From the NCBI GenBank assembly GCA_017436785.1, contig JAFSCK010000024.1, forward strand, positions 88,204 through 152,203: a DNA stretch of 64,000 nt, written 5' to 3'. Under the pieces are notes generated by a model. That model ran no database searches, was not told where the DNA came from, and saw nothing but the letters and a program-made list of their open reading frames with translations. The stretch is from Oscillospiraceae bacterium. GTDB lineage: Bacteria; Bacillota; Clostridia; Oscillospirales; Oscillospiraceae. A program made the translations under genes and the position numbers. Position 1 is the stretch's first letter. Every line of letters begins with the position of its first letter. Below, one piece after another: positions 1 through 64,000 of the stretch.

Positions 1-744
1 CACATAGGCTCTGGTAATACCGGGAAAATCTGCAGAAAGCTTTGTCTGAGCAGAACCACCGTTAAAGGTAGCATGGGCAGGAAAACTCATGAGCAGGATA
101 TCCTTTTTATCCTTACGCATAAGTTTGACAAGCTGTAATTCCCCGTCAGCCTCCGTAGAATGATCCAGAATCTCTCCGTTTTTAAAATTGCCAAAGTTAG
201 AACCGGCATAGCTGCCGTCGCTAAGCAGATAGTGGCGCACAAAGGCCATGCCTTCGGTCATTGTGCTTCCATAGTAGACCTCTGTGGCAGCCAGATCGGC
301 AATCGCATCGGTAGCGGCTTGGACGGCTGCCTTAAAGAACAACCCCCGGTATTCCACCACACCGTCAAAATCATTGCGAATCGCCGGTGCACTGTGGGTG
401 TGGGTGGCATTCATCAAAATATTTTCCTGTGGCACACCGGTGGCTTTACTGACTGTAGCCTTAGTCAGATCCACAAAGTTATCCGTAGCTGTAATCAGGT
501 CCATGGAATAAAGCAGAATGGTCTTTTCCTGCTGATGCAGTGCTACACAGGTGATTGAAAGATCATCCATTTCACCGGTAGAGTAGCGCTTGGTCCAATC
601 GCCTCCTGCCAGAGGAACAGAGGCTTCCGGCATGATACTGGCTCTGCCAAAGCCTGTTTGTAAATTTCCGGAGCTTGGGTTACTGCAGGCGAAAAGCCCC
701 AGCCCCAGCGCAATGGTCAGAATAAAAACAAGGATTCGTCTCAT
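1..744 (-). CDS. neutral ceramidase-like lipoprotein, N-terminal part (runs off window)
   Basis: The 3' end lies beyond the window; about 248 residues are visible. The start ATG at 744 follows an AGGAGAG ribosome binding site. A short hydrophobic signal ends in a lipobox (LGLFAC), so the protein is probably a surface lipoprotein. The mature part carries the motif NATHTHSAP and a preceding TGVPQENILM stretch, which resemble the metal-binding N-terminal domain of the neutral/alkaline ceramidase family. Family assignment rests on this motif only; the substrate could be another amide. A promoter (774-802) lies just upstream. Confidence 0.6.
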   Translation of the reverse strand, partial: MRRILVFILTIALGLGLFACSNPSSGNLQTGFGRASIMPEASVPLAGGDWTKRYSTGEMDDLSITCVALHQQEKTILLYSMDLITATDNFVDLTKATVSKATGVPQENILMNATHTHSAPAIRNDFDGVVEYRGLFFKAAVQAATDAIADLAATEVYYGSTMTEGMAFVRHYLLSDGSYAGSNFGNFKNGEILDHSTEADGELQLVKLMRKDKKDILLMSFPAHATFNGGSAQTKLSADFPGITRAYV

Positions 745-773
745 TCCGTTCTCTCCTTTTATATGTCTTCTTC

Positions 774-802
774 ATTGTATCGTTTTCCATCAAAATTTGC
801 AA
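774..802 (-). promoter_or_regulatory. promoter of the ceramidase-like gene
   Basis: On the minus strand TTGCAA (797-802) and TACAAT (774-779) are separated by 17 bases. The rest of the 745-1008 interval holds no coding sequence I can support. Confidence 0.5.
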
Positions 803-1008
803 TCAAAATACCAAATTATCCGGCACAATAAATTTCAATTTATCGAACATCTAAAAACAGCAGGCTTTCGGTTTCCATGGGACGAAAAGGCACTGCACTT
901 CCTCAAGATAGACCGCTTCTTAAACCGCATAAGGGGTGCGCCGCAGCATCGAAAATGCGCGTCCCGTGGGTGGAGCGAACAGTGCGATAAATGGGAATTG
1001 GCCCAATT

Positions 1009-1052
1009 GAACAATAAGAAAGCCGCCGGCTTGGAGATACCAAACCGGCGGC
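1009..1052 (-). terminator. rho-independent terminator of aspS
   Basis: An 11-bp GC-rich stem (GCCGCCGGTTT pairing with AAGCCGGCGGC) lies 12 bases after the aspS stop and is followed by a T-rich tract on the minus strand. Confidence 0.8.
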
Positions 1053-1063
1053 AATATTTTCAA

Positions 1064-2842
1064 TTACTGCAGGTGGGATTCGTTGATGAGGATATGCACA
1101 TCGTCCAGCTGCTTCTGGGAAACAGTGGTGGGGGCATCCATCATCAGATCCTGCGCATTCTTGTTCAGGGGGAAGGTAATGACTTCGCGGATGGACTCCT
1201 CGCCGCACAGCAGCATCACAATCCGGTCAATGCCGGGAGCTGCGCCTGCATGGGGAGGTGCACCGTAGGTAAAGGCATTGTACATCGCAGGGAACTTTGC
1301 CTTCACATTTTCTTCACCCAAGCCAACCATCTGGAAGGCCTTGACCATGATCTCGGGATCGTGGTTCCGAACAGCACCGGAAGCAGACTCATAGCCGTTG
1401 ACAACCAGATCGTACTGGTTGGCGTTGATGGCCAACAGCTTCTCGATATCGCCCTCAGCGGCCTCCAGCGCTTCCTTGCCGCCTACAGGCATAGAGAAGG
1501 GGTTATGGCAGAACTCCAACTGACCGGACTCTTCACCCATCTCGTACATGGGGAAGTCCACGATCCAGCAGCAGGCGTACTGCTCTTCGTCAAAGTGGCC
1601 GGGCAGGCGCTTACCCATCATGGTACGGATCACGCCGGCGGTCTTCTGGGCTGCCAGCTTCTTGCCGGCGGCCATGCAGACAAAGCTGCCGGGCTTCAGG
1701 TTCAGCTTCTCGGTCAGGGCTGCCTTCTGCTCAGCAAGGAACTTAGAAACGCCACCGGTCAGCTCGCCGTTCTCGTCCACCTTGAACCAGCAAGCCTTGT
1801 TGGCAGTCTGCACTTCCACATCGTTTAAGAGCTTATCGATCCACTTACGGCCCTCGGCGAAATTGTCCACAGCAACAGCCTTGACAACAGCGTTCTGGAA
1901 AGGACCAAACTCGCAGCCGGCAACGGCCTCGGTGATATCCTGCACCTCAAGATCGATACGCAGATCGGGCTTATCGGAGCCATAGCGCTCCATCGCCTCG
2001 TTAAAGGGAATCCGGATAAAGGGATAAGAGGAAACTCTCTTATACTTGCCGTACTTGCAGAAGATGGGCTGCAGCACTTCTTCCAATGTGGTCAGCACAT
2101 CGTCCTGCGTAGCAAAAGCCATTTCCATATCCAGCTGATAGAACTCGCCGGGTGTACGGTCCGCACGGGCATCCTCATCACGGAAGCAAGGTGCGATCTG
2201 GAAATAACGGTCAAAACCGGAGGTCATCAACAGCTGCTTAAACTGCTGGGGTGCCTGCGGCAATGCGTAGAACTTGCCGGGGTGATTCCGGGCAGGCACC
2301 AAGAAGTCACGGGCGCCCTCAGGAGAGGAAGCGGTCAAAATGGGGGTGGTGATCTCCAAGAAGCCGTGGTCGGTCATGGCTGCGCGGATCGCGGCAACCA
2401 CTTGGCAGCGCAGGATGATATTCTTCTTCACCGCAGGATTACGCAGATCCAGATAACGGTACTTCAGTCTTACATTTTCATCAGCTTCCTTGGACTTGTT
2501 GATCTCAAAGGGCAGCTGATTGTGGCGGCATTTGCCCAGCACCTTGATGGCTGTGGGAACCACCTCGATCTCACCGGTAGGCTGCTTGGGATTCTTGCTC
2601 TCCCGCTCCCGTACCACACCAGTAACCTGCACAGTAGATTCTTTATTGATGCCCTTGACAAGCTGCATCATTTCAGCGGTCTCTACCACCACCTGTGTGG
2701 TGCCGTAATAGTCACGAAGCACCAAGAAGGCAAAGTTGGAGCCAACTTCACGGATATTTTCCAGCCAACCGGCTAAGGTGACATTCTGACCTGCATCCGC
2801 AAGGCGGAGCTGACCGCAATTATGGGTTCTGGATTGCATCAT
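1064..2842 (-). CDS. aspS: aspartate--tRNA ligase (AspRS), bacterial type
   Basis: A 592-residue class II aminoacyl-tRNA synthetase that charges tRNA-Asp in the cytoplasm. The order is an N-terminal OB-fold anticodon-binding domain (to about residue 110), a catalytic core with motif 2 (FRDEDARADRTPGEF), the bacterial GAD insertion, and motif 3 (GAAPGIDRIVMLLCG) near the C-terminus. Length matches bacterial AspRS (about 590). The GAD insertion is typical of both discriminating and nondiscriminating bacterial enzymes, so charging of tRNA-Asn cannot be decided here. ATG at 2842 follows AAGGGG. It is a single-gene unit with its own promoter and terminator. Confidence 0.96.
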   Translation of the reverse strand: MMQSRTHNCGQLRLADAGQNVTLAGWLENIREVGSNFAFLVLRDYYGTTQVVVETAEMMQLVKGINKESTVQVTGVVRERESKNPKQPTGEIEVVPTAIKVLGKCRHNQLPFEINKSKEADENVRLKYRYLDLRNPAVKKNIILRCQVVAAIRAAMTDHGFLEITTPILTASSPEGARDFLVPARNHPGKFYALPQAPQQFKQLLMTSGFDRYFQIAPCFRDEDARADRTPGEFYQLDMEMAFATQDDVLTTLEEVLQPIFCKYGKYKRVSSYPFIRIPFNEAMERYGSDKPDLRIDLEVQDITEAVAGCEFGPFQNAVVKAVAVDNFAEGRKWIDKLLNDVEVQTANKACWFKVDENGELTGGVSKFLAEQKAALTEKLNLKPGSFVCMAAGKKLAAQKTAGVIRTMMGKRLPGHFDEEQYACCWIVDFPMYEMGEESGQLEFCHNPFSMPVGGKEALEAAEGDIEKLLAINANQYDLVVNGYESASGAVRNHDPEIMVKAFQMVGLGEENVKAKFPAMYNAFTYGAPPHAGAAPGIDRIVMLLCGEESIREVITFPLNKNAQDLMMDAPTTVSQKQLDDVHILINESHLQ

Positions 2843-2877
2843 AGCTATAATCCCCTTATTCTAAAAGTTATCGATTT

Positions 2878-2906
2878 ATTCTCTCATAAAATAAGGAAAA
2901 AGTCAA
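2878..2906 (-). promoter_or_regulatory. promoter of aspS
   Basis: TTGACT (2901-2906), 17-base spacer, GAGAAT (2878-2883) on the minus strand. No T-box motif is visible in the short leader. Confidence 0.5.
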
Positions 2907-2957
2907 TCACTGTTCGTTTTTTTCAAACCCCGATTTCGCCGGCCCGCAACCATAAAT

Positions 2958-2987
2958 ACAGGGAACGCCAACATCAGCGTTCCCTGT
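2958..2987 (-). terminator. terminator of the MacAB-like operon
   Basis: A perfect stem (ACAGGGAACG with CGTTCCCTGT) starts about 10 bases after the stop of the last operon gene. The trailing tract is only moderately T-rich. Confidence 0.6.
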
Positions 2988-2996
2988 AATATCGAT

Positions 2997-5054
2997 TTAT
3001 CTGCCGGGTCGGTTGCCCATACCACCAAAGCCGGCATTACCGGTTTGGGGCGTATTGGAGATCTGCGGAGTATCATAGTAGGCATAGTAGACAATCTGGC
3101 CTTCCTGCAAGCCGGACAGGATCTGCACCGTTTCGCCGTCAGACACGCCGACCGTCACCTCCACCGCACCGGTAAAGGCTTCTTTTTTCTCATTGTAGCC
3201 GGTATAGACCAGTGTTTTGCTTCCCTGCTCCACCAAGGCTGCCACCGGCAGTGTCAGTACATTCTCCCAAGATTCCAAAGGAATCTCCGCCGTGGCATTC
3301 ATGCCGGAAAGCATGTTTTCCAGCCGGTCCATGGTCAATGTCACCGCATACTTACTTTGACCGCCGTCACTTTCGCCGGTATTGCTGATATCCGTGATTC
3401 GGGCGGTGCACTTTTCGCCGCCGAGGGCATCTACTTTCACTTGGGCAGACATGCCGGTACGCAGCTTTGCCACATCCATTTCATCAACCAAAATCTTCAA
3501 GGTCACCTGCGTCTGGGGATTTACCTGACCGATTTGGATCACCTGCAGGCCGTACAGTTCAAAGGCTTCCTGTTGCTGACTGCCACCGCCGGAAGGACGA
3601 TTGCTGCCGGATGGGCGGTTGTTACCGGACGGGCGGTTGCCGCCGGGGATATTGCCGCCGGGGGTATTGCCGCCGGGTTGGGAGGGCTGCTGCTCCGGCA
3701 CATCCTGCGGCGCTTTCTGCACCCGGACGATCCATACCGGCTGCCCCTGCAGATCAAAGGCAAACAGAAGGATATCTCCGGCTGTCACCGTCAGCGGATC
3801 AATCTGCTGCCAGATGTTTTCCACCAGCTCATAGACAGGTACAGCCCCCTCAAAAAGCTGGGCTTGGGTAAAGGTTTCTTCCGTTAAAAGCACACCGGCA
3901 AGATCCATATAATCCGTAACAGGCTGCTCCTGCGGATTGATCAGCAGTGTCCATCCGTTCTGACCCACGCCGGTGACCTTACCCACATAATTGACATATT
4001 GGGTCTGATCGTCACCATTGGGAGCATTTGCCAAAAGGTCCAGACTGTAGCCGGTATAAGCGCTTAACAGCTGGGTGCTGTTTTTATCCAGACCGGTCAC
4101 TGTACCATCGCAGGAAGCACGCAGCTGCCGGGTCTGATACATTTGGAACAAATCCAGCATAAGCGCTTCATATTCCTGCCGCTGTGCTACCAGCTGATGG
4201 TAGGCAGCGGTATTGCCGGTATCTGTCAGCTTCATCAGTGTCTGCCCTACCTTGGCATTACTGCCTTCCTTTGCGGAAACACTGCTCACTGTACCGGTAT
4301 AGGCCGTTGCTTTCCACGGGCTGAGAATATACAATTTTCCGCTGCCCAACACTTTTTCTCCGGCGCTGACCTGCACCGTCTGACCTTCTTCATAGTCTTT
4401 ATCTGTTACCGTAACGATCATTTCTCCGGCAAGGTTCGATTTGACCTTACCGGTGACGGTCTTGCCGTTTTCCAACGTCACAGCGACGGATTCCCCGGCG
4501 CCGAGGTTACTTTGCACCGTCAGATCCACCGCCATCAGCCCATCCAGACTCAGTACCGCCAAGGCGCCATGCTCCAGCATCACCGCCTGTACGCTGTCGC
4601 CTTTTTTTGCATATACATGTTTCACCGTACCGCCGGAAAGGGCTTTGACCGTTTCTGCGGTACTCTTCTTTCCTTCCGTTTGAATGCGCTTGGCTAAATA
4701 ATCCAAGGTTTGCTGCACCTGTGTAATGGCTTTCATCACGGAAACACGGTCCACAGTGGCAACGGCATCGCCCTGTTTGACTGTGTCACCGTTGGAAACC
4801 GCATAGCCGGTGATCTTCACCGCCGCAGGCACCGTCAGCAACTGCGGATCCTCCCCGGCCAGCACGCCGCCGCCGATGATCCGGGATGTCAAGTTACCCA
4901 AAGCAACCTTTGCAGTAAGAATGCTGGGTTCCGGACCTTTGGCTTCCGGTTTCTGCTTGGCAATCACCGGCATCAGCGCCAGCACGCCAACCAAAACCAG
5001 AACACAAGCCGCCGCGATTACCTGCTTTATTCTTTTCTTTTTCGCTTTATCCAT
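2997..5054 (-). CDS. ABC efflux periplasmic-adaptor-type (HlyD/MacA) protein, second adaptor
   Basis: A 685-residue membrane-fusion protein. A single N-terminal transmembrane helix (about residues 11-30) is followed by split biotinyl-lipoyl-like segments (VSNGDTVKQGDAVATVD; SAKEGSNAKVGQTLMKL), then a beta-barrel and membrane-proximal domain. A Pro/Gly/Asn-rich linker (about residues 480-515) with repeats such as GGNRPSGNNRPSG lies inside the protein. ATG 5054 has a GGAGG site inside the end of the upstream permease gene, so the genes are translationally close. It would act outside the membrane with the MacB-like permease; no outer-membrane partner is expected in a Firmicute. Longer than usual MacA because of the linker. 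Confidence 0.85.
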   Translation of the reverse strand: MDKAKKKRIKQVIAAACVLVLVGVLALMPVIAKQKPEAKGPEPSILTAKVALGNLTSRIIGGGVLAGEDPQLLTVPAAVKITGYAVSNGDTVKQGDAVATVDRVSVMKAITQVQQTLDYLAKRIQTEGKKSTAETVKALSGGTVKHVYAKKGDSVQAVMLEHGALAVLSLDGLMAVDLTVQSNLGAGESVAVTLENGKTVTGKVKSNLAGEMIVTVTDKDYEEGQTVQVSAGEKVLGSGKLYILSPWKATAYTGTVSSVSAKEGSNAKVGQTLMKLTDTGNTAAYHQLVAQRQEYEALMLDLFQMYQTRQLRASCDGTVTGLDKNSTQLLSAYTGYSLDLLANAPNGDDQTQYVNYVGKVTGVGQNGWTLLINPQEQPVTDYMDLAGVLLTEETFTQAQLFEGAVPVYELVENIWQQIDPLTVTAGDILLFAFDLQGQPVWIVRVQKAPQDVPEQQPSQPGGNTPGGNIPGGNRPSGNNRPSGSNRPSGGGSQQQEAFELYGLQVIQIGQVNPQTQVTLKILVDEMDVAKLRTGMSAQVKVDALGGEKCTARITDISNTGESDGGQSKYAVTLTMDRLENMLSGMNATAEIPLESWENVLTLPVAALVEQGSKTLVYTGYNEKKEAFTGAVEVTVGVSDGETVQILSGLQEGQIVYYAYYDTPQISNTPQTGNAGFGGMGNRPGR

Positions 5055-5056
5055 GG

Positions 5057-6241
5057 TTATCCTCCATAATGCAGCGCATCAATGGGCTTCATTTTAGCCG
5101 CTTTATTGGCCGGGTAGAGGCCAAAGACCAAACCGATCACAAAGCAGAACAGCACTGCGATCAGCACCACGCCGCCATCCAGAGAGAAGGTGATTTCCAA
5201 ACTGGAAACCACTGTGGTCACCGTCTGCAAAATCGCCCACGAAAGGAAAATTCCCAATGCGCAGCCCAACATGCAAAGGACCACTGCCTCCATCAAAAAC
5301 TGGCTCAGAATCGTACCCCGGCTGGCACCGATGGCTTTCCGGATGCCGATCTCACGGGTCCGTTCCGTAACCGTGACCAGCATAATATTCATAATGCCGA
5401 TGCCGCCTACCACCAGCGAGATGGCGGCGATACCGCCCAAAAGGATCGTCAGCACCGAAGTGATGGAGCTCATGGCGTTTTCCAGCACATCCTGCGTGGA
5501 CACAGAGAACGCCTCTTCGTCCTCTTCAAAGCGCTCCATCAGCAATTCGGTAATGGCGGTTTTTGCCATATCCACCGTTCCGCCCTCCGGGGCGCTAACA
5601 TAAAATCTGGTCACATCCCCCAGTAAACTGTCGGACAGCCGCAGCAAGGAGGTATAGGGCAGGTAAACCGTCATACCGCCGGAGCTGAGGCTGGTAAGGC
5701 TGCCGTCTTCTTCATACAGCACACCCACAATGGTATACTCCACCCCGTCCAGACGCACCGCCTGACCGATACAATCGGTGTAGCCCATCAATTCTTCCGC
5801 TGCTGCGTTATTGAGTACGCAAACATAGCTATGATTCTCTATATCCGCGGTTTTCAGCCAGCGACCCATTTCCATCTGCAGGCCCTGCAGTGCATACCAT
5901 GCAGCCGTAGTGCCGTAAAGGGTGACACTGCCGCTTTCCTCCCGACCGTGGGCTGTTGCGGAATCCGTCCAGTAAGGAGCCAGCAGCCCCACATCCGTGC
6001 GCTCTGACCACTGGTTCAGAAGCGCCGGATCAATCGGGCTTCCCTTATCATCCGAAACAGTAACAGACATCATGCTGTTGCCCAAACCGGATACCGCATC
6101 CGTTACCGAGGTAGTCGCGCCGTTGACCAAGCTCACCAGCACCACCAACGCCATCACACCGATAATGATGCCCAGCATCGTCAGCACCGCCCGAAGCTTA
6201 TTGGAGCTAATGGACCGCAGAGCCATTTTTAGTGCCATCAT
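5057..6241 (-). CDS. MacB-like ABC transporter permease (FtsX family)
   Basis: A 394-residue membrane protein with one N-terminal transmembrane helix (about residues 20-40), a large extracytoplasmic MacB_PCD domain (about 45-260), and three C-terminal helices of the FtsX domain, including GGIGIMNIMLVTVTERTREI, typical of the family. The ATG overlaps the ATPase stop by four bases (ATGA). With the ATPase and two adaptors it forms a mechanotransmission-type exporter, probably for a peptide, antibiotic or lipid-like molecule; the substrate cannot be read from the sequence. Confidence 0.9.
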   Translation of the reverse strand: MMALKMALRSISSNKLRAVLTMLGIIIGVMALVVLVSLVNGATTSVTDAVSGLGNSMMSVTVSDDKGSPIDPALLNQWSERTDVGLLAPYWTDSATAHGREESGSVTLYGTTAAWYALQGLQMEMGRWLKTADIENHSYVCVLNNAAAEELMGYTDCIGQAVRLDGVEYTIVGVLYEEDGSLTSLSSGGMTVYLPYTSLLRLSDSLLGDVTRFYVSAPEGGTVDMAKTAITELLMERFEEDEEAFSVSTQDVLENAMSSITSVLTILLGGIAAISLVVGGIGIMNIMLVTVTERTREIGIRKAIGASRGTILSQFLMEAVVLCMLGCALGIFLSWAILQTVTTVVSSLEITFSLDGGVVLIAVLFCFVIGLVFGLYPANKAAKMKPIDALHYGG

Positions 6242-6909
6242 AACTGCACCTCCGTAATTCTTCCGTCCAAAATATGCACGGAGCGCTCTGCCTGCTTTGC
6301 CACATCGCGATCATGGGTAATGAGCACAATGGTGTTGCCTTGGGCGTGCAGTTCGTGGAAAATGTCAATGATCTCCTGACCGGTTTTGGAATCCAGCGCA
6401 CCGGTAGGCTCATCCGCCAAGATCAGCTTGGGATTGGTGACAATCGCTCTGGCAATGGCCACCCGCTGCTGCTGACCGCCGGAAAGCTCTGTGGGCAGAT
6501 GGTTTGCCCGATTGGTCAAGCCCACCCGTTCCAATGCCGCCGCTACCCGCTGCTGCCGCTCCGGCCGCTTCACTTTTTGATAGATCAAGGGAAGCTCTAC
6601 ATTTTCCCAAGCGGTAAGCTTAGGGATCAGGTTGAAGCTTTGAAACACGAAACCGATCTTTTCATTCCGGATAGCTGCCAACTCATTTTCCGAATACGCC
6701 TCAATGGGCAGCCCATCCAGACGGTAAGCGCCAGCATCCGCCACATCCAGACAGCCGATAATATTCATAAGGGTGGATTTACCGCTGCCGGAAGGGCCGA
6801 TGATGCTGACAAATTCTTTGGGATAGATATGCAAGGATGCACGGTCCAGCGCCCGGACCCGCTCATCGCCCACCAAGTAAACCTTGGAAATATCGTTCAT
6901 ATCGATCAT
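6238..6909 (-). CDS. ABC transporter ATP-binding protein, MacB/LolD family
   Basis: A 223-residue cytoplasmic ATPase. Walker A is GPSGSGKST, the signature is LSGGQQQR, and Walker B plus D-loop is LILADEPTGALDS, followed by the H-loop ITHDRD. Length matches stand-alone MacB-type NBDs. ATG 6909 follows GAGGG six bases upstream. It powers the permease encoded directly downstream. Confidence 0.93.
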   Translation of the reverse strand: MIDMNDISKVYLVGDERVRALDRASLHIYPKEFVSIIGPSGSGKSTLMNIIGCLDVADAGAYRLDGLPIEAYSENELAAIRNEKIGFVFQSFNLIPKLTAWENVELPLIYQKVKRPERQQRVAAALERVGLTNRANHLPTELSGGQQQRVAIARAIVTNPKLILADEPTGALDSKTGQEIIDIFHELHAQGNTIVLITHDRDVAKQAERSVHILDGRITEVQL

Positions 6910-6920
6910 GGCATTCCCTC

Positions 6921-8696
6921 TCAGCCGGCATTTGTGCCCCAGCTGGGCCGGTTGCTATTGCCGGAATTGCCGCTGGGTCGGTTGCTATTGCCGGAATTGC
7001 CGCTGGGTCGGTTGCTATTGCCAGAATTGCCGCCCCAGTTAGGGCGGTTGCTATTTCCGGAATTGCTGCCGGGTCGGTTACTGCTGCCGGAATTGCCGCC
7101 GGGGCGCAGATTACCACCCATATTACCGAAGCCACCCATATTACCGAAGCCGCCGAAATTGTTGCTCTGCTGCTTGGTATAATACACAGTATCGCCTTCC
7201 TGTAAGCCGGACTTGATTTCTACATAAGTACTGTTTTGCAAGCCGACAATCACATCCACACGGCCGCCGTATTCCTGCTTCTGGGCATCGTATTGGGTGT
7301 ATACATATGCGCCATCCCGGGTCAGGTGCAGTGCCTCCACCGGGATCAGCAGTGCGTTATCCACACCTTGGATCCGCACACTGACACTGGCGGTCATACC
7401 GGAAAGCATACCGGAAACTTTGTTCAGCTCCACCACCGCAGTATAACTTCCGGAATCGCCACTGCGGTCGATCTCCGTCAAGGTGCCGGAAAAAGCAGCT
7501 TCGCCTACGGAGCTGACAGTCACATACACTTGCTGCCCCAATTCCAAAGAAAGGATGTCATCTTCATCCACTGTAATGGTCACAGACATCTTCTCATCGG
7601 CAGACAAGGTCACCACCGGCGTTTCACTTTCCGTGCCGTTTTCTGTAAAGTCCACGCTTTGAACGCTGCCGGGCTTGTCTGCCAGCACAGCACCGTCATG
7701 CCGGATCTTCAAAAGGGCCAGCAATGTTTCTTCTTTTTCGCTGCGCTGACGCAGCAGGGATTCATAATTGGCGCTGTACTGGGTGTCCTTCAGGGTAAAC
7801 AGCTTTGTGGATGCTGAAACCTTTTTCCCTTCGGAAACCTTCACCGCGCTGACCGTGCCGGCATAGCCGGTGATCCGCAAGGGTCTGTGGATCTCCAGTT
7901 TGGCGGTTCCCAGTTCTTTACCCTCAGGGTCCAGCACCTTGACCGCTTCTTGATACTTCGGGCCGTTGTCTGTCACCAAAACAGTGGCAACCCCGGCAAT
8001 GACACTTTCCACCTTACCGGTGATCTGATTGCCGTTTGCACGCAGGACGTTCACTTTATCCCCGGCCTGCAGGGCCTGCGTTTCCAATGTAAAAGACATA
8101 TAACCATCCAAAGAAAGGATCGCCAAAGCACCTTCTTCGTACATCACATCCGCCACTTTGCTGCCCTTCTTGGCATATACTGCCTTGACTCGGCCGCTGA
8201 CGCCGGCTTTCACACTGCTGCCGGCAGCATCCTCTTCCGCATTGCTGATGGCATCATCCAGATCATCGAGTTGCGCTTGCAGATCCGCCATGGCACTGAT
8301 CACGGAGGCGATATCCACCGTAGCCAAAACCGTTCCTTTTTCAACGGCCGCGTTTTTCCGCACAAGCACCTCCTTCACCGTTACACCCGCAGGCACGGTA
8401 ACCTTTTCCAGATCCACATCTGCCAAAGAGCCGGACCCGGACACAACTGTGCTGACGGTGCCGGTGGTAACCGTATGTGAAAGCACCTGCGCACCGGTGC
8501 CGCCAAACTGCGCCTTCACCCGGCGCTGCAACATACTCACGCCCACAACGGTCAAAATCGCCACAGCTGTCACCGTGACCGCCACCGTGATTATAATTCT
8601 CTTTCTTTTGCGCTTTCTGCTTTTATTCAATGCCTCAAACAGGGCATCATCCTGCGCTTCCGGTCCGGTTTGGACTACATGTTCCTGATTCTCCAT
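6921..8696 (-). CDS. ABC efflux adaptor (HlyD/MacA-like), first adaptor with repeat tail
   Basis: The first gene of the exporter operon, 591 residues from ATG 8696, chosen because AAAGGAG lies just upstream; an in-frame ATG at 8711 falls on that site. A cytoplasmic lead of about 35 residues precedes one transmembrane helix, then paired lipoyl-like segments (KNAAVEKGTVLATVD; VSEGKKVSASTKLFTL), a beta-barrel domain and a C-terminal low-complexity tail made of the decapeptide GNSGNSNRPS. It is related to, but clearly different from, the second adaptor of the same operon; both end in Gly/Asn/Arg/Pro-rich sequence. A -10 element (TATAAT, 8739-8744) lies upstream with a weak -35. Confidence 0.85.
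   Translation of the reverse strand: MENQEHVVQTGPEAQDDALFEALNKSRKRKRKRIIITVAVTVTAVAILTVVGVSMLQRRVKAQFGGTGAQVLSHTVTTGTVSTVVSGSGSLADVDLEKVTVPAGVTVKEVLVRKNAAVEKGTVLATVDIASVISAMADLQAQLDDLDDAISNAEEDAAGSSVKAGVSGRVKAVYAKKGSKVADVMYEEGALAILSLDGYMSFTLETQALQAGDKVNVLRANGNQITGKVESVIAGVATVLVTDNGPKYQEAVKVLDPEGKELGTAKLEIHRPLRITGYAGTVSAVKVSEGKKVSASTKLFTLKDTQYSANYESLLRQRSEKEETLLALLKIRHDGAVLADKPGSVQSVDFTENGTESETPVVTLSADEKMSVTITVDEDDILSLELGQQVYVTVSSVGEAAFSGTLTEIDRSGDSGSYTAVVELNKVSGMLSGMTASVSVRIQGVDNALLIPVEALHLTRDGAYVYTQYDAQKQEYGGRVDVIVGLQNSTYVEIKSGLQEGDTVYYTKQQSNNFGGFGNMGGFGNMGGNLRPGGNSGSSNRPGSNSGNSNRPNWGGNSGNSNRPSGNSGNSNRPSGNSGNSNRPSWGTNAG
6942..7031 (-). repeat. 30-bp tandem coding repeat in adaptor tail
   Basis: Three nearly identical 30-bp units (6942-6971, 6972-7001, 7002-7031) encode the decapeptide GNSGNSNRPS; diverged units continue to about 7100. 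Copy number is likely to vary between strains by slippage. Confidence 0.9.
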
Positions 8697-9030
8697 AGCG
8701 TCTCCTTTCATAAATGCCGTTTTCTTGCATTTGCTACGATTATACACCCTGAGCCTTTACTGAAACTGAAGAACCGCTTATATATTTTCCTTTTTTATGA
8801 ATTTCTTTTTCCCTTTACTTTGCAGGCATGTATTTGGCAGAATGCACAGTTTTTCCTTTCTGTTTTTTATGCGCTTAACATTTCTTTAATAGAAGATTCC
8901 TTGAATCTTGAACTTTATATTGTATAATCATTCCATAAAGGTGAAGATTTTTCATTCCTACCTCTCTTTTCAAGGGATCTCCCCGGCACCGACCGGTCAT
9001 CGGTGTCGGGGAAACTCTTTGTACAAAAAT

Positions 9031-9055
9031 CCGCCCCGGGAAAATCCCGGGGCGG
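9031..9055 (-). terminator. terminator of the two-domain lipoprotein gene
   Basis: A perfect GC-rich stem (CCGCCCCGGGA/TCCCGGGGCGG) nine bases after the stop, followed on the minus strand by ATTTTTGT. A second hairpin (8980-9011, arms CCCCGGCACCGA/TCGGTGTCGGGG) lies further on without a T tract. Nothing else is seen between 8745 and 9030 apart from AT-rich sequence. Confidence 0.8.
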
Positions 9056-9063
9056 TTTGTGTT

Positions 9064-9939
9064 TTATTGGAAGGACAGTTTTACCGGATCGGTGTCTTTG
9101 ATGGTTTTCCATGTTTCCGTGTTGAAAATGTGGAAGGAAAATTCCAGCTGCTCTATTTTCTCAATGCCATTCTCCTCCAGATCGGAGTTCAAAAAGGTAA
9201 TCCCTGCCACCGCGTGTTTTCCCGGCAGGACCTCTTGGGAAAAGAGCGTCTCTACCATAAAGCCGTTGATGGAGGTCTCCCGGGTCTGCACCGTAACAGA
9301 CTTGCTGCCGCCGTTATAGATATACACCTGCAGCTCCGGTCCTAAAATGGAATCCTTTTCAGAAAGGCCCTTGGCGATCACTTTGATATCATCCCCCTCA
9401 TATACCGGTGTTCCGGTATGGTCGTAGGTATAGGAAAAGGTGTCAGCCAAAGATGTTTTTACTTGGATCTGCTCAGAATCAAGGTAGGCATCCCAATCCT
9501 CCGTGGTAAATACATGGAAAGAAAACTCCAGATCCGCAATTTGAGTAATGCCGCTGCGCTCCAGATCCGCAGACAGGAAGGTAATGGCATCGTTGGCCTT
9601 TTTGCCTGCTGCCACATCCGCAGAGAACATGGTCTCCACCATATAGCCGTTAACGGAAACATTCCGGCACTGCACTGTCAGGTTCTTATCGGAATTGTTT
9701 TCGATCAGCAATTTCAGCTCTGTACCGAACAGAGAATCGGTGTCCAGCTCCTTCACCTGAATTTTCAGATCCTTCTGCTCCAGAATCACTGCCGGCGCAA
9801 CGGTTGCCTGCTGGGCATTTTGGCTTCCGCCTACACTTCCGGAGGAATCCGGCAGAAGAAGTTCCCCGTCTCCGCCACCGCAAGCTGCCAGAAATACCGC
9901 CATCCAACATGCCAGCATCATACAAATAAGTTTTTTCAT
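9064..9939 (-). CDS. lipoprotein with two tandem copies of an unknown domain
   Basis: I do not recognise the family. The 291-residue product has a signal peptide with lipobox LAAC (Cys 20), then two homologous domains of about 105 residues each (roughly 50-165 and 180-291). Aligned landmarks are FGTELKLLIENNSDKNLTVQ with LGPELQVYIYNGGSKSVTVQ, NGYMVETMFS with NGFMVETLFS, and LEFSFHVF with LEFSFHIF. The pattern suggests beta-sandwich extracellular modules. It is divergently placed from an XRE regulator, with a shared regulatory dyad between them. Probably surface-exposed; function unknown. Confidence 0.8.
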   Translation of the reverse strand: MKKLICMMLACWMAVFLAACGGGDGELLLPDSSGSVGGSQNAQQATVAPAVILEQKDLKIQVKELDTDSLFGTELKLLIENNSDKNLTVQCRNVSVNGYMVETMFSADVAAGKKANDAITFLSADLERSGITQIADLEFSFHVFTTEDWDAYLDSEQIQVKTSLADTFSYTYDHTGTPVYEGDDIKVIAKGLSEKDSILGPELQVYIYNGGSKSVTVQTRETSINGFMVETLFSQEVLPGKHAVAGITFLNSDLEENGIEKIEQLEFSFHIFNTETWKTIKDTDPVKLSFQ

Positions 9940-9981
9940 AATCTCATCCTTTCTTTTTGGGTCACTTTGTTCCGCTACTTA

Positions 9982-10010
9982 ATTTTAGACATTTTCCGTC
10001 TATTTGTCAA
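9982..10010 (-). promoter_or_regulatory. promoter of the two-domain lipoprotein gene
   Basis: TTGACA (10005-10010), 17 bases, TAAAAT (9982-9987) on the minus strand. Confidence 0.65.
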
Positions 10011-10027
10011 TAGATAGTTTCTATCTA
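10011..10027. promoter_or_regulatory. candidate operator of the XRE regulator
   Basis: The palindrome TAGATAG-TTT-CTATCTA abuts the -35 box of the divergent lipoprotein promoter and lies 28 bases before the XRE start. A second overlapping dyad (TCTATT/AATAGA) sits over the -35 box. The position suits repression of one or both divergent genes by the XRE protein; this is inference. Confidence 0.5.
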
Positions 10028-10054
10028 GGTTAAACTGTTACCGAGGTGACTGCA

Positions 10055-10288
10055 ATGGAACTTTCTTTTGGCGAAAAGATCCGGAACTTGCGAGAAGACA
10101 ATGATCTGAATCAGACCCAGCTGGGAGAAGCCGTAGGCATGACCCAACGGAAGATCTCCTATATTGAATGCGGAAAATACGAGCCCAGTCTGGAAGATAT
10201 TACCGCTCTTTGCCGGTTCTTCCGGGTCAGTGCCGACTACTTGCTGGGTCTGCCGGATTACCGGAAGGAAACAACAGGATGTAAATAG
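10055..10288 (+). CDS. XRE-family transcriptional regulator (single HTH_3 domain)
   Basis: A 77-residue protein consisting almost only of an HTH_3 domain: IRNLREDNDLNQTQLGEAVG, then the recognition helix region TQRKISYIECGKYEPS, and the usual closing ALCRFFRVSADYLLGL. The ATG at 10055 is preferred over an in-frame GTG at 10046 because GAGGTG lies six bases before it. It is divergent from the lipoprotein gene and probably controls that intergenic region. Confidence 0.9.
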   Translation: MELSFGEKIRNLREDNDLNQTQLGEAVGMTQRKISYIECGKYEPSLEDITALCRFFRVSADYLLGLPDYRKETTGCK

Positions 10289-10355
10289 CATCCGACTTGG
10301 GTATCATCACTATACTACAGAAACACTGCGAAATCTGTCGAAAACCGTCACATAG

Positions 10356-10397
10356 AAAAAGCGCGTGCTGCGAAAAATCTCGCAACACGCGCTTTTA
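10356..10397. terminator. bidirectional terminator between the XRE and YxjI-like genes
   Basis: A long stem (AAAGCGCGTG...CACGCGCTTT) flanked by A and T runs serves the convergent genes on both sides. Confidence 0.85.
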
Positions 10398-10436
10398 TTC
10401 AAATGATTGGTTTAGGGCCCTATGGAGTCGTCCACC

Positions 10437-10925
10437 TCAATGATTATTGGATGCTTCCTCTTGGGCATCCAACACGCAGTCGATGGTCAGCACCACCGCC
10501 AATGCGATAATCTCATCTTTGGCATCACGAATATCCAGCTCATAGCTGTCACCCCAGCTCATCCACTCCTTGCGGATCGCTACAATGGGATAGCCGTTTT
10601 GGGTGATCTGATAGTCATGGGCCATAAAGCTGCCATCAATTTCCCAGCCCAGACCCTCTATGGTGTACTTAGGAAACAGGAAGGTAAATTCTTTTTTGAT
10701 CTCAGCCACCTGCCGCTCATTGCAAAACACATAAAACCGGGGTAAAAAGCTCCAAACCTCCTGCTTGATAAAGGCCACTTCCCTGCCGTGGATATCATAA
10801 ATATGGAGTTTCTTACCAAAGGAGAACACTTCCCCTTCCACATAGTAGCGATCCCGGCCTGTCTCATCCTTAACCGTAAACTTATCTCCCCAACTGAAAA
10901 CCTTTTGTTTTATGTATAGATGCAT
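10437..10925 (-). CDS. LURP-one-related / YxjI-like protein
   Basis: A 162-residue protein with the antiparallel beta-barrel pattern of the tubby-like LURP-one family: MHLYIKQKVFSWGDKFTVKD at the N-terminus, then FSFGKKLHIYD, EVAFIKQEVWSFLPRF and FPKYTIEGLGWEIDG repeats. ATG 10925 is chosen because GGGAGGAAAGGG lies just upstream; an open frame extends 23 codons further without a site. The cellular role of bacterial members is not established; membrane-lipid binding has been suggested for the fold. Confidence 0.85.
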   Translation of the reverse strand: MHLYIKQKVFSWGDKFTVKDETGRDRYYVEGEVFSFGKKLHIYDIHGREVAFIKQEVWSFLPRFYVFCNERQVAEIKKEFTFLFPKYTIEGLGWEIDGSFMAHDYQITQNGYPIVAIRKEWMSWGDSYELDIRDAKDEIIALAVVLTIDCVLDAQEEASNNH

Positions 10926-11020
10926 ACCCTTTCCTCCCATCATGGTTTCTATCTGTATTTTATCATTTTCCGGTTTTAAATACAATCCCCGCACTTAAGA
11001 GAAAAATTTGAAGAAAACAC

Positions 11021-11049
11021 TTGACAAACGGCACAACCTTGGCTATAAT
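11021..11049 (+). promoter_or_regulatory. promoter of tRNA-Val(GAC)
   Basis: A perfect consensus: TTGACA (11021-11026), 17 bases, TATAAT (11044-11049), with the tRNA beginning 13 bases later. Confidence 0.9.
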
Positions 11050-11062
11050 CACTCATGCCCAT

Positions 11063-11139
11063 GGACGATTAGCTCAGCTGGCTAGAGCATCCGCTTGACG
11101 TGCGGAAGGTCATAGGTTCGAGTCCTATATCGTCCACCA
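11063..11139 (+). tRNA. tRNA-Val (anticodon GAC), CCA encoded
   Basis: A full cloverleaf: acceptor GGACGAT/ATCGTCC, D arm GCTCAGCTGGCTAGAGC, anticodon stem TCCGC/GCGGA with loop TTGACGT (anticodon GAC), T arm with GGTTCGAGTCC, discriminator A and encoded CCA. It reads GUC/GUU valine codons. Confidence 0.95.
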
Positions 11140-11203
11140 GAAAAAGAAACCACACCATTCGGTGTGGTTTTTCTTTTTCTCTGTGGACTTAGGACTCGAA
11201 CCC
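11115..11203. repeat. imperfect inverted repeat mirroring the tRNA 3' end and terminator
   Basis: The right arm (11161-11203), read in reverse complement, repeats the T arm (GGTTCGAGTCCTA), the acceptor 3' end region, the GAAAAAGAAA tract and the terminator arm of the tRNA-Val gene. The two arms are about 42 nt each and imperfect. The tRNA's tcgagtcctatat string also recurs in direct orientation at 11272-11284. Confidence 0.65.
11147..11178 (+). terminator. terminator of tRNA-Val(GAC)
   Basis: Stem AAACCACACC/GGTGTGGTTT with loop ATTC, followed by a T-rich tract. Confidence 0.85.
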
Positions 11204-11259
11204 ATCGCAGTGCAAGGCTCCGGTGGAGCCTTGCTGCAACCAGTTCAAAAACTGGTTGC
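11192..11259. repeat. two-hairpin intergenic element, copy 1
   Basis: After GGACTCGAACCCAT come two perfect adjacent hairpins: 11212-11234 (arms GCAAGGCTCC/GGAGCCTTGC) and 11236-11259 (arms GCAACCAGTT/AACTGGTTGC). A related element with the same order and spacing lies at 53213-53274. The rest of 11260-11387 contains a tRNA 3' fragment and a small terminator-like hairpin (CCCA/TGGG then TTTTCTTTTT near 11310-11330). Confidence 0.6.
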
Positions 11260-11343
11260 TACCTTGATTACTCGAGTCCTATATTAGATCTATCGTTATC
11301 GCAACACCCAAACGGACTGGGTTTTCTTTTTCTCTACGGACTA

Positions 11344-11367
11344 TAGGGCGGGGGCTTGCGCCCGCCG
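11344..11367. repeat. GC-rich REP-like repeat, copy A
   Basis: TAGGGCGGGGGCTTGCGCCC followed by GCCG. Related copies in this window lie at 12038-12061 (reverse orientation), 22779-22848 (an inverted pair) and a fragment at 44144-44160. Confidence 0.7.
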
Positions 11368-11387
11368 AAAGACATCAAACCGAGACA

Positions 11388-11416
11388 TTGAAAGTATATG
11401 GTTCATGTGATATAAT
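11388..11416 (+). promoter_or_regulatory. promoter of the small P-loop kinase gene
   Basis: TTGAAA (11388-11393), 17 bases, TATAAT (11411-11416). Confidence 0.75.
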
Positions 11417-11452
11417 CCATTCGAAAAACTTGAATTTTTAGGGATGATTGAG

Positions 11453-11965
11453 ATGATTATTTTAATTACCGGAGCATCGCATACAGGCAAAACTGCACTT
11501 GCTCAAAAGTTGCTGGAAAAATATAAATATCCGTATTTGTCTATTGACCATTTGAAAATGGGTTTAATTCGTAGTGGTAACACAGAACTTACCCCTATGG
11601 ACGATACGGAATTAATCGAATATTTGTGGCCGATTGTTCGGGAAATGATAAAAACTGCTATTGAAAACAAGCAGAACTTAATTGTCGAAGGTTGCTATAT
11701 TCCATTCGATTGGCAGAAGGACTTTGACTCTGAATATCTTGAAAACATCAGATATTACTGTCTTGTAATGAGTAAGGAATATATCAGAAACCACTTTGCT
11801 GACATAAAGAAACATGCAAATGTCATTGAAAGTCGTTTGGATGATGAATGGTGCACAATGGAGCGTGTGTTGGCAGATAATGCAGAAATGTTATCCCTTG
11901 CACAAAAGCATAATGTGAACTACATACTCATGAAAGATAAGTATGAAATCAATATTAATTTATAA
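11453..11965 (+). CDS. AAA/P-loop small-molecule kinase-like protein
   Basis: A 170-residue protein beginning MIILITGASHTGKTALAQKL, where GASHTGKT is a Walker A P-loop. The layout (P-loop, YLSIDHLKMGLIRSG, then LIVEGCYIP strand and a lid-like RLDDEW region) resembles adenylate-kinase-fold small kinases and zeta-toxin/2-phosphoglycerate-kinase relatives. ATG 11453 gives better spacing to AGGG than the ATG at 11444, which abuts it. The gene is visibly AT-rich compared with its neighbours and sits behind tRNA-Val amid palindromes, which suggests acquisition by transfer. No antitoxin partner is visible. Substrate unknown. Confidence 0.75.
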   Translation: MIILITGASHTGKTALAQKLLEKYKYPYLSIDHLKMGLIRSGNTELTPMDDTELIEYLWPIVREMIKTAIENKQNLIVEGCYIPFDWQKDFDSEYLENIRYYCLVMSKEYIRNHFADIKKHANVIESRLDDEWCTMERVLADNAEMLSLAQKHNVNYILMKDKYEININL

Positions 11966-11993
11966 CGACAACTTCCAATTTTCTGAAAAGATT

Positions 11994-12022
11994 ACCGCAG
12001 CATCCACCGTGGGTGCTGCGGT
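11994..12022 (+). terminator. terminator-like hairpin after the P-loop kinase gene
   Basis: Stem ACCGCAGCATCC/GGGTGCTGCGGT starting 28 bases after the stop; the following tract is only weakly T-rich. Confidence 0.55.
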
Positions 12023-12037
12023 TGCTTATTGGGTTCG

Positions 12038-12061
12038 CGGCGGGAGCAAGCCCCCGCCCTA
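12038..12061. repeat. GC-rich REP-like repeat, copy B
   Basis: CGGCGGGAGCAAGCCCCCGC followed by CCTA, the reverse orientation of copy A at 11344. It is followed by GAGATTGCCACGG (12091-12103), a string that recurs at 63767-63779. Confidence 0.65.
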
Positions 12062-12152
12062 CCCGCCTATAACACGCCTATGCCTCATAGGAGATTGCCA
12101 CGGCTGCATACGCAGCCTCTTATGACAGGGAAGGCGTATCCTGCATATAAAG

Positions 12153-12182
12153 AAGGGACAACCCGCAATCGGGTTGTCCCTT
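12153..12182 (-). terminator. terminator of the apbE-NusG_II operon
   Basis: Stem AAGGGACAACCCG/CGGGTTGTCCCTT six bases after the stop, with a T-containing tract on the minus strand. Confidence 0.75.
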
Positions 12183-12187
12183 GTTTT

Positions 12188-12544
12188 TCAGCCGGATACG
12201 CCGTCGACGGGTTGTGTGCCGGTGAATTCCAGCACCAGCCGGTTGGGCAGGCACACGATCTGGGCGCCCCTGTCGCAGTAGCCTCGCGCCATACAGTAAT
12301 GGTCCGGGCAGCTTGCTTCCGTCACCGCCACTTTGCCGTCCTTGACCGTGATCACATTGGTACCCATGGCGGTAGTAACCGTGACCTGTGTGTCCGTGTT
12401 TAAGGGCAAAGTATAAAGCAGCTTCCCCTCAGAGATCACCTTTACTCCATCTGCCGGAGGACCGGGCATCAGCAGCCACAGGCTTAAGCCGATGCACACC
12501 GCCAGCACGGAAGCGATCACCAATATCCATGTTCTTGTTCTCAA
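12188..12544 (-). CDS. NusG domain II-containing membrane-anchored protein
   Basis: A 118-residue protein with one N-terminal transmembrane helix (about residues 7-27) and an extracytoplasmic NusG_II domain ending CPDHYCMARGYCD...IVCLPNRLVLEF, whose cysteines are a family hallmark. Such proteins are commonly encoded beside ApbE and redox-related membrane proteins. Here the ATG overlaps the apbE stop by four bases, so the two are co-translated. It probably helps mature or receive a flavinylated exported protein; this is inference from context. Confidence 0.85.
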   Translation of the reverse strand: MRTRTWILVIASVLAVCIGLSLWLLMPGPPADGVKVISEGKLLYTLPLNTDTQVTVTTAMGTNVITVKDGKVAVTEASCPDHYCMARGYCDRGAQIVCLPNRLVLEFTGTQPVDGVSG

Positions 12545-13464
12545 CGGGCGATCACCTCATATTCACAGCCACTGAGGGCTGCGCCCTGCGTGGCATAGAT
12601 CTTGCCGGTATCCGTCACAAACACTGCTTCGAAATCCTCACTTTGCCGCCAAAAATCGGAGGCTTTCTCCAGCCCCATCACAAATAAGGCGGTGGAAAAT
12701 ACATCCGCGGTTAGACCGTCCGCACAAATTACAGTCACGGACCGCAAGCCGCTTTGGGCCGGCCTTCCCGTCTCCGGATCCAGTATATGATGGTAACGGG
12801 TACCGTCTTTTTCAAAAAAGCGCTGATAATCCCCGGAGGTGACCACAGCCATTGTGCCTACTACGGACACCGTTCCCAGATAGTTCCCTCCGTCAGGGTT
12901 CTGAATGCCGATGACCCAAGGGGAATGGTCCTTCTTTTCTCCGTAAGTTTGGATATTGCCCCCCAGATTCAAAATTGCCCGGTCAACCCTCAGTGTTTCC
13001 AGAAGCTGAACCGCCTGCTGCCCGGTGTAGCCTTTCACCGCGCCGCCCAAATCCCATTGTACCGGCGCTTGCTGAAGCGCCGCTTCCTCAGGTACACGAT
13101 ACGCCCCATCATAAAAGCCCCAAGCCCGGATATAACCGCCTAAGCGGGGATCAAATGCACCCTTTGTTCGCTTTGACAGTTCCTCTGCCCGTTGCAGAAA
13201 ATCATGGGCATCTTGGGATACCACCGCGCCGCCGGCATTTAACCGCCCGACAATGGAGTTCCGGTCCATAGCAGACCATGTGTTTTCCGTTTCCTCAATC
13301 AGTACTGCCAGCTTCTGTTGGGCGGCCTCGCTATCTTTTCCCCAAACCTGCAGATCCATCACCGTATCCATGGCAAACACCGTCTTTTGGGTATGGACTG
13401 AACAGCCGGAAAGGCACAAAAATGCCAACGCCACCATACCGCAGATCCACTTTTTCATGTCCAT
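12541..13464 (-). CDS. apbE: FAD:protein FMN transferase (ApbE), lipoprotein
   Basis: A 307-residue enzyme that transfers FMN from FAD to Ser/Thr residues of exported flavoproteins. The signal peptide ends in a lipobox (CLSGC). Motifs include MDTVMDLQVWG, FDPRLGGYIRAWGF, the VQWDLGGAVKGYTGQQAV region that binds FAD, LNLGGNIQTYG, and the YHHILDPETGRPAQSG metal/FAD site. Length matches ApbE lipoproteins. No RNF or NQR complex is present in the window, so its target is elsewhere. Confidence 0.93.
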   Translation of the reverse strand: MDMKKWICGMVALAFLCLSGCSVHTQKTVFAMDTVMDLQVWGKDSEAAQQKLAVLIEETENTWSAMDRNSIVGRLNAGGAVVSQDAHDFLQRAEELSKRTKGAFDPRLGGYIRAWGFYDGAYRVPEEAALQQAPVQWDLGGAVKGYTGQQAVQLLETLRVDRAILNLGGNIQTYGEKKDHSPWVIGIQNPDGGNYLGTVSVVGTMAVVTSGDYQRFFEKDGTRYHHILDPETGRPAQSGLRSVTVICADGLTADVFSTALFVMGLEKASDFWRQSEDFEAVFVTDTGKIYATQGAALSGCEYEVIAR

Positions 13465-13491
13465 ACCTCCTTTTATGGTATCTTTATCGGG

Positions 13492-13520
13492 AGTATAGCA
13501 AAAATATACGAGAAAATCAA
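13492..13520 (-). promoter_or_regulatory. promoter of the apbE operon
   Basis: TTGATT (13515-13520), 17 bases, TATACT (13492-13497) on the minus strand. Confidence 0.6.
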
Positions 13521-13541
13521 TGTTTTATATTGGAAAACCTC

Positions 13542-13570
13542 TTGACTTTTGGAAATTGGGATGGTAAAAT
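13542..13570 (+). promoter_or_regulatory. promoter of the rplU-prp-rpmA operon
   Basis: TTGACT (13542-13547), 17 bases, TAAAAT (13565-13570). It sits just upstream of the L21 leader. Confidence 0.75.
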
Positions 13571-13573
13571 GTT

Positions 13574-13652
13574 CGAGCCGCATTGAATGGGCTAAAGTTG
13601 GTGCGCCCAAAACGCCCCGCCCTAAGAGCGAGACTACACAATATAAAGTAGG
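13574..13652 (+). ncRNA. ribosomal protein L21 leader (autoregulatory 5' UTR)
   Basis: The roughly 80-nt leader between promoter and rplU contains the conserved-looking stretch CGCCCCGCCCTAAGAGCGAG, which I associate with the Firmicute L21 leader. That leader is thought to bind L21 and repress its own operon. Assignment is by position and partial motif recall; a covariance-model search would decide. Confidence 0.6.
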
Positions 13653-13660
13653 TGAAAACA

Positions 13661-13972
13661 ATGAAAGCAGTTATCGTGACCGGTGGTAAGCAGTATACCG
13701 TCTCCGAGGGTGATGTCCTGTACATCGAGAAGCTGGAGGCCGAAGCTGAAGCTACCGTGAAGTTCGAGCAGGTTCTGGCAGTGCTGGATGGTGAGAACTC
13801 CAAGATCGGCGCTCCCGTGGTTGAGGGTGCTTCCGTCGAGGCCAAGGTCATCAAGACCGGCAAGGCTAAGAAGGTCATCGTCTTCAAGTACAAGGCTAAG
13901 AAGAACGAGAAGAAGAAGCAGGGCCATCGTCAGCCCTACACCAAGGTGGAGATCACCAAGATCGCTCTGTAA
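13661..13972 (+). CDS. rplU: 50S ribosomal protein L21
   Basis: A 103-residue L21 with the typical start [18 protein letters not shown], the [20 protein letters not shown] middle and the RNA-binding tail [20 protein letters not shown] 13661 is used with AGGTG upstream, rather than the in-frame GTG at 13652 that overlaps that site. First gene of the rplU-prp-rpmA operon; codon use is strongly biased as in highly expressed genes. Confidence 0.97.
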
Positions 13973-13974
13973 TT

Positions 13975-14298
13975 ATGACTAGATGCGAGTTTTTTATGGA
14001 CGGCGACAGAATCACTGGATTCTCCGTTGCCGGTCACAGCGGCTATGCCGAAGCCGGTGCAGACATTGTCTGCGCTGCGGTTTCCACCGCTGTCACCATG
14101 GCCGAAGCCATCATCAATGAGGTGTGTGGCGCAAAGGCCAAGGTTCGGGTCAAAGAGGAAGACGCCCGCGTCACTCTGACCCTCCCCACTTCCTGTGATG
14201 AAGAGGAAACAGTGCAGGCGGCTCTTTCCGGCCTGATGCTGACCCTTTTGAGCATCAAGGAAGATTATGAAGATTATATCGAAGTTTTGGAGGTGTAA
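13975..14298 (+). CDS. prp: ribosomal-processing cysteine protease Prp
   Basis: A 107-residue protease. The catalytic dyad is His21 (VAGHSGYAE) and Cys33 ([10 protein letters not shown]), as in the YsxB/Prp family. It removes the N-terminal extension of L27, and the neighbouring rpmA here encodes exactly such an extension. It starts two bases after the rplU stop. Confidence 0.93.
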
Positions 14299-14302
14299 CA
14301 CC

Positions 14303-14587
14303 ATGCTGAAAATTGGTATTCAGTTTTTCGCTCACCACAAGGGCGGCGGTTCTACCAAGAACGGTCGTGATTCCGAGGCTAAGCGTCTGGGCGTGAAGCG
14401 TGCCGACGGTCAGTTTGTTCTGGCCGGCAACATTCTGGTTCGCCAGAGAGGCACTCATATCCATCCCGGTGTCAATGTCGGTATCGGCAGTGATGACACT
14501 CTGTTCGCTCTGATTGACGGTACTGTCAAGTTCGAGCGCAAGGGTAAGGATCGCCGTCAGTGCTCCGTTTACGCCATCGAGCAGTAA
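14303..14587 (+). CDS. rpmA: 50S ribosomal protein L27 (with Prp-cleavable extension)
   Basis: A 94-residue L27. The first residues, MLKIGIQFF, form the Firmicute extension, followed by [20 protein letters not shown]. Family knowledge (Staphylococcus) places Prp cleavage after the QFF motif at residue 9, exposing the mature N-terminus that reaches the peptidyl-transferase centre. ATG 14303 follows GGAGGTG inside the end of prp. Confidence 0.97.
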
Positions 14588-14614
14588 TCACGGATCACCG
14601 AATAGCTTGCTAGA

Positions 14615-14648
14615 GGCTGCTGCAAACTACTGCAGCAGCCCCTTTTTT
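14615..14648 (+). terminator. terminator of the rplU-prp-rpmA operon
   Basis: Stem GGCTGCTGCA/TGCAGCAGCC followed by CCTTTTTTC. Confidence 0.9.
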
Positions 14649-14743
14649 CTCTGTACTGTGATAAATTTTAATTTAAAGGGCAGCTGCTCTTCAAATTGGA
14701 ATTTATGACAGTACAGGCATCCATATTGATTGGAGGTTTTTCT

Positions 14744-16018
14744 ATGTTTGTAGATAAAGTACGAATTACCGTTGTCGGCGGTCGCGGCGGCGACGGCGCC
14801 GTGGCGTTCCACCGGGAAAAATATGTAGCTGCCGGCGGTCCTGACGGCGGCGATGGTGGTCATGGCGGCAGTGTGATCCTGCGGGTCAACGACAATATGA
14901 CCACCCTGCTTGATTTTCGTTATAAACGTAAGTATTCTGCTCCTGCCGGCCAGAACGGCCAAGGTCGGAATATGGCCGGCAAGCGGGGCGAGCCGCTGAT
15001 CATCCAAGTACCCCGGGGCACCGTGGTCCGGGATGCCGAAACCAATCAGATCATTGTGGACATGTCCACCGGCGAAGACCACATTATCGCCAAAGGCGGC
15101 AGAGGCGGTTGGGGCAACTCCCATTTTGCCACCGCTACCCGGCAAGTCCCCCGGTTTGCCAAAGCAGGCACCAAGGGACAGGAGCGGGATATTATTCTGG
15201 AGCTGAAGCTTCTGGCGGATGTGGGTCTGGTAGGTTTCCCCAATGTCGGCAAGTCCACTTTGCTGTCCGTTACCTCTAATGCCCGACCCAAGATCGCCAA
15301 CTATCATTTCACCACACTGTTTCCCAATTTAGGTGTGATCTATGTAGACGAGGGCGTGTCCTTTGTCATGGCAGATATCCCCGGCATTATCGAAGGCGCA
15401 GCAGAAGGTGCCGGTCTGGGTCACGATTTTTTGCGGCACATTGACCGCTGCCGCTTGCTTGTGCATGTGGTAGATGTTTCCGGTAGTGAAGGCCGGGATC
15501 CTGTAGAGGATTTCGACGCCATCTGCGAGGAGCTCCACAACTACAGCATTGATCTGGGGGATCGCCCTATGATTGTAGCTGCCAACAAATGCGATCTTCT
15601 GATGCCGGAAAGCGACAACTTGGAACGGCTCCGGGCCCATGTGGAAGCGGCCGGTTGCCAGCTTTATGAAATTTCTGCCGGCACGACCCAAGGCACCAAG
15701 AACCTGATGCGGGTGGTTGCAGAAAAGTTGCGGACACTCCCCCCGGTCACTATTTACGAGCCGGAATATGTGGAGGTCATCGAAGCCGCCGGAGATCCCA
15801 ACCAGCTGCAGATCGAGCATCTGGGCAGTACTTGGGTAATTACCGGCACTTGGCTGGAACGGCTGATTCAAAGCATCAATTTTGATGACTACGAATCCCG
15901 AAACTATTTTGACACCCAGCTGCGCAAGTGCGGCCTGTTTACCCGCTTGGAAGAAATGGGCATTCAGGACGGCGATGTGGTAGATATCTACGACATGCAG
16001 TTTGAATATCAGCGATAA
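14744..16018 (+). CDS. obgE: GTPase Obg (CgtA)
   Basis: A 424-residue ribosome-associated GTPase. It has the glycine-rich Obg fold (about residues 1-157: VGGRGGDGAVAFHREK, GGPDGGDGGHGGS), a G domain with P-loop GFPNVGKST, switch TTLFPNLG, G3 DIPGIIEGA and G4 NKCD, and a C-terminal OCT domain (about 345-424). ATG 14744 with TGGAGG upstream gives the canonical MFVDKVRI start. It has roles in 50S maturation and stress signalling. The frequent rplU-rpmA-obg synteny supports the call. Confidence 0.96.
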   Translation: MFVDKVRITVVGGRGGDGAVAFHREKYVAAGGPDGGDGGHGGSVILRVNDNMTTLLDFRYKRKYSAPAGQNGQGRNMAGKRGEPLIIQVPRGTVVRDAETNQIIVDMSTGEDHIIAKGGRGGWGNSHFATATRQVPRFAKAGTKGQERDIILELKLLADVGLVGFPNVGKSTLLSVTSNARPKIANYHFTTLFPNLGVIYVDEGVSFVMADIPGIIEGAAEGAGLGHDFLRHIDRCRLLVHVVDVSGSEGRDPVEDFDAICEELHNYSIDLGDRPMIVAANKCDLLMPESDNLERLRAHVEAAGCQLYEISAGTTQGTKNLMRVVAEKLRTLPPVTIYEPEYVEVIEAAGDPNQLQIEHLGSTWVITGTWLERLIQSINFDDYESRNYFDTQLRKCGLFTRLEEMGIQDGDVVDIYDMQFEYQR

Positions 16019-16023
16019 AGATT

Positions 16024-16053
16024 ACCGCCGTCGGTGCTTGCATCGACGGCGGT
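16024..16053 (+). terminator. terminator of obgE
   Basis: Stem ACCGCCGTCG/CGACGGCGGT followed by TTTATTAT. Confidence 0.9.
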
Positions 16054-16107
16054 TTTATTATATACTATATTAAAATAGTATAAATCTCAATTTGAAGGGA
16101 TGATTTT

Positions 16108-16884
16108 ATGGATTTTAAGGTTTTGGCGGTAGGCGATGTGGTTTGCCAGCCGGGTATAGAACGAATCCGCCGTTCCCTGAGAAAATTAAAAGCCGCCACC
16201 GGGGCGGATTTCGTGATCGTCAACGGAGAAAACGCCGCAGTGGTAGGCATCACTCCGGATCAGGCAGAAGATATTTTTGATGCCGGCGCCGATGTAATCA
16301 CCTTAGGCAATCATACCTTCGGCAAACGGGAGATCGCCGACTATCTGGATGAGAACCGCCGCATCCTACGGCCTGCCAACTACGCTCCGCAAATGCCGGG
16401 CAACGGCTGGGGTGTTTATGAAACCGAGTTCGGTCCGGTGGCAGTAATCGATCTGCAAGGCCGGTGCAATATGGACTACACCCCGGACAATCCCTTCCTA
16501 GCCGTAGAAAAAATCATAAAAGAACTGGACACCAAGCTGATCTTGGTGGAACTTCATGCGGAGGCTACCTCCGAAAAGCTTGCCATGGGCTACATGCTGG
16601 ACGGCAACGTCAGCGCGGTATGGGGTACCCACACCCACGTTCCCACCGCAGATGCCCAAGTGCTCCCCAACGGCACCGGCTATGTGACCGATCTGGGTAT
16701 GACCGGCCCGAAGCACTCCGTACTGGGCATTCAGCCCAAGCTTTCCATCGCCCGGTTCCGGGGCGATATTCCGGAGCGTTACCGTTGGGCGGAAGGTCCC
16801 ACAAAGCTGGAAGCTGTATTATTTACCATCGATCCGCTCACCGGTTTATGCCGCAAAGCAGAAAGGGTTGACTTGTATGATTAA
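16108..16884 (+). CDS. ymdB: YmdB-family metallophosphoesterase (2',3'-cAMP phosphodiesterase type)
   Basis: A 258-residue TIGR00282-family enzyme. Metal-binding motifs follow in order: VGDVVCQPG, VNGENAA, LGNHTFGKREI, LVELHAEATSEK and WGTHTHVPTAD. In Bacillus the family hydrolyses 2',3'-cyclic nucleotides and affects biofilm and motility decisions; the role here is inferred from family only. ATG 16108 follows GAAGGGATG. The stop overlaps the start of the next gene by eight bases. Confidence 0.93.
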   Translation: MDFKVLAVGDVVCQPGIERIRRSLRKLKAATGADFVIVNGENAAVVGITPDQAEDIFDAGADVITLGNHTFGKREIADYLDENRRILRPANYAPQMPGNGWGVYETEFGPVAVIDLQGRCNMDYTPDNPFLAVEKIIKELDTKLILVELHAEATSEKLAMGYMLDGNVSAVWGTHTHVPTADAQVLPNGTGYVTDLGMTGPKHSVLGIQPKLSIARFRGDIPERYRWAEGPTKLEAVLFTIDPLTGLCRKAERVDLYD

Positions 16885-17944
16885 GATCCTCCACAGTGCC
16901 GACTGGCATTTGGATGCACCGCTTTTAATGCGCAACCCGGCGCAGACCCGGTATTTGCGGGAAGCCCTTGCAGAGATTCCGGGGAAAATCGCCACCTTGT
17001 GCAAAGAAGAAAACTGCGACCTGATGCTGTTGGCCGGTGACCTGTTCGACGGCGCCAGCACCGCCGGCACACTGCAGGAATTGAAGGCCACGCTCCGGGA
17101 TGTGGGCGTGCCGGTGTTTATCACCCCCGGCAACCACGATTTTGTAAGTGCCAGCGCCCCGTGGACCAGTGAGGTCTGGCCGGAAAATGTGCATATCTTC
17201 ACCCGCCCTACCATGGAATCCGTGGTGCTGGAAGAGCTGGATCTGCGAATCTATGGCGCCGGCTACATCTCTATGGATTGCCCGGGGCTTTTGAAAGCTT
17301 TTTCCGCCGACCACCCCCAGCAATACAAGGTCGGTATTTTACACGCAGACCCCACCCAAGCAAATTCCCCCTACTGTCCCATCTCCAAGCAGCAGATCCA
17401 ATCCTCCGGGCTGGATTATCTGGCACTGGGACATATCCATAAGGGCGACAGCTTCCGGGCAGGCAAGACCCTGTGCGCATGGCCCGGCTGCCCCATGGGC
17501 CGAGGCTACGACGAGCAGGGTGAAAAAGGCGTACTGATCGTCACATTGGACGAAACTGCCGAAGCCCGTTTTGTTTCCTTGGACAGCCCCCGGTTCTTTG
17601 ATCTGGATATTGCCGCCGGAGAAGACCCCGCCGCCGCACTGGATCAAGTACTGCCGGCTATGGGAAATCAGGATTTTTATCGGGTTACCTTTACAGGCCC
17701 CAGCGCGCCATTAGACATGGACACCCTTTTGCGGCCGGAATTTCCCAACCTCGTATTGCGGGATCGCACCACCGCTCCGGTGGATATTTGGAGCAGTGCC
17801 GGGCAGGACACCTTTGAAGGGCGGTATTTTAAATTGCTGCAGGCCCAGCTGGAAAATGCAGATGAACTGACCCAAAAAAGAATCCGTCTGGCCGCAGAGA
17901 TCTCCCGGCGTATTCTGGACGAACAGGAGGTGGTGCTGCCATGA
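16877..17944 (+). CDS. SbcD/YhaO-like DNA repair metallophosphoesterase
   Basis: A 355-residue calcineurin-fold nuclease subunit: SADWHLDAPL, LLAGDLFDG, TPGNHDF and LGHIHKGD provide the metal ligands. It pairs with the downstream SMC-like ATPase (four-base ATGA overlap), forming a YhaO-YhaN / Mre11-Rad50-type complex. ATG 16877 is used; an open frame extends three codons upstream. Confidence 0.9.
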   Translation: MIKILHSADWHLDAPLLMRNPAQTRYLREALAEIPGKIATLCKEENCDLMLLAGDLFDGASTAGTLQELKATLRDVGVPVFITPGNHDFVSASAPWTSEVWPENVHIFTRPTMESVVLEELDLRIYGAGYISMDCPGLLKAFSADHPQQYKVGILHADPTQANSPYCPISKQQIQSSGLDYLALGHIHKGDSFRAGKTLCAWPGCPMGRGYDEQGEKGVLIVTLDETAEARFVSLDSPRFFDLDIAAGEDPAAALDQVLPAMGNQDFYRVTFTGPSAPLDMDTLLRPEFPNLVLRDRTTAPVDIWSSAGQDTFEGRYFKLLQAQLENADELTQKRIRLAAEISRRILDEQEVVLP

Positions 17945-20064
17945 AGATCCTATCTATGCAAGCCACCTTCGGCAAATTGGAAAATGAGACCATCACCTTT
18001 GCCCCCGGACTGAATGTGATCCACGCCCCCAACGAGTGGGGCAAAAGCACTTGGTGCGCCTTTATTGCCGCTATGCTCTACGGCATCGATACACGGGAAC
18101 GAAACACCCAAACGAATCTGGCAGACAAGGAGCGCTACGCCCCTTGGTCCGGTAAGCCCATGTCCGGTCGGATGGAACTGGAATGGAAGGGCAAAAACAT
18201 CACCATTGAGCGCAGCACCAAAGGACGCAGCATTTTCGGCGTTTTTAACGCCTATGAGACCCAGAGCGGTCTGCCCATTCCGGAGCTGACAGCAGATAAC
18301 TGCGGTCTTATGCTGCTGGGCGTGGAAAAAAGCGTGTTTGTAAAATCCGCTTTTATCCGTCAGAATGATCTGCAGGTGACCCAAGACGAAGCCCTGCGGC
18401 GACGGCTCAACGCGTTGGTAACCACCGGTGACGAGTCCGGTGCCAGCGACCGTCTTGCCCAGAAGCTGAAAGAACTAAAAAACGCATGTCGTCATAATAA
18501 GACCGGTCTTTTGCCCCAAGCGGAAGCCCAACGGACACAGACCGCCGGGAAGCTGGAACAACTGCGTTCTTTCCGGCAACAGGCTGCGCAGTTTACCCTG
18601 CAGATCGCCGATCTGGATCAGCAGATCGCCGATCTTGAGAATCACCGGCTGGCTTTGGCCTATGCCGCCGCCCAAGAGGATCTGCAACGGGTACAGCAGG
18701 CGCAGGTGCAAGCACAGGTTGCCGCACAAAAACAGCAAACGCTCACCGCCGCCTGTGCCGGGCTGCCCACGCCGGCGGAAGCCGCACAAGCCCTGCAGCA
18801 GCTTGACCTTCTGCAAGAGGAAATGAACCAAATGCAACGCGAGGATACCCCGACACTGCCGGATCCCCCTGCCCAAAAAGCGCCCTTCCACGGCTTGGAT
18901 GTCCAGCAGACCCAAGAGATGGTGGAGCGGGATCTTTGGCAATATCAGGCACTAAACAACAAAAAACAGTATATTCCCTACTGGATCAGTTTCTTTGTTG
19001 GATTGATCGTTGCTGTAATCTTCGCCCGTATCCCGCAGCTGCAAAGCTGGTGTTTGGTCCCTCTTCTGATCTGCGGTCTGCCGCTGGTCATAAAACGCCT
19101 GCCCCATATCGACGACCGAAAGCATCGAATCGAACTGGAGCACAAATATGCTTCCGGCGATCCTTCCCTTTGGCAAGCGGCCGCCAACGCCCACATACAG
19201 GCCCTTGACGCCCACGCCAAAGCCATGGCGCAATACGAAGATGCCCGCAACCTACGGCGGCAGCAGCAAACCGATTGGGAGCAAAAGGTCATGGCATTAA
19301 CCCAAGGTGCCCCCATCAGCAGCGCCCGGAAATACTGGGAGCAGGTCCGACTGCAGCATCAGCAGCTGGAGGAAGCAAAAGCCACCGCAGCGCGAGCCCA
19401 GAACCACGCACAGGAATTGTCTTCCATGATCCGGACCGCCCAGCCCCATCCGCATCCCGATAAGCTATCCTACTCCCTGCCGGAAACAGAAACACGCGCC
19501 CAAGCCGCATCACTCCGGCGGCAGCAGTTACAGCAAATGCTGGGACAGGCACAGGGACAGGCGGAAGCATTGGGCAGCGAAGCCCAGCTGGAAAAAGAAC
19601 TGGATACTTTGGACCGGCGGATCAACAAGCTGGAAAACACTTACGGCGCATTGGTACTGGCCCAGCAAACCTTAGAAACCGCAGCCCAAGAGCTGCAGCG
19701 GCAATTTGCTCCCCGGATCTCCAAACGGGCGGCACAGCTGTTTGAAAAGCTTACCGACGGACGGTACGATCGATTGGCTCTGGATCAGGATCTGACCCTC
19801 AGCGCCGGCACACGGGAAGAAGACACTCTGCGAAAATGGCAATGGCGCAGTGACGGAACAGCCGATCAGCTGTATCTTGCCCTGCGTTTGGCTGTAGCAG
19901 AGGAACTGACGCCCCAATCCCCCATTATTTTGGACGATGCGCTGGTCCGTTTTGACGATAACCGAGCAAAAACGGCCCTGCAGATCCTTAAGGACACCGG
20001 GATTCATAGGCAAGTAATCCTGTTTTCCTGCCAAAACCGGGAAAAAACATGGGAAATTGGCTAA
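17941..20064 (+). CDS. SbcC/YhaN-like AAA ATPase with internal transmembrane pair
   Basis: A 707-residue Rad50/SMC-like ATPase. The Walker A is HAPNEWGKSTW at about residue 27, the two arms are Gln/Ala-rich coiled coils (about 175-300 and 440-600), and the C-terminal half-site has Walker B PIILDDALVRFDD. Between the coils lie two hydrophobic helices (about 344-385, WISFFVGLIVAVIFA and CLVPLLICGLPLVI), a feature of YhaN-type proteins that suggests membrane tethering. Its nuclease partner is encoded immediately upstream. Confidence 0.88.
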   Translation: MKILSMQATFGKLENETITFAPGLNVIHAPNEWGKSTWCAFIAAMLYGIDTRERNTQTNLADKERYAPWSGKPMSGRMELEWKGKNITIERSTKGRSIFGVFNAYETQSGLPIPELTADNCGLMLLGVEKSVFVKSAFIRQNDLQVTQDEALRRRLNALVTTGDESGASDRLAQKLKELKNACRHNKTGLLPQAEAQRTQTAGKLEQLRSFRQQAAQFTLQIADLDQQIADLENHRLALAYAAAQEDLQRVQQAQVQAQVAAQKQQTLTAACAGLPTPAEAAQALQQLDLLQEEMNQMQREDTPTLPDPPAQKAPFHGLDVQQTQEMVERDLWQYQALNNKKQYIPYWISFFVGLIVAVIFARIPQLQSWCLVPLLICGLPLVIKRLPHIDDRKHRIELEHKYASGDPSLWQAAANAHIQALDAHAKAMAQYEDARNLRRQQQTDWEQKVMALTQGAPISSARKYWEQVRLQHQQLEEAKATAARAQNHAQELSSMIRTAQPHPHPDKLSYSLPETETRAQAASLRRQQLQQMLGQAQGQAEALGSEAQLEKELDTLDRRINKLENTYGALVLAQQTLETAAQELQRQFAPRISKRAAQLFEKLTDGRYDRLALDQDLTLSAGTREEDTLRKWQWRSDGTADQLYLALRLAVAEELTPQSPIILDDALVRFDDNRAKTALQILKDTGIHRQVILFSCQNREKTWEIG

Positions 20065-20074
20065 AAAAGATAGA

Positions 20075-20105
20075 GGCACTGCACTTTTGGATGCAGTGCC
20101 TTTCT
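20075..20105 (+). terminator. terminator after the YhaN-like gene
   Basis: Stem GGCACTGCA/TGCAGTGCC followed by TTTCTCTT. Confidence 0.85.
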
Positions 20106-20524
20106 CTTATATACTTGCGCAACCGGTTGCGTTGTTGGTAAATATAGGTTTTTTTGTCCATTATTATTTATTGGCAATTCTAATAGATTTTACATCAAAA
20201 ATAATGGGTTGTTATTGATTCTTTATTTCACCATGTTATAAGATATATCTTATGATATTGATCGGTTCTATTTATGGATGTTCAAATTTGTTATTTTTAA
20301 CATACAATCTCCGTTTTTTATAACATTTAAATTGATATTTTTATCCTTATAGCAACGAAAAGCTTTTTTTATATGGTATTTTTAATTGTTTGTTATCTTT
20401 TTGGCCGCCGGCCTTTTTCATAACATTTTCAATCATTTTTGCAAGATTTATTGCCATATTTTTACCCCACCTTGCACGATTTGTTGCAAATCGCTCTTTT
20501 TTTCCCGATTATCTGGAAAAGCCC
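20106..20524. other. AT-rich gene-free interval upstream of hppA
   Basis: About 420 bases of strongly AT-rich DNA with no supportable gene. The only structured feature is the perfect palindrome CGCAACCGGTTGCG (20118-20131), which resembles a LacI/GalR-family operator; no such regulator is in the window. Short palindromic AT runs (for example AAGATATATCTTA near 20238) may be DNA-bending or protein-binding sites. Confidence 0.5.
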
Positions 20525-20553
20525 TTGACAAAGCAAAAATTCAGTTTTATAAT
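20525..20553 (+). promoter_or_regulatory. promoter of hppA
   Basis: A perfect consensus: TTGACA (20525-20530), 17 bases, TATAAT (20548-20553), in line with very high expression suggested by codon use. Confidence 0.88.
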
Positions 20554-20587
20554 CATCAGGCAATAGAAAGGAAAGGGGTTTACCGTT

Positions 20588-22690
20588 TTGGAAAATTATC
20601 TGGTATTATTCACCTCTGCCGCAGCCGTTATCGCACTGGTTTTCGCGGCGCTCACCGCCCTCAAGGTTTTGAAGTTCCCTGAAGGCACTGAAACTATGAA
20701 AAAGATCTCCCAGTCCATTCGTATCGGCGCCAATACATATTTGACCCGCCAATACAAGGTCGTGGGTGTTTTCTTTGTTGTCATGTTTGCGATTCTGGGT
20801 GTCATGGCCATCTTCGGTCTGCTGACTCCCTATGTGCCTTTCGCTTTCGTCACCGGCGGCTTCTTCTCTGCCCTGTCCGGTTTCGTTGGTATGAAGATCG
20901 CAACCGCTTCCAACGCCCGTACCGCCAACGCCTGCCGCGGCAGCCTGAACGGCGGCCTGCGTGTGGCTTTCTCCGCCGGCTCCGTCATGGGCTTCACCGT
21001 GGTGGGTCTGGGCATGCTGGATATCTCCATCTGGTTTGCTCTTTTGAAATATGTATTTAATCTGGATCCCGCTGCCATCACCAGCGCTATGCTGACCTTC
21101 GGCATGGGTGCTTCCTCCATGGCTCTGTTTGCCCGCGTGGGCGGCGGTGTGTTCACCAAGGCTGCTGACGTAGGCGCTGACCTTGTTGGTAAGGTGGAAG
21201 CCGGCATCCCCGAGGACGATCCCCGGAACCCCGCTGTTATCGCTGATAACGTCGGTGACAATGTTGGCGACGTTGCCGGCATGGGTGCTGACCTGTACGA
21301 GAGCTATGTTGGCTCCATTATCTCCGCTTCCGCTTTGGGCGTTGCAGCTTTCTCCGGCAACATCGCCGCTATGGGCCTGCCCCTGCTGCTGGCTTCCGTC
21401 GGTATCATCTGCTCCATTCTGGGCACTTTCTTGGTCCGCACCAAGGAAGGCGCTTCTCAGAAGCAGCTGCTGAAGGCTTTGAGCACCGGCACCAACTTCT
21501 CCGCCATCGTGATCGCCATTGTTTCCCTGCCTCTGGTTTATTTTGTGCTGGGCAAGGAAAACTGGGCTTTCTACTTCGCTATTTTGGCAGGTCTGTTTGC
21601 TGGCGTTCTGATCGGTCAGGCCACCGAATATTTCACTTCCGACACCTATAAGCCCACCAAGAAGCTGTCTGCTTCCGCCGAGACCGGCTCCGCTACCACC
21701 ATCATCAGCGGTCTGTCTCTGGGCATGCTGTCCACTGCACTGCCCATCGTGATCATTGCCGTTGCAATTATGATCGCTTACTTCGTTTCCGGCGGCGCAC
21801 AGAGCGCTACCATGGGCCTGTACGGCATTGCTTTGGCTGCTGTTGGTATGCTGTCCACTTTGGGCATCACACTGGCCACCGACGCTTACGGTCCTGTTGC
21901 TGACAACGCCGGCGGTATCGCACAGATGGCCGGTCTGGAAGAAGATGTCCGTACCCGCACCGACGCACTGGACTCTCTGGGTAATACCACCGCAGCAACC
22001 GGCAAGGGCTTTGCTATCGGCTCTGCCGCTCTGACCGCACTGGCTCTGATGGCTTCCTACATTGAAACCGTTACCAAGATGCCCGGCGGTGACGCAGCTA
22101 TGGCTGCTGAAAAGCTGAGCCTGATGAACCCCACCGTGCTGATCGGTCTGTTCATCGGTGCCTGCCTGCCCTTCGTTTTCGCTGCACTGACCATGGAATC
22201 TGTGGGCCGTGCCGCACAGAGCGTGGTTATCGAAGTCCGTCGTCAGTTCAAGGAGATCCTTGGTCTGATGGAAGGCAAGGCCGACGCCGACTACGCAAAG
22301 TGCGTGGACCTGTGCACCCGCGCCAGCCTGAAGGAAATGATCCTGCCCACCGTTGTGGCTGTTGTTGTTCCTGTGGCCGTTGGCCTGCTGCTGGGCCCCA
22401 CCGGCGTCGTCGGTATGCTGGGCGGTGCTACCGCTTCCGGCTTCCTGCTGGCTATCTTCATGTCCAACTCCGGCGGTGCTTGGGATAACGCCAAGAAGTA
22501 CATCGAAAGCGGTGTCCACGGCGGTAAGGGTTCCGATGCACACAAGGCCGCTGTTGTGGGCGACACCGTAGGCGACCCCTTCAAGGACACCTCCGGTCCC
22601 GCTATCAACATCCTGATCAAGCTGCTGAGCATGGTTTCCATCGTGTTCGCTGCTCTGGTTCTGAATTTCAACCTGATCGGCCTGTTCTAA
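20588..22690 (+). CDS. hppA: membrane-bound ion-translocating pyrophosphatase, K+-dependent type
   Basis: A 700-residue integral membrane pump (about 16 helices) that couples PPi hydrolysis to H+ or Na+ export. Active-site signatures are [20 protein letters not shown] and [20 protein letters not shown]; the C-terminal [16 protein letters not shown] completes the site. The [10 protein letters not shown] segment has Ala where K+-independent enzymes carry Lys, which indicates K+ dependence; such enzymes are often Na+ pumps, but the ion cannot be fixed from this alone. The start is TTG at 20588, nine bases after AAAGGGG. Confidence 0.95.
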
Positions 22691-22702
22691 GCGACATACA
22701 TT

Positions 22703-22732
22703 ACCGGCTGCCTGAAAAGGCAGCCGGTTTCT
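22703..22732 (+). terminator. terminator of hppA
   Basis: Stem ACCGGCTGCCT/AGGCAGCCGGT followed by TTCTTTAT. Confidence 0.85.
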
Positions 22733-22778
22733 TTATACACCAAATTCCAATTTATTGAACAGGTTGCAGCATTACACC

Positions 22779-22848
22779 GTAGGGCAGGGTCTTGGCCCGC
22801 CGCTTAGGTGCGGCGGCTTTAACGGCGGGAGCAGAGCCCCCGCCCTAC
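22779..22848. repeat. GC-rich REP-like inverted pair, copy C
   Basis: Two oppositely oriented copies of the repeat (22779-22802 and 22823-22848) around an inner hairpin CCGCCGCTTA/GGTGCGGCGG form a large cruciform between hppA and serA. Related single copies lie at 11344 and 12038. Confidence 0.75.
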
Positions 22849-22882
22849 AGATCGGAACAATAAAATTAGAATTTGCTAAAAG

Positions 22883-22912
22883 CAAGCCCCGGAGCAGTTG
22901 CTCCGGGGCTTG
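22883..22912 (-). terminator. terminator of the serC-serA operon
   Basis: Stem CAAGCCCCGGAG/CTCCGGGGCTTG, with TTTTAG following on the minus strand. Confidence 0.75.
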
Positions 22913-22938
22913 TGATCATTTATACGGTTTGATTGGGC

Positions 22939-23841
22939 TTAGGCGAAGGATTCGATGATGGAGACGATCTCCGCGCCGATCCGTCCCTGTGCCTCCTCGG
23001 TAGAACCACCGATATGAGGTGTGACAGACACCTTGGGGTGCTTGTACAGAGCCTCGTTCTTGGTGGGTTCTTCCGCAAACACATCCAGTGCAGCGCCGGC
23101 CAGCTTGCCCTCGTCCAGTGCCTTGACCAGTGCAGCTTCCTCCACCAGACCACCGCGGGCGGTGTTGATAATGAAGGCGGTAGGCTTCATGGTAGCAAGC
23201 TCTGCCTCACCAATGACGGGCTTCTTGTCAGCGGGCATGGGAATGTGCAGAGAAACGAAGTCAGCAACCTTCAAAAGCTCTGCCTGAGACATAAAGGTGT
23301 ACTGGGGGAAGTTCTTATTTTCACCCAAGAAATCATTGTAAACGACTTTCATGCCCAGCGCCTCAGCACGGCGAGCCAGTGCCTGAGAGATTCGGCCAAA
23401 GCCGATCAAGCCCAAGGTCTTTCCATTGATCTCTGTACCTTCATACTGCTTCTTGTTCCACTCTCCGTTACGGATGGTCACATTGGCAATGCCGATGAAC
23501 CGGGCAAGGGCAAACATGTGACCCAGCGCCAGTTCGGCAACAGACTCAGAGGAGGCTGCGGGGGTATTGCGGACTTTCACGCCCTTGCCCTCAGCGTAAG
23601 CAACATCGATGTTGTCCACGCCCACGCCGCCGCGGATGACCAGCTTCAGCTTACCCTTAACGGCTTCGTCGATATGGTTGGCACGAACCTTGGTCTTGGA
23701 GCGAACTACAACACAGTCAAACGCCTGCAGGGCTTCTCCCAGTGCATCAGGCTCAAAGTACTGCTCCACAACCTCATGGCCGTTTGCCTTCAGCTGGGCA
23801 ACGGCAGCCTTTTCCATTCCGTCAGTAACCAGAATACGCAT
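22939..23841 (-). CDS. serA: D-3-phosphoglycerate dehydrogenase, short form without ACT domain
   Basis: A 300-residue D-2-hydroxyacid dehydrogenase. Nucleotide-binding GLIGFGRISQALARRAEALG, catalytic Arg in NTARGGLVEE, Glu in the DVFAEEPT region and His in TPHIGGSTEEAQ are present. It oxidises 3-phosphoglycerate in the first step of serine synthesis. At 300 residues it lacks the regulatory ACT domain, so allosteric serine inhibition through ACT is not expected. It lies 14 bases after serC in the same operon. Confidence 0.93.
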   Translation of the reverse strand: MRILVTDGMEKAAVAQLKANGHEVVEQYFEPDALGEALQAFDCVVVRSKTKVRANHIDEAVKGKLKLVIRGGVGVDNIDVAYAEGKGVKVRNTPAASSESVAELALGHMFALARFIGIANVTIRNGEWNKKQYEGTEINGKTLGLIGFGRISQALARRAEALGMKVVYNDFLGENKNFPQYTFMSQAELLKVADFVSLHIPMPADKKPVIGEAELATMKPTAFIINTARGGLVEEAALVKALDEGKLAGAALDVFAEEPTKNEALYKHPKVSVTPHIGGSTEEAQGRIGAEIVSIIESFA

Positions 23842-23855
23842 ATGGATGTTCCTCC

Positions 23856-24938
23856 TTACTTATGCTCTGCTTCGAACTTCTTCAAGAAGTCCACCAGAGC
23901 CTCTACGCCTTCCTTAGGCATTGCATTGTAAATGGATGCCCGGAGTCCGCCAACGGACTTGTGGCCCTTCAGGTTGTCGTAGCCGGCCTTCTTGGTAGCG
24001 GCAACGACCTCAGCGTCCAGCTCCTTGGATGCGGTGACAAAGGGCACATTCATCAAGCTGCGCACTTCCTTGTCCACAGTGCCGGTGAACATCTCGGAAG
24101 AATCCAAGAAATCGTACAGCACCTTGGCCTTTTCCTGATTCATCTTCTCAATGACTTCCAGACCGCCCAGATTCTTCAGGTACTTGAACACCTTGCCGCA
24201 GCAGTAGATCGCCCAGCAGTTGGGGGTATTGTACATAGAACCACCCTCGGCGTGGGTCTTGTACTGCAGGTAGATGGGCAGGTTATCCACATCATCCCGG
24301 ATCAGGTCTTCCCGGATGATCACCACCACCATGCCGGCAGGGCCCACATTCTTCTGTACGCCGGCGTAGATCATGCCGTAGTCAGACACATTGCAGGGCT
24401 TGCTCAGGAACATAGAGGACTGGTCGGACACCAGCACATGGCCCTTGGTGTTGGGCATGGTCTGCCAAGTGGTACCGTGAATGGTCTCGTTCTCGCAGAT
24501 GTAGACATAGTCGGTATCCTCGGGAATGTCCAAATCGGAGCAATCGGGGATGTAGGCGTAGTTTCTATCCTTAGAGGAAACGACAGTGACCTCGCCCACC
24601 TTCTTTGCCTCGGCAATGGCCTTCTTGGACCATGCGCCGGTCTCAATGTAAACAGCCTTGCCGTTTTTCATCAGGTTCATAGGGATCATGCTAAACTGCA
24701 GGGTTGCGCCGCCTTGAATGAACAGCACCTTGTAGTTATCGGGAATGCCCATCAGATCGCGCAGATCCTGCTCTGCCTCATCGACGATCTGCTGATACAC
24801 AGCACTGCGGTGAGACATTTCCATAACACACATACCGCTGCCCCGGTAGTTCATCATCTCGTCACGGATCTCCTCCAGAACGGGCTCCGGCATCATAGCA
24901 GGGCCGGCAGAGAAATTAAATGTACGCTCGTATTTCAT
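23856..24938 (-). CDS. serC: phosphoserine aminotransferase
   Basis: A 360-residue class V PLP enzyme that makes 3-phosphoserine. Landmarks: NFSAGPAMMP at the start, IQGGATLQFSMIP, VSDQSSMFLSKP, and the PLP lysine in GVQKNVGPAG. ATG 24938 is chosen because GGAGGG lies nine bases upstream; an in-frame ATG at 24953 overlaps that site. First gene of serC-serA; no phosphoserine phosphatase (serB) is adjacent. Confidence 0.96.
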   Translation of the reverse strand: MKYERTFNFSAGPAMMPEPVLEEIRDEMMNYRGSGMCVMEMSHRSAVYQQIVDEAEQDLRDLMGIPDNYKVLFIQGGATLQFSMIPMNLMKNGKAVYIETGAWSKKAIAEAKKVGEVTVVSSKDRNYAYIPDCSDLDIPEDTDYVYICENETIHGTTWQTMPNTKGHVLVSDQSSMFLSKPCNVSDYGMIYAGVQKNVGPAGMVVVIIREDLIRDDVDNLPIYLQYKTHAEGGSMYNTPNCWAIYCCGKVFKYLKNLGGLEVIEKMNQEKAKVLYDFLDSSEMFTGTVDKEVRSLMNVPFVTASKELDAEVVAATKKAGYDNLKGHKSVGGLRASIYNAMPKEGVEALVDFLKKFEAEHK

Positions 24939-24973
24939 AGTATTTCCCTCCATTTATAGTATATACTGATGGC

Positions 24974-25002
24974 ATTATACCATGGGGTATCTAAAAAATC
25001 AA
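24974..25002 (-). promoter_or_regulatory. promoter of serC-serA
   Basis: TTGATT (24997-25002), 17 bases, TATAAT (24974-24979) on the minus strand. Confidence 0.75.
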
Positions 25003-25047
25003 CAAGGGGCACAAGGCTTTTTCCCGAAAGCAAAATTTCCGTTTTAA

Positions 25048-25076
25048 TTGACAAAGAGGCAATCGTTTGATAAGCT
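25048..25076 (+). promoter_or_regulatory. probable promoter of the nitroreductase gene
   Basis: TTGACA (25048-25053), 17 bases, then TAAGCT, a weak -10. Confidence 0.45.
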
Positions 25077-25106
25077 AAATTTATAACTATTGAGGAGGAA
25101 GACGCT

Positions 25107-25625
25107 ATGAATGAAGCCATCTTAACCATGCTGCAGCGTCGCAGCACCAAATCCTATCGGGACACCCCGGTTCCCGAAGAACTGCTGGACAAGGTGCTGG
25201 AAGCCGGGCTGTACGCCCCCACCGGCAGAAACAATCAGGATGTGATCTGCGTAGCTGTGACAAACAAGGCCATTCGGGATCAGCTTTCCAAAATGAATGC
25301 AGCCGTTTTGGGGGTGGACAGCGATCCTTTTTACGGCGCCCCCTGCGTGATCGTGGTGCTGGCAGAATCAACCGGCACTACTTGGGTGGAGGACGGCTCT
25401 CTGGTGCTGGGCAACATGATGAACGCCGCCCAAGCGCTGAACTTGGGCAGCTGCTGGATCCATCGGGCGCGGCAGATGTTTGATTCCCCGGAAGGCAAAC
25501 AGCTGCTGAAGGATTGGGGATTGCCGGAAACCATGCGGGGTGTGGGCAACTGCATTTTGGGATATCCCGCCGCAGAACCTACCCAAAAGCCCCGAAAAGA
25601 AGGCAGAATTCTGAAAGTCAAATAA
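25107..25625 (+). CDS. nitroreductase-family FMN oxidoreductase
   Basis: A 172-residue protein of the nitroreductase fold. It has the FMN phosphate motif RRSTKSYRDTPVPEELLDK, YAPTGRNNQDVICVAV, and the late GVGNCILGYPA strand. The length is that of small single-domain members. ATG 25107 follows AGGAGGAAG. It is a single-gene unit; the physiological substrate (quinone, nitro compound or other acceptor) cannot be inferred. Confidence 0.9.
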   Translation: MNEAILTMLQRRSTKSYRDTPVPEELLDKVLEAGLYAPTGRNNQDVICVAVTNKAIRDQLSKMNAAVLGVDSDPFYGAPCVIVVLAESTGTTWVEDGSLVLGNMMNAAQALNLGSCWIHRARQMFDSPEGKQLLKDWGLPETMRGVGNCILGYPAAEPTQKPRKEGRILKVK

Positions 25626-25644
25626 ATTGCATTTTGAATTACAA

Positions 25645-25674
25645 AAAGGATGCACTGCATGCAGTGCATCCTTT
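25645..25674. terminator. bidirectional terminator between nitroreductase and P-type ATPase genes
   Basis: A perfect palindromic stem AAAGGATGCACTG/CAGTGCATCCTTT with A and T flanks, shared by convergent genes. Confidence 0.85.
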
Positions 25675-25685
25675 CTTATTGTGGA

Positions 25686-28367
25686 TTACTTTTTGGTGAA
25701 CAAGCGCTGGATGAACTTAACGGTCTCCACGACAGGAATGACCAAGATTGCCAAGCCCATGGCAATGCCGTATTCAGTCCAGCCGATCATGGTAAAGCCG
25801 AAAGCATTTGCCAAGAAAGGAACCTCGATGACCGCGGTGGTCAGCAGGAGGCTTCCCAGCATAGCCGCCCACAGCACAACGTTCTGACCCTTCAGGGTGA
25901 ACACACTCTTGCGCTGAGAACGCATGTTGAAGGAGTGGAAGATCTCACACATGGACATGGTCAGGAAGGCCATGGTCATGCCGTGACCGGAGCTGCCCTC
26001 TGCAACCAGCTTACCGAACCAGCCGGCTGCATCTGCGTTAAACTCCATAAAGCTGCCCACCAGATAGGCACCGATGGTAATGGCGGTAACCAGAACGCCC
26101 TGATAGATCACATCGAAGCCCAGACCACCGGCAAAGATGCCGTCTTTGGAGTTTCTGGGAGGACGGGTCATGGTGTCAGGCTCAGCCTTCTCCATGCCCA
26201 GTGCCAGTGCGGGGAAGCAGTCGGTGACCAGATTGATAAACAGCAGGTGCACAGGGTTCAGCAGAGTAAAGCCCAGAATAGAGGCGAAGAATACGCCCAG
26301 AACCTCACTCATGTTGGAGGCCAACAGGAACTGGATGGCCTTACGGATGTTATCGTAGATCCGGCGGCCCTCGCCCACAGCTGCCACGATGGTAGCGAAG
26401 TTATCGTCTGCCAGCACCATGTCTGCCACGTTCTTGGTGACATCGGTACCGGTGATGCCCATACCCACGCCGATATCGGCGGACTTAATGGAGGGAGCAT
26501 CGTTAACACCGTCACCGGTCATCGCGGTAATGGCGCCATTGGCCTTCCATGCAGTAACGATCCGGGTCTTGTGCTCCGGCTGCACGCGGGCGTACACGCC
26601 GTACTTCTTCACAAACTCGCAGATCTCATCGTCAGAGATATTGTCCAGCTCCGCGCCGGTAATAGCCTCGGAGGCATCGGTGATGATGCCCAGTTCCTTG
26701 GCGATGGCCACAGCCGTATCCTTATGGTCGCCGGTGATCATCACAGGACGGATGCCGGCAGCGCGGCACTCCTCAATGGCTGCCTTGACCTCAGGACGGA
26801 CCGGGTCGATCATACCGGTCAGGCCCACGAAGATCAGCTCCTGCTCCAGATACTCAGGGGTATTGTCTGCAGGCTTCTCGTCCCAGAACCGCATGGCGGC
26901 AGCCAGCACACGAAGCGCCTTATCAGCCATAGCCTTGTTGGCAGCCATGATCTCTTCCCGCTTTGCATCGGTCATGGGCTCGGTCTTACCGTTCTCCCAG
27001 TAGTGGGTGCAGCGCTGCAGGATCACATCGGGACCACCCTTGGTGTACTGAACAAAGTTGCCGTTCACCGCGTGAACGGTGGACATCATCTTACGGCCGG
27101 AATCAAAGGGGGCCTCGTCCACACGGGGCGTCTTAGCTTCCAGATCCTGCTTCTTCAAGCCCAGCTTGCAGGCAAAGTTCACCAGTGCGCACTCGGTAGG
27201 CTCACCTTCTGCCTGATCCTGCTCGTTCAGCGCAGCATCGGAGCACAGTGCCATGGCGGTTGCCACCAGCTCGCCGTCGCCCATGTGCTCTACCACGGTC
27301 ATCTTATTCTGGGTCAGTGTACCGGTCTTATCGGAGCAGATCACCTGCGTGCAGCCCAAGGTCTCCACGGCGGTGAGCCGGCGAATCACGGCATTACGCT
27401 TGGACATATTGGTCACGCCGATGGAAAGCACCACGGTAACCACCGTTGCAAGACCCTCGGGGATCGCGGCAACTGCCAGAGAAACCGCCACCATGAAGGT
27501 CTCCAGAATCACGCTCAAAGCATGGCCTTGCACAGCCAGCTGTGCCCGGGCCATAAACAGGTTAAAGCCAAAGATGAAAACACAGATACCCAGCACGATC
27601 CAGCTCAGGGCCTTGCCCAGCTGATCCAGCTTACGCTGCAAGGGCGTCTGCTCGTCCTCAGTAGCAGCCAGCACGCCGGCGATCTTACCCATCTCGGTAT
27701 CCATACCGGTACGGGTGATAACAGCCTTACCGCGGCCGTAAACCACGGTGGAGCCCATGTAGCACATATTCTTCCGGTCACCCAGAGGCACATCCGCTTC
27801 TGTATCCACGCCCAAAGCCTCAATGACCTTATTAACGGGAACACTTTCACCGGTCAGGGCAGCTTCCTCGATCTTCAAAGAAGCACTTTCCAGCAAACGG
27901 CCGTCTGCGGGCACCGCATCACCGGCTTCCAGCAGAACCACATCGCCGGGAACCAGCTCATCGGAGTGCATGATCACCATTTTGCCATCCCGTAACACTT
28001 TACAGGTGGCTGCTGTCATCGTCTGCAGCGCCTCAATCGCAGCCTCTGCCTTGCTCTCCTGAATCACGCCCAAAATGGCGTTGAGCAGAACAACGGCCAT
28101 AATGATAATGACCTCAGCCCATTCGTTTTCGCCGGACAGCATACCGGTCAGCGCACTGACGCCGGCAGCGATCATCAGAATGATCAGCATGGGGTCTTTC
28201 AACTGGGCAAGGAACTTTTGGAACAAAGTTGCTTTTTCCGCTTCCTTCAGCTTGTTGGGGCCGTACTTTTCCAGCCGCTGGGCAGCCTGCTCAGAAGTAA
28301 GACCAGCCTCGGTAGTTTCCAGCTGTTCCAGAATGGATTCCTGAGATAAGCTGTACTCTTTTTCCAT
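25686..28367 (-). CDS. P2-type cation ATPase, probable Mn2+ (Ca2+) exporter
   Basis: An 893-residue P-type ATPase with an N-terminal cation-ATPase domain, actuator TGESVPVNK, the transmembrane 4 ion motif AAIPEGLATVV, the phosphorylation site SDKTGTLTQNKM and the hinge TGDGVNDAPSIK, plus a C-terminal six-helix bundle. By sequence it is a PMCA/SERCA-like calcium-type pump. The Mn2+ riboswitch in its leader points to Mn2+ efflux as its role, as known for some riboswitch-controlled P-type ATPases. ATG 28367 follows AAGGAGAA; the frame is open for 94 further codons upstream through the riboswitch, which is not coding. Confidence 0.93.
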   Translation of the reverse strand: MEKEYSLSQESILEQLETTEAGLTSEQAAQRLEKYGPNKLKEAEKATLFQKFLAQLKDPMLIILMIAAGVSALTGMLSGENEWAEVIIIMAVVLLNAILGVIQESKAEAAIEALQTMTAATCKVLRDGKMVIMHSDELVPGDVVLLEAGDAVPADGRLLESASLKIEEAALTGESVPVNKVIEALGVDTEADVPLGDRKNMCYMGSTVVYGRGKAVITRTGMDTEMGKIAGVLAATEDEQTPLQRKLDQLGKALSWIVLGICVFIFGFNLFMARAQLAVQGHALSVILETFMVAVSLAVAAIPEGLATVVTVVLSIGVTNMSKRNAVIRRLTAVETLGCTQVICSDKTGTLTQNKMTVVEHMGDGELVATAMALCSDAALNEQDQAEGEPTECALVNFACKLGLKKQDLEAKTPRVDEAPFDSGRKMMSTVHAVNGNFVQYTKGGPDVILQRCTHYWENGKTEPMTDAKREEIMAANKAMADKALRVLAAAMRFWDEKPADNTPEYLEQELIFVGLTGMIDPVRPEVKAAIEECRAAGIRPVMITGDHKDTAVAIAKELGIITDASEAITGAELDNISDDEICEFVKKYGVYARVQPEHKTRIVTAWKANGAITAMTGDGVNDAPSIKSADIGVGMGITGTDVTKNVADMVLADDNFATIVAAVGEGRRIYDNIRKAIQFLLASNMSEVLGVFFASILGFTLLNPVHLLFINLVTDCFPALALGMEKAEPDTMTRPPRNSKDGIFAGGLGFDVIYQGVLVTAITIGAYLVGSFMEFNADAAGWFGKLVAEGSSGHGMTMAFLTMSMCEIFHSFNMRSQRKSVFTLKGQNVVLWAAMLGSLLLTTAVIEVPFLANAFGFTMIGWTEYGIAMGLAILVIPVVETVKFIQRLFTKK

Positions 28368-28395
28368 CGCAAATTCTCCTTCAATATAATTTGGG

Positions 28396-28529
28396 GACAA
28401 AAACAAAAACTCATGCGCCAAATGCAAGCATTTGCGCATGAGTCTCATTCTGTAAAGAACCTTCCCGGGCATAAATGCCGTTTTGACGAAAAGGCCAACG
28501 CAAATGCGCCGAATTACTCCCTCAATACG
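28396..28529 (-). ncRNA. yybP-ykoY (Mn2+) riboswitch with intrinsic terminator
   Basis: On the minus strand the leader shows GAGGGAGTAA (28514-28523), a P3 arm with TCGTCAAAAC closing on GGCA/TGCC and CGGG, then TGAGACTC, in the order of the yybP-ykoY aptamer. P1 pairs TGAG with CTCA. The same CTCA begins the 5' arm of a strong terminator hairpin (28410-28442, arms CTCATGCGCAAATGC and GCATTTGGCGCATGAG, followed by T runs 28396-28409). Metal-stabilised P1 therefore competes with the terminator, predicting an ON switch with Mn2+. Confidence 0.9.
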
Positions 28530-28535
28530 ATAACC

Positions 28536-28564
28536 ATTGTATAAGATTTTCATTCCCTTGTCAA
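28536..28564 (-). promoter_or_regulatory. promoter of the riboswitch-P-type ATPase transcript
   Basis: TTGACA (28559-28564), 17 bases, TACAAT (28536-28541) on the minus strand. Confidence 0.85.
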
Positions 28565-28674
28565 GGAAATTTCTGTGGGTTTTGGCAACAATCATACCCA
28601 GCGATCGTGTGAAGTCGTAAGTTAAAGGTAGGCATATGGAACACACCATGTTGCCTGCCGTTTTTTACATAAAA

Positions 28675-28698
28675 AGGCGGCTGCAAATGCAGCCGCCT
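28675..28698 (-). terminator. terminator of the GH2 operon
   Basis: Stem AGGCGGCTGCA/TGCAGCCGCCT followed by TTTTTATG on the minus strand. Confidence 0.85.
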
Positions 28699-28710
28699 AA
28701 TAGGGGTTAT

Positions 28711-30966
28711 TTACTTTTTGGGCTTCTTGATCTTGTTGAGCTGGGCATTCAGATCCAACAGCTGCTCCTTGGTGAACTTTACATTCATCATGCCGCCGGC
28801 CATAGTGATCAGCCGCAGCACGGTAAAGCCGTTCATCATGGTCATCATGTCGGCGGTCATTTCAAAGCCCATGACCTTATTATCCTCGCCGCCATCCTTT
28901 TTCTTGCCGCCCATCATCTTCGCCATCAGACCGGCAAAGATCAGCTTACCCCGGACAGTCGCAAGCACATCGCCCATCTTATCATTCAGGGACAAATAGC
29001 CTTCGGGCTCTTCCACATCGAACCAGTTCAGGATCGCGCCTTCCTCTTTCAGCCGATAGGCTTCATTGAAGGTTTCTACCTTGCGGATCACACCTTCATC
29101 CTTCAGGTCACCGGAAACCGCAACCAGCTTGGTTTCGCCGGCATTGGGCACCTCAAAGTAGAAGAAATGGTCTGCCGCTTCCTGAACACCCAGAGAAACG
29201 CCGTTGGCAAACAGCTCCACAGTGGGCTGGTTGGAATAGACAGTAACCTTGGTAACAGCCTCTACCCGATCGATATACCGCTTGCCGCACAGGTGGACAA
29301 AGGGCTCATCGGAAAGCCATGCTTTGTAAGCATAGAACGAATCCTTTTTATACTTACGGTCCATGGTCACCAGACCCTTATGGTTCTGACCGTTTTCGCC
29401 ACCCTCATTCCGGGCATCGGCACCAAAGTCAAACATGTTCCACACATGGGTCGCCCACATGTACTTACGGTTAAAGAGCTGCTTGATCAGCTCCTCATGG
29501 TAATATGCCTGATATTCCTCGGTGTAGTCACCCTGCCGGGGATCGGAGGTATGCCAGTCAAGGGCCTCGCAGCCATACTCAGAGCAGCCGATGGGAATAT
29601 TGGGATGGGTAGCGTGGAACTTGTCAAACCACGGGCCGTTCATAGCAGTTTCGCCGCCGTACCAGCCAAAGTAATGGTTGTAAGACACCACATCGGGAAT
29701 CTGCAAATAGGGATCGTCCATTTTGCACATAGACACGGCTGCAATGGTGGTCAGACGGGTCTTGTCCATCTCATGGCACAGGTCATTGAGGATCCGGTGA
29801 TTTTCCAGCAGGTCCTCGGTGCTGCCGCCGATGGAGATCTCGTTGCTCAGGCCCCAAACCACGATGGAGGGGTGATTGTAATTCTGCACGATCAGCTCCT
29901 TCATCTGGCTGATGGTGTTTTCCCGACCGGTAGGCATGTGCTTGGAGATATAGGGGATCTCCGCCCAGATCACCAAGCCCCGCTCATCACACAGGTCATA
30001 GAAATACTGATCGTGCTGATAGTGAGCAAGGCGGATGGTGGTAGCACCCATTTCGCAGATCAGATCCATATCCTCTTCATGATGCTCGGGAAGCAGTGCA
30101 TTGCCAACGCCCCAGCGATCCTGATGGCGGGAAACGCCCCGCAGAGGATACTCCTCCCCATTGAGGATAAAGCCGTTTTCCGGGTCGATCCGGAAGGTGC
30201 GGCAGCCAAAGCGGGTGCACACACTGTCGATCACTTCGCCATCTTCCAAAAGCTCTGCCTCGCAGCAATACAGGTAAGGATCCTTGCGGCCGTGCCACAG
30301 GTGCACATTGGGAATGGTCAGCTCCCCGTGGGTATCGGCTGTTTCCGTCTGGGCAATCACATTCTCTTGGGCATCATAGACGGTATAGCGAACAGTCTGA
30401 CCCAGCTTGCCGGCGGTAACATAAGTATCCACCGTCACCTTCGCATCGGCACCGGTGATCTCGGGGGTCACAGCAATGCCGGGGCCGCCGAAATAATCCA
30501 GATCAAAGTGGGATTCCGGTACACAGATCAGATTCACATCCCGATAAATGCCGCCGTAGAACGTAAAGTCCGCCATCTGGGGGTAGACCGTTTCGTTGGG
30601 GCTGTTGTCAACTGCGATCACCAGCAGGCTGGCATTGCCCAGATGGGCAGTAATGTCCACGCGCCATGTGGAGTAACCGCCGTCGTGGTGGGCAAGATGC
30701 TTGCCGTCCATGTACACATCTGCAGAGGAATTGGCGCCCTTCAGCTCCAGATAGTAGTGTTCTGCATTGGGGAATGCAGCCTTATTAAGCATTTTTGCAT
30801 AATAAGCGGTACCCCGGTAATAATCGTTATCGCCGTCCTGACCGTCGATGGCGTTCCAGCTATGAGGCAGGTTCACCAGATCCCACTTGGGATCAATGGC
30901 GGAAGGAACTGCTTCGGGCAGCTTAGAAAATGCCCACTTGCGGTTTAAACTGATAATTTGTCTCAC
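28711..30966 (-). CDS. glycoside hydrolase family 2, probable beta-glucuronidase
   Basis: A 751-residue enzyme with jelly-roll sugar-binding (about 1-180), immunoglobulin-like (180-270) and TIM-barrel (270-560) domains. The acid/base Glu lies in WGLSNEIS (about residue 376) and the nucleophile in CSEYGCEA (about 462). An N-x-K motif (NHKGL, about 526) is compatible with glucuronic-acid recognition, though some beta-galactosidases carry similar NDK. Context (uxaC, uxuA, uxuB, kdgK, GPH symporter) favours glucuronidase. The C-terminal 65 residues are Met/Lys-rich (GLMAKMMGGKKKDGG) and unusual. Start is GTG 30966, seven bases after GGAGGT. No signal peptide, so cytoplasmic. Confidence 0.85.
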   Translation of the reverse strand: MRQIISLNRKWAFSKLPEAVPSAIDPKWDLVNLPHSWNAIDGQDGDNDYYRGTAYYAKMLNKAAFPNAEHYYLELKGANSSADVYMDGKHLAHHDGGYSTWRVDITAHLGNASLLVIAVDNSPNETVYPQMADFTFYGGIYRDVNLICVPESHFDLDYFGGPGIAVTPEITGADAKVTVDTYVTAGKLGQTVRYTVYDAQENVIAQTETADTHGELTIPNVHLWHGRKDPYLYCCEAELLEDGEVIDSVCTRFGCRTFRIDPENGFILNGEEYPLRGVSRHQDRWGVGNALLPEHHEEDMDLICEMGATTIRLAHYQHDQYFYDLCDERGLVIWAEIPYISKHMPTGRENTISQMKELIVQNYNHPSIVVWGLSNEISIGGSTEDLLENHRILNDLCHEMDKTRLTTIAAVSMCKMDDPYLQIPDVVSYNHYFGWYGGETAMNGPWFDKFHATHPNIPIGCSEYGCEALDWHTSDPRQGDYTEEYQAYYHEELIKQLFNRKYMWATHVWNMFDFGADARNEGGENGQNHKGLVTMDRKYKKDSFYAYKAWLSDEPFVHLCGKRYIDRVEAVTKVTVYSNQPTVELFANGVSLGVQEAADHFFYFEVPNAGETKLVAVSGDLKDEGVIRKVETFNEAYRLKEEGAILNWFDVEEPEGYLSLNDKMGDVLATVRGKLIFAGLMAKMMGGKKKDGGEDNKVMGFEMTADMMTMMNGFTVLRLITMAGGMMNVKFTKEQLLDLNAQLNKIKKPKK

Positions 30967-30993
30967 TTGATTTACCTCCAACCTTGGTTTATG

Positions 30994-31022
30994 ACACCCT
31001 GCCGGAGATTCCGGCAGGGTGT
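30994..31022 (-). other. intercistronic hairpin between symporter and GH2 genes
   Basis: A perfect stem ACACCCTGCCGG/CCGGCAGGGTGT in the 66-base gap without a T tract after it. It probably sets mRNA stability or partial termination so that the two genes are expressed at different levels. Confidence 0.6.
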
Positions 31023-31032
31023 GGTCTTTCAA

Positions 31033-32493
31033 TTACTCAGCGCTCTTGCGGCGTTCTGCCAACTCGGCATTCATTGTCTCCATGGTCTTCTTATCCAAAT
31101 TGTAGACAACACTCAAGCCAATGAACTGCACAATCGCAGAGAACATATACAGGCCACCAGCCAGCCAGCACATATTGTAAACGGTTTCTGCAGACTGTCC
31201 GCCGGTACCAAGGTCAGACACATAACCCAGCAAGCCCATGATAAACAGAACAACAGAGGGGCCTACACCCTGTGCCAACTTCCGGAAGAAAGAATGCAGA
31301 GAATAAACAGTACCCTCTTCCCGCTTGCCAAACTTCCACTCACTGTAGTCAATGGCATCTGCCATCAGAGCCCATGACACGCAGGTGTACACACCCATGC
31401 CCATGCCGAACAGAGTCAAACCGATCATGTAAACAATCAGAGCCGCACTCTTAGGAACCATGGGGAAAATCAGCATAATAACGCCGCCCACCAGAGAAAC
31501 GATCGTGCCTGCAACAGAAGCTTCCTTCTTTCCGTGCTTATCGACAATCTTCTTGATGAAAGGCATAAAGAAGAACATGGGGACGAAACCGATCATTTGC
31601 ACAACACCGGACAGCTGCGCCATGCCGAAGTATGTAGCAAACATGATGGTCACGGCAGTACCGGCAGCATTCATGCCAAGGAACATGCCCATAGCAGCCA
31701 TGGTGGCACCAACTGCAGGACGGTTCTTCATAAAGTTACCGAACGCCTTAAAGACATTAAATTTTTCCACATCATTGGTCTTTACGCTATTCTCATTCAC
31801 GCGGATGGTGATGGTCTTGATCATGAACAAGAACGCAGCCAGACCCAAAACACCCATGATCAGAGCAGCAATAAACACGCGGTCACCCAACAAGGTTTCT
31901 ACCTGAACACCGGTCTCTTCATTGATCATAGGAGTGCCATCAGCATTAAACTCCTTCTTCCAGATCAGAGCAGGCAGAATCATGCCGGGCAGGATGTTAC
32001 CAATCATAGAGCCAATCGAACGCCATGTAGACAGCTGTGCCCGCTCGCCGGCATCCTCAGTAACCAAACTCAGCATAGAGCCATAGGGAACATTGGCAAT
32101 AGTATAGAAAGCATCCCAAATAATGTATCCAACAATAAACAAAATAGCCTTAACAACCACAGAAGCGTTGGGGAAAGGCAGAAAAACAGCAGCACCGCCA
32201 ACCAGCAGTCCAATGGCGCCGATCAAAATATAGGTCTTGAACTTACCTCTTTTATATTGTCTGCGGTCCGCATCGATCATCGCGCCAATCATCGGATCGT
32301 TGACAGCATCCCAAATCTGGACAATCAACAGCAAAATAGACAGTAAGCCGGTCTCAAGTGCCATATATACCAGCCAGAAGGTTTGCACAGTATTCTTCAA
32401 AGAAAAGCTCATGTTACAGCCAAGGTCGCCGGCAGCATAAGCCAACTTGTCGCGAATACCAAAAGGTCTAATGCGTTTTTCCTTTGTTTCCAT
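31033..32493 (-). CDS. GPH-family (MFS) sugar:cation symporter, probable glucuronide importer
   Basis: A 486-residue membrane protein with about 12 helices and the GPH-family start RPFGIRDKLAYAAGDLGCNM, plus the conserved loop WDAVNDPMIGAMIDAD of melibiose/glucuronide carriers. It lies upstream of the GH2 gene in the same operon, so import of an intact glycoside or glucuronide followed by cytoplasmic cleavage is inferred. ATG 32493 follows AAGGGA. Confidence 0.88.
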   Translation of the reverse strand: METKEKRIRPFGIRDKLAYAAGDLGCNMSFSLKNTVQTFWLVYMALETGLLSILLLIVQIWDAVNDPMIGAMIDADRRQYKRGKFKTYILIGAIGLLVGGAAVFLPFPNASVVVKAILFIVGYIIWDAFYTIANVPYGSMLSLVTEDAGERAQLSTWRSIGSMIGNILPGMILPALIWKKEFNADGTPMINEETGVQVETLLGDRVFIAALIMGVLGLAAFLFMIKTITIRVNENSVKTNDVEKFNVFKAFGNFMKNRPAVGATMAAMGMFLGMNAAGTAVTIMFATYFGMAQLSGVVQMIGFVPMFFFMPFIKKIVDKHGKKEASVAGTIVSLVGGVIMLIFPMVPKSAALIVYMIGLTLFGMGMGVYTCVSWALMADAIDYSEWKFGKREEGTVYSLHSFFRKLAQGVGPSVVLFIMGLLGYVSDLGTGGQSAETVYNMCWLAGGLYMFSAIVQFIGLSVVYNLDKKTMETMNAELAERRKSAE

Positions 32494-32544
32494 GAAAGAT
32501 CAAATCCCTTCTTAAGATTTAACATGACCAAAGCGATCTACATC

Positions 32545-32550
32545 ATTATA
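32545..32550 (-). promoter_or_regulatory. -10 element of the symporter-GH2 operon
   Basis: A clear TATAAT on the minus strand, 52 bases before the ATG, without a recognisable -35 at 16-18 bases. This fits a promoter that needs an activator, presumably the divergent AraC-type protein. Confidence 0.5.
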
Positions 32551-32628
32551 ACGGATTTTTCATCATTTCTGTGAGGAATATTTTTAAGTAAATTGGTATT
32601 CTTTTTAGATTTGCCTATAAAACACAGT

Positions 32629-32656
32629 TGATTTTTTGACAATTGTATACTATACT
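32629..32656 (+). promoter_or_regulatory. promoter of the AraC-type regulator gene
   Basis: TTGATT (32629-32634), 16 bases, TATACT (32651-32656). The string TTTTTTGACAATT occurs twice nearby (starting near 32633 and 32684) as a direct repeat and may be a regulator half-site pair. Confidence 0.5.
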
Positions 32657-32711
32657 AACTCCAGTCAAGCTGTCTGTTTTGTATTTTTTGACAATTCTGG
32701 AGGGCGTTCTC

Positions 32712-33935
32712 ATGCTCTACGACACCGAGCTTCGTTTTCTGTGCGATACTTTGCAAAAATGTCATATTCAGACCCATATTATTGACATGTCACAGCCCCT
32801 GACCCAGCGTCTATCCCAAATGGACATTCCCACACAGCTTGGAGATATCGATGGCCTTGCAGACCTCGAATCCCGCCTGCCGCAGGTCCGCCCCGGCGTT
32901 GTGTACCGTTTCCGGGATCAGCTGGGATGTCATTTCCTGTACTGCTGCCTGCCCACCGCCGCCCGGGAGTCGTTGCTGGCGATCGGCCCTTATCTTGCCG
33001 AAAGTCCCGATTCCCAACAGATCTTGGAACTGGCTGAAAAGCACGGCGTTTCTCCCGGTCAGCTAAAATACCTGCAAAACTACTATAACAGCATACCTGT
33101 ATTGCCAAACGCAAACCATCTGTTTGCTTTGGTGGAAACCTTTGCTGAACGGCTATGGGGTAAAAACGGCTTCACTGTGGAAGATGTGTTTTCTGAGCCC
33201 TACGAGCTTTTCCTTTCCCCGGAAGATAAAAAATCCCCTGCGGAAGATACCTTGTGGTATATGCGCTCTATAGAACAGCGTTATGCCTATGAAAATGAAT
33301 TGATCGAAGCTGTATCCAAAGGGCACTCCCACAAAGCGGATATGATATATGATACATTTTCCCATTTAAGTCTGGAGCAGCGCTCCAATGATCCTCTAAG
33401 AAACGCCAAAAACTACTGCATCATTATGAACACCCTGCTGCGCAAAGCCGCAGAGCAAGGCGGTGTGCATCCTATGAATCTGGACCGTGTCTCCTCCGGC
33501 TTTGCCTTCCGGATCGAGCAGGCGGTGTCTCTGGAATCCGTTCCCGGGATCTTTTCGGAAATGTTTCACACCTACTGCCGGCTGGTGCGCAAAAACTCTC
33601 TGAAGGGCTACTCCCCGCCGGTGCAGCGGGCCGTAGCGCTGATCGAAGCCGACCTGTCTGCCAGCCTGAATCTTCGCACCATCGCTCACAACCTAAACAT
33701 CAGCAGCAGCTATCTTTCCTCCCTGTTCAAAAAAGAAACAGGGCAAACGCTCACCGACTACATCATCCTGCGCAGAATGGAACTGGCACGAAACCTTCTG
33801 TCCCGCACCAAACTGCAGGTGCAAACCGTTGCACAGCACTGCGGCATTCTGGATGTACACTATTTTTCCAAGCTCTTCAAAAAGGCCACCGGTATGACCC
33901 CAAAGGAGTTCCGGCAAGTCAACAGCTCCAATTAA
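32712..33935 (+). CDS. AraC-family transcriptional regulator of the hexuronate cluster
   Basis: A 407-residue protein with a long, unrecognised N-terminal sensing region (about 1-300) and a C-terminal pair of AraC helix-turn-helix units: LNLRTIAHNLNISSSYLSSL and VQTVAQHCGILDVHYFSKLF, closing TGMTPKEFRQ. ATG 32712 follows GGAGGG. It is divergent from the symporter-GH2 operon and 46 bases upstream of uxuA, so it probably activates both in response to a hexuronate pathway metabolite. Confidence 0.88.
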   Translation: MLYDTELRFLCDTLQKCHIQTHIIDMSQPLTQRLSQMDIPTQLGDIDGLADLESRLPQVRPGVVYRFRDQLGCHFLYCCLPTAARESLLAIGPYLAESPDSQQILELAEKHGVSPGQLKYLQNYYNSIPVLPNANHLFALVETFAERLWGKNGFTVEDVFSEPYELFLSPEDKKSPAEDTLWYMRSIEQRYAYENELIEAVSKGHSHKADMIYDTFSHLSLEQRSNDPLRNAKNYCIIMNTLLRKAAEQGGVHPMNLDRVSSGFAFRIEQAVSLESVPGIFSEMFHTYCRLVRKNSLKGYSPPVQRAVALIEADLSASLNLRTIAHNLNISSSYLSSLFKKETGQTLTDYIILRRMELARNLLSRTKLQVQTVAQHCGILDVHYFSKLFKKATGMTPKEFRQVNSSN

Positions 33936-33981
33936 CGGTCCCCCACCGGATTTACGAAAGATCATCAAGGAGGAATTATTT

Positions 33982-35070
33982 ATGCCAATGCAAATGGGTT
34001 TCCGTTGGTACGGCGAGGGCAACGATAAGATAAAGCTCTCCGATATTAAGCAGATCCCCGGTGTAACAAGCATCGTATGGGCGCTGCATCATAAAATGCC
34101 CGGAGAAATCTGGGAAGAAGAAGAGATCGCACAGGTAAAAGCCCAATGTGATCAGTACGGTTTCAATATCGATGTGGTGGAATCCGTAAACGTTCATGAT
34201 GACATCAAGATCGGTCTGCCCACCCGGGATCAGTACATCGAAAACTACAAGATCACTATGCGTAATCTGGCCAAATACGGTGTCAAGGTGATCTGCTACA
34301 ACTTTATGCCTATTTTTGACTGGACCAGATCCAATCTGTTCCACGAAGTAGGCGACGGCTCTACCGCACTGTTCTACGAAAAGGGCATGATCCAAGATGA
34401 TTACAACGCCATGGCAAAGTATATTTTGGACTTCACCGAAAAATACAACATGTCTTTCCCCGGCTGGGAGCCGGAGCGGATGGCAAAGCTGGACGAGCTT
34501 TTTAAGGCCTACAAGGACGTGGATCACGAAACCCTGTGGGCAAACCTCAAATATTTCTTGGAGGCACTGATGCCTACCTGCGAAGAGACCGGCATCAAAA
34601 TGGCCATCCATATGGACGATCCCCCTTGGGATATTTTCGGTCTCCCCCGGTTACTTATTAACGAAGAAAATATCGACCGTTTCCTGAAAATGGTGGATCA
34701 CCCCTGCAACTGTCTGACTCTTTGCTCCGGCAGTTTGAACGCCGACCCCCGGAACGATGTAGCAAAGATCGTCCGCAAGCACTGCCACCGGATCGCTTTT
34801 GCCCATATCCGCAATGTCAAACACTTTGAAAACGGTGATTTTTCCGAAGCCAGCCACCGGGATTGCGATGGCGACACCGGAATCCTGAATATTTTGAAGG
34901 CATACCACGATTGCGGCTTTGAAGGTTATATCCGCCCAGATCATGGACGTCATCTGTGGGATGAAGGTCCGGGCAATGTGCGTCCCGGCTACGGTTTGTA
35001 TGACCGGGCACTGGGTATCATGTATATGCTGGGTGTCTGGGATATGCTGGACAAGCTAGCAGGCAAATAA
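33982..35070 (+). CDS. uxuA: mannonate dehydratase
   Basis: A 362-residue xylose-isomerase-fold enzyme that dehydrates D-mannonate to 2-keto-3-deoxygluconate. Landmarks: MQMGFRWYGEGNDKIKL at the start, NFMPIFDWTRSNL, MAIHMDDPPWDIFGLPRL, LCSGSLNADPRND, HIRNVKHF and GYIRPDHGRHLW with the metal ligands. Length is slightly below the E. coli enzyme (394), as usual in Firmicutes. ATG 33982 follows AGGAGG. Third step of glucuronate degradation. Confidence 0.95.
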   Translation: MPMQMGFRWYGEGNDKIKLSDIKQIPGVTSIVWALHHKMPGEIWEEEEIAQVKAQCDQYGFNIDVVESVNVHDDIKIGLPTRDQYIENYKITMRNLAKYGVKVICYNFMPIFDWTRSNLFHEVGDGSTALFYEKGMIQDDYNAMAKYILDFTEKYNMSFPGWEPERMAKLDELFKAYKDVDHETLWANLKYFLEALMPTCEETGIKMAIHMDDPPWDIFGLPRLLINEENIDRFLKMVDHPCNCLTLCSGSLNADPRNDVAKIVRKHCHRIAFAHIRNVKHFENGDFSEASHRDCDGDTGILNILKAYHDCGFEGYIRPDHGRHLWDEGPGNVRPGYGLYDRALGIMYMLGVWDMLDKLAGK

Positions 35071-35128
35071 AAACATCCGGAGCGCCCGACGTTCCCTTTT
35101 ACATCAAAACTTTTGGAGGTAATTAGCT

Positions 35129-35974
35129 ATGGCAAATCTTCCCCTGAACATTGATTATACCGGCAAGGTGGTGGTAGTCACCGGTGCCGGCGGATTGATC
35201 TGCGGCGCAATGGCTGCCGCTTTCGCCCGCAGCGGTGCCAAGGTGGCCTGTCTGGACCTGAACGAAGAAGCTGTTAAAAAACTCGCCGACGAGCTGAAGG
35301 CCGAAGGCTACATTGCCGAAGGCTACAAAGCAAATGTATTGGAGCCTGCCGCTTTGGAGGAAGTCCATCAGGCGGTTCTGAAAGATCTTGGCCCCTGCGA
35401 TATTCTGGTTAACGGTGCCGGCGGCAACAACCCCCGTGCTACCACCGACAACGAGTATCAGCACGAAGCAAAAGAGGGTGGCAAGTCCTTCTTTGATTTG
35501 GATGCTGCCGGCGTGGACTTTGTGTTCAAGCTGAATTTCCAAGGCACCCTGTTGCCCACCCAGACCTTTGCCAAGGATATGGTGGCTAAGAAAAACGGCG
35601 TGATCCTGAACATTTCCTCCATGAACGCCTATACCCCTTTGACCAAGATTCCCGCTTACTCCGCCGCCAAGGCCGGTATTTCCAACTTTACCCAGTGGCT
35701 GGCTACCCACTTTGCCGGCACCGGCATCCGGTGTAACGCCATTGCCCCCGGCTTCTTGGTATCCGCCCAGAACAAAGCTTTGCTCTTTAATGAGGACGGC
35801 ACACCTACTGCCCGCTCCGCCAAGATCCTGAACGGCACACCTACCGCCCGGTTTGTGGATGCCGAGGAACTGATCGGTGCGACCCTGTTCCTGTGCGACG
35901 ATCGGGCGGCCTCCGCCATCACCGGTGTGGTACTGCCTGTGGATGCCGGTTTCGCCGCTTATTCCGGTGTATAA
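35129..35974 (+). CDS. uxuB: SDR-family fructuronate reductase (D-mannonate oxidoreductase, YjmF-like)
   Basis: A 281-residue short-chain dehydrogenase, not the long-chain UxuB of E. coli. It shows the Rossmann motif TGAGGLICGAMAAAFA, NGAGGNNPRA, catalytic Ser in LNISSMNAYTP and YSAAKAG with the Tyr/Lys pair. Its place between uxuA and kdgK identifies it as the SDR-type D-mannonate/fructuronate oxidoreductase known from Bacillus (UxuB, formerly YjmF). ATG 35129 follows TGGAGG. Confidence 0.87.
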   Translation: MANLPLNIDYTGKVVVVTGAGGLICGAMAAAFARSGAKVACLDLNEEAVKKLADELKAEGYIAEGYKANVLEPAALEEVHQAVLKDLGPCDILVNGAGGNNPRATTDNEYQHEAKEGGKSFFDLDAAGVDFVFKLNFQGTLLPTQTFAKDMVAKKNGVILNISSMNAYTPLTKIPAYSAAKAGISNFTQWLATHFAGTGIRCNAIAPGFLVSAQNKALLFNEDGTPTARSAKILNGTPTARFVDAEELIGATLFLCDDRAASAITGVVLPVDAGFAAYSGV

Positions 35975-35991
35975 TTTAGGAGGTAACGCAA

Positions 35992-37020
35992 ATGGCTAGA
36001 ATTATTACTTTCGGTGAGCTGATGCTGCGTCTGCAGCCTTATAACTATGAGCGCTTTGTCCAATGCGACCATGTGGAATTTACCTTTGGCGGTGGTGAAG
36101 CCAATGTAGCTGTGTCTTTGGCCAATTACGGTATGGATGCCGCTTATGTGACCAAGCTGCCTACCCACGCCATCGGTCAGTCTGCCGTAAACTCTCTGCG
36201 GCGCTACGGCGTAGACACCTCCAAAATCGTCCGCGGCGGCGATCGGGTTGGTATTTACTTCAACGAAAAGGGTGCTTCCCAGCGTGGCTCTGTTTGCATC
36301 TATGACCGGGCCCATTCCGCAATCAGCCTAGCTTCCCCCAGTGATTTCGATTGGGATGCAATTTTTGAGGGTGCCGATTGGTTTCATTTCACCGGTATCA
36401 CCCCGGCGCTGGGAGGAAATCTGGTGCAGATCTGCAAAGAGGCCTGTCAGGCCGCCAAGGCCCGGGGCATTAAGATCTCCTGCGACCTGAACTACCGAGG
36501 CAAGCTGTGGACCCGGGAGCAGGCGCGGGCCGCTATGACCGAGCTGTGTCAGTATGTGGATGTATGCATCTCCAACGAAGAAGACGCCAAGGATGTATTC
36601 GGCATTGAAGCGGAAGCCACCGACATTTATGCAGGCGAGCTTAACCACGAAGGCTACAAGTCCGTAGCAAAGCAGTTGGCGGATCGGTTCGGCTTCGAGA
36701 TGGTTGCCATCACCTTGCGGGAAAGCCACAGCGCCTTTGACAATGGCTGGAGCGCCATGCTGTACAATGTAGCAAAAAATGAATACTGCTTCTCCAAGAA
36801 ATATCAGCTGCACATCATTGACCGGGTAGGCGGCGGTGACTCTTTCGGCGGCGGTCTGATTTACAGCCTGCTTACCGGTAAGGACACCCAAGCTGCCGTG
36901 GAATTTGCCGTAGCTGCTTCTGCTTTGAAGCATTCTATTGAGGGCGACTACAACATGGTCACCGTCGCCGAGGTAGAAAAGCTGGCCGGTGGCGACGGCT
37001 CCGGCCGAATCCAGCGCTAA
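35992..37020 (+). CDS. kdgK: 2-keto-3-deoxygluconate kinase (PfkB family)
   Basis: A 342-residue ribokinase-fold sugar kinase. The N-terminal FGGGEANVAVSLANYG binds the sugar; DRVGGGDSFGGGLIYSLL holds the anion hole and catalytic Asp. It phosphorylates KDG to KDPG, following UxuA. RBS AGGAGG; it is 18 bases after uxuB. No KDPG aldolase (eda) is adjacent. Confidence 0.92.
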   Translation: MARIITFGELMLRLQPYNYERFVQCDHVEFTFGGGEANVAVSLANYGMDAAYVTKLPTHAIGQSAVNSLRRYGVDTSKIVRGGDRVGIYFNEKGASQRGSVCIYDRAHSAISLASPSDFDWDAIFEGADWFHFTGITPALGGNLVQICKEACQAAKARGIKISCDLNYRGKLWTREQARAAMTELCQYVDVCISNEEDAKDVFGIEAEATDIYAGELNHEGYKSVAKQLADRFGFEMVAITLRESHSAFDNGWSAMLYNVAKNEYCFSKKYQLHIIDRVGGGDSFGGGLIYSLLTGKDTQAAVEFAVAASALKHSIEGDYNMVTVAEVEKLAGGDGSGRIQR

Positions 37021-37048
37021 ATCGTTGTTACCTACTTATAAAAACGCA

Positions 37049-37080
37049 AATCGGTCAGTTCCTTTCGGAACTGACCGATT
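37049..37080. terminator. bidirectional terminator between kdgK and nagA
   Basis: A perfect stem AATCGGTCAGTTCC/GGAACTGACCGATT with loop TTTC, between convergent genes. Confidence 0.85.
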
Positions 37081-37087
37081 GATTGTT

Positions 37088-38254
37088 TCATTTGACCACT
37101 TTCCCACCGAGGACAACGGACTTTACATTCATTTTGATGTCCACAAAAATCAGGTCCGCCCGCAGACCCACCCGGATCTCGCCCCGGTCATTCAGGCCCA
37201 CGGCCTTTGCCGGATTATAAGAGCCTACCTTGAACGCATCCACAATGGATGCACCGGTATGCTTCATATAGTTACGGCAGGCTGCATTTAAGGTCAGCTT
37301 AGAACCGGAAATATCGATCCGGCCGTCTTTTCTGTAAGTAAAGTTCAAATCTGTCACGTGCGCAAGGCCGGGAACCTCAATGGAATCGTGGATCGTCTGA
37401 TCGGAGATCAGAATGATCCGGTCATCGCCCTTGATTCTACGAACCAACCGCTGCATATAGGGATTTACATGGATACCCGCGCTGTCGGAGATCAGTTCTG
37501 CATAAATATCCTGATTATAATTGACACCTTCATCCACGCAAACACCCCGACACTCCGGATAATTGACGATGGTACCGGTGGCATTGGTATGGTGGGTACC
37601 AATACACAATCCGTAAGGCATCAGTGCTTCGATCTGCTGCGGAGTCGCCTCACTGTGGGTCACCGCAAAACGAACATTGGGATTGGCGGCCTTGGCAGCC
37701 TTTACAAAAACCTCCATATTCTCCCGCTCCGGTGCTGTACCCCAAACACGAATAATATCCGCACCGGCCTTTAAAAGAGGTTCAAAGTCCTCCGGAACAG
37801 GATCGAATACCCGGGGCACATCCACCCCTTTCGCATTGGACATAGATCCGTAACCGGGATTGATAAAGGGTCCCTCCATGTAGATACCGGCAATGATGGA
37901 GCCCTCAGGAGCGGCCATTGCCTTGCGGATACGGTCGATCTGCTCCAGATACTCAGTCTGTGTTCCCCGGGTACTGGGAGTAGCCAGAATCGAAGTCGTT
38001 CCGTTTTCCAAATGCTCTTTTGTCGCCGTTTCCGGATCATGAATAAAACGAACACCTGTGCCGGAATGGCAATGAATATCCACAAGACCGGGACCTACAT
38101 AGGCCCCATGGGCATCCACGATCTCGCATCCTTCCGGGATCGGTGTCGTGCGCATCTGGCCAAAGCCGGCAATTTTCCCGTCCTCGACAAACAGCACAGC
38201 TTCAGGAATCAGGTGATCCCGCATAACAAGTTCCGCGTTAATAATTGCAAGCAT
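37088..38254 (-). CDS. nagA: NagA-like N-acetylglucosamine-6-phosphate deacetylase (amidohydrolase)
   Basis: A 388-residue amidohydrolase: GPGLVDIHCHSG, the catalytic loop IYMEGPFINPGYG, THSEATPQQIEAL, ISDSAGIHVNPYMQRLV and a late ISDQTI. The layout fits the NagA family, but key sites deviate from E. coli NagA (for example GTHHTNATG in place of HLYNAM-type sequence), so a related deacetylase is possible. ATG 38254 follows GGAGGG. It is not co-directional with the hexuronate genes and may process an amino sugar. Confidence 0.75.
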   Translation of the reverse strand: MLAIINAELVMRDHLIPEAVLFVEDGKIAGFGQMRTTPIPEGCEIVDAHGAYVGPGLVDIHCHSGTGVRFIHDPETATKEHLENGTTSILATPSTRGTQTEYLEQIDRIRKAMAAPEGSIIAGIYMEGPFINPGYGSMSNAKGVDVPRVFDPVPEDFEPLLKAGADIIRVWGTAPERENMEVFVKAAKAANPNVRFAVTHSEATPQQIEALMPYGLCIGTHHTNATGTIVNYPECRGVCVDEGVNYNQDIYAELISDSAGIHVNPYMQRLVRRIKGDDRIILISDQTIHDSIEVPGLAHVTDLNFTYRKDGRIDISGSKLTLNAACRNYMKHTGASIVDAFKVGSYNPAKAVGLNDRGEIRVGLRADLIFVDIKMNVKSVVLGGKVVK

Positions 38255-38298
38255 CGTACATTCCCTCCAAATCCGCGGCAAAATACCAATGTATGCCT

Positions 38299-38327
38299 AT
38301 CATAGCACAGGCTATATTGTAACTCAA
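38299..38327 (-). promoter_or_regulatory. promoter of the nagA-like gene
   Basis: TTGAGT (38322-38327), 17 bases, TATGAT (38299-38304) on the minus strand. Confidence 0.55.
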
Positions 38328-38423
38328 ACACTTTTTATTGGACGATGCCAATGTTTCGTCGCATCCCGCCAGTCAAAACCTGCCGTCGGTTTTTGAACTT
38401 TTTTCACGCGCCGGGAAAATCGG

Positions 38424-38452
38424 TTTACATTTTACCAAAAGAATGATACAAT
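38424..38452 (+). promoter_or_regulatory. promoter of rodA-uxaC
   Basis: TTTACA (38424-38429), 17 bases, TACAAT (38447-38452). Confidence 0.7.
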
Positions 38453-38474
38453 GTTAGTTAAAGGAGGTGACGGA

Positions 38475-39647
38475 ATGCGTCGCTATATCAATAAGCTGAC
38501 CGAAGCTTTTCGCAAGGCAGACCTGATTCTGCTGCTTTTATGTGTGGTAACCACTGTTTTCGGTTTGCTGATCATCGCTAGCACCACCAATGCCAGCGCC
38601 CAAGGACCGCTCCGTTACCTTGGCGTGCAGATCGGCGCGGCCATTGCCGGTGTGCTTGCTTATCTTTTCTTTTCTTCCATCGATACGGAATTTTTCTCCG
38701 AACGGCGCAATGTGCTGATCGCATTCAACACCGTTGCGCTGCTTTTGCTGGTCCCCTTCGGTACAGATCTGGGCACCGGTAATAAGAGCTGGTTGAACTT
38801 CCCCTTTTTGCCCTTTGACATTCAGCCTGCAGAGGTATGTAAAATCTCCTTTGTGCTGGTTATGGCATCCGTCATGGCTTCCCGGCAAAATAACATTTCC
38901 TCTCCTTTGTCCATCGGCTACATCATCTTCAATATGATCTTAGTGGTGGGCTTGAATCTGCTGGTCTCCCGGGATATGGGCGTTTCTCTGATCTTCGTAT
39001 TTATCACCGTGGGTATGGTTTGGGCCGGCGGCGTCAGCATTCTATGGTTTTTGACCGCTTTTGCCGGTCTGGCACTGATGGCACCCCTTGCATGGGAGTT
39101 TTTCCTCAACGACAATCAGCGCAAGCGAATCATGGTGCTGTTTAATCCCAGCTTAGACCCCCAAGGCACCGGCGCGCTGTATCATACCAACCGAGCACTG
39201 CGCTCCCTCACCGGCGGCGGTTTGACCGGTCAAGGTCTGTTCCAAGGCAACCGCACCCAGACAAGAGGCGCACTGTTTGCCCAGCATACTGACTTTATTT
39301 TTGCTGCCATTGGTGAAGAATTGGGCTTTTTGGGCTGCGCCGTGGTTTTGCTTCTGCTGGCATTGATCGTCGCCCGGTGCATCTGGGTCGGCAACCGCAG
39401 CACCGACTATCTGCGCAAGCTGGTGTGCTACGGCACAGCGGCCGCCTTGATCTTCCAAATCGTCATCAACATCGGCATGTGCATCGGTGTGATGCCGGTC
39501 ATCGGTCTGACCCTGCCCTTTATCAGCTACGGTGGCTCCTCACTGATCACCCTGTATGCTATGCTGGGACTTGTTTCCGGCGTATATGCCCGCCCCCACC
39601 CCACCAGTCATGAGCGATACATCCGCGCCCCTATCCAACATTTATAA
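38475..39647 (+). CDS. rodA: SEDS peptidoglycan polymerase RodA (FtsW/RodA/SpoVE family)
   Basis: A 390-residue polytopic glycosyltransferase that polymerises lipid II. Family motifs include GTDLGTGNKSWLNFPFLPFDIQPAEVCK (start and end portions visible at about residues 100-127), SRDMGVSLIFVF, the LTGGGLTGQGLFQGN loop, HTDFIFAAIGEELGFLG and GMCIGVMPVIGLTLPFISYG. Closer to RodA by GNKSWL and the lack of an FtsW tail. ATG 38475 follows AAAGGAGGTG. Uniquely placed 10 bases upstream of uxaC. Confidence 0.9.
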   Translation: MRRYINKLTEAFRKADLILLLLCVVTTVFGLLIIASTTNASAQGPLRYLGVQIGAAIAGVLAYLFFSSIDTEFFSERRNVLIAFNTVALLLLVPFGTDLGTGNKSWLNFPFLPFDIQPAEVCKISFVLVMASVMASRQNNISSPLSIGYIIFNMILVVGLNLLVSRDMGVSLIFVFITVGMVWAGGVSILWFLTAFAGLALMAPLAWEFFLNDNQRKRIMVLFNPSLDPQGTGALYHTNRALRSLTGGGLTGQGLFQGNRTQTRGALFAQHTDFIFAAIGEELGFLGCAVVLLLLALIVARCIWVGNRSTDYLRKLVCYGTAAALIFQIVINIGMCIGVMPVIGLTLPFISYGGSSLITLYAMLGLVSGVYARPHPTSHERYIRAPIQHL

Positions 39648-39657
39648 GGAGGCTTCC

Positions 39658-41094
39658 ATGAAAGCATTTATGGACCGGGATTTCCTCTTGGAAACAGAAA
39701 CCGCAAAGCACCTTTTTCATGATTATGCTGAAAATCTCCCGCTGGCAGACTACCATTGCCACTTAAATCCCAAAGAGATCTGGGAAGACCGACGCTTTGA
39801 AAACCTTACCGAGGTTTGGCTGGGCGGTTTGGACGAAAACGGAACGCCCGCGGGCGATCACTACAAATGGCGGTTGATGCGTTCTAACGGAGTGGAAGAA
39901 TGCTATGTGACCGGCAACAAAGACCCTTATGAACGGTTTTTAAAATTGGTGGAGGCGCTGGAGCTGGCCATCGGCAACCCTATGTATCACTGGTGTCATC
40001 TGGAACTAAAGCAGTTTTTCGGCGTAGAGGAGCCTTTGACTTTGGAAAGTGCCCCCCGCATCTGGGAACACTGCAACCGTCTTTTGCAAACCGATCCGGA
40101 TATGACCGCCCGGGGACTGATCCGCAAAGCCAATGTTGCCTTTATCGGCACCACTGACGACCCTGTGGATGATCTGTGCTGGCACGAAAAGCTCTCCCAC
40201 GATAAGACCGCGACCTTCCGTGTCTGCCCCTCTTTCCGCCCTGACAAGGCCATGAACATCCACAAGCCGGGCTTTGCCGACTATATTCAAAAACTGGCTG
40301 CCAGTGTTGGCAAAGACGCATTGACCTCCGCCCGGGAAGTCCGGGATGCCCTGCTGAACAGAATCGAATATTTCTATGATCGCGGCTGCAAGGCCAGCGA
40401 CCACGGTTTTGAGGATGTGGTTCCTTTCCGCCCCATTACGATAGAGGAAGCGGATGCGATCTTCCAAAAAGCCATGGCAGGAGAAGCGGTGACCCGGGAA
40501 GAAGCAGAAGGCTATCAAACGGTACTGCTGCTGGCCATGGGCAAGGCCTACCACAAGCTGGGTATGGCTATGCAGATCCACTATTCCTGCCTGCGCAACA
40601 CCAACGCACGGATGTTCAAAACCTTAGGTGCAGATGCCGGCTTTGATGCCATTGCCCAAAACACCTGCGGTGTAAACATCTTCCGGCTGCTGTCGGAGCT
40701 GGACAGCACCCATCAATGCCCCAAAACCATTTTGTACTCCTTGAATCCCGCTGACAATGCGCAACTGGGCACATTGATCGGCAGTTTCCAAGACAGCACC
40801 ATTCCCGGCAAGATCCAGCATGGCTCTGCTTGGTGGTTTAACGACACCAAGACCGGCATGCAGGAGCAAATGACCTCCCTTGCCAATCTGGGTATCCTCG
40901 GCAACTTTGTGGGCATGCTCACCGACTCCCGCAGCTTCCTCAGCTACGCCCGGCATGATTACTTCCGCCGAATCCTATGCAACCTGATTGGCAATTGGGT
41001 GGAAAACGGCGAGTATCCCCGCAACGACGCCGCCCTGAAGCGAATCGTAGAATCCATCAGTTTCTATAACGCCAAGCGATATTTTGATATTTAA
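39658..41094 (+). CDS. uxaC: glucuronate (uronate) isomerase
   Basis: A 478-residue amidohydrolase-superfamily enzyme that converts glucuronate to fructuronate (or galacturonate to tagaturonate). Landmarks: PLADYHCHLNPKEIWED, WLGGLDENGTPAGDHYKWRLMR, IGTTDDPVDDL, MQIHYSCLRNTN and MLTDSRSFLSYARHDYFRR. It provides the entry step for the uxuB-uxuA-kdgK route encoded 3-4 kb upstream. ATG 39658 follows AAGGAGG and lies 10 bases after rodA, so it is transcribed with it. Confidence 0.95.
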   Translation: MKAFMDRDFLLETETAKHLFHDYAENLPLADYHCHLNPKEIWEDRRFENLTEVWLGGLDENGTPAGDHYKWRLMRSNGVEECYVTGNKDPYERFLKLVEALELAIGNPMYHWCHLELKQFFGVEEPLTLESAPRIWEHCNRLLQTDPDMTARGLIRKANVAFIGTTDDPVDDLCWHEKLSHDKTATFRVCPSFRPDKAMNIHKPGFADYIQKLAASVGKDALTSAREVRDALLNRIEYFYDRGCKASDHGFEDVVPFRPITIEEADAIFQKAMAGEAVTREEAEGYQTVLLLAMGKAYHKLGMAMQIHYSCLRNTNARMFKTLGADAGFDAIAQNTCGVNIFRLLSELDSTHQCPKTILYSLNPADNAQLGTLIGSFQDSTIPGKIQHGSAWWFNDTKTGMQEQMTSLANLGILGNFVGMLTDSRSFLSYARHDYFRRILCNLIGNWVENGEYPRNDAALKRIVESISFYNAKRYFDI

Positions 41095-41105
41095 CGAATT
41101 ACAAG

Positions 41106-41137
41106 ACGCCCCGGCTGATTTTCATCAGCCGGGGCGT
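41106..41137. terminator. bidirectional terminator between uxaC and the lysine importer operon
   Basis: Stem ACGCCCCGGCTGA/TCAGCCGGGGCGT followed by TGTTTTAATT. Confidence 0.9.
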
Positions 41138-41141
41138 TGTT

Positions 41142-41882
41142 TTAATTGTTGCGGAAGCGAGCAAGGAAATCCTTTGTTTCCTGCTTTTGGGGGTCGCCGA
41201 AAAGCTGCTCCGGACTGCCCTGTTCGCAGATAACACCTTGGTTCATATAGACCACCCGGTTACTGACATCCCGGGCAAAGGCCATCTCATGGGTCACCAC
41301 CAGCATGGTCATGCCTTCGTGGGCCAGCTGCTGCATAACAGAGAGCACTTCACCCACCATTTCCGGATCCAATGCGGAGGTAGGCTCGTCAAACAAAAGC
41401 ACCTCAGGGCTCATAGCCAAAGCACGGGCAATGGCCACACGCTGCTTCTGACCACCGGAAAGCTGCCGGGGTTTGGCATTGATATAGGGAGCCATGCCAA
41501 CCTTTTCCAGATAGTACATAGCGTTTTTCCGGGCTTCTTCTTTCCCCCGCTTCAACACCTTCATCTGGCCTACCATGCAGTTTTTCAGCACGGTCATATT
41601 GTTAAACAGGTTGAAGGACTGGAACACCATGCCCACATGGGAGCGGTATTCGTGGGCCTTCACCTTCCGGTCTGCCACATTTTTGCCGTTGTACCAGATC
41701 TCACCGGCTGTAGGGGTCTCCAAAAGGTTAATGCACCGCAGCAGGGTGGATTTGCCGGAGCCGGAAGCGCCGATCACAGAGATCACATCGCCCTTATTCA
41801 CGGTAAAATCGATATCCTTGAGCACCTGATTCTTGCCAAAGGCCTTGGACAGGTGCTTCACTTCCAAGATCATTTCACTCAT
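41142..41882 (-). CDS. amino-acid ABC importer ATP-binding protein (probable lysine)
   Basis: A 246-residue GlnQ/HisP-type ATPase. Walker [10 protein letters not shown], signature LSGGQKQR, Walker [16 protein letters not shown]-loop VVTHEMAF. Its start overlaps the end of the permease gene. It belongs to a three-gene operon controlled by a lysine riboswitch, which sets the likely substrate. Confidence 0.92.
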
Positions 41883-42757
41883 CAGCGGCCACCTCTGTTT
41901 CTGCCGAAGCGAAGCTTCTGCTTTTCTCTGTCACGATGCTCCCGGCTGCGCTCATCGAAGGGCGTACCGCGGTCCGGATGGCTGTACGTACCGGCAGACA
42001 TCGTCAAGCTGTCTACCTGCACCAGTTCATAACTGTCAGCGCCGTCCATCAGCTTTTCCACCCAACGCAGCAGCACAGAAGCCGCCAGCGTCATGGTCAG
42101 GTAGCCCACCATTTCAATGGCAGCAGAGGGGAAGTACATGTTGTTCACACCCACAATATAGCGGTGCGCAGCAAAGAACTCGGTAAAGCTGATAATGAAC
42201 ATCACGGAAGTATCCTTCACGTTGATGATGAAGTTGTTGCCGATCTGGGGCATGATATTACGCAGCGCCTGCGGCAGGATCACATTGGTCATGGTCTGCA
42301 CATGGGTCATACCGATGGCCTTGGCGCCTTCCGTTTGACCGGGATCAATGGAAATAATACCACCGCGGACAGACTCTGCCATATAAGCGCCGGTATTGAT
42401 AGACACGATCAGGATCGCCGCTGTCCAAATATCGGAAAAGCGCATCGTGTTGTTGGTAAAATAAGGCAGGCCGTAGTAGATAAACACCGCCTGCAGCACC
42501 ATGGGCGTGCCGCGGAACACTTCCACATAGACACGGACCACGATCCGGATCAGTTTTAGAAAGAACCGCTTGATAATATTATCGTTCTTGGTATAGGGAA
42601 TGGTATTAAGAATACCGCACACAAGGCCGATGACACAGCCGATAAAGGTGGCCACCAACGCAAGGATCAAGGTATTCTTGATGCCGTTTAAATACATTAC
42701 ATGGTACTTATCCCAAAGCCTTGCCGCATCACTTAGCAGCTTCATGAACATATCCAT
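41882..42757 (-). CDS. amino-acid ABC importer permease (probable lysine)
   Basis: A 291-residue HisMQ-type permease with about five helices, the family motif [20 protein letters not shown] and the EAA loop [27 protein letters not shown] region (about residues 145-170). The C-terminal 50 residues are hydrophilic and rich in Asp/Arg, longer than usual. Starts 70 bases after the binding-protein gene; a single permease implies a homodimer. Confidence 0.92.
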
Positions 42758-42826
42758 GAAAAAAGCTCCTTTCGCGCATACTTCCCCCGGCGGTCAGCCG
42801 GAGGAAGTGAGCGTATCTTTAAAATC

Positions 42827-43702
42827 TTATTCAGCAGGCTGGACAGCGATTGCCTGATCCATCAGCTTGTTGAAGTCCTCTGCGGTCATCTTGGACAGGG
42901 TGCCGTCGATGGCATTCTTCAGAGTCTCGTTGCCCTTCAGCACGGAGATGCCCAGATTCACGTTCTCGGCACGCTCGGCTTCCGTTGCAAACTGGAAGTC
43001 GCCCGCGGGGTTGGCAGTGAAGTCCAGAATCACCAGATTGGGATTCTTGGCAACAGCGCCCATTGCAGTGGGCATATCGGTGCAGATGAAGTCCACAGTG
43101 CCGGTCTCCAGCTGCATGATCATGTTGGGAGCAGTCTCAGCGGGAGCCAGCAGCTCAGCGCCCTGAATCTGGGACAGGCAGGTATCGTACCAAATCGTAC
43201 CGGACTGAGAGGTGCACTTGCCGCCGGCCAGATCAGCGATGGAGGTAGCAGTGGCGTACTTGCTGTCCTTAGTGGTAACGCAAACGATGGTGGCGTAGTA
43301 GTAAGGACCGGCCATATCCACCTCAGCCATACGGTCAGCGGTCATGGACTGACCGGCGATGTTGGCATCCATGGTCTTAGCCTGCACAGCAGGAGTCAGG
43401 GAATCCCATGCAGAGGAAACCACTTCCAGCTTCCAGCCGTTCTCTTCGCAGATCTTCTTAGCGATCATCACATCGTAGCCGTTGGCATAAGCGCCGGGCA
43501 CATTGGCGATGGGCACAGCGCCGTTGCTGTCATCCATCTGAGTCCAGTTGTAGGGTGCGTAAGCGCACTCCATGCCGACGGTCAGGACGCCGTCCTGCAC
43601 ACCGGTGAAGGGGCCGTCGTTGGTAGCGGGCTGGGCGGCAGTACATGCGGCCATTGCCAGCACCATCAGAACTGCCAGAGTCATTGCAATCATCTTCTTC
43701 AT
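42827..43702 (-). CDS. amino-acid ABC importer substrate-binding lipoprotein (probable lysine)
   Basis: A 291-residue family-3 solute-binding protein. The signal peptide ends in lipobox LAMAAC; the mature part has GVQDGVLTVGMECAYAPYNW, YDVMIAKKICEENGWKLEVV, and the hinge AVQAKTMDANIAG. ATG 43702 follows AGGAAG; the open frame continues upstream into the riboswitch, which is not coding. The lysine riboswitch upstream indicates lysine, or another basic amino acid, as ligand. Confidence 0.92.
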   Translation of the reverse strand: MKKMIAMTLAVLMVLAMAACTAAQPATNDGPFTGVQDGVLTVGMECAYAPYNWTQMDDSNGAVPIANVPGAYANGYDVMIAKKICEENGWKLEVVSSAWDSLTPAVQAKTMDANIAGQSMTADRMAEVDMAGPYYYATIVCVTTKDSKYATATSIADLAGGKCTSQSGTIWYDTCLSQIQGAELLAPAETAPNMIMQLETGTVDFICTDMPTAMGAVAKNPNLVILDFTANPAGDFQFATEAERAENVNLGISVLKGNETLKNAIDGTLSKMTAEDFNKLMDQAIAVQPAE

Positions 43703-43741
43703 TTTGTTTCTTCCTTTCTTGTTCCGTAACGGGATGTTTTT

Positions 43742-43985
43742 AAAATAAAAATTGGACCGCTTCGTCAAGCGATCCGACAGTGGGTGCAATAAATACAAAG
43801 ACGCATATTGCGGCACTGCTTCGATAGCGCTTCACAAAGTTTGTGACAGTCCGGCAGATATTCTCTGACGAACCAGCAAACAGAAATCAGGCGTTCTGCT
43901 CACTTCGGCGGTATTCCCTTTCCCTCCGGGCGGTTGCCTGACCTTGCCCGGCGGTACTGATGAAGCCCGCGCCTCTATCTAGCGA
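43742..43985 (-). ncRNA. lysine riboswitch with intrinsic terminator
   Basis: The minus-strand leader contains the L-box hallmarks in order: AGATAGAGGCGCG (about 43968-43980), CATCAGTACCGC, a GGGAAAGG...GCCGAAG segment, TTGCTGG and GGACTGTCACAAAC (about 43838). A terminator follows (43754-43775, arms GGATCGCTT/AAGCGGTCC with T run 43742-43753). Family knowledge: lysine binding favours termination, so the importer is repressed when lysine is abundant. Confidence 0.9.
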
Positions 43986-43999
43986 TTCAATTTTTCCAT

Positions 44000-44028
44000 A
44001 TACTATCACGGGTGTGTCCATCTGTCAA
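44000..44028 (-). promoter_or_regulatory. promoter of the lysine riboswitch-importer transcript
   Basis: TTGACA (44023-44028), 17 bases, TAGTAT (44000-44005) on the minus strand. Confidence 0.82.
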
Positions 44029-44085
44029 GTACTTTTGTATTTTTTAGAAAAATACACAAAAACAGAGGCATTTTCCGAAAAACAT

Positions 44086-44114
44086 TTGACACACCGAATA
44101 TTGTTTGCTAGTAT
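44086..44114 (+). promoter_or_regulatory. promoter of the DMT transporter gene
   Basis: TTGACA (44086-44091), 17 bases, TAGTAT (44109-44114). A fragment of the GC-rich REP repeat (GAGCCCCCGCCCCAC) follows at about 44145-44159, inside the leader. Confidence 0.75.
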
Positions 44115-44210
44115 TAGGCAAATAATACACAAATTCTGATTTATGAGCCCCCGCCCCACGATGTTGTTTGTAAACAGACCGATAAATTGAAATTTGGAAA
44201 GGAATATACT

Positions 44211-45074
44211 ATGCGCAGTAAATTGCAATTATTGGGCGCCATGGGCATTTTCGGCACCATCGGCATTTTCGTAAAATATATTCCCCTCCCCTCTGCTACC
44301 ATTGCCTTTGTCCGAGGCGTGCTGGGCGTGGTTTTTCTACTTCTGACCATGCTGATCTCCCGGCAAAAACCTGCATGGTCGGCAATCCGGCAAAACCTGC
44401 TACTGCTGTTATTTTCCGGTGCAGCCATCGGCATTAACTGGATCTTGCTTTTCGAGGCTTACCGGTACACCTCTGTAGCAGTGGCTACGGTTTGCTATTA
44501 TCTGGCACCGTTATTTTTACTGCTGCTTTCTCCCCTGTTGGGTGAACAGCTCACCCCCAAGAAGCTACTATGCATCGCTGCCGCTTTTGGGGGTATGGTG
44601 CTGGTTTCCGGTGTTACCGAGGGCGTGGCACTGAGCTTCCGGCAATTACGGGGTGTCCTTTGCGCCGTTGGTGCTGCCATTTTTTACGCCACAGTAATGC
44701 TTATGAACAAAAAGCTTGCCCCCATTCCCGCTTACGATAAAACAGTGATGCAGCTGGGTGCAGCCGCTTTGACCATCGTCCCCTATCTGCTTCTGAGCAA
44801 CGGTTTTGCTCACGCAGATCTAAACCCATTGCAGTGGTGCCTGTTGGCGGTAGTGGGTATTGTGCATACCGGCATTGCCTATGCCATGTATTTCGGTTCC
44901 ATGAAATCCTTACCCGCCCATACCATCGCCATCTTCAGCTATTTGGACCCGGTTCTGGCCGTACTTCTTTCTGCCTTGGTGCTGCGAGAGCCTCTTACCC
45001 CTTGGGGGATCGTCGGCTCGGTGCTGATTCTTGGCAGTGCCCTGTACAGCGAGTTTCCGGAACGCAAACGATAA
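44211..45074 (+). CDS. EamA/DMT-family transporter
   Basis: A 287-residue membrane protein with ten predicted helices in two EamA repeats (about residues 5-135 and 145-285), for example GAMGIFGTIGIFVKY and the second-repeat VGAAIFYATVMLMNKKL. DMT members export amino acids or other metabolites. ATG 44211 follows AAAGGAAT; an in-frame TTG at 44187 precedes that site. It is divergent from the lysine importer but has its own promoter, so a functional link is unproven. Confidence 0.88.
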   Translation: MRSKLQLLGAMGIFGTIGIFVKYIPLPSATIAFVRGVLGVVFLLLTMLISRQKPAWSAIRQNLLLLLFSGAAIGINWILLFEAYRYTSVAVATVCYYLAPLFLLLLSPLLGEQLTPKKLLCIAAAFGGMVLVSGVTEGVALSFRQLRGVLCAVGAAIFYATVMLMNKKLAPIPAYDKTVMQLGAAALTIVPYLLLSNGFAHADLNPLQWCLLAVVGIVHTGIAYAMYFGSMKSLPAHTIAIFSYLDPVLAVLLSALVLREPLTPWGIVGSVLILGSALYSEFPERKR

Positions 45075-45079
45075 AAAAC

Positions 45080-45112
45080 ACATCCGTCGGTGATCTCAAC
45101 ACCGACGGATGT
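45080..45112. terminator. bidirectional terminator between the DMT gene and the exporter operon
   Basis: Stem ACATCCGTCGGTG/CACCGACGGATGT followed by TCTTTTATT. Confidence 0.88.
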
Positions 45113-45116
45113 TCTT

Positions 45117-46727
45117 TTATTCTTCCATAGAGATCTTTCGCAGGTCAGAAAGGCCTTCCAAAGTATCCGGCCGATGGGTCACCAAAACAGCCTGCTTTCC
45201 GAGGCCGTGCAGCCCACGCAGCACCGCTGCTTCCGTTTGGGCATCCAATGCAGAGGTGCATTCATCCAGCAGCAAAACCGGCCGGTCCATGAGGATCGCC
45301 CGCGCGATCGCCAGCCGTTGGATCTGCCCCTTAGAAAGGCCGGTGTTGTTCTCCCGCACTTGGGTATTCAAGCCGGCAGGCATATCATAGATAAAATCTG
45401 CCTGCGCCACCGACAAGGCACTGCGCAACGCCTCCGGATCCGGATCAGAAACCAATTGCATATTCTCCACCACCGTTCCTGAAAACAGCGCATAATCCTG
45501 CGGCACATAGGCAAACAGGTGGCGGGTAGCCTCTGTACAGGGAATCTCCCCTGTTTCCGTGCGAATAAACACACGACCGGAATCCGGGGTGTACAGCGCC
45601 AGCATCAGCTTAAACAGGGTGGTCTTTCCCCGTCCGGATACGCCGGTCAAACAGGCCCAGCGCTCCAAAGGAAATTCCCCGGAAAATGCCTGCAGCACCG
45701 GCTGGCTCTCACCGGGATAGCAGAAGGTGACTTGATCAAACACAATGGCCTTGGGAACGATTCCGGAAACCTGTTCCGGTGTCTGCGGAATCGCCATCAA
45801 TTCTGTCAATCGCTCCGCTGCCACTTCCACCCCGGCCAACCGGGTCCACAGGCCGGAAATCCCTAAAACAGGGCCCCGAAACAGAGAGAACAGCTGCAGC
45901 ATAGAAGTCAGCGCGCCATAGGTGATAGCTCCCGCCGCCACCTGCACTGCGCCCCACAGGAGCAATGCACCGCTGCCGATGAGCATACCCACATTCATCA
46001 GGCTGCCGATACTTACCGACCAGACACGCCGTTTCCGACGGGTTGTCAGACTGACATTCTGAACAGCATCGAACCGGTTCAGGGCTTCTTCCTGCGCCTG
46101 CAGGCTTTGGAGCAATTCCAGCTGCTGCAGATCCTCTTGGATGGCGCTAAGCACCTGTTCGTCTGCCTTGCGGACCTGCCGATGATGCTTTTTCAGCACC
46201 GGACGCAAAAGTCCCGTCAGCAGGATAATGGCAACTGCCGCCAGCAGCATGGTCAGTGCCACCGGTTTAGATATCAGCAAAACCGCAATAAAGGCGGATA
46301 CCAATCCGGAAATCTGGCCAACCAATCCCGGCAGGGCACTCACTGCACCGTCGCAGACGGTGCTCACATCCTCCATACTCCGGCTCAAAAGCTGACCGCT
46401 ATGGAACTGCTGCAACCGCACATCCCGGCTATATGCGGCAGAACGCAGAAGTCGGCTGCGAAGCCGGGCCGCCATGGTATCCATTGTGCTGCCGGCAAAC
46501 CAAGCCAGCAGGGTATGCATTCCCACCAAAGCCAAAATATCTGCTGCCAAAAGGCCGCTGTAGAGCATTAGCTGGCCGGTTTTCCCCAGTGCCGCATCGA
46601 TCACGAACCGGGAAAGAAAAGCCACGCCAACCTGCAGCAGTGATTGGAGCAAAGTCAACATACAAAGCAAAAGGATCCTTCCGGCACAAGGCTTAAAAAG
46701 GATCTTTGCATTTTCATTCTTTTTCAT
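45117..46727 (-). CDS. ABC exporter, fused membrane and ATPase domains
   Basis: A 536-residue half-transporter with six helices (about 15-300) and a C-terminal ATPase: Walker A GVSGRGKTT, Q-loop YVPQDYALF, signature LSKGQIQR (a Gly-to-Lys change from LSGGQ), Walker B VLLLDECTSALD and H-loop LVTHRPD. No peptidase C39 domain is present, so it is not a self-cleaving bacteriocin exporter. The start overlaps the upstream stop by one base (TAATG). Last gene of the CpsCDB-PqqD operon; presumably exports its product. Confidence 0.9.
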   Translation of the reverse strand: MKKNENAKILFKPCAGRILLLCMLTLLQSLLQVGVAFLSRFVIDAALGKTGQLMLYSGLLAADILALVGMHTLLAWFAGSTMDTMAARLRSRLLRSAAYSRDVRLQQFHSGQLLSRSMEDVSTVCDGAVSALPGLVGQISGLVSAFIAVLLISKPVALTMLLAAVAIILLTGLLRPVLKKHHRQVRKADEQVLSAIQEDLQQLELLQSLQAQEEALNRFDAVQNVSLTTRRKRRVWSVSIGSLMNVGMLIGSGALLLWGAVQVAAGAITYGALTSMLQLFSLFRGPVLGISGLWTRLAGVEVAAERLTELMAIPQTPEQVSGIVPKAIVFDQVTFCYPGESQPVLQAFSGEFPLERWACLTGVSGRGKTTLFKLMLALYTPDSGRVFIRTETGEIPCTEATRHLFAYVPQDYALFSGTVVENMQLVSDPDPEALRSALSVAQADFIYDMPAGLNTQVRENNTGLSKGQIQRLAIARAILMDRPVLLLDECTSALDAQTEAAVLRGLHGLGKQAVLVTHRPDTLEGLSDLRKISMEE

Positions 46728-47410
46728 TATGACGGTACTTTATCCATGTCGATCTCGCCGTCGTCTACACGACCGCCGTTACCGGACAAGGACGGAGGGG
46801 CCGGCATCACGATGTCTCCATCCTCCTGCTCTGTTTCCTGACCGCCGCCGGAAACAGTGGGCTGGGTGGTTTCGGTGGTGCTGTCCTCTTCCTCTTCCTC
46901 CTCAGGCTCTGTGGGCTCTGATTGATTGTTATTGCCATTGTTGCCGCCGTTGCTGTTGTTGCTGTTGTTACCGCCGGTCAGCTCGATGGTAATATCGCCC
47001 TCTTCCCTTTCAGCAGGAGTCCCTGCGCCGTTACCGGAACCGCCGGGCGTCGTGGGGGGTGTGGTAGGCTCTGTAGGGGGCGTGGTAGGCTTGGGGGTGG
47101 TGGGCTTGGGAGTGGTGGGCTTGGGAGTGGTGGGCTTAGGGGTAGTAGGGGCAGGCTCCGTTGCCTCCGTTTCTTCCGGTTCTGTGGTTTCCTCCGGCGC
47201 AGTGGTTTCCTCCGGCATAGTGGTCTGCTCCGGCACAGTGGTCTGCTCCGGCACAGTGGTCTGCTGTGTGGAAGGCTTTGTTCCCTTTGTGGAAATTCCG
47301 CCGTAATCAGGCTCCTGATTGATACCGCCGATCATCGTAATTGCCAGCACGACCACCAATGCCAAAGCAATTACAATGCCGATCAGAAAGAACATTTTAT
47401 TCTCGCTCAT
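46727..47410 (-). CDS. membrane-anchored Pro/Thr/Glu-rich repeat protein
   Basis: I recognise no family. The 227-residue product has one N-terminal transmembrane helix (about residues 6-29) and a long low-complexity outer part: TVPEQT/MPEET units, four TTPKP repeats, TPPTEPTTPP, an Asn-rich stretch, an acidic block, and three spaced acidic motifs EEGDITIEL, EDGDIVMPA and DDGEIDMDK. ATG 47410 follows GGAGG; upstream in-frame ATGs overlap that site. It resembles wall-spanning or glycosylatable stalks. It may be a scaffold or the substrate of the adjacent peptidase/kinase genes; this is speculation. Confidence 0.8.
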   Translation of the reverse strand: MSENKMFFLIGIVIALALVVVLAITMIGGINQEPDYGGISTKGTKPSTQQTTVPEQTTVPEQTTMPEETTAPEETTEPEETEATEPAPTTPKPTTPKPTTPKPTTPKPTTPPTEPTTPPTTPGGSGNGAGTPAEREEGDITIELTGGNNSNNSNGGNNGNNNQSEPTEPEEEEEEDSTTETTQPTVSGGGQETEQEDGDIVMPAPPSLSGNGGRVDDGEIDMDKVPS

Positions 47411-47455
47411 GTCCATCCTCCATAAAATGTATTCACGCTGCGGCGCAGCAAACAT

Positions 47456-47926
47456 TTACTTTTTCTTCTTGCGCAGGCGGCCAAAACATCTGCGCAGCTT
47501 CAGGATCGGTTTGCGCACAGGAAACAGCCGCACCCAAAGCCACACATAGGCTTTGCATGCCGGCGCATTTGCGCGGATGCGTTTGCCGTTCCGGATATAT
47601 GTATCCACCAACGCGATCACCTGATGGGCTTCCACCCTTTCCGGCTGCCATTGATTATCTCCGGAACAGATAAAACTACCGTCGGCATTCACTTTCACGA
47701 TTCTGTGCAGAATATATCTGCCGTTTAAGCGCTGGTACAGGATCAGATCCCCGCGGCAATACCTTTGGGGCGGGGGAATCAATTCCACCCGATCTCTGCA
47801 ATTACGCAAGGTAGGGTGCATACTCACACCTGTGACGATCAGGTGAGAACGGCCACCGTTTTCCAGCTGCAGCCGGATCAGTGGCACAATGGATTCCATT
47901 GAAACTGCGGACAGCTCCATCGCCAC
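47456..47926 (-). CDS. S24/S26-type signal-peptidase-like serine protease
   Basis: A 156-residue protein with the S26 nucleophile motif TGVSMHPTL (Ser35), GDLILYQR, then LHRIVKV (His74) and CSGDNQ. His in place of the general-base Lys is the pattern of SipW/ER-type signal peptidases. There is no evident N-terminal membrane helix, unlike true type I signal peptidases; the C-terminus is very basic (ending RRCFGRLRKKKK). It is in the PqqD/HPr-kinase-like operon and may cleave a leader or pilin-like substrate there. Confidence 0.82.
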   Translation of the reverse strand: MAMELSAVSMESIVPLIRLQLENGGRSHLIVTGVSMHPTLRNCRDRVELIPPPQRYCRGDLILYQRLNGRYILHRIVKVNADGSFICSGDNQWQPERVEAHQVIALVDTYIRNGKRIRANAPACKAYVWLWVRLFPVRKPILKLRRCFGRLRKKKK

Positions 47927-47937
47927 CGTCTCCCCTT

Positions 47938-48636
47938 TCAGTCCGCCGAAGCGGCTGTCATTGCATTCCGGGATACCACTGCCGCGGCATCCTCATTGCG
48001 GCAGCTCAGCTGCCAGATAGGCACTTGACGCAAAAAGCGATCCAGCAGTGCCAGCTGTTTTTCCATATCTTCCCGGTCAAGCTGATAGGAAGACTGACTC
48101 ATGACCCAAGGTAACGCCTCCGCCGGCTGCAAAGGCTTGATGGTATTCTCTTCTCCACGGCGCAAAACAGCCACGCCGCCGATGGGAACCCCTTCATTGG
48201 AAGAAAGATCATACTTTCCGGACCACGGCGTACCGTATGCCATCCAAACGCCATCCACGCAACGCAAAGCCGGCTTATCGTCATTTAAGTAACGGGCGCC
48301 AAACAGGCGGCACCATTTTTCCGTATGGGTAGATTTTCCCGTTCCGCTGGGGGCAGAAAACAAATAGGCTTTTCCGTCCAGAACCACCGCGGAGGAATGC
48401 AGAAAAGAGCCGTCAAAAGCCAAAAGCTCCTTTGCAAAGAGCGCACCGGTTGCCAGATACTGCATGATATCCGGATCTTTGATATCCGGGTTCAGCCTTG
48501 CCAAGCGCTGCATATCATACTGCAGAACAATATCTGCCTTTTCAGATCCGTCGACGCGGTAGGCCTGCGCCTGCTGGTATGTCCGCCCGGACACATCCAT
48601 CTGAACCGTCAGATCTGCAATTCGATAAAAGCTCAT
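47938..48636 (-). CDS. HPr kinase-like P-loop protein
   Basis: A 232-residue protein with Walker A SAPSGTGKSTHT (Lys101) and the acidic LNDDK motif (117-121), followed by YGTPWSGK, the pattern of HPr-kinase C-terminal-domain homologues that occur in peptide-modification cassettes. It lacks the N-terminal domain of true HPrK and is not near ptsH. It overlaps the PqqD gene by four bases (ATGA), so the two are co-translated. Related kinases phosphorylate a residue of lasso-type peptides; the substrate here is unknown. The frame is open for 51 codons upstream, but ATG 48636 fits the overlap. Confidence 0.82.
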   Translation of the reverse strand: MSFYRIADLTVQMDVSGRTYQQAQAYRVDGSEKADIVLQYDMQRLARLNPDIKDPDIMQYLATGALFAKELLAFDGSFLHSSAVVLDGKAYLFSAPSGTGKSTHTEKWCRLFGARYLNDDKPALRCVDGVWMAYGTPWSGKYDLSSNEGVPIGGVAVLRRGEENTIKPLQPAEALPWVMSQSSYQLDREDMEKQLALLDRFLRQVPIWQLSCRNEDAAAVVSRNAMTAASAD

Positions 48637-48914
48637 TGGTCCTGCTCCGTAATCACAGCACCTACCGCAGTCAGCTTGCGAATAAACCCATCCACATCCT
48701 GACGGGCCTGCGCCGGCTCCACCTGATAATGCTCCAGCAGCAGTGCTGCCAGTGTTTCCGGCGTTTGCTCTGTCTGCAAAGCTTCCCACAAAAGCTTTCC
48801 TGTTTCATTCAGCGTGATCATACCGGGAAAACGCTTGGCAGCCGCCCCCACCGGGACCAGCACCAAACTATCTGCCACATCACGCAGCAAAAAATCAGGG
48901 CATTGCTTCATCAT
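48633..48914 (-). CDS. PqqD-family peptide chaperone (RRE domain)
   Basis: A 93-residue PqqD-like protein with the typical ITLNETGKLLWEALQ core, an intervening helix and a winged-helix end. PqqD/RRE domains bind leader peptides of RiPP precursors and present them to modifying enzymes. Two start ATGs (48914 and 48911) follow GAGGTG; the second has better spacing. No precursor peptide gene is visible within the operon, the gap to the next gene being only 35 bases. Confidence 0.85.
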   Translation of the reverse strand: MMKQCPDFLLRDVADSLVLVPVGAAAKRFPGMITLNETGKLLWEALQTEQTPETLAALLLEHYQVEPAQARQDVDGFIRKLTAVGAVITEQDQ

Positions 48915-48949
48915 TTACACCTCATAGGCCTGCCGCAGCAGGCAAATCG

Positions 48950-49621
48950 TTAAAAAGTCCAGTCCAGACACTGCCGGAGTTCTTGGCCGTGGGCCTGTAA
49001 ATACCTTGCCGCCCGATCCATACATGGCGGGCGGTTAGTGGTATTATGGCAGTCGGAGCCGATCATCCAGCTTCCCTGTGACATCAATCGCAGGGCTTTT
49101 TTTCCGCCAAACGGCTTGCCGAAAATCTCAGAGCTGATCTGCATGGGCACCTGCAGTTGGGCAAGGGCCTGATACTGACCCCGACGCTGCAGATGCAGCG
49201 CCCGCTCCACATGCGCGATCACCGGAACCACGCGGCCATCCAGAATCAGTTCCCGCACACCATCCAAATGGCTGTTATCCCAAGCCATATACGGCAGTTC
49301 CAGCAGCATGTACCGGGAATTGCCCATCGTCAGGTCTGTAAGCTGCTCCATATGCTCCAAGCTGGGACACCAAGCCACTTCCGCACCCAATATCAGTTGG
49401 GGAAGATCCTCGGTAACTGCCGAGCATAATGTTTCATACGCCTGCGCGCGACGGGCCAAAAAGCTGTCCACGGACTCCACAGTGGGATAGAAATGGGGCG
49501 TCAGCACCACTTTTTTCACACCTTGGTCCCGACATTTTCGCAGCATGCGAAGACTCTCTCCCAGAGATTGGGCACCGTCATCAATCCCCGGAAGGATATG
49601 GGTATGGGTATCTACCATCAT
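48950..49621 (-). CDS. CpsB/YwqE-like PHP-domain tyrosine-protein phosphatase
   Basis: A 223-residue metal-dependent phosphatase of the CpsB family: DTHTHILPGIDDGA, LTPHFYP, LGAEVAW, VIAHVERAL and IGSDCHNTTNRPP supply the PHP ligands. It dephosphorylates the BY-kinase encoded just upstream (four-base overlap). In capsule loci this pair controls chain assembly; here no glycosyltransferase follows. Confidence 0.92.
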   Translation of the reverse strand: MMVDTHTHILPGIDDGAQSLGESLRMLRKCRDQGVKKVVLTPHFYPTVESVDSFLARRAQAYETLCSAVTEDLPQLILGAEVAWCPSLEHMEQLTDLTMGNSRYMLLELPYMAWDNSHLDGVRELILDGRVVPVIAHVERALHLQRRGQYQALAQLQVPMQISSEIFGKPFGGKKALRLMSQGSWMIGSDCHNTTNRPPCMDRAARYLQAHGQELRQCLDWTF

Positions 49622-50328
49622 TTATAACCGTATCGATAATAGCCCTTTGTTTTCACTGTTACGCCGTTAAGCACGTATCCCAAGATCTTGGCGTCGGTCA
49701 GCTTCAGCTGGTTGATGGCCTGCTTGATGCCTTCCTTCTTGGAACGACCCTGACGGGCCAGCAGCAGCACGCCGTCCAGCAAGCTGGCGATGACGCAGCA
49801 ATCGGAAACCACATTCACGGGAGGCGTGTCGATCAGCACATAATCGTATTGCTTGGAAATCTGCTCCACCAAGCTCTGCATCCGCTCACTGCTGAGCAGC
49901 TCAGAGGGGTTGGGAGGCACATCGCCGGCAAACATCACATCCAGATTAGGGTGGATCTGCGTCCGGATGGCTTCTGCCAGCTCTACCTGCTCGGCCAGCA
50001 CATTGGAAAGACCGGGTGCTGCCTTTTCCACCATCAGCCGCGCCAAAGCAGGACGCCGCAGGTCCGCATCGATCAACAGGACGCGCTTACCGGTCTGGGC
50101 AAAGGAGATCGCCAAATTCAAAATGGTGATACTCTTGCCTTCGCCGGCGGAACAGCTGGTAATGCAGAACCGCTTGCATGCATTGCCGCGCAAAGAGAAC
50201 TGGATATTGGTACGCAGGGTCTTATAAGCTTCCTGCAGCGCAAAGGGGCTGGATTCATTCAGGATCATTCTGCGCTGAGTCAGCGCGGTCTGTGCCTGCT
50301 CAGTCTTTTGAACTTCTTGATTGCTCAT
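49618..50328 (-). CDS. CpsD/CapB-like bacterial tyrosine kinase
   Basis: A 236-residue BY-kinase: EAYKTLRTNIQFSL, Walker A SCSAGEGKSITILN, Walker A' VLLIDADLRRP, Walker B YVLIDTPPV and a short Tyr-rich tail (YYRYGY) that is the autophosphorylation cluster. Its activator is the CpsC-like membrane protein encoded three bases upstream. Confidence 0.93.
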   Translation of the reverse strand: MSNQEVQKTEQAQTALTQRRMILNESSPFALQEAYKTLRTNIQFSLRGNACKRFCITSCSAGEGKSITILNLAISFAQTGKRVLLIDADLRRPALARLMVEKAAPGLSNVLAEQVELAEAIRTQIHPNLDVMFAGDVPPNPSELLSSERMQSLVEQISKQYDYVLIDTPPVNVVSDCCVIASLLDGVLLLARQGRSKKEGIKQAINQLKLTDAKILGYVLNGVTVKTKGYYRYGYK

Positions 50329-50330
50329 AA

Positions 50331-51047
50331 TTAGTGCCTCACTTTCCGGGAGGAAGGCTTTTGCGGTTCCTCATCCATTTCGGGAATGCTTCCCAACACC
50401 GGCAGCGGGCAGATCTTTTCCAAATCTTCCTTTTTGCCGATCCGATTATCCATCAACAGCTGGGCAACCACCACAGCCGCTGCCAAAACGCCGCCGACCA
50501 CGAACGCCAAAATGGTGCTGCTGGTGTAGCTGGGAGAATAACGGCTCTTGGGAATCCGGGCGTAGTCCACCACTTTTGCGGTGCTGCCGGGAATGATCTT
50601 GGTAATCTCGCCGGGTGCCACCTCTGCGATCACATTGGCAAGGTCCGCCGCCAGCTGGGGATCCGGTGCGATCACGGAAACCTTGAACATCTCCGTTTCG
50701 CCTACAGCGGAGGCTCTGAGCATACCGCGGATCTGATCGGCAGTAATGTTCAGGTTGCTGGCTTCGGCTACCTTGGAAAGAACCGTGTGGCTGGAAATGA
50801 TATTGGTATAAGTTTCCACCAAGCGCTGGGCAACCGCCAAGTCCGAGGAGGACATGTACTGGCTGTTGACACCGGAGCTGTTATTGACATACATCGTTAC
50901 ATCCGCCTTATATGTAGGGGTAACGAAATTGGCGGTATAGACCAGCATACCTAAGCCTGCGATCACCGCGCACAAAATGATGGCCCAAATCTGCTTAAGC
51001 AGCGCTGTGCCAATCTCTCTCAAGTCGAGTTCAATGGTTTCGTTCAT
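50331..51047 (-). CDS. Wzz/CpsC-like chain-length and kinase-modulator membrane protein
   Basis: A 238-residue protein with two transmembrane helices (about residues 19-40 and 180-200) around an extracytoplasmic Wzz domain; the start MNETIELDLREIGTALLKQI and the Pro-rich segment before helix 2 (RIPKSRYSPSYTSS) are typical. The cytoplasmic tail activates the CpsD kinase. ATG 51047 follows AAGGAGAAG. First gene of an eight-gene leftward operon (51047-45117). Confidence 0.9.
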   Translation of the reverse strand: MNETIELDLREIGTALLKQIWAIILCAVIAGLGMLVYTANFVTPTYKADVTMYVNNSSGVNSQYMSSSDLAVAQRLVETYTNIISSHTVLSKVAEASNLNITADQIRGMLRASAVGETEMFKVSVIAPDPQLAADLANVIAEVAPGEITKIIPGSTAKVVDYARIPKSRYSPSYTSSTILAFVVGGVLAAAVVVAQLLMDNRIGKKEDLEKICPLPVLGSIPEMDEEPQKPSSRKVRH

Positions 51048-51152
51048 TTTTCTTCTCCTTACCGGTTCCGCCCCGGTCTCTACAAGAGGCGAACCTGTTT
51101 GCTTTGGATGCTTCATGGGTGCATCACGGCATAGTAATAGACTTACAGGCTA

Positions 51153-51181
51153 ATTCTATCACAAAGCAACTGCCTTGTCAA
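51153..51181 (-). promoter_or_regulatory. promoter of the CpsCDB-PqqD-exporter operon
   Basis: TTGACA (51176-51181), 17 bases, TAGAAT (51153-51158) on the minus strand. The leader (51048-51150) shows no known riboswitch motif. Confidence 0.8.
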
Positions 51182-51232
51182 CGGATGATCCGGCATGATA
51201 AACGTGGAAAATCCTTGCGCTCAAGTGGATTT

Positions 51233-51922
51233 TTACAATATCTCCCGCAGGTCTACCGCCACCGGCAGGCGCACATCCATGGTATCGGGGGTAACCGCGC
51301 AATCTACCGCCAAAACGGCCACGCCGGCTTTCGCCGCAGAGCGCAGTGCCCGACCAAAAGCAGCATCGGTGGTATCATTGGGATGCAGATATTTTACATC
51401 TGACATCTGAATCACAAACAAAACATAGGCCCCGAAGCCTTCCTGCGCCGCTTTCTGCAACCCCCGCAGATGCTTGGTTCCCCGCTGTGTGGGCGCATCC
51501 GGAAAGGCACATACGCCGTCATTTTCCAATGTGACCCCTTTGACCTCTAAAAAACAGGTCTTCCCATCTTTCACAAAAGAAAAATCGAACCTCGAATCTG
51601 CATGTTTTACCTCCGGGCGAAGCTGGGAGATCTCACCCAAACCGCCCGCTTCCAGCCACTGCCGGACCGCAATATTCGGGGCTTGGGAATCCATATTGAT
51701 CAGCCTTTCCCCTTTTTGTACCGCGATCAAGTCGAAGGCGGTCTTTCGGGCGGGATTAGAGGCTCTTTGGCACCACACCGTGGTGCCGGGCAACAACAAT
51801 TCCCGGCATCTGCCTGTATTTTTCACGTGGCACACCTGCGTTGCTCCGTCAATCATCACATGGGCGATAAACCGGTTGGGCCGGGAAACAAACTGCCCCT
51901 TTACCATATTGTCATAGTGCAA
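51233..51922 (-). CDS. sfsA: SfsA-family DNA/RNA nuclease
   Basis: A 229-residue protein with the SfsA pattern: RPNRFIAHVMIDG, HVKNTGRCRELLLPG, RFDFSFVKDGKTCFLEVKGVTL (PD-(D/E)XK-like core in two parts) and DAPTQRGTKHLRGL. It appears to use a TTG start; 51922 is placed six bases after GGGGG, while an in-frame TTG at 51928 is too close and ATG 51907 too far. The cellular role of the family is poorly defined. Confidence 0.9.
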   Translation of the reverse strand: MHYDNMVKGQFVSRPNRFIAHVMIDGATQVCHVKNTGRCRELLLPGTTVWCQRASNPARKTAFDLIAVQKGERLINMDSQAPNIAVRQWLEAGGLGEISQLRPEVKHADSRFDFSFVKDGKTCFLEVKGVTLENDGVCAFPDAPTQRGTKHLRGLQKAAQEGFGAYVLFVIQMSDVKYLHPNDTTDAAFGRALRSAAKAGVAVLAVDCAVTPDTMDVRLPVAVDLREIL

Positions 51923-51988
51923 ATCCAATCCCCCTTTCTTTTTATAGCATAGCAGAAAATTTATCCCTTGCCAAGACCGAATAAGGGG

Positions 51989-52016
51989 TTGACAATTCCC
52001 ATAAATATGTTATAAT
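51989..52016 (+). promoter_or_regulatory. promoter of tRNA-Val(CAC)
   Basis: TTGACA (51989-51994), 16 bases, TATAAT (52011-52016). Confidence 0.88.
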
Positions 52017-52031
52017 GCTTAAGCACAACAC

Positions 52032-52108
52032 GGAGGCTTAGCTCAGCTGGTTAGAGCGCATGCTTCACACGCATGAGGTCACAGGTTCGAGTCCCGTAGT
52101 CTCCACCA
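52032..52108 (+). tRNA. tRNA-Val (anticodon CAC), CCA encoded
   Basis: Acceptor GGAGGCT/AGTCTCC, D arm GCTCAGCTGGTTAGAGC, anticodon stem CATGC/GCATG with loop TTCACAC (anticodon CAC), T arm AGGTTCGAGTCC, discriminator A and CCA. It reads GUG codons. Confidence 0.95.
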
Positions 52109-52110
52109 AA

Positions 52111-52151
52111 AAAGAAGTAACTTTTGTCTACCAAAAGTTACTTCTTTTTTT
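52111..52151 (+). terminator. terminator of tRNA-Val(CAC)
   Basis: Stem AAAGAAGTAACTTTTG/CAAAAGTTACTTCTTT followed by TTTTA. Confidence 0.9.
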
Positions 52152-52153
52152 AT

Positions 52154-52338
52154 CCAAGCCGCAGGCTTGGCATATCATCGCCGCACGAAGTGCGGTGCAT
52201 ATCATCAAGGTCGGCAAGCCGACCTTGTATCTCATCACGCGCCAGCGTGTATTTTTCCTGCGGCTTGATGAGATGCAACACTGTGTGTTGATGATATGCA
52301 ATTCCGACGGAATTGATGATATACAAGGCTTCACCTTG
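52154..52338. repeat. fishbone array of nested hairpins (six side hairpins on a segmented stem)
   Basis: Three left segments CATATCATC (52171-52179), CATATCATC (52198-52206) and TATCTCATC (52228-52236) can pair with right segments GATGATATA (52315-52323), GATGATATG (52290-52298) and GATGAGATG (52267-52275). Between consecutive segments each strand carries a small perfect hairpin: 52154-52170, 52179-52197 and 52206-52227 on the left; 52276-52290, 52299-52315 and 52324-52338 on the right; another (52237-52250) sits in the apical loop. Side-hairpin stems differ in sequence while the 9-nt stem segments are conserved. The right-most hairpin runs into the promoter of the following gene. Confidence 0.85.
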
Positions 52339-52364
52339 ATTTGTTTACGGAAAAGCAGTATAAT
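52336..52364 (+). promoter_or_regulatory. promoter of the four-helix-bundle gene, at the edge of the hairpin array
   Basis: TTGATT (52336-52341), 17 bases, TATAAT (52359-52364). The -35 overlaps the last base-paired hairpin of the array, so array folding or binding could affect transcription. Confidence 0.7.
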
Positions 52365-52385
52365 TCTCTTGGAAGGAGTGGTTTT

Positions 52386-52733
52386 ATGTCTAAGAACTAT
52401 TTGCTGATATATTCTGAGCAGCTTGCAACAGAAATAGAATTGCTTTGTCAAAACATAAAGGCATCATCTAACACTCTTTTCCAGATCCGTAAAAGTTCAA
52501 GCAGCGTTTATGCCAATATTCGCGAAGCCAATTACGGTCAAAGTAAAGCGGATATGCTGTCTAAATTTGAAATTGCACTTAAAGAATGCAGTGAAACCGA
52601 AGGATGGTTACAGTTGTTGTTTAATACACAGGCGATAAACGAGGAAACATTCAAATCTCATCGTAATCTTTGTGGTCGCATCAGACGAATGTTAATTGCA
52701 AGTTGCAAAACATTGAAGGAGAATGCAAAATGA
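52386..52733 (+). CDS. four-helix-bundle protein (Avd / S23-IVS family)
   Basis: A 115-residue, almost wholly helical protein matching the four-helix-bundle family that includes the diversity-generating-retroelement accessory protein Avd and proteins encoded in 23S rRNA intervening sequences: the core SSVYANIREANYGQSKADM followed by FEIALKECSETEGWL and a final helix. Family members bind nucleic acid. ATG 52386 follows GGAAGGAG. AT-rich, unlike the flanks; it directly follows the hairpin array. No reverse transcriptase or variable repeat is present, so it is not a DGR. Confidence 0.82.
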   Translation: MSKNYLLIYSEQLATEIELLCQNIKASSNTLFQIRKSSSSVYANIREANYGQSKADMLSKFEIALKECSETEGWLQLLFNTQAINEETFKSHRNLCGRIRRMLIASCKTLKENAK

Positions 52734-53092
52734 AAAAGAAAGTGATACTTATAATTGTTATTGTTGGTATTTTAATTCCAGCCGTACTTTGGGCATCGGC
52801 TCTAATCAAATGTGAGATACTTACGCAAAAATATTATGATGATTTTAAACAAGCGTATACACAAAATACAACGCTTGGAGAAATGGAATATTTCAAAGTA
52901 TTAAGCTGCGACGAAAATATAGCCGAGGTCTATTATGTCAGCAAAGGTATGACAGACGCCAATGTATTAACATTCGAAAACAACAATGGCGTATGGCAAG
53001 AAATATCTTGGAAAACAATTTGGTCTACATCGGGAAGTGCATCCGAAGTTATATATCCATATTGGTGGCACTTTATTTACGGCGGATTATAA
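52730..53092 (+). CDS. small membrane-anchored protein of unknown function
   Basis: No family recognised. The 120-residue product has one N-terminal transmembrane helix (about residues 4-24, KKVILIIVIVGILIPAVLWA) and an outer domain with many aromatics (EIYP-like SEVIYPYWWHFIYGGL end). ATG overlaps the stop of the four-helix-bundle gene (ATGA), with GAAGGAG upstream, so the two form an operon. AT-rich codon use like its partner. The shape (helix plus small DUF-like domain) resembles immunity or sensor proteins, but nothing specific is supported. Confidence 0.7.
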   Translation: MKKKVILIIVIVGILIPAVLWASALIKCEILTQKYYDDFKQAYTQNTTLGEMEYFKVLSCDENIAEVYYVSKGMTDANVLTFENNNGVWQEISWKTIWSTSGSASEVIYPYWWHFIYGGL

Positions 53093-53157
53093 TTGTTATA
53101 CTACTTTTAGTATTTCTTACCCCTATTTACACTACTTTTAGTCGCTCTTTCGCAAAC

Positions 53158-53188
53158 AAAAACCCCGTCCGAAAGGATGGGGTTTTTT
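53158..53188. terminator. bidirectional terminator after the AT-rich islet
   Basis: Stem AACCCCGTCC/GGATGGGGTT with GAAA loop, flanked by A and T runs. Confidence 0.85.
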
Positions 53189-53212
53189 GTTTGGTATCGG
53201 CATTCAGACAAG

Positions 53213-53274
53213 GGACTCGAACCCATTTATATGGAGGTGTCGGTGGACACTTTCTGCCACCGGGTCAAAAAACT
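53213..53274. repeat. two-hairpin intergenic element, copy 2
   Basis: GGACTCGAACCCAT followed 29 bases later by GGTGGACACTTTCTGCCACC and GGGTCAAAAAACTG. It aligns with 11192-11259 in order and spacing. Both copies lie 3' of a terminator behind a tRNA-Val islet; GGACTCGAACCC is the complement of a tRNA T arm. The first hairpin stem differs by paired changes (AGGTGTC/GACACTT here, AAGGCTCC/GGAGCCTT there). Confidence 0.55.
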
Positions 53275-53308
53275 GAACATCTGCATAGTCTTGCCTCACC
53301 AGTCAAAA

Positions 53309-53337
53309 TTGACACACCTTGTCTGCCGTGATACACT
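53309..53337 (+). promoter_or_regulatory. promoter of the PHP-isomerase-peptidase operon
   Basis: TTGACA (53309-53314), 17 bases, TACACT (53332-53337), 60 bases before the GTG start. Confidence 0.65.
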
Positions 53338-53396
53338 TGTTACAAGTAGGCACATGCGATAGATTATGCAAAAAATCGTGCCGGGTGAGGTGCTTT

Positions 53397-54215
53397 GTGA
53401 AATTACAGAATCTTCACACCCATACCAGCTTCTGTGACGGCAAAAACAGCATTGCGCAGATCGTCCAATCCGCCATTGACTTGGGAATGTCCTCCATCGG
53501 CTTGAGCGGCCATGCTGCCCTGCCTTTTCCTTGCAGCTGGGCGATGAAAGCGGAAGATGTCCCTTTATACTATACAGAGGCACGAAGGCAGCAGGCGCTT
53601 TTTGCCGGGAAAATTCCGGTTTATGTAGGCATTGAGCAGGATTACTACTCGCCAACGCCGGCGTATCCCTACGAATACATCATTGGTGGCGTGCACTATG
53701 TCAAAAAGAATGATCGGAATTATTCCATGGATCATTCTGCGCAAGCGCTGATGGACGCCGCCAAAGAAAGTTACGGCGGAGATCTTTACGGCCTTGCGGA
53801 GGATTACTATGCCACCGTCGCAAAGGTCGCAGACAAAACCGGTTGTCAGATCGTTGCCCACTTTGATCTGATCTGCAAGCATAATCAGGATGACTGCCTG
53901 TTTGATACCAATCACCCTCGTTATAGGACGGCTGCGCTGGATGCATTGGATGCCCTGTGCGGCAAGGATCTGATTTTCGAGATCAACACCGGTGCCATGT
54001 CCAGAGGGGTTCGAACCACACCTTATCCTGACAAAAAACTGCTTTTGGCTATGCGGCAGCGGAATCTGCCTATCTGCATTTGCGCCGATTCCCATAGCGC
54101 AAACACTTTGCTTTACGCCTTTCGGGAAGCAGCAGAACTGGCAAGAAGCTGCGGCTACAAAGAATGTATGTACTGGGACGGTAAACACTTTTACCCCGAT
54201 CAGCTTCCCTTTTAG
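53397..54215 (+). CDS. PHP-domain phosphatase, histidinol-phosphatase (HisK) type
   Basis: A 272-residue PHP-superfamily enzyme: LHTHTSFCDGKNS, GLSGHA, YVGIEQDYY, IIGGVHYV, VAHFDLICK, FEINTGAM and CADSHSANT give the trinuclear metal site. The start is GTG 53397, six bases after GAGGTG. By family it may be histidinol-phosphatase, but it is not in a his operon; its neighbours (isomerase, M20 peptidase) suggest use on another phosphate ester. Confidence 0.87.
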   Translation: MKLQNLHTHTSFCDGKNSIAQIVQSAIDLGMSSIGLSGHAALPFPCSWAMKAEDVPLYYTEARRQQALFAGKIPVYVGIEQDYYSPTPAYPYEYIIGGVHYVKKNDRNYSMDHSAQALMDAAKESYGGDLYGLAEDYYATVAKVADKTGCQIVAHFDLICKHNQDDCLFDTNHPRYRTAALDALDALCGKDLIFEINTGAMSRGVRTTPYPDKKLLLAMRQRNLPICICADSHSANTLLYAFREAAELARSCGYKECMYWDGKHFYPDQLPF

Positions 54216-54233
54216 CACCAGAGGAGGATTTAT

Positions 54234-55157
54234 ATGAAAATCGCAACCACCACCACAGATTTCGGCATGTTTTGCACCAACGACGAAGAACGCATCCGCC
54301 AATTGCATAAGGCAGGCTTTCGTTACATCGACCTTGGTATATACGGGATGACCCCCGATTCTCCCTACATGCGTCCTGATTGGCGTGATACGGTAAACAG
54401 GCTCAAGGCTGTAGCTGACGAATTGGGCATGGAATTTGTGCAGGCTCACAGCCCCATTGGTAATCCCCTTTCCGATGACCCACAGCATGTACAGATGGTC
54501 ACCGACGCCACCATCCGTTCCATTGAGGTGTGCCAGATGCTGGGTATCAAAGAAACCGTGTCCCACGGAGGAAAGATCGAAGGAATTTCCAAAGAGGAAT
54601 TTTTTGACAGAAACAAAGCCTTTTTTCAAAAGCTGATTCCCACTATGGAAAAATGCGGCGTCAATGTACTGTGTGAAAATTCCAGCACCGTCAACAGCGG
54701 CACCAAATATGCTCTGAAAAACGGCAAGGATATGCGTCAGTTTATTGAATATGTGGATCACCCCCTGTTCCATGGCTGCTGGGATACCGGCCACGCCAAT
54801 CAGGAAGGCCCGCAATACAATGAGATCATGGCGCTGGGCGAACATCTTCACGCCATTCATTACAACGACAATCACGGTGTCACCGACGATCACTTGATCC
54901 CGTTTTTCGGCAGGCTGAACCACGATGAGATCATGAACGCCCTGATCGATGTGGGCTTCAAGGGATATTTCACCATGGAATGTGTCTGGACTCTGATCCG
55001 GTTCAACCAAGTTACAGGAAAAAGAAACCGTTTCGAGAAAGACGGTATGATCCCAAAGCTAAATGAGCCCCAACTGTTTATGCAGCAGCATTTAGAGGCA
55101 CTCATGTACGACACAGCAAAATGGATGCTGGAACAGTATGACCTGTTTGAGGCGTAA
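54234..55157 (+). CDS. sugar phosphate isomerase/epimerase (xylose isomerase-like TIM barrel)
   Basis: A 307-residue AP-endonuclease-2-type TIM barrel with metal ligands in VQAHSPIGNPL, VSHGGKIEG, VLCENSST, GCWDTGHANQEG, AIHYNDNHG and FTMECVW. ATG 54234 follows AGAGGAGG. Substrate not predictable; co-directional and 18 bases from both neighbours, so part of a three-gene catabolic-looking operon. Confidence 0.87.
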   Translation: MKIATTTTDFGMFCTNDEERIRQLHKAGFRYIDLGIYGMTPDSPYMRPDWRDTVNRLKAVADELGMEFVQAHSPIGNPLSDDPQHVQMVTDATIRSIEVCQMLGIKETVSHGGKIEGISKEEFFDRNKAFFQKLIPTMEKCGVNVLCENSSTVNSGTKYALKNGKDMRQFIEYVDHPLFHGCWDTGHANQEGPQYNEIMALGEHLHAIHYNDNHGVTDDHLIPFFGRLNHDEIMNALIDVGFKGYFTMECVWTLIRFNQVTGKRNRFEKDGMIPKLNEPQLFMQQHLEALMYDTAKWMLEQYDLFEA

Positions 55158-55175
55158 TAAGGAGGAATCTTCACT

Positions 55176-56465
55176 ATGGATAAAAAGCAGCAAGTGATCC
55201 GGTGGCTGGAAGACCACAGGCAAGACTATGTGGATCTTCTGCAAAAACTGGTACGCATCCCCTCCTTTTCCGGCAACGAATACAATGTGCAGATGGCTGT
55301 GAAGGAATATGCCGAATCCCACGGCTTTGCTGTGGAAGCCATGGCCTTTGACGAAGAAGGAAAGCGCCCCAACCTGCGAATCACCTACCCCGGTACCGGC
55401 GGCGGCAAGCGGCTGCTGCTGGATTGTCACTGCGATACCGTACCTGTAGAACCCGGTGAAACATGGGAACACGAGCCCTTCTCCGGTGACTACGACGGGG
55501 AGTGGGTCTATGGCAGAGGTTCTACCGACAACAAGTGGGGCATCACCGCCATTTTGATGACCCTGCGCGCTTTAAAGGAATGTGGCGTAACACTCTCCGG
55601 CGATGTGATCATGCAATCTGCCGTGGGTGAAGAACCCAATTGCGACAGCCGCCGCTATCTTGGCGCCGGCGCGATGGTGCGGGCCATTGAACCGAAGCCG
55701 GATGCATGTATCGTCTGCGAAGGCAGTATCAAGAAGGTTGGTACGGAAACGCCCCGCAACCTGAAATTCTCTTTGAAAATTGAAGGCAAGGGCTGCCACC
55801 CCTGCTCCCGCCGCCAGTGTGTATTCCCCCAGAATGACGGCATCCCCTCCGGCAGCGCAAAGGGTGTGGATGCACTGCAAAAGGCAATGATCATCATCGA
55901 CGCCTTGTACCGTCTGGAACGAGAGCTTTCCACCGATTACAACCGTGGCGGTCTGGTGGGCACCGGCGGCGCAGCAGATGCCCCCCGGGATACCATCGGC
56001 GCAGTGACCATTACCCCCATTGAGATCAAGGGTGGCGGTGTCAACTCTCTGATCCCCAGCGTAGCGCTGCAGTACTCCGCCCACTACTCCGCCCAATTCA
56101 CCCGGGAAGAAATGGAAGGCTTGATCCGCAGCACCATCCAAAACGCCGCCAACACTGACCTGTGGCTGCGGGAGCATCCGCCGGTAATGGAAGTATCTGC
56201 CGCCAACGACGGCTTCTACACCGATATCCGCCACCCGCTGGTGGAGCTGGTCAAGCAGGCACACCTGCAGGTTTGCGGCGAGCCCACTAACGCCAGCGGC
56301 TGGCCTGCCGGCTGTAACGCAGATGCCATGAACGATGTTGTTCCCTGTGTGGTGTACGGCCCCACAGGAGAAGGCGCCCATACCGTCAACGAGCGCAGCA
56401 ATGTGCAGGATGTTTTGGATACCTGCAAGGTATACGCCACAGCTGCCATGGATTTCTGCAAATGA
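55176..56465 (+). CDS. M20-family metallopeptidase (ArgE/DapE/CPG2-like)
   Basis: A 429-residue dizinc hydrolase: LLLDCHCDTVPVE (first zinc site), YGRGSTDNKWG (bridging Asp), SAVGEEPNC (catalytic Glu), and a late GEGAHTVNERSN with the final His. The lid/dimerisation insertion spans about residues 190-330. It releases an amino acid or acyl group from an N-acyl or dipeptide substrate. ATG 55176 follows AAGGAGG. Confidence 0.9.
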   Translation: MDKKQQVIRWLEDHRQDYVDLLQKLVRIPSFSGNEYNVQMAVKEYAESHGFAVEAMAFDEEGKRPNLRITYPGTGGGKRLLLDCHCDTVPVEPGETWEHEPFSGDYDGEWVYGRGSTDNKWGITAILMTLRALKECGVTLSGDVIMQSAVGEEPNCDSRRYLGAGAMVRAIEPKPDACIVCEGSIKKVGTETPRNLKFSLKIEGKGCHPCSRRQCVFPQNDGIPSGSAKGVDALQKAMIIIDALYRLERELSTDYNRGGLVGTGGAADAPRDTIGAVTITPIEIKGGGVNSLIPSVALQYSAHYSAQFTREEMEGLIRSTIQNAANTDLWLREHPPVMEVSAANDGFYTDIRHPLVELVKQAHLQVCGEPTNASGWPAGCNADAMNDVVPCVVYGPTGEGAHTVNERSNVQDVLDTCKVYATAAMDFCK

Positions 56466-56477
56466 ATATATGACGCA

Positions 56478-56516
56478 AAAAATGCCACCGGCTACGAAAT
56501 AACCGGTGGCATTTTC
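56478..56516. terminator. bidirectional terminator between M20 peptidase and HAD genes
   Basis: Stem AATGCCACCGG/CCGGTGGCATT flanked by A and T runs. Confidence 0.88.
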
Positions 56517-56517
56517 A

Positions 56518-57204
56518 TTATAAGCATGCAAGCAGATTTTCCAATTCTGTAATGGATTCAATGCGGTAGGTGGGCTGCTGTTGCAAGGTGCAAGTTTTTT
56601 CCTTAGGCGCAACCCAGCAAGTGGGAATGCCGGCATTTTGACCGCCTAAAATATCAGAAGACAGGCTATCGCCTACCATCAGCACTTTTTGGATGTCAAA
56701 ATCAGGAATATGGGCAAAGCAATAGTCGAAAAAGCCTTTTCCCGGCTTATTGACACCCACATCCTGTGAAATAAAAATGCCTTCCACCATTTGTTCCAAA
56801 CCGGCGCTTTCGATCCGCCGCCGCTGGACCACGGATGTGCCGTTACTTGCCAGAAACACCCGGTATTTTTGGCTCAAAGAGGCAATTGCCGCCGCTGCAC
56901 CGGGGAGGAAGTAATGACCGCTCCCCAAATTCTCCATATAGGCATGGGCCGTGGCTACCGGGTCGGCATCCACACCCATTTCCGCAAACAGCACCCGAAA
57001 CCGGCCATGGAGCACCTCATCCCGGGTAATCGCACCCTTTTCCAGCTGTTTCCAGTGCCAGTCGTTGATCTGACTGTACCGGGCACAGACCTCCTGCGTA
57101 GGCTCCAAGCCCGCATCGGCCAACGTTTTACGGATGGCAACATATTCCTGTTTCTTAAAATCCAATATGGTATCATCCAGATCGATAAGCAAAATCTCAA
57201 ACAT
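56518..57204 (-). CDS. HAD-superfamily hydrolase, YjjG (noncanonical nucleotidase) type
   Basis: A 228-residue HAD enzyme: LIDLDDTILDFKKQE holds the nucleophile Asp, LASNGTSVVQRRRIESAGL motif II, KPGKGFFDYCF motif III and VGDSLSSDILGGQNAGI motif IV, with a helical cap between. The DFKKQE start is typical of the YjjG group that hydrolyses pyrimidine nucleotides. ATG 57204 follows AGGAG and overlaps the rsmA 3' end by eight bases. Confidence 0.88.
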   Translation of the reverse strand: MFEILLIDLDDTILDFKKQEYVAIRKTLADAGLEPTQEVCARYSQINDWHWKQLEKGAITRDEVLHGRFRVLFAEMGVDADPVATAHAYMENLGSGHYFLPGAAAAIASLSQKYRVFLASNGTSVVQRRRIESAGLEQMVEGIFISQDVGVNKPGKGFFDYCFAHIPDFDIQKVLMVGDSLSSDILGGQNAGIPTCWVAPKEKTCTLQQQPTYRIESITELENLLACL

Positions 57205-58066
57205 GACGTTTTCTCCTGACGATCTCATTGGCAATGGCGGCAAAGCCTTCAATATCCAAGGTTTCTCCCCGAACACCGGGGGCAAATCCGCAGGCGGCAA
57301 TGACCTCCCCTGCCCCGGTCTTACCCAGCTCCGGGAAACCGGCGGCAAGACCGTTCTGCAAGGTCTTACGGCGCATGGCAAAGCTTGCCCGCACACACCG
57401 GAAGAACACCTCCGGATCGTCAATCTGCCACGGGCGCTGCTTCCGGGTCTTTAAGGTGATCACCGCAGAGGTGACCTTCGGCTGCGGCATAAAGCAATCC
57501 GCCGGCACATCAAAAAGAATCTCCGGCTCTGAATAATACTGACAAAAAATAGTAAATGCGCTGTAATCTGCTGTACCGGGTCGGGCAGCGATCCGCTGGG
57601 CCACTTCCTTTTGCACCATAACGGTAACGGACTCGAAGCACTCCGCCTCCAACAGGGCGGTAAGAATGGGAGAAGTAATATAGTACGGCAAATTGGCGCA
57701 TGCCATAGGCCGCAGACCCGCAAACTTCTCCCGCACCAGTGCCGGCACATCCTGTTTAAGCACATCGCTCCACAGGATCTCCAGATTGGAAAATTCTCCG
57801 ACGGTAGCCGCAAGGATGGGCTTAAGCCGTTCATCCAGCTCCACAGCGCAGACCTTTCCCGCCCGCAGCGCCAATTGCTGGGTCAGCGGGCCGATGCCGG
57901 GACCGATCTCCAATACACCGGCGGTCTCGTCCACACCGGCTTCCTCCGCAATCTGCCGGGGCACCCAATCTGCAATCAGAAAATTCTGTCCCTTTGCCTT
58001 GGAAAAATGAAAACCGTGACTTTGAAGCAACGGCTTCATTACCTGAATATCGCATACATTGATCAA
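57197..58066 (-). CDS. rsmA: 16S rRNA dimethyladenosine transferase (KsgA)
   Basis: A 289-residue SAM-dependent methyltransferase that dimethylates A1518/A1519 of 16S rRNA. Signatures: SKAKGQNFL, LEIGPGIGPLTQQLA, CAVELDERL and the catalytic ANLPYYITSP. TTG at 58066 is taken as start because it follows GGGGCG and restores the family N-terminus (INVCDIQVMKPLLQSHGF); ATG at 58039 is the alternative. Transcribed with the HAD gene. Confidence 0.93.
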   Translation of the reverse strand: MINVCDIQVMKPLLQSHGFHFSKAKGQNFLIADWVPRQIAEEAGVDETAGVLEIGPGIGPLTQQLALRAGKVCAVELDERLKPILAATVGEFSNLEILWSDVLKQDVPALVREKFAGLRPMACANLPYYITSPILTALLEAECFESVTVMVQKEVAQRIAARPGTADYSAFTIFCQYYSEPEILFDVPADCFMPQPKVTSAVITLKTRKQRPWQIDDPEVFFRCVRASFAMRRKTLQNGLAAGFPELGKTGAGEVIAACGFAPGVRGETLDIEGFAAIANEIVRRKRHV

Positions 58067-58106
58067 AAAATCGCCCCGTTTCTGCCACTTGGCCGCTGTT
58101 GCGGTT

Positions 58107-58135
58107 ATTATAGCAAAAACGAGGCGATATTTCAA
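58107..58135 (-). promoter_or_regulatory. promoter of rsmA-HAD operon
   Basis: TTGAAA (58130-58135), 17 bases, TATAAT (58107-58112) on the minus strand. It lies at the 3' edge of the upstream wall-protein gene, only a few bases beyond its stop. Confidence 0.75.
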
Positions 58136-58142
58136 TAGAAGA

Positions 58143-59201
58143 TCAGTCCAAGAAATAGACGGTGATGTTACGGACGCCGAACTGGAAGCACTCCCGGGTG
58201 GTGGGATAGTACAGATCCAACTGCTTACCCTTAATGCCGCCGCCGCAATCCTCTGCGGTAGCCTTGCCGTAAACAACACTGCCGGTGTTGGTAACAACGA
58301 ACATTCTGGTGCCGTAAGGGATCAGCCGGGGATCTACAGCCACGGTGCCCTTATGGACCTTGGTGCCGGTGGCTGTGATCATATTGCAGCCGGCATCGGT
58401 ATGGGTATAGGCGGTGGCATGGAAGCCATCGTCGTAGCTGCTGTAGGTAAGGATCTCACCGTCAGCCAGCACGATCACGCCGTCACCGATAGCAGGGGCG
58501 TCCGGCTTCAGTTTGCCTTCTTTGCCGGTGCCTACCATCACGATCTTATCCACAGGCTGGCGCAGCACAGTCTCGTCCACCAAAGTGCGGCTCTGCTCTT
58601 CATAATTGAGGGTGGTCACATATTCGACAATCCGTTTCTGGCCATCTTCACCTTCTACGACCACCTTCTGCTCGCCCTCCAGCAAGCCGGGGTACTGGCA
58701 GTAACGGGTCGTGTAGGGAATGGCCTCCAAACGCACCTGTTCCCGCTCCACCAAGCACTTGACCTGCACCTGCAGACCGTCACTGGTGGGGGTATTCAGC
58801 GGTACGGACACTTCATAGCAGCCGTTGGTGGGAATGTCCAGCCGGCTTAAAAGCTGCTCCACGGTTTCGCCGTATGTATTGACCTGCATGGTCTTGCCAC
58901 AATTATCCACGGTCACCGATTGATTACGCATGACAGTGATCTCGGACACGCCGTCACCGGGCTGGGTGGTATACGCATCCTCCGGCGCCAGCGTATAGCC
59001 GGCCTGATCCAGCACGCTGGCAGGATCGGTCATAAAGGTGGAATACACCTTAACCTGATCGCCATCGGTGATCACATAAGTGGTCTGGGCAAACGCCGGC
59101 AGACACACCGCGCCCAGCAGCACCAGCAGCGGCAGCACCAAAACAGCTACACGCACCGGCTTGCCGCCTTTGCGGGATACTTCCTTCAAAAACGCACTCA
59201 C
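58143..59201 (-). CDS. G5 and 3D domain cell-wall protein (YabE/Rpf2-like)
   Basis: A 352-residue exported protein: signal/anchor helix (about 18-38), two DUF348 (ubiquitin-like) repeats (about 40-150), a G5 domain (about 155-235, EGEQKVVVEG...YEEQSRTL) and a C-terminal 3D domain with TAYTHTDAGCNMITATGTKV, AVDPRLIPYGTRMFV and AEDCGGGIKGKQLDLYYPT. The 3D domain is a lytic transglycosylase-like module with catalytic Asp residues. The canonical ...DTGGxIKGxxIDxY is DCGGGIKGKQLDLY here. Probably remodels peptidoglycan; rsmA synteny is common. Confidence 0.9.
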   Translation of the reverse strand: MSAFLKEVSRKGGKPVRVAVLVLPLLVLLGAVCLPAFAQTTYVITDGDQVKVYSTFMTDPASVLDQAGYTLAPEDAYTTQPGDGVSEITVMRNQSVTVDNCGKTMQVNTYGETVEQLLSRLDIPTNGCYEVSVPLNTPTSDGLQVQVKCLVEREQVRLEAIPYTTRYCQYPGLLEGEQKVVVEGEDGQKRIVEYVTTLNYEEQSRTLVDETVLRQPVDKIVMVGTGKEGKLKPDAPAIGDGVIVLADGEILTYSSYDDGFHATAYTHTDAGCNMITATGTKVHKGTVAVDPRLIPYGTRMFVVTNTGSVVYGKATAEDCGGGIKGKQLDLYYPTTRECFQFGVRNITVYFLD

Positions 59202-59301
59202 AAAAAAGCCTCCTTCCCCTGTTTATAGGGATATTCACCGCCCAACATCAAGCGGTATCAAACAGTTACACAGCACCGCCCAAAACAGCGGTTGTAGCAT
59301 T

Positions 59302-59329
59302 ATTATAACATTTTCTCCTAAAAAGTCAA
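59302..59329 (-). promoter_or_regulatory. promoter of the G5-3D wall-protein gene
   Basis: TTGACT (59324-59329), 16 bases, TATAAT (59302-59307) on the minus strand. Confidence 0.7.
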
Positions 59330-59626
59330 GCTTTTACTCCTTTTTGACCGTTTTAAGCAACTTTATAGCCTTAATTGTTTGATTTTTTATGTAAACCTCG
59401 CTCCCAAATATTCCGTTTCCCGACAGGGTACGACCACAACCGCTTGTGGAAATATTACATTTGTTTACATAATTTGCAGAATTATGTAACATGGTGTTTT
59501 TTCTTCCGGAAAGCTGATTATGGTAAACCAATTTCTTTAAAAATCCTAGTTTTTCCTCCCTTTGCGCCTACAATTTTTTGCAATTTTTGTGTTTTTGCTC
59601 CACCGGGCCGGAAAAGCCGGCGGCGG
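59330..59626. other. AT-rich gene-free interval between divergent promoters
   Basis: About 300 bases with no supportable gene. It holds a small GC hairpin near 59604-59622 (CCGG/CCGG type) just before the thrS promoter and otherwise AT-rich sequence. Confidence 0.5.
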
Positions 59627-59655
59627 TTGACAACCTGCCGGATTTATGCTATATT
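59627..59655 (+). promoter_or_regulatory. promoter of T-box-thrS transcript
   Basis: TTGACA (59627-59632), 17 bases, TATATT (59650-59655). Confidence 0.82.
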
Positions 59656-59666
59656 TTGAATGTAAA

Positions 59667-59908
59667 TGGCTGTGACGAAGACAACAGTATGCTGCAGGCT
59701 TCTCAGAGAGGGATCTATCTTGGTGAAAGGATTCTGTAACACCGCAGTTTGCTTACCACTTCCGAGCCGTCAGCCCGAATAGCTGACCGGGTGCGCCCGT
59801 TAAAGCGCCAATGAGTGGCGGCTCGTCCGCAACCAGGGTGGAACCGTGGAATACTATTATATATGTATCCCACCCCTGATTTTATGTCAGGGGTAGGATT
59901 ATTTTTTT
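59667..59908 (+). ncRNA. T-box riboswitch (tRNA-Thr responsive)
   Basis: The leader has a long stem I with AGAGAGGG-type conserved loops, candidate Thr specifier triplets (ACC in AACACCGC near 59740 or in TTACCACTTCC near 59755), and the near-invariant T-box AACCAGGGTGGAACCGTGG (59831-59849). The terminator (stem CCACCCCTGA/TCAGGGGTAGG then TTTTTTT, 59870-59908) is the alternative to the antiterminator. Uncharged tRNA-Thr would switch thrS on. A tRNA-Thr(GGT) gene, which matches an ACC specifier, lies 3.3 kb downstream. Confidence 0.93.
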
Positions 59909-59937
59909 ACCTCTGAAAACTTCAAGGAGGAATCATT

Positions 59938-61734
59938 ATGTCCGAAGAAAATCTGTACACTTTTGAAAACCCCGCATATCGCAAGACTTTCTGGCACACC
60001 TGCTCCCACATTATGGCACAGGCTGTGAAGCGGCTTTGGCCGGAGGTGCAGCTTGCCATCGGCCCTGCCATCGACGAAGGCTGGTACTACGATTTTGACG
60101 CTCCCTTCTCCTTTACCCCTGAGCATTTGGAAAAGATCGAAGCGGAGATGAAGAAGATCTGCAAGGAGCGTATCCGTCTGGAACGGAGCGAGAAGCCCCG
60201 GGCAGAAGCCATCGCCTATATGGAATCCTTGAACGAGCCCTACAAGGTAGAGCTGATTCAAGATCTGCCGGAGGATGCTGTCATCTCCTTCTACACCCAA
60301 GGGGAATTTACCGACCTGTGTGCCGGTCCCCATCTGGATCACACCGGCCGTGTCCGGCACAACGGTTTTAAGCTGACCAAGTCCTGCGGCGCATACTGGC
60401 GGGGCGATAGCAACCGCAAGATGCTCCAGCGGATCTACGGCATCGGCTTCCCCAGTAAGGATGAGCTGGATGCTTATCTGGAAAAGCAGGCAGAAGCGCT
60501 GAAGCGAGACCACAACAAGCTGGGTCGGGAACTGGAGTTCTTTACCACTGTGGAAGAGATCGGTCAAGGCCTGCCCATTCTGCTGCCCAAGGGCGCACGG
60601 GTCATTCAAACCCTGCAGCGCTGGATCGAGGACGAAGAGCAGAAGCGGGGCTACCTGCTGACCAAGACCCCGCTGATGGCCAAGAGTGACCTGTATAAGA
60701 TCTCCGGTCACTGGGATCACTACCGGGACGGCATGTTCATTATGGGCGACCCTGAGGACGAGACCAAGGAATGCTTTGCTCTGCGCCCCATGACCTGCCC
60801 CTTCCAGTATCAGGTATACCTGAACCGGGCAAGATCCTACCGGGATCTGCCCATGCGTTTGGGTGAAACTTCCACCTTGTTCCGCAACGAGGACAGCGGT
60901 GAGATGCACGGCCTGATCCGCGTGCGCCAATTTACCATTTCCGAAGGCCATCTGGTGCTGCGCCCCGATCAGCTGGAAGAAGAATTTAAGGGCTGTCTGG
61001 AGCTTGCCAAGTACGTTCTGGATACGGTTGGTATGCTGGAAAACTGCACCTTCCGTTTCAGTCAGTGGGATCCCGCCAGAGCCGGCATCAAGTACGAAGG
61101 CACTGCCGAACAGTGGGAAACCGCGCAGGCTGTCATGAAGGACATTCTGGACAATCTGGGATTGGACTACGAGATCGGCATCGACGAGGCTGCCTTCTAT
61201 GGCCCCAAGCTGGACATCCAGTACAAGAATGTGTTCGGCAAGGAAGATACCATTGTCACCATCCAGATCGACATGCTGCTGGCCCAGAAGTTCGGCATGG
61301 AATATGTGGATGCTAACGGTCAGAAAAAGACGCCTTATATCATCCACCGCACCTCCTTGGGCTGCTATGAGCGGACCTTGGCATACCTCATTGAGCGTTA
61401 TGCCGGCGCGCTGCCCCTGTGGATGATGCCTACGCAGGTTCGGGTAATGCCCATTACCGACCGGGCTCACGATTACTGCAAGGGTCTGGTGGAAGAACTG
61501 AAAAACGCCGGTATCCATGCCGAGGGCGACTACCGCAGCGAAAAGCTGGGCTACAAGATTCGGGAAGCACAGCTGCAGAAGGTCCCCTACATGCTGGTGG
61601 TTGGCGACCGGGATATGGAGAACGGCACCGTTTCCGTCCGTACCCGCAAGGGCGACGATCTGGGCGCAATGACCCCGGCAGAATTCACTGCTAAGTGTCT
61701 GCTGGAGATCGCCACCAAGAGCAAAGAAGTCTAA
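59938..61734 (+). CDS. thrS: threonine--tRNA ligase lacking the TGS domain
   Basis: A 598-residue ThrRS. It begins directly at the editing/SAD domain (HTCSHIMAQAVKRL, about residue 20), so the usual N-terminal TGS domain of about 60 residues is missing. The catalytic core is intact: motif 2 region TSTLFRNEDSGEMHGLIRVR, zinc Cys in RPMTCPFQYQVY, zinc His in TISEGHL, motif 3 HRTSLGCYERTLAYLIERY, and a C-terminal anticodon-binding domain. ATG 59938 follows AAGGAGG, and the T-box terminator 30 bases upstream excludes an N-terminal extension. Confidence 0.95.
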   Translation: MSEENLYTFENPAYRKTFWHTCSHIMAQAVKRLWPEVQLAIGPAIDEGWYYDFDAPFSFTPEHLEKIEAEMKKICKERIRLERSEKPRAEAIAYMESLNEPYKVELIQDLPEDAVISFYTQGEFTDLCAGPHLDHTGRVRHNGFKLTKSCGAYWRGDSNRKMLQRIYGIGFPSKDELDAYLEKQAEALKRDHNKLGRELEFFTTVEEIGQGLPILLPKGARVIQTLQRWIEDEEQKRGYLLTKTPLMAKSDLYKISGHWDHYRDGMFIMGDPEDETKECFALRPMTCPFQYQVYLNRARSYRDLPMRLGETSTLFRNEDSGEMHGLIRVRQFTISEGHLVLRPDQLEEEFKGCLELAKYVLDTVGMLENCTFRFSQWDPARAGIKYEGTAEQWETAQAVMKDILDNLGLDYEIGIDEAAFYGPKLDIQYKNVFGKEDTIVTIQIDMLLAQKFGMEYVDANGQKKTPYIIHRTSLGCYERTLAYLIERYAGALPLWMMPTQVRVMPITDRAHDYCKGLVEELKNAGIHAEGDYRSEKLGYKIREAQLQKVPYMLVVGDRDMENGTVSVRTRKGDDLGAMTPAEFTAKCLLEIATKSKEV

Positions 61735-61741
61735 ACAATAA

Positions 61742-61770
61742 AAACCAGCGGGCAAATTGCCCGCTGGTTT
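61742..61770 (+). terminator. terminator of thrS
   Basis: Stem AAACCAGCGGGCAA/TTGCCCGCTGGTTT. Confidence 0.85.
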
Positions 61771-61794
61771 CAAAAAAATTAGGAGGACTCTGTT

Positions 61795-63063
61795 ATGCTT
61801 AAAAAAATCGCCCTCTTTACACTGATTTTGGGACTGCCTCTGGGCTGCATTGCCTGCGATGGATCCAGCAACACCCCTGCCTCCTCTGTACCGGACGCCG
61901 CTATTATACAGCAGCGCCGGGATGCGGCAGAAAGCTATATGCGGGAAATGGCCACCTTTATGTGGCGGGCTGAAGAAGATGTGCTCTATACCCGAGACAC
62001 CACGATACTGACCGACGAAGATCTCGCAAACTACACCGGCAACCAGCTCCTAAAGATCAAAGCCGGTCGTCTCTATCGGGGCATTCCCTATTCCTACACC
62101 GGCGCTTCCGCATGGAATTTCTATGATTACACCTCTGAGCCGGATGAACAGGGCATTTGCACCCTGTCCGGTCTGCATTGGCGGTGTATCAATGGCGGCT
62201 CCACCATCGGTGCCGTTGTCGGCAACGATTGCTCCAGCTCTATTCAGCTTGCTTGGAACTATGTAGGTTCCAAAATCCAGCTGACCAACACCCCCTTTAT
62301 GACCCCTATGCACGGCTACCAGCGGGTTGGCGAGTACAAAAGCTCCGATAACCAGCAAAAGGACACCCCGGCTTTCTGTGAAGAAAACGGATTGGATGTG
62401 ATGACCAAGGCCTATGCCCTACTGCAAAAGGCCGATGCGGTGGTCAAACGGATCCCCGCCTACGGCCATACGATGATGATCGTGGAGAATCACCCGGTCT
62501 ACAACGCCGACGGCAGCATCGACGCGGAGGCATCCTATATCACCGTGCTGCACCAGACTACCAGCTATATGATGAAAGAAGAAAAAGTCTTCGATCCCCA
62601 GTACGGAGAAGATGTGTACATCATCTACGGCATTGACGACAAATACACTTATGCCAAACTGTTTGAGCAGGGGTATCTGCCTGTCACCTGTGATGTATTT
62701 CTGGATCCCGCTCCGGTGGAAGAAATTTATGTGAAGGACACGGAGACCCAGTACGGCTATGATAACATTTTGAAGGGACAATTCGTATCCAATCGGATCC
62801 TTTCCGCCGTAACCATCACCATCAAAGATGAAAGCGGCAATGTGGTTATGGAAGGCACCTGCTATGAGCGCCGGCAGACCAAGCAGCCGGTCTTCTCCTT
62901 CCAGCTGGAGCGGTTCACCACCCAGCTCCCGGTGCAGCAACGCGGTCGCATCGCGCCGGAAGAGCTTGCCCCCGGCAATTATCACTGCACCCATACCCTC
63001 CGGGATGGTCATGGCGTTACATACATCATGCGAGATTTTGATTTTACCGTACCCCAGAAATAA
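61795..63063 (+). CDS. exported NlpC/P60-like putative cysteine hydrolase, lipoprotein
   Basis: No close family recognised. A 422-residue protein with a lipoprotein-like signal (Cys18 or Cys21), an N-terminal helical stretch, then a segment with GNDCSSSIQLAWNY (Cys146) and PAYGHTMMIVENHP (His225), the Cys/His order of NlpC/P60 amidases (DCSG...H). A C-terminal beta-rich region (about 320-422) is an Ig-like or binding module. This suggests a wall or peptide hydrolase on the cell surface; the Ser for Gly after DCS is unusual. ATG 61795 follows AGGAGG. Confidence 0.7.
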   Translation: MLKKIALFTLILGLPLGCIACDGSSNTPASSVPDAAIIQQRRDAAESYMREMATFMWRAEEDVLYTRDTTILTDEDLANYTGNQLLKIKAGRLYRGIPYSYTGASAWNFYDYTSEPDEQGICTLSGLHWRCINGGSTIGAVVGNDCSSSIQLAWNYVGSKIQLTNTPFMTPMHGYQRVGEYKSSDNQQKDTPAFCEENGLDVMTKAYALLQKADAVVKRIPAYGHTMMIVENHPVYNADGSIDAEASYITVLHQTTSYMMKEEKVFDPQYGEDVYIIYGIDDKYTYAKLFEQGYLPVTCDVFLDPAPVEEIYVKDTETQYGYDNILKGQFVSNRILSAVTITIKDESGNVVMEGTCYERRQTKQPVFSFQLERFTTQLPVQQRGRIAPEELAPGNYHCTHTLRDGHGVTYIMRDFDFTVPQK

Positions 63064-63069
63064 CCGGTT

Positions 63070-63102
63070 CTGCCCCCAAGGAACACCTTGGGGGCAGTTT
63101 TA
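63070..63102 (+). terminator. terminator of the NlpC/P60-like gene
   Basis: Stem CTGCCCCCAAGG/CCTTGGGGGCAG followed by TTTTAA. Confidence 0.88.
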
Positions 63103-63175
63103 AATGGCAAGTTGCAGATTCCAATTTACAATTTCGCCTGCCTATATTTTCATTCGATTATTTTCGAAAAAGTTC

Positions 63176-63204
63176 TTGACAACAGACCACTTGTGCGGTA
63201 TAAT
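63176..63204 (+). promoter_or_regulatory. promoter of tRNA-Thr(GGT)
   Basis: TTGACA (63176-63181), 17 bases, TATAAT (63199-63204). Confidence 0.9.
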
Positions 63205-63223
63205 GGCAAAGCTGTCAGCAAAT

Positions 63224-63299
<76 letters not shown>

Positions 63300-63300
63300 A

Positions 63301-63337
63301 AAAATCAGTCATCCCAATCGGGATGGCTGATTTTTTT
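63301..63337 (+). terminator. terminator of tRNA-Thr(GGT)
   Basis: Stem ATCAGTCATCCC/GGGATGGCTGAT followed by seven T residues. Confidence 0.9.
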
Positions 63338-63701
63338 GTTGCTGATACCTATTTGAACTGGCGAAGCCAGTGAGAATCTGGGGAGCGATGGGAGCGCCGC
63401 CTGCGGCGGATACAGCGACCTGAGCGAGTGGCAGCGGTCGGCAGATGAGGAAGCCGCGCCGTCGGCGACGAAGATGCCGGGCACCGCAACAGGGGAGCGA
63501 TGGGAGCGCCGCCTGCGGCGGATACAGCGACCTGAGCGAGTGGCAGCGGTCGGCAGATGAGGAAGCCGCGCCGTCGGCGACGAAGATGCCGGGCACCGCA
63601 ACAGGGGAGCGATGGGAACGCCGCCAAAGGCAACCACCTTATCCAAAACAGCCATCCCAATCGGGATGGCTGATTTTTTTGTTGCTGATACCTATTTGAA
63701 C
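63310..63701. repeat. 49-bp direct repeats flanking the tandem duplication
   Basis: A 49-base stretch that includes the tRNA-Thr terminator arm and TTGTTGCTGATACCTATTTG is identical at 63310-63358 and 63653-63701. The two copies bracket the 112-bp tandem repeat; they look like the endpoints of a duplication or insertion. Confidence 0.88.
63381..63622. repeat. 112-bp tandem repeat, two full copies and a partial third
   Basis: Units start with GGGAGCGATGGGAGCGCCGC at 63381 and 63493 and again (partial, with one change) at 63605; the period is exactly 112 bp and the two full copies appear identical. GC-rich with internal dyads (CGCCGCCTGCGGCG). It is open in several frames on the minus strand, but those frames are repeat artefacts. 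Confidence 0.9.
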
Positions 63702-63859
63702 CGCCGAAGGACGAATCCTGCTATCGTATAACCTACTGGTGTTTTCTGCCGGTGCTGTTTTTCCGTGAGATTGCCACGGACGCAAGTACCCTCACAATGA
63801 CCTCGGTTGTTCGACACCTGTTCGTCCAATGGGTTTTATATTAAAAGCAGCCGTCAATC
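63702..63859. other. gene-free interval before the insertion sequence
   Basis: About 160 bases without a supportable gene. It contains GAGATTGCCACGG (63767-63779), a string shared with 12091-12103, suggesting a dispersed intergenic repeat family. Confidence 0.45.
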
Positions 63860-64000
63860 TGAACTGCCCCAGTTTGTGCGGACAGCACAAAAAAGCACCT
63901 GTGTAGGAAATATTTAGTTTTATGCGGAGTGGCGCAGCGTCAGCGGCGCCACTCCGGTTTTATTCTGGATGCGCTCGTGGTTATAGAAATGAATATATCT
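63860..64000 (-). mobile_element. IS3-family insertion sequence, terminal part
   Basis: The transposase C-terminus lies at the window edge, and 60 bases beyond its stop is a probable terminal inverted repeat beginning TGAACTGCCCCAGTTTGTGC at 63860, similar to the ends of IS150-like elements. The rest of the element is outside the window. Confidence 0.75.
63920..64000 (-). CDS. IS3-family transposase (OrfB), C-terminal 26 residues only
   Basis: The visible end reads RYIHFYNHERIQNKTGVAPL and closes a few residues later with a TAA at 63920-63922. The FYNxxRI...G.AP pattern is the hallmark of the DDE integrase C-terminus in IS3-family transposases. Continues beyond the window. Confidence 0.85.
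   Translation of the reverse strand, partial: RYIHFYNHERIQNKTGVAPLTLRHSA

Follow-up and report, generated by a model that had tools for sequence, protein, structure and literature searches.

The locus described here raises the question of what kind of element combines a branched array of hairpins with a gene for a four-helix-bundle protein (4HB) and lies directly behind a tRNA gene. The window, i.e., the whole stretch of DNA analyzed, comprises 64,000 nt of an Oscillospiraceae bacterium (GCA_017436785.1, contig JAFSCK010000024.1, positions 88,204 to 152,203 of the forward strand), whose genome is a contaminated MAG (7.3%; SfsA matches n = 3). Between tRNA-Val and a 4HB gene of the S23/IVP type, it contains the word GATGATATRC three times in inverted and three times in direct orientation, with unrelated self-complementary hairpins between the copies, an arrangement that we refer to as a fishbone array (Table 1). 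An initial annotation, made from the letters of this stretch, had proposed that array and gene form one inserted unit; both do belong to it, but the leader in front of the array and the stretch behind the gene had been overlooked.

Table 1. Features of the unit and its insertion site in the window.
Feature	Positions	Strand	Remarks
tRNA-Val(CAC), host target	52032..52108	+	unit begins directly 3′ of CCA
Whole unit	about 52109-53154		order: leader hairpin, array, promoter, 4HB, coupled passenger, 3′ block
Leader, first part of unit	52109..52151	+	A-run, ~19-bp hairpin, T-run; BLASTN match to L034 begins at 52109
Fishbone array	52154..52338	+	
Side hairpins H1 to H4	52154-52170, 52180-52196, 52207-52226, 52237-52248		
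Side hairpins H5 to H7	52277-52289, 52300-52314, 52325-52337		
Left stem repeats	52170..52236	-	GATGATATGC, GATGATATGC, GATGAGATAC
Left word copies	52170-52179, 52197-52206, 52227-52236	-	one change in the last
Right stem repeats	52267..52324	+	GATGAGATGC, GATGATATGC, GATGATATAC
Right word copies	52267-52276, 52290-52299, 52315-52324	+	one change in the first
S1	52156..52165	+	5′ arm and loop of H1; complementary to S1′
S1′	52257..52266	+	array-centre segment; complementary to S1
Promoter-like pair TTGATT-17-TATAAT	52336..52364	+	-35 within last hairpin
S23/IVP four-helix-bundle gene (4HB), 115 aa	52386..52733	+	PF05635, TIGR02436
Passenger gene, 120 aa	52730..53092	+	no family match; start overlaps 4HB stop (ATGA)
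3′ end block	53096..53154	+	two CTACTTTTAGT-type copies; final letters CTCTTTCGCA
Native tRNA-Val terminator (host)	53155..53193	+	displaced by unit; matches empty site L116

Structure and Sequence Variation of the Array

The word copies and hairpins listed for the array in the initial annotation were all found at their positions, and the array stretch folded as RNA with -88.4 kcal/mol, as compared to -56.2 kcal/mol (SD 4.2) for shuffled sequences (z = -7.7; none of 200 shuffles as good); folded as DNA, the minus strand reached z = -8.1, again with 0 of 200 shuffles as good. The scheme by which left and right stem words pair was correct as well, but it lacked a further complementarity, between S1 and S1′ in the array centre. 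Across 67 arrays of type A, the family to which the window belongs, 641 of 670 S1:S1′ positions formed Watson-Crick pairs (at most 558 with shuffled partners), and 214 of 240 positions were paired in the 24 distinct combinations (shuffled, at most 186). Because S1, the repeats, S1′, and the inverse repeats follow each other in this order, a fishbone with closed H1 and the S1:S1′ pairing are either mutually exclusive, or S1:S1′ forms a pseudoknot with the repeat stem. This covariation, along with the use of other stem words in other families, supports the reading of the stem as a selected structure. The side hairpins of type-A arrays vary in number and length.

Stem words differ between 4HB clades (ATGATAT, GTTATAT, GTGAAAT, TGAAATC, ATGAATTG, GCGATAT, and others), and the left words were the reverse complements of the right words in every array read. 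When mapped on a tree of 74 proteins, the word labels (merged by hand; 13 classes, 40 labelled rows) required 12 changes, the minimum, as compared to 19 changes for the host-genus label. With all groups and unlabelled rows included (the latter containing loci with arrays missed by the automatic search, and splitting labels H and N), 20 changes were required, against a mean of 38.9 after shuffling (0 of 200 as low); this agreement between word and clade can arise from linkage alone. One clade of 13 rows presented no detected arrays and no tRNA neighbours.

A strict array detector, which misses the array of the window due to its TATCTC variant, identified 38 arrays in the 755 kb of sequence surrounding 4HB genes; three Markov-resampled copies of these sequences yielded none. 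The type-A pattern was present in 16 of 147 genomes of the order, with a single hit in the 147 genomes for the reversed pattern. Parsing of 38 type-A loci yielded 28 with arrays, in 34 rows including three repeats, i.e., 31 distinct arrays. Two other identities were considered for the array and rejected: a riboswitch or other known RNA, as no Rfam match lies there, and a CRISPR-like array, as the spacers are palindromic and the orientation of the repeats switches at the centre. The window does contain a lysine riboswitch elsewhere (43817-43985, minus strand, 103.9 bits).

The Unit Is Inserted between a tRNA Gene and Its Terminator

A congener locus (L116) with the same SfsA-tRNA-Val(CAC) context carries the CCA of the tRNA followed directly by AACAAAAAACCCATCCGAAAGGATGGG..., which in the window is found 3′ of the unit; the unit thus sits between the CCA end of the tRNA and the native terminator, in agreement with the proposed insertion of one unit behind tRNA-Val. 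The two junctions share only CAAA, which leaves an uncertainty of up to 4 nt in the position of the unit's edge. This empty site is a single clear cross-species case, without observed movement; among 30 SfsA loci, the gene that follows in the window (PHP) was found only at the window's own locus and, weakly, in L124. A terminator scan reported a terminator-like signal at 53158-53187, within the displaced terminator; the leader of the window was absent from the output of the consensus terminator scan. Relatives of the unit provided 62 leaders, 46 of them distinct.

A scan of species genomes yielded 158 relatives, the best 79 of which (86-100% identity) were used as the close set; L143 in this set is the window itself, L145 and L180 are identical to L034 and L035, respectively, and the sets of 79 or 80 rows used here contain the window once or twice. 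The titles of the close loci name Clostridia, Clostridiales, Oscillospiraceae, Ruminococcus, and uncultured bacteria, many from ruminant gut samples. A same-strand tRNA gene (15 isotypes in total) was found within 800 nt upstream in 46 of the 79 loci and a tmRNA gene in two, at a distance of 221-326 nt in 41 of these 48; among the matches listed, units in rows with a tRNA nearly always begin right after the CCA. The remaining loci include eight that begin at a contig edge and 23 without a called tRNA, some of which, among the matches listed, retain a cut tRNA end. In the wider 4HB family, which is present in 36 of 60 related genomes and from whose matches 80 regions were taken after the weakest had been dropped, 36 of 83 genes had a tRNA on the same strand in the 700 nt upstream, as compared to none in the 700 nt downstream; an array was located within 400 nt upstream of 27 of the 83 genes by the strict detector and of 38 by a looser one.

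Over half of the distinct type-A arrays (17 of 31) start no more than 42 nt from the end of a tRNA. Where a tRNA is lacking, some arrays lie at the 3′ ends of protein genes, i.e., those encoding RlmD (L041, L064), GMP synthase (L050), an FtsK-like protein (L063), a TrhP-like protein (L059), and a response regulator (L073). At the 3′ end of rlmD in L041 and L064, and by eye also in L068, the leader has a first arm that is host coding sequence (the VESIVCL region) and differs per host; its second arm is the complement of the first, as though the target had been used as a template for the end.

The boundaries were delineated by BLASTN comparisons of the window with L033, L034, and L035, which carry 4HB genes 89-93% identical to that of the window and represent other families. 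The match to L034 begins with the first letter of the leader, and that to L033, which lies behind tRNA-Glu, starts in the T-arm common to both tRNAs; all three matches stop within 4 nt of the 4HB stop, leaving the passenger gene outside, and positions 53096-53162 match L035 again. Blocks similar to the 3′ block of the window were found in four loci (L035, L054, L078, and L079); two of these, L035 and L078, have the leader of a next unit directly after the block, i.e., the units are in tandem. The 3′ end blocks share CTTTT-GT motifs; a general expression for the 3′ end was found in 3 of 79 loci (control 0), with 3′ ends known for few units.

Further repeats were observed near these sites. A second hairpin-rich repeat, which starts with an inverted, tRNA T-arm-like GGACTCGAACCCATTTA, is present behind tRNA terminators in the genus, at 53195-53400 in the window and behind tRNA-Val or tRNA-Gln in L116, L121, L135, and L139; in some copies a matching piece recurs further on. 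Among the matches listed, L145, L215, and L221 also carry array-only units upstream of the nearest array, with tails that contain T-arm-like GGTTCGAATCC or GGTTCAAATCC and end with approximately GTAGCC..ATAGAC before the next leader. A phage origin of the unit was considered and rejected; no relative was found in viral_contigs, and only two of 50,697 phage records matched, both unannotated human-gut scaffolds. These two phage-labelled scaffolds (L331 and L332), which may be host sequence, each carry a 4HB gene with an upstream fishbone array that matches Gut-1 (described below), and the L331 array lies behind tRNA-Arg.

The 3′ ends of tRNA, tmRNA, rlmD, and guaA genes are of a type that site-specific integrases use. 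Classical integration, in which a recombinase of the tyrosine or serine type, encoded by the host or a phage, acts in trans on the unit ends as att sites and the array serves expression or stability, would fit these targets and the CTTTT-GT motifs common to the end blocks; we regard it as quite improbable, as one lineage is found behind tRNAs with different acceptor ends, the junctions share only CAAA, and an integrase is absent among the ORFs of the unit. We have also considered a regulatory or insulating module that is not mobile by itself, in which the 4HB protein would autoregulate at the array and which would spread by homologous recombination at tRNA islands. The -35 box within the last hairpin, where the initial annotation had correctly placed the start of the promoter, the stem word that tracks the protein clade, and a leader that would stop transcription of the tRNA all suit such a module, but a single lineage of 86-100% identical 4HB proteins behind 15 tRNA isotypes, tandem units, an array-only unit (L263), and the empty site speak against it, making it highly improbable. 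We consider the unit to be probably a mobile cassette, in which the hairpin or heptamer stem is the cis site bound by a ring of 4HB proteins and the joining activity is supplied by the host or in trans.

The Four-Helix-Bundle Protein and Its Coupling to Arrays

Profile searches confirmed that the gene behind the array encodes a four-helix-bundle protein, with matches above the curated cut-offs to PF05635, 23S_rRNA_IVP (E = 5.1e-19, 68.9 bits; cut-off 33.8), and TIGR02436, four helix bundle (E = 9.2e-21, 74.1 bits; cut-off 24), and no match to a catalytic family. The structure model presented four helices (pLDDT 94.8), and its nearest Foldseek matches were 2rld (TM 0.85) and 2gsc, entries with five chains each, followed by Avd (4dwl; E = 0.012, TM 0.81) and Avd within a ribonucleoprotein of diversity-generating retroelements. 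An S23/IVP-type protein of Xanthomonas is described as a pentamer in the available text of PMC4990558.

The close 4HB genes are usually accompanied by an array, as 69 of 80 rows had one that could be parsed (the window entering these rows both as itself and as L143). The reverse does not hold. Most arrays lack a 4HB gene; one was present behind 8 of the 31 type-A arrays and at 3 of the 30 best Gut-1 loci, so that the tight coupling of array and gene assumed in the initial annotation was not confirmed. A predominance of arrays lacking the gene is an outcome that this annotation had itself named as refuting its proposal. The eight type-A arrays with a 4HB gene represent seven genes, one array standing in tandem before another, and nine of the 31 distinct arrays are followed by another ORF at 59-95 nt. 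A 4HB protein at least 85% identical was found in 5 of 15 type-A genomes searched and one of 62-67% identity in two, the others having one of at most 52% or none. With most arrays lacking a 4HB gene and close 4HB proteins in only five of 15 genomes, the 4HB gene could itself be another passenger.

Behind the 4HB gene, an ORF was found near its stop codon in 68 of 79 loci; these ORFs fell into 49 crude clusters, and 40 of the 68 start at position -4. Some of the ORFs that start elsewhere may be host genes, and the passenger ORF of L192 is a piece of 4HB. At most 22 of the 42 cluster representatives scanned (of 49) had any family match, including NUDIX (four representatives) and, with one each, GNAT, HTH, DUF4279, WapI-like immunity, DMP19, YcxB, and others; the passenger of the window has, by eye, a hydrophobic N-terminus. 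Among the matches listed, ends of 4HB genes are retained beside arrays in L256 and L276, and L263 consists of an array and a tail without a gene.

Gut-1 RNA Represents Half of the Array in Other Families

According to the available text of PMC2864571 (Weinberg, 2010), Gut-1 is certainly an RNA, most likely noncoding, and known from the human gut only; this text contains no mention of a second half, tRNA placement, a 4HB gene, or a cassette nature. The Rfam consensus for Gut-1 (RF01706; 77 nt) consists of hairpins separated by GUGAAAU, and in several other 4HB families it corresponds to one half of the fishbone array, namely the left one; the right half is often matched as well, on the other strand. 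RF01706 matched 10 of 20 array loci at E ≤ 0.01, nine of them at or over the gathering score, and the matches in L056 and L044 lie over the array itself. Type-A arrays differ in that L003-L005 had no match at E ≤ 0.01 and the window had none at the gathering score.

Matches to RF01706 were found in 64 of 147 genomes of the order (51 above the cut-off), with up to at least 29 matches per genome, as compared to one of 14 control genomes (none above the cut-off). In the 30 best-scoring loci, a non-random sample with one locus per genome (L333-L362), a tRNA or tmRNA end lies 29-42 nt upstream, a distance equal to the leader length, in 19, and a 4HB gene lies within 700 nt downstream in three. As this sample was chosen without regard to 4HB genes, it supports the rule of placement behind tRNAs and speaks against 4HB as a fixed partner.

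The Array May Act as a DNA Structure

As the promoter lies 3′ of the array, the 4HB transcript should not contain the array. In 69 type-A arrays, side-hairpin pairs included 15 G.T and 11 A.C pairs among 1763; with G.T hardly more common than A.C, and with the promoter behind the array, these two features favor DNA. The loops are mostly triloops; among the loop kinds listed for type A, GNA accounted for 32 and TNC for five of approximately 114 left loops, and TNC, which reads as GNA on the other strand, for 119 of approximately 207 right loops, with no TTCG loops among these kinds. In other families the sides are swapped, with 13 TNC and six GNA among 35 left loops, and 16 GNA and seven TNC among 57 right loops. 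GNA triloops are especially stable in DNA. We lean towards an array that acts as a DNA structure; the authors of the Gut-1 description hold the opposite view in the available text of PMC2864571.

An element acting at the level of RNA, with the array as all or part of a structured RNA read from the tRNA promoter, an Avd-like 4HB, and a reverse transcriptase in trans that inserts copies at the ends of RNA genes, appears unlikely to us, though several observations are in its favor. Gut-1 (RF01706), half of the array elsewhere, is called certainly RNA by its authors (PMC2864571, available text), known S23 ORFs lie within 23S rRNA intervening sequences (PMC4990558, available text), the fold of 4HB resembles that of Avd, and the targets include tRNA and tmRNA genes. 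This contrasts with a promoter downstream of the array, type-A hairpins without a clear excess of G.U, the targeting of protein-gene 3′ ends, and the distribution of reverse transcriptases; PF00078 was detected in 3 of 16 genomes with type-A arrays and not in the other 13, as compared to 41 of 131 other genomes. Neither ORF of the unit, i.e., 4HB and the passenger without a family match, encodes a reverse transcriptase, as the initial annotation had noted, so that a retron or a diversity-generating retroelement was rejected; a reverse transcriptase match (E = 8.6e-12) is located on another contig.

Heptamer Repeats Often Flank Four-Helix-Bundle Genes without Arrays

Array-less 4HB genes showed evidence for tandem repeats of period 7, which near home were found upstream in 16 and downstream in 4 of 36 genes. 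At the loci sampled across the phylum, period 7 was found upstream in 12 and downstream in 9 of 27. In both sets, the other periods from 5 to 10 gave 0 or 1. A tandem-heptamer test upstream was passed by 27 of 50 array-less 4HB loci, comprising 10 plasmid loci (10 of 21 records used; Bacteroidota, Spirochaetota, Cyanobacteriota, and Monoglobus), 27 phylum loci (of 30, leaving out three of the window's own genome), and the 13 rows of the array-less clade. The reverse complement of the heptamers was present downstream in 24 of these 27, and a direct copy in 4 of 27; in controls, shuffled downstream sequence passed once, and periods 6 and 8 never passed upstream. On three of the plasmids (L328, L329, and L330), the heptamer-flanked 4HB gene lies between cas2 and cas1, hsdS and hsdR, and drmD and pglX genes.

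Heptamer repeats with nested hairpins are known from cyanobacteria. The available text of a paper on heptamer repeats (PMC4692102) makes no mention of S23, four-helix proteins, or tRNA. A parallel is the Coxiella rRNA intervening sequence, for which the available text of PMC4990558 describes tandem heptamers (GACAGAT) before the S23 ORF and a 28-bp terminal stem; the product of the S23 ORF has been proposed to serve mobility (Ralph and McClelland, cited in PMC4990558, available text). Taken together, the heptamer data and the Coxiella case suggest that the fishbone resembles a stem of heptamers whose repeats have been separated by hairpins.

A Putative Mobile Cassette

The data establish a defined unit with a precise place, repeated targets, tandem copies, exchanged followers, and a covarying stem. 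In our model, the repeat stem of the array would form a branched structure, either a cruciform or single-stranded, that acts in cis as an end of the unit or as its recognition site. Where the gene is present, the 4HB protein, of the S23/IVP type for which rings are known, would bind the 7-nt-like repeats of this stem. The folded unit may then be copied or inserted behind gene ends by a strand-joining activity of the host or acting in trans. The leader would act as a replacement terminator that spares the tRNA, and the unit's own promoter would drive 4HB and the coupled passenger, while the more numerous copies without a 4HB gene would represent non-autonomous cassettes.

A profile scan of the two ORFs of the unit found no recombinase, transposase, or relaxase. 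The Y1 transposase family (PF01797) was detected in 9 of 16 genomes with type-A arrays (i.e., absent in seven) and in 44 of 131 others; this search for a catalytic partner pointed to no obvious common partner, with neither a reverse transcriptase nor a Y1 transposase being required in present hosts.

More tentatively, and with somewhat more doubt than belief, S23/IVP rings in general may be the mobility or maintenance proteins of mobile elements that form a widespread but unrecognized class and use a stem built from 7-nt repeats as their cis site. In its simplest form, such an element would consist of heptamers, 4HB, and inverted heptamers, with 23S rRNA intervening sequences as the rRNA branch; in the Oscillospirales branch, hairpins would have been placed between the repeats, the stem before the gene, and a passenger cassette added, with Gut-1 as a half stem; this cassette would occupy sites behind tRNA genes without encoding a strand-transfer enzyme.

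S23/IVP proteins have no known function according to the available text of PMC4990558, and the arrangement described here provides a common frame for two orphans, these proteins (with 7-nt repeat stems, and hairpin arrays in gut Clostridia) and Gut-1. The old question of whether and how rRNA intervening sequences move becomes testable in a system that offers an empty site, numerous copies, and genes that vary. If the model is true, a cassette platform that settles behind nearly every tRNA while lacking its own recombinase would provide gut bacteria with a new way of exchanging genes.

Comparison with Known Systems

The suggestion in the initial annotation that no described system has this layout holds for the whole, of which no description was found in the open-licence literature searched, but not for its parts, as a half-array was already in Rfam as Gut-1. 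Among these parts, the protein family and the rRNA intervening sequences had been described before, as had Gut-1 in the form of an orphan motif; the cassette, the rule of placement at tRNA ends, the full array, and the heptamer rule appear to be undescribed. With regard to Gut-1, RF01706 does not match the type-A family of the window but does match arrays of other 4HB clades.

Integron cassettes with their attC sites likewise consist of small interchangeable genes with a folded cis site, arranged in series; the unit differs by its location behind tRNA genes, its own promoter, and the absence of an integrase from its ORFs. REPIN/RAYT and BOX repeats share modular hairpins and copies without a protein gene; the unit differs from them by an ordered array, a covarying stem, an S23 protein in some copies, and placement at tRNA ends. 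Avd of diversity-generating retroelements appears to have the same fold as 4HB in the model comparison, but such retroelements include a reverse transcriptase, which is absent among the ORFs of the unit.

A further likeness is to 23S rRNA intervening sequences, which lie in a gene for a stable RNA and also have an S23/IVP 4HB ORF together with ends that are complementary to each other (PMC4990558, available text). The unit of the window, however, lies outside rRNA, behind an intact tRNA (no rRNA match was found in the window), and has its own promoter, changing passengers, and hairpins between the repeats; moreover, the ORF of an intervening sequence lies in the loop of the end stem, whereas both stem halves of the window lie upstream of the gene. 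An inverted heptamer pair around the gene, as in intervening sequences, was found in 24 of the 50 array-less 4HB loci. If elements of the S23 intervening-sequence kind are counted as the same kind of system, the unit described here would be a very divergent variant of it.
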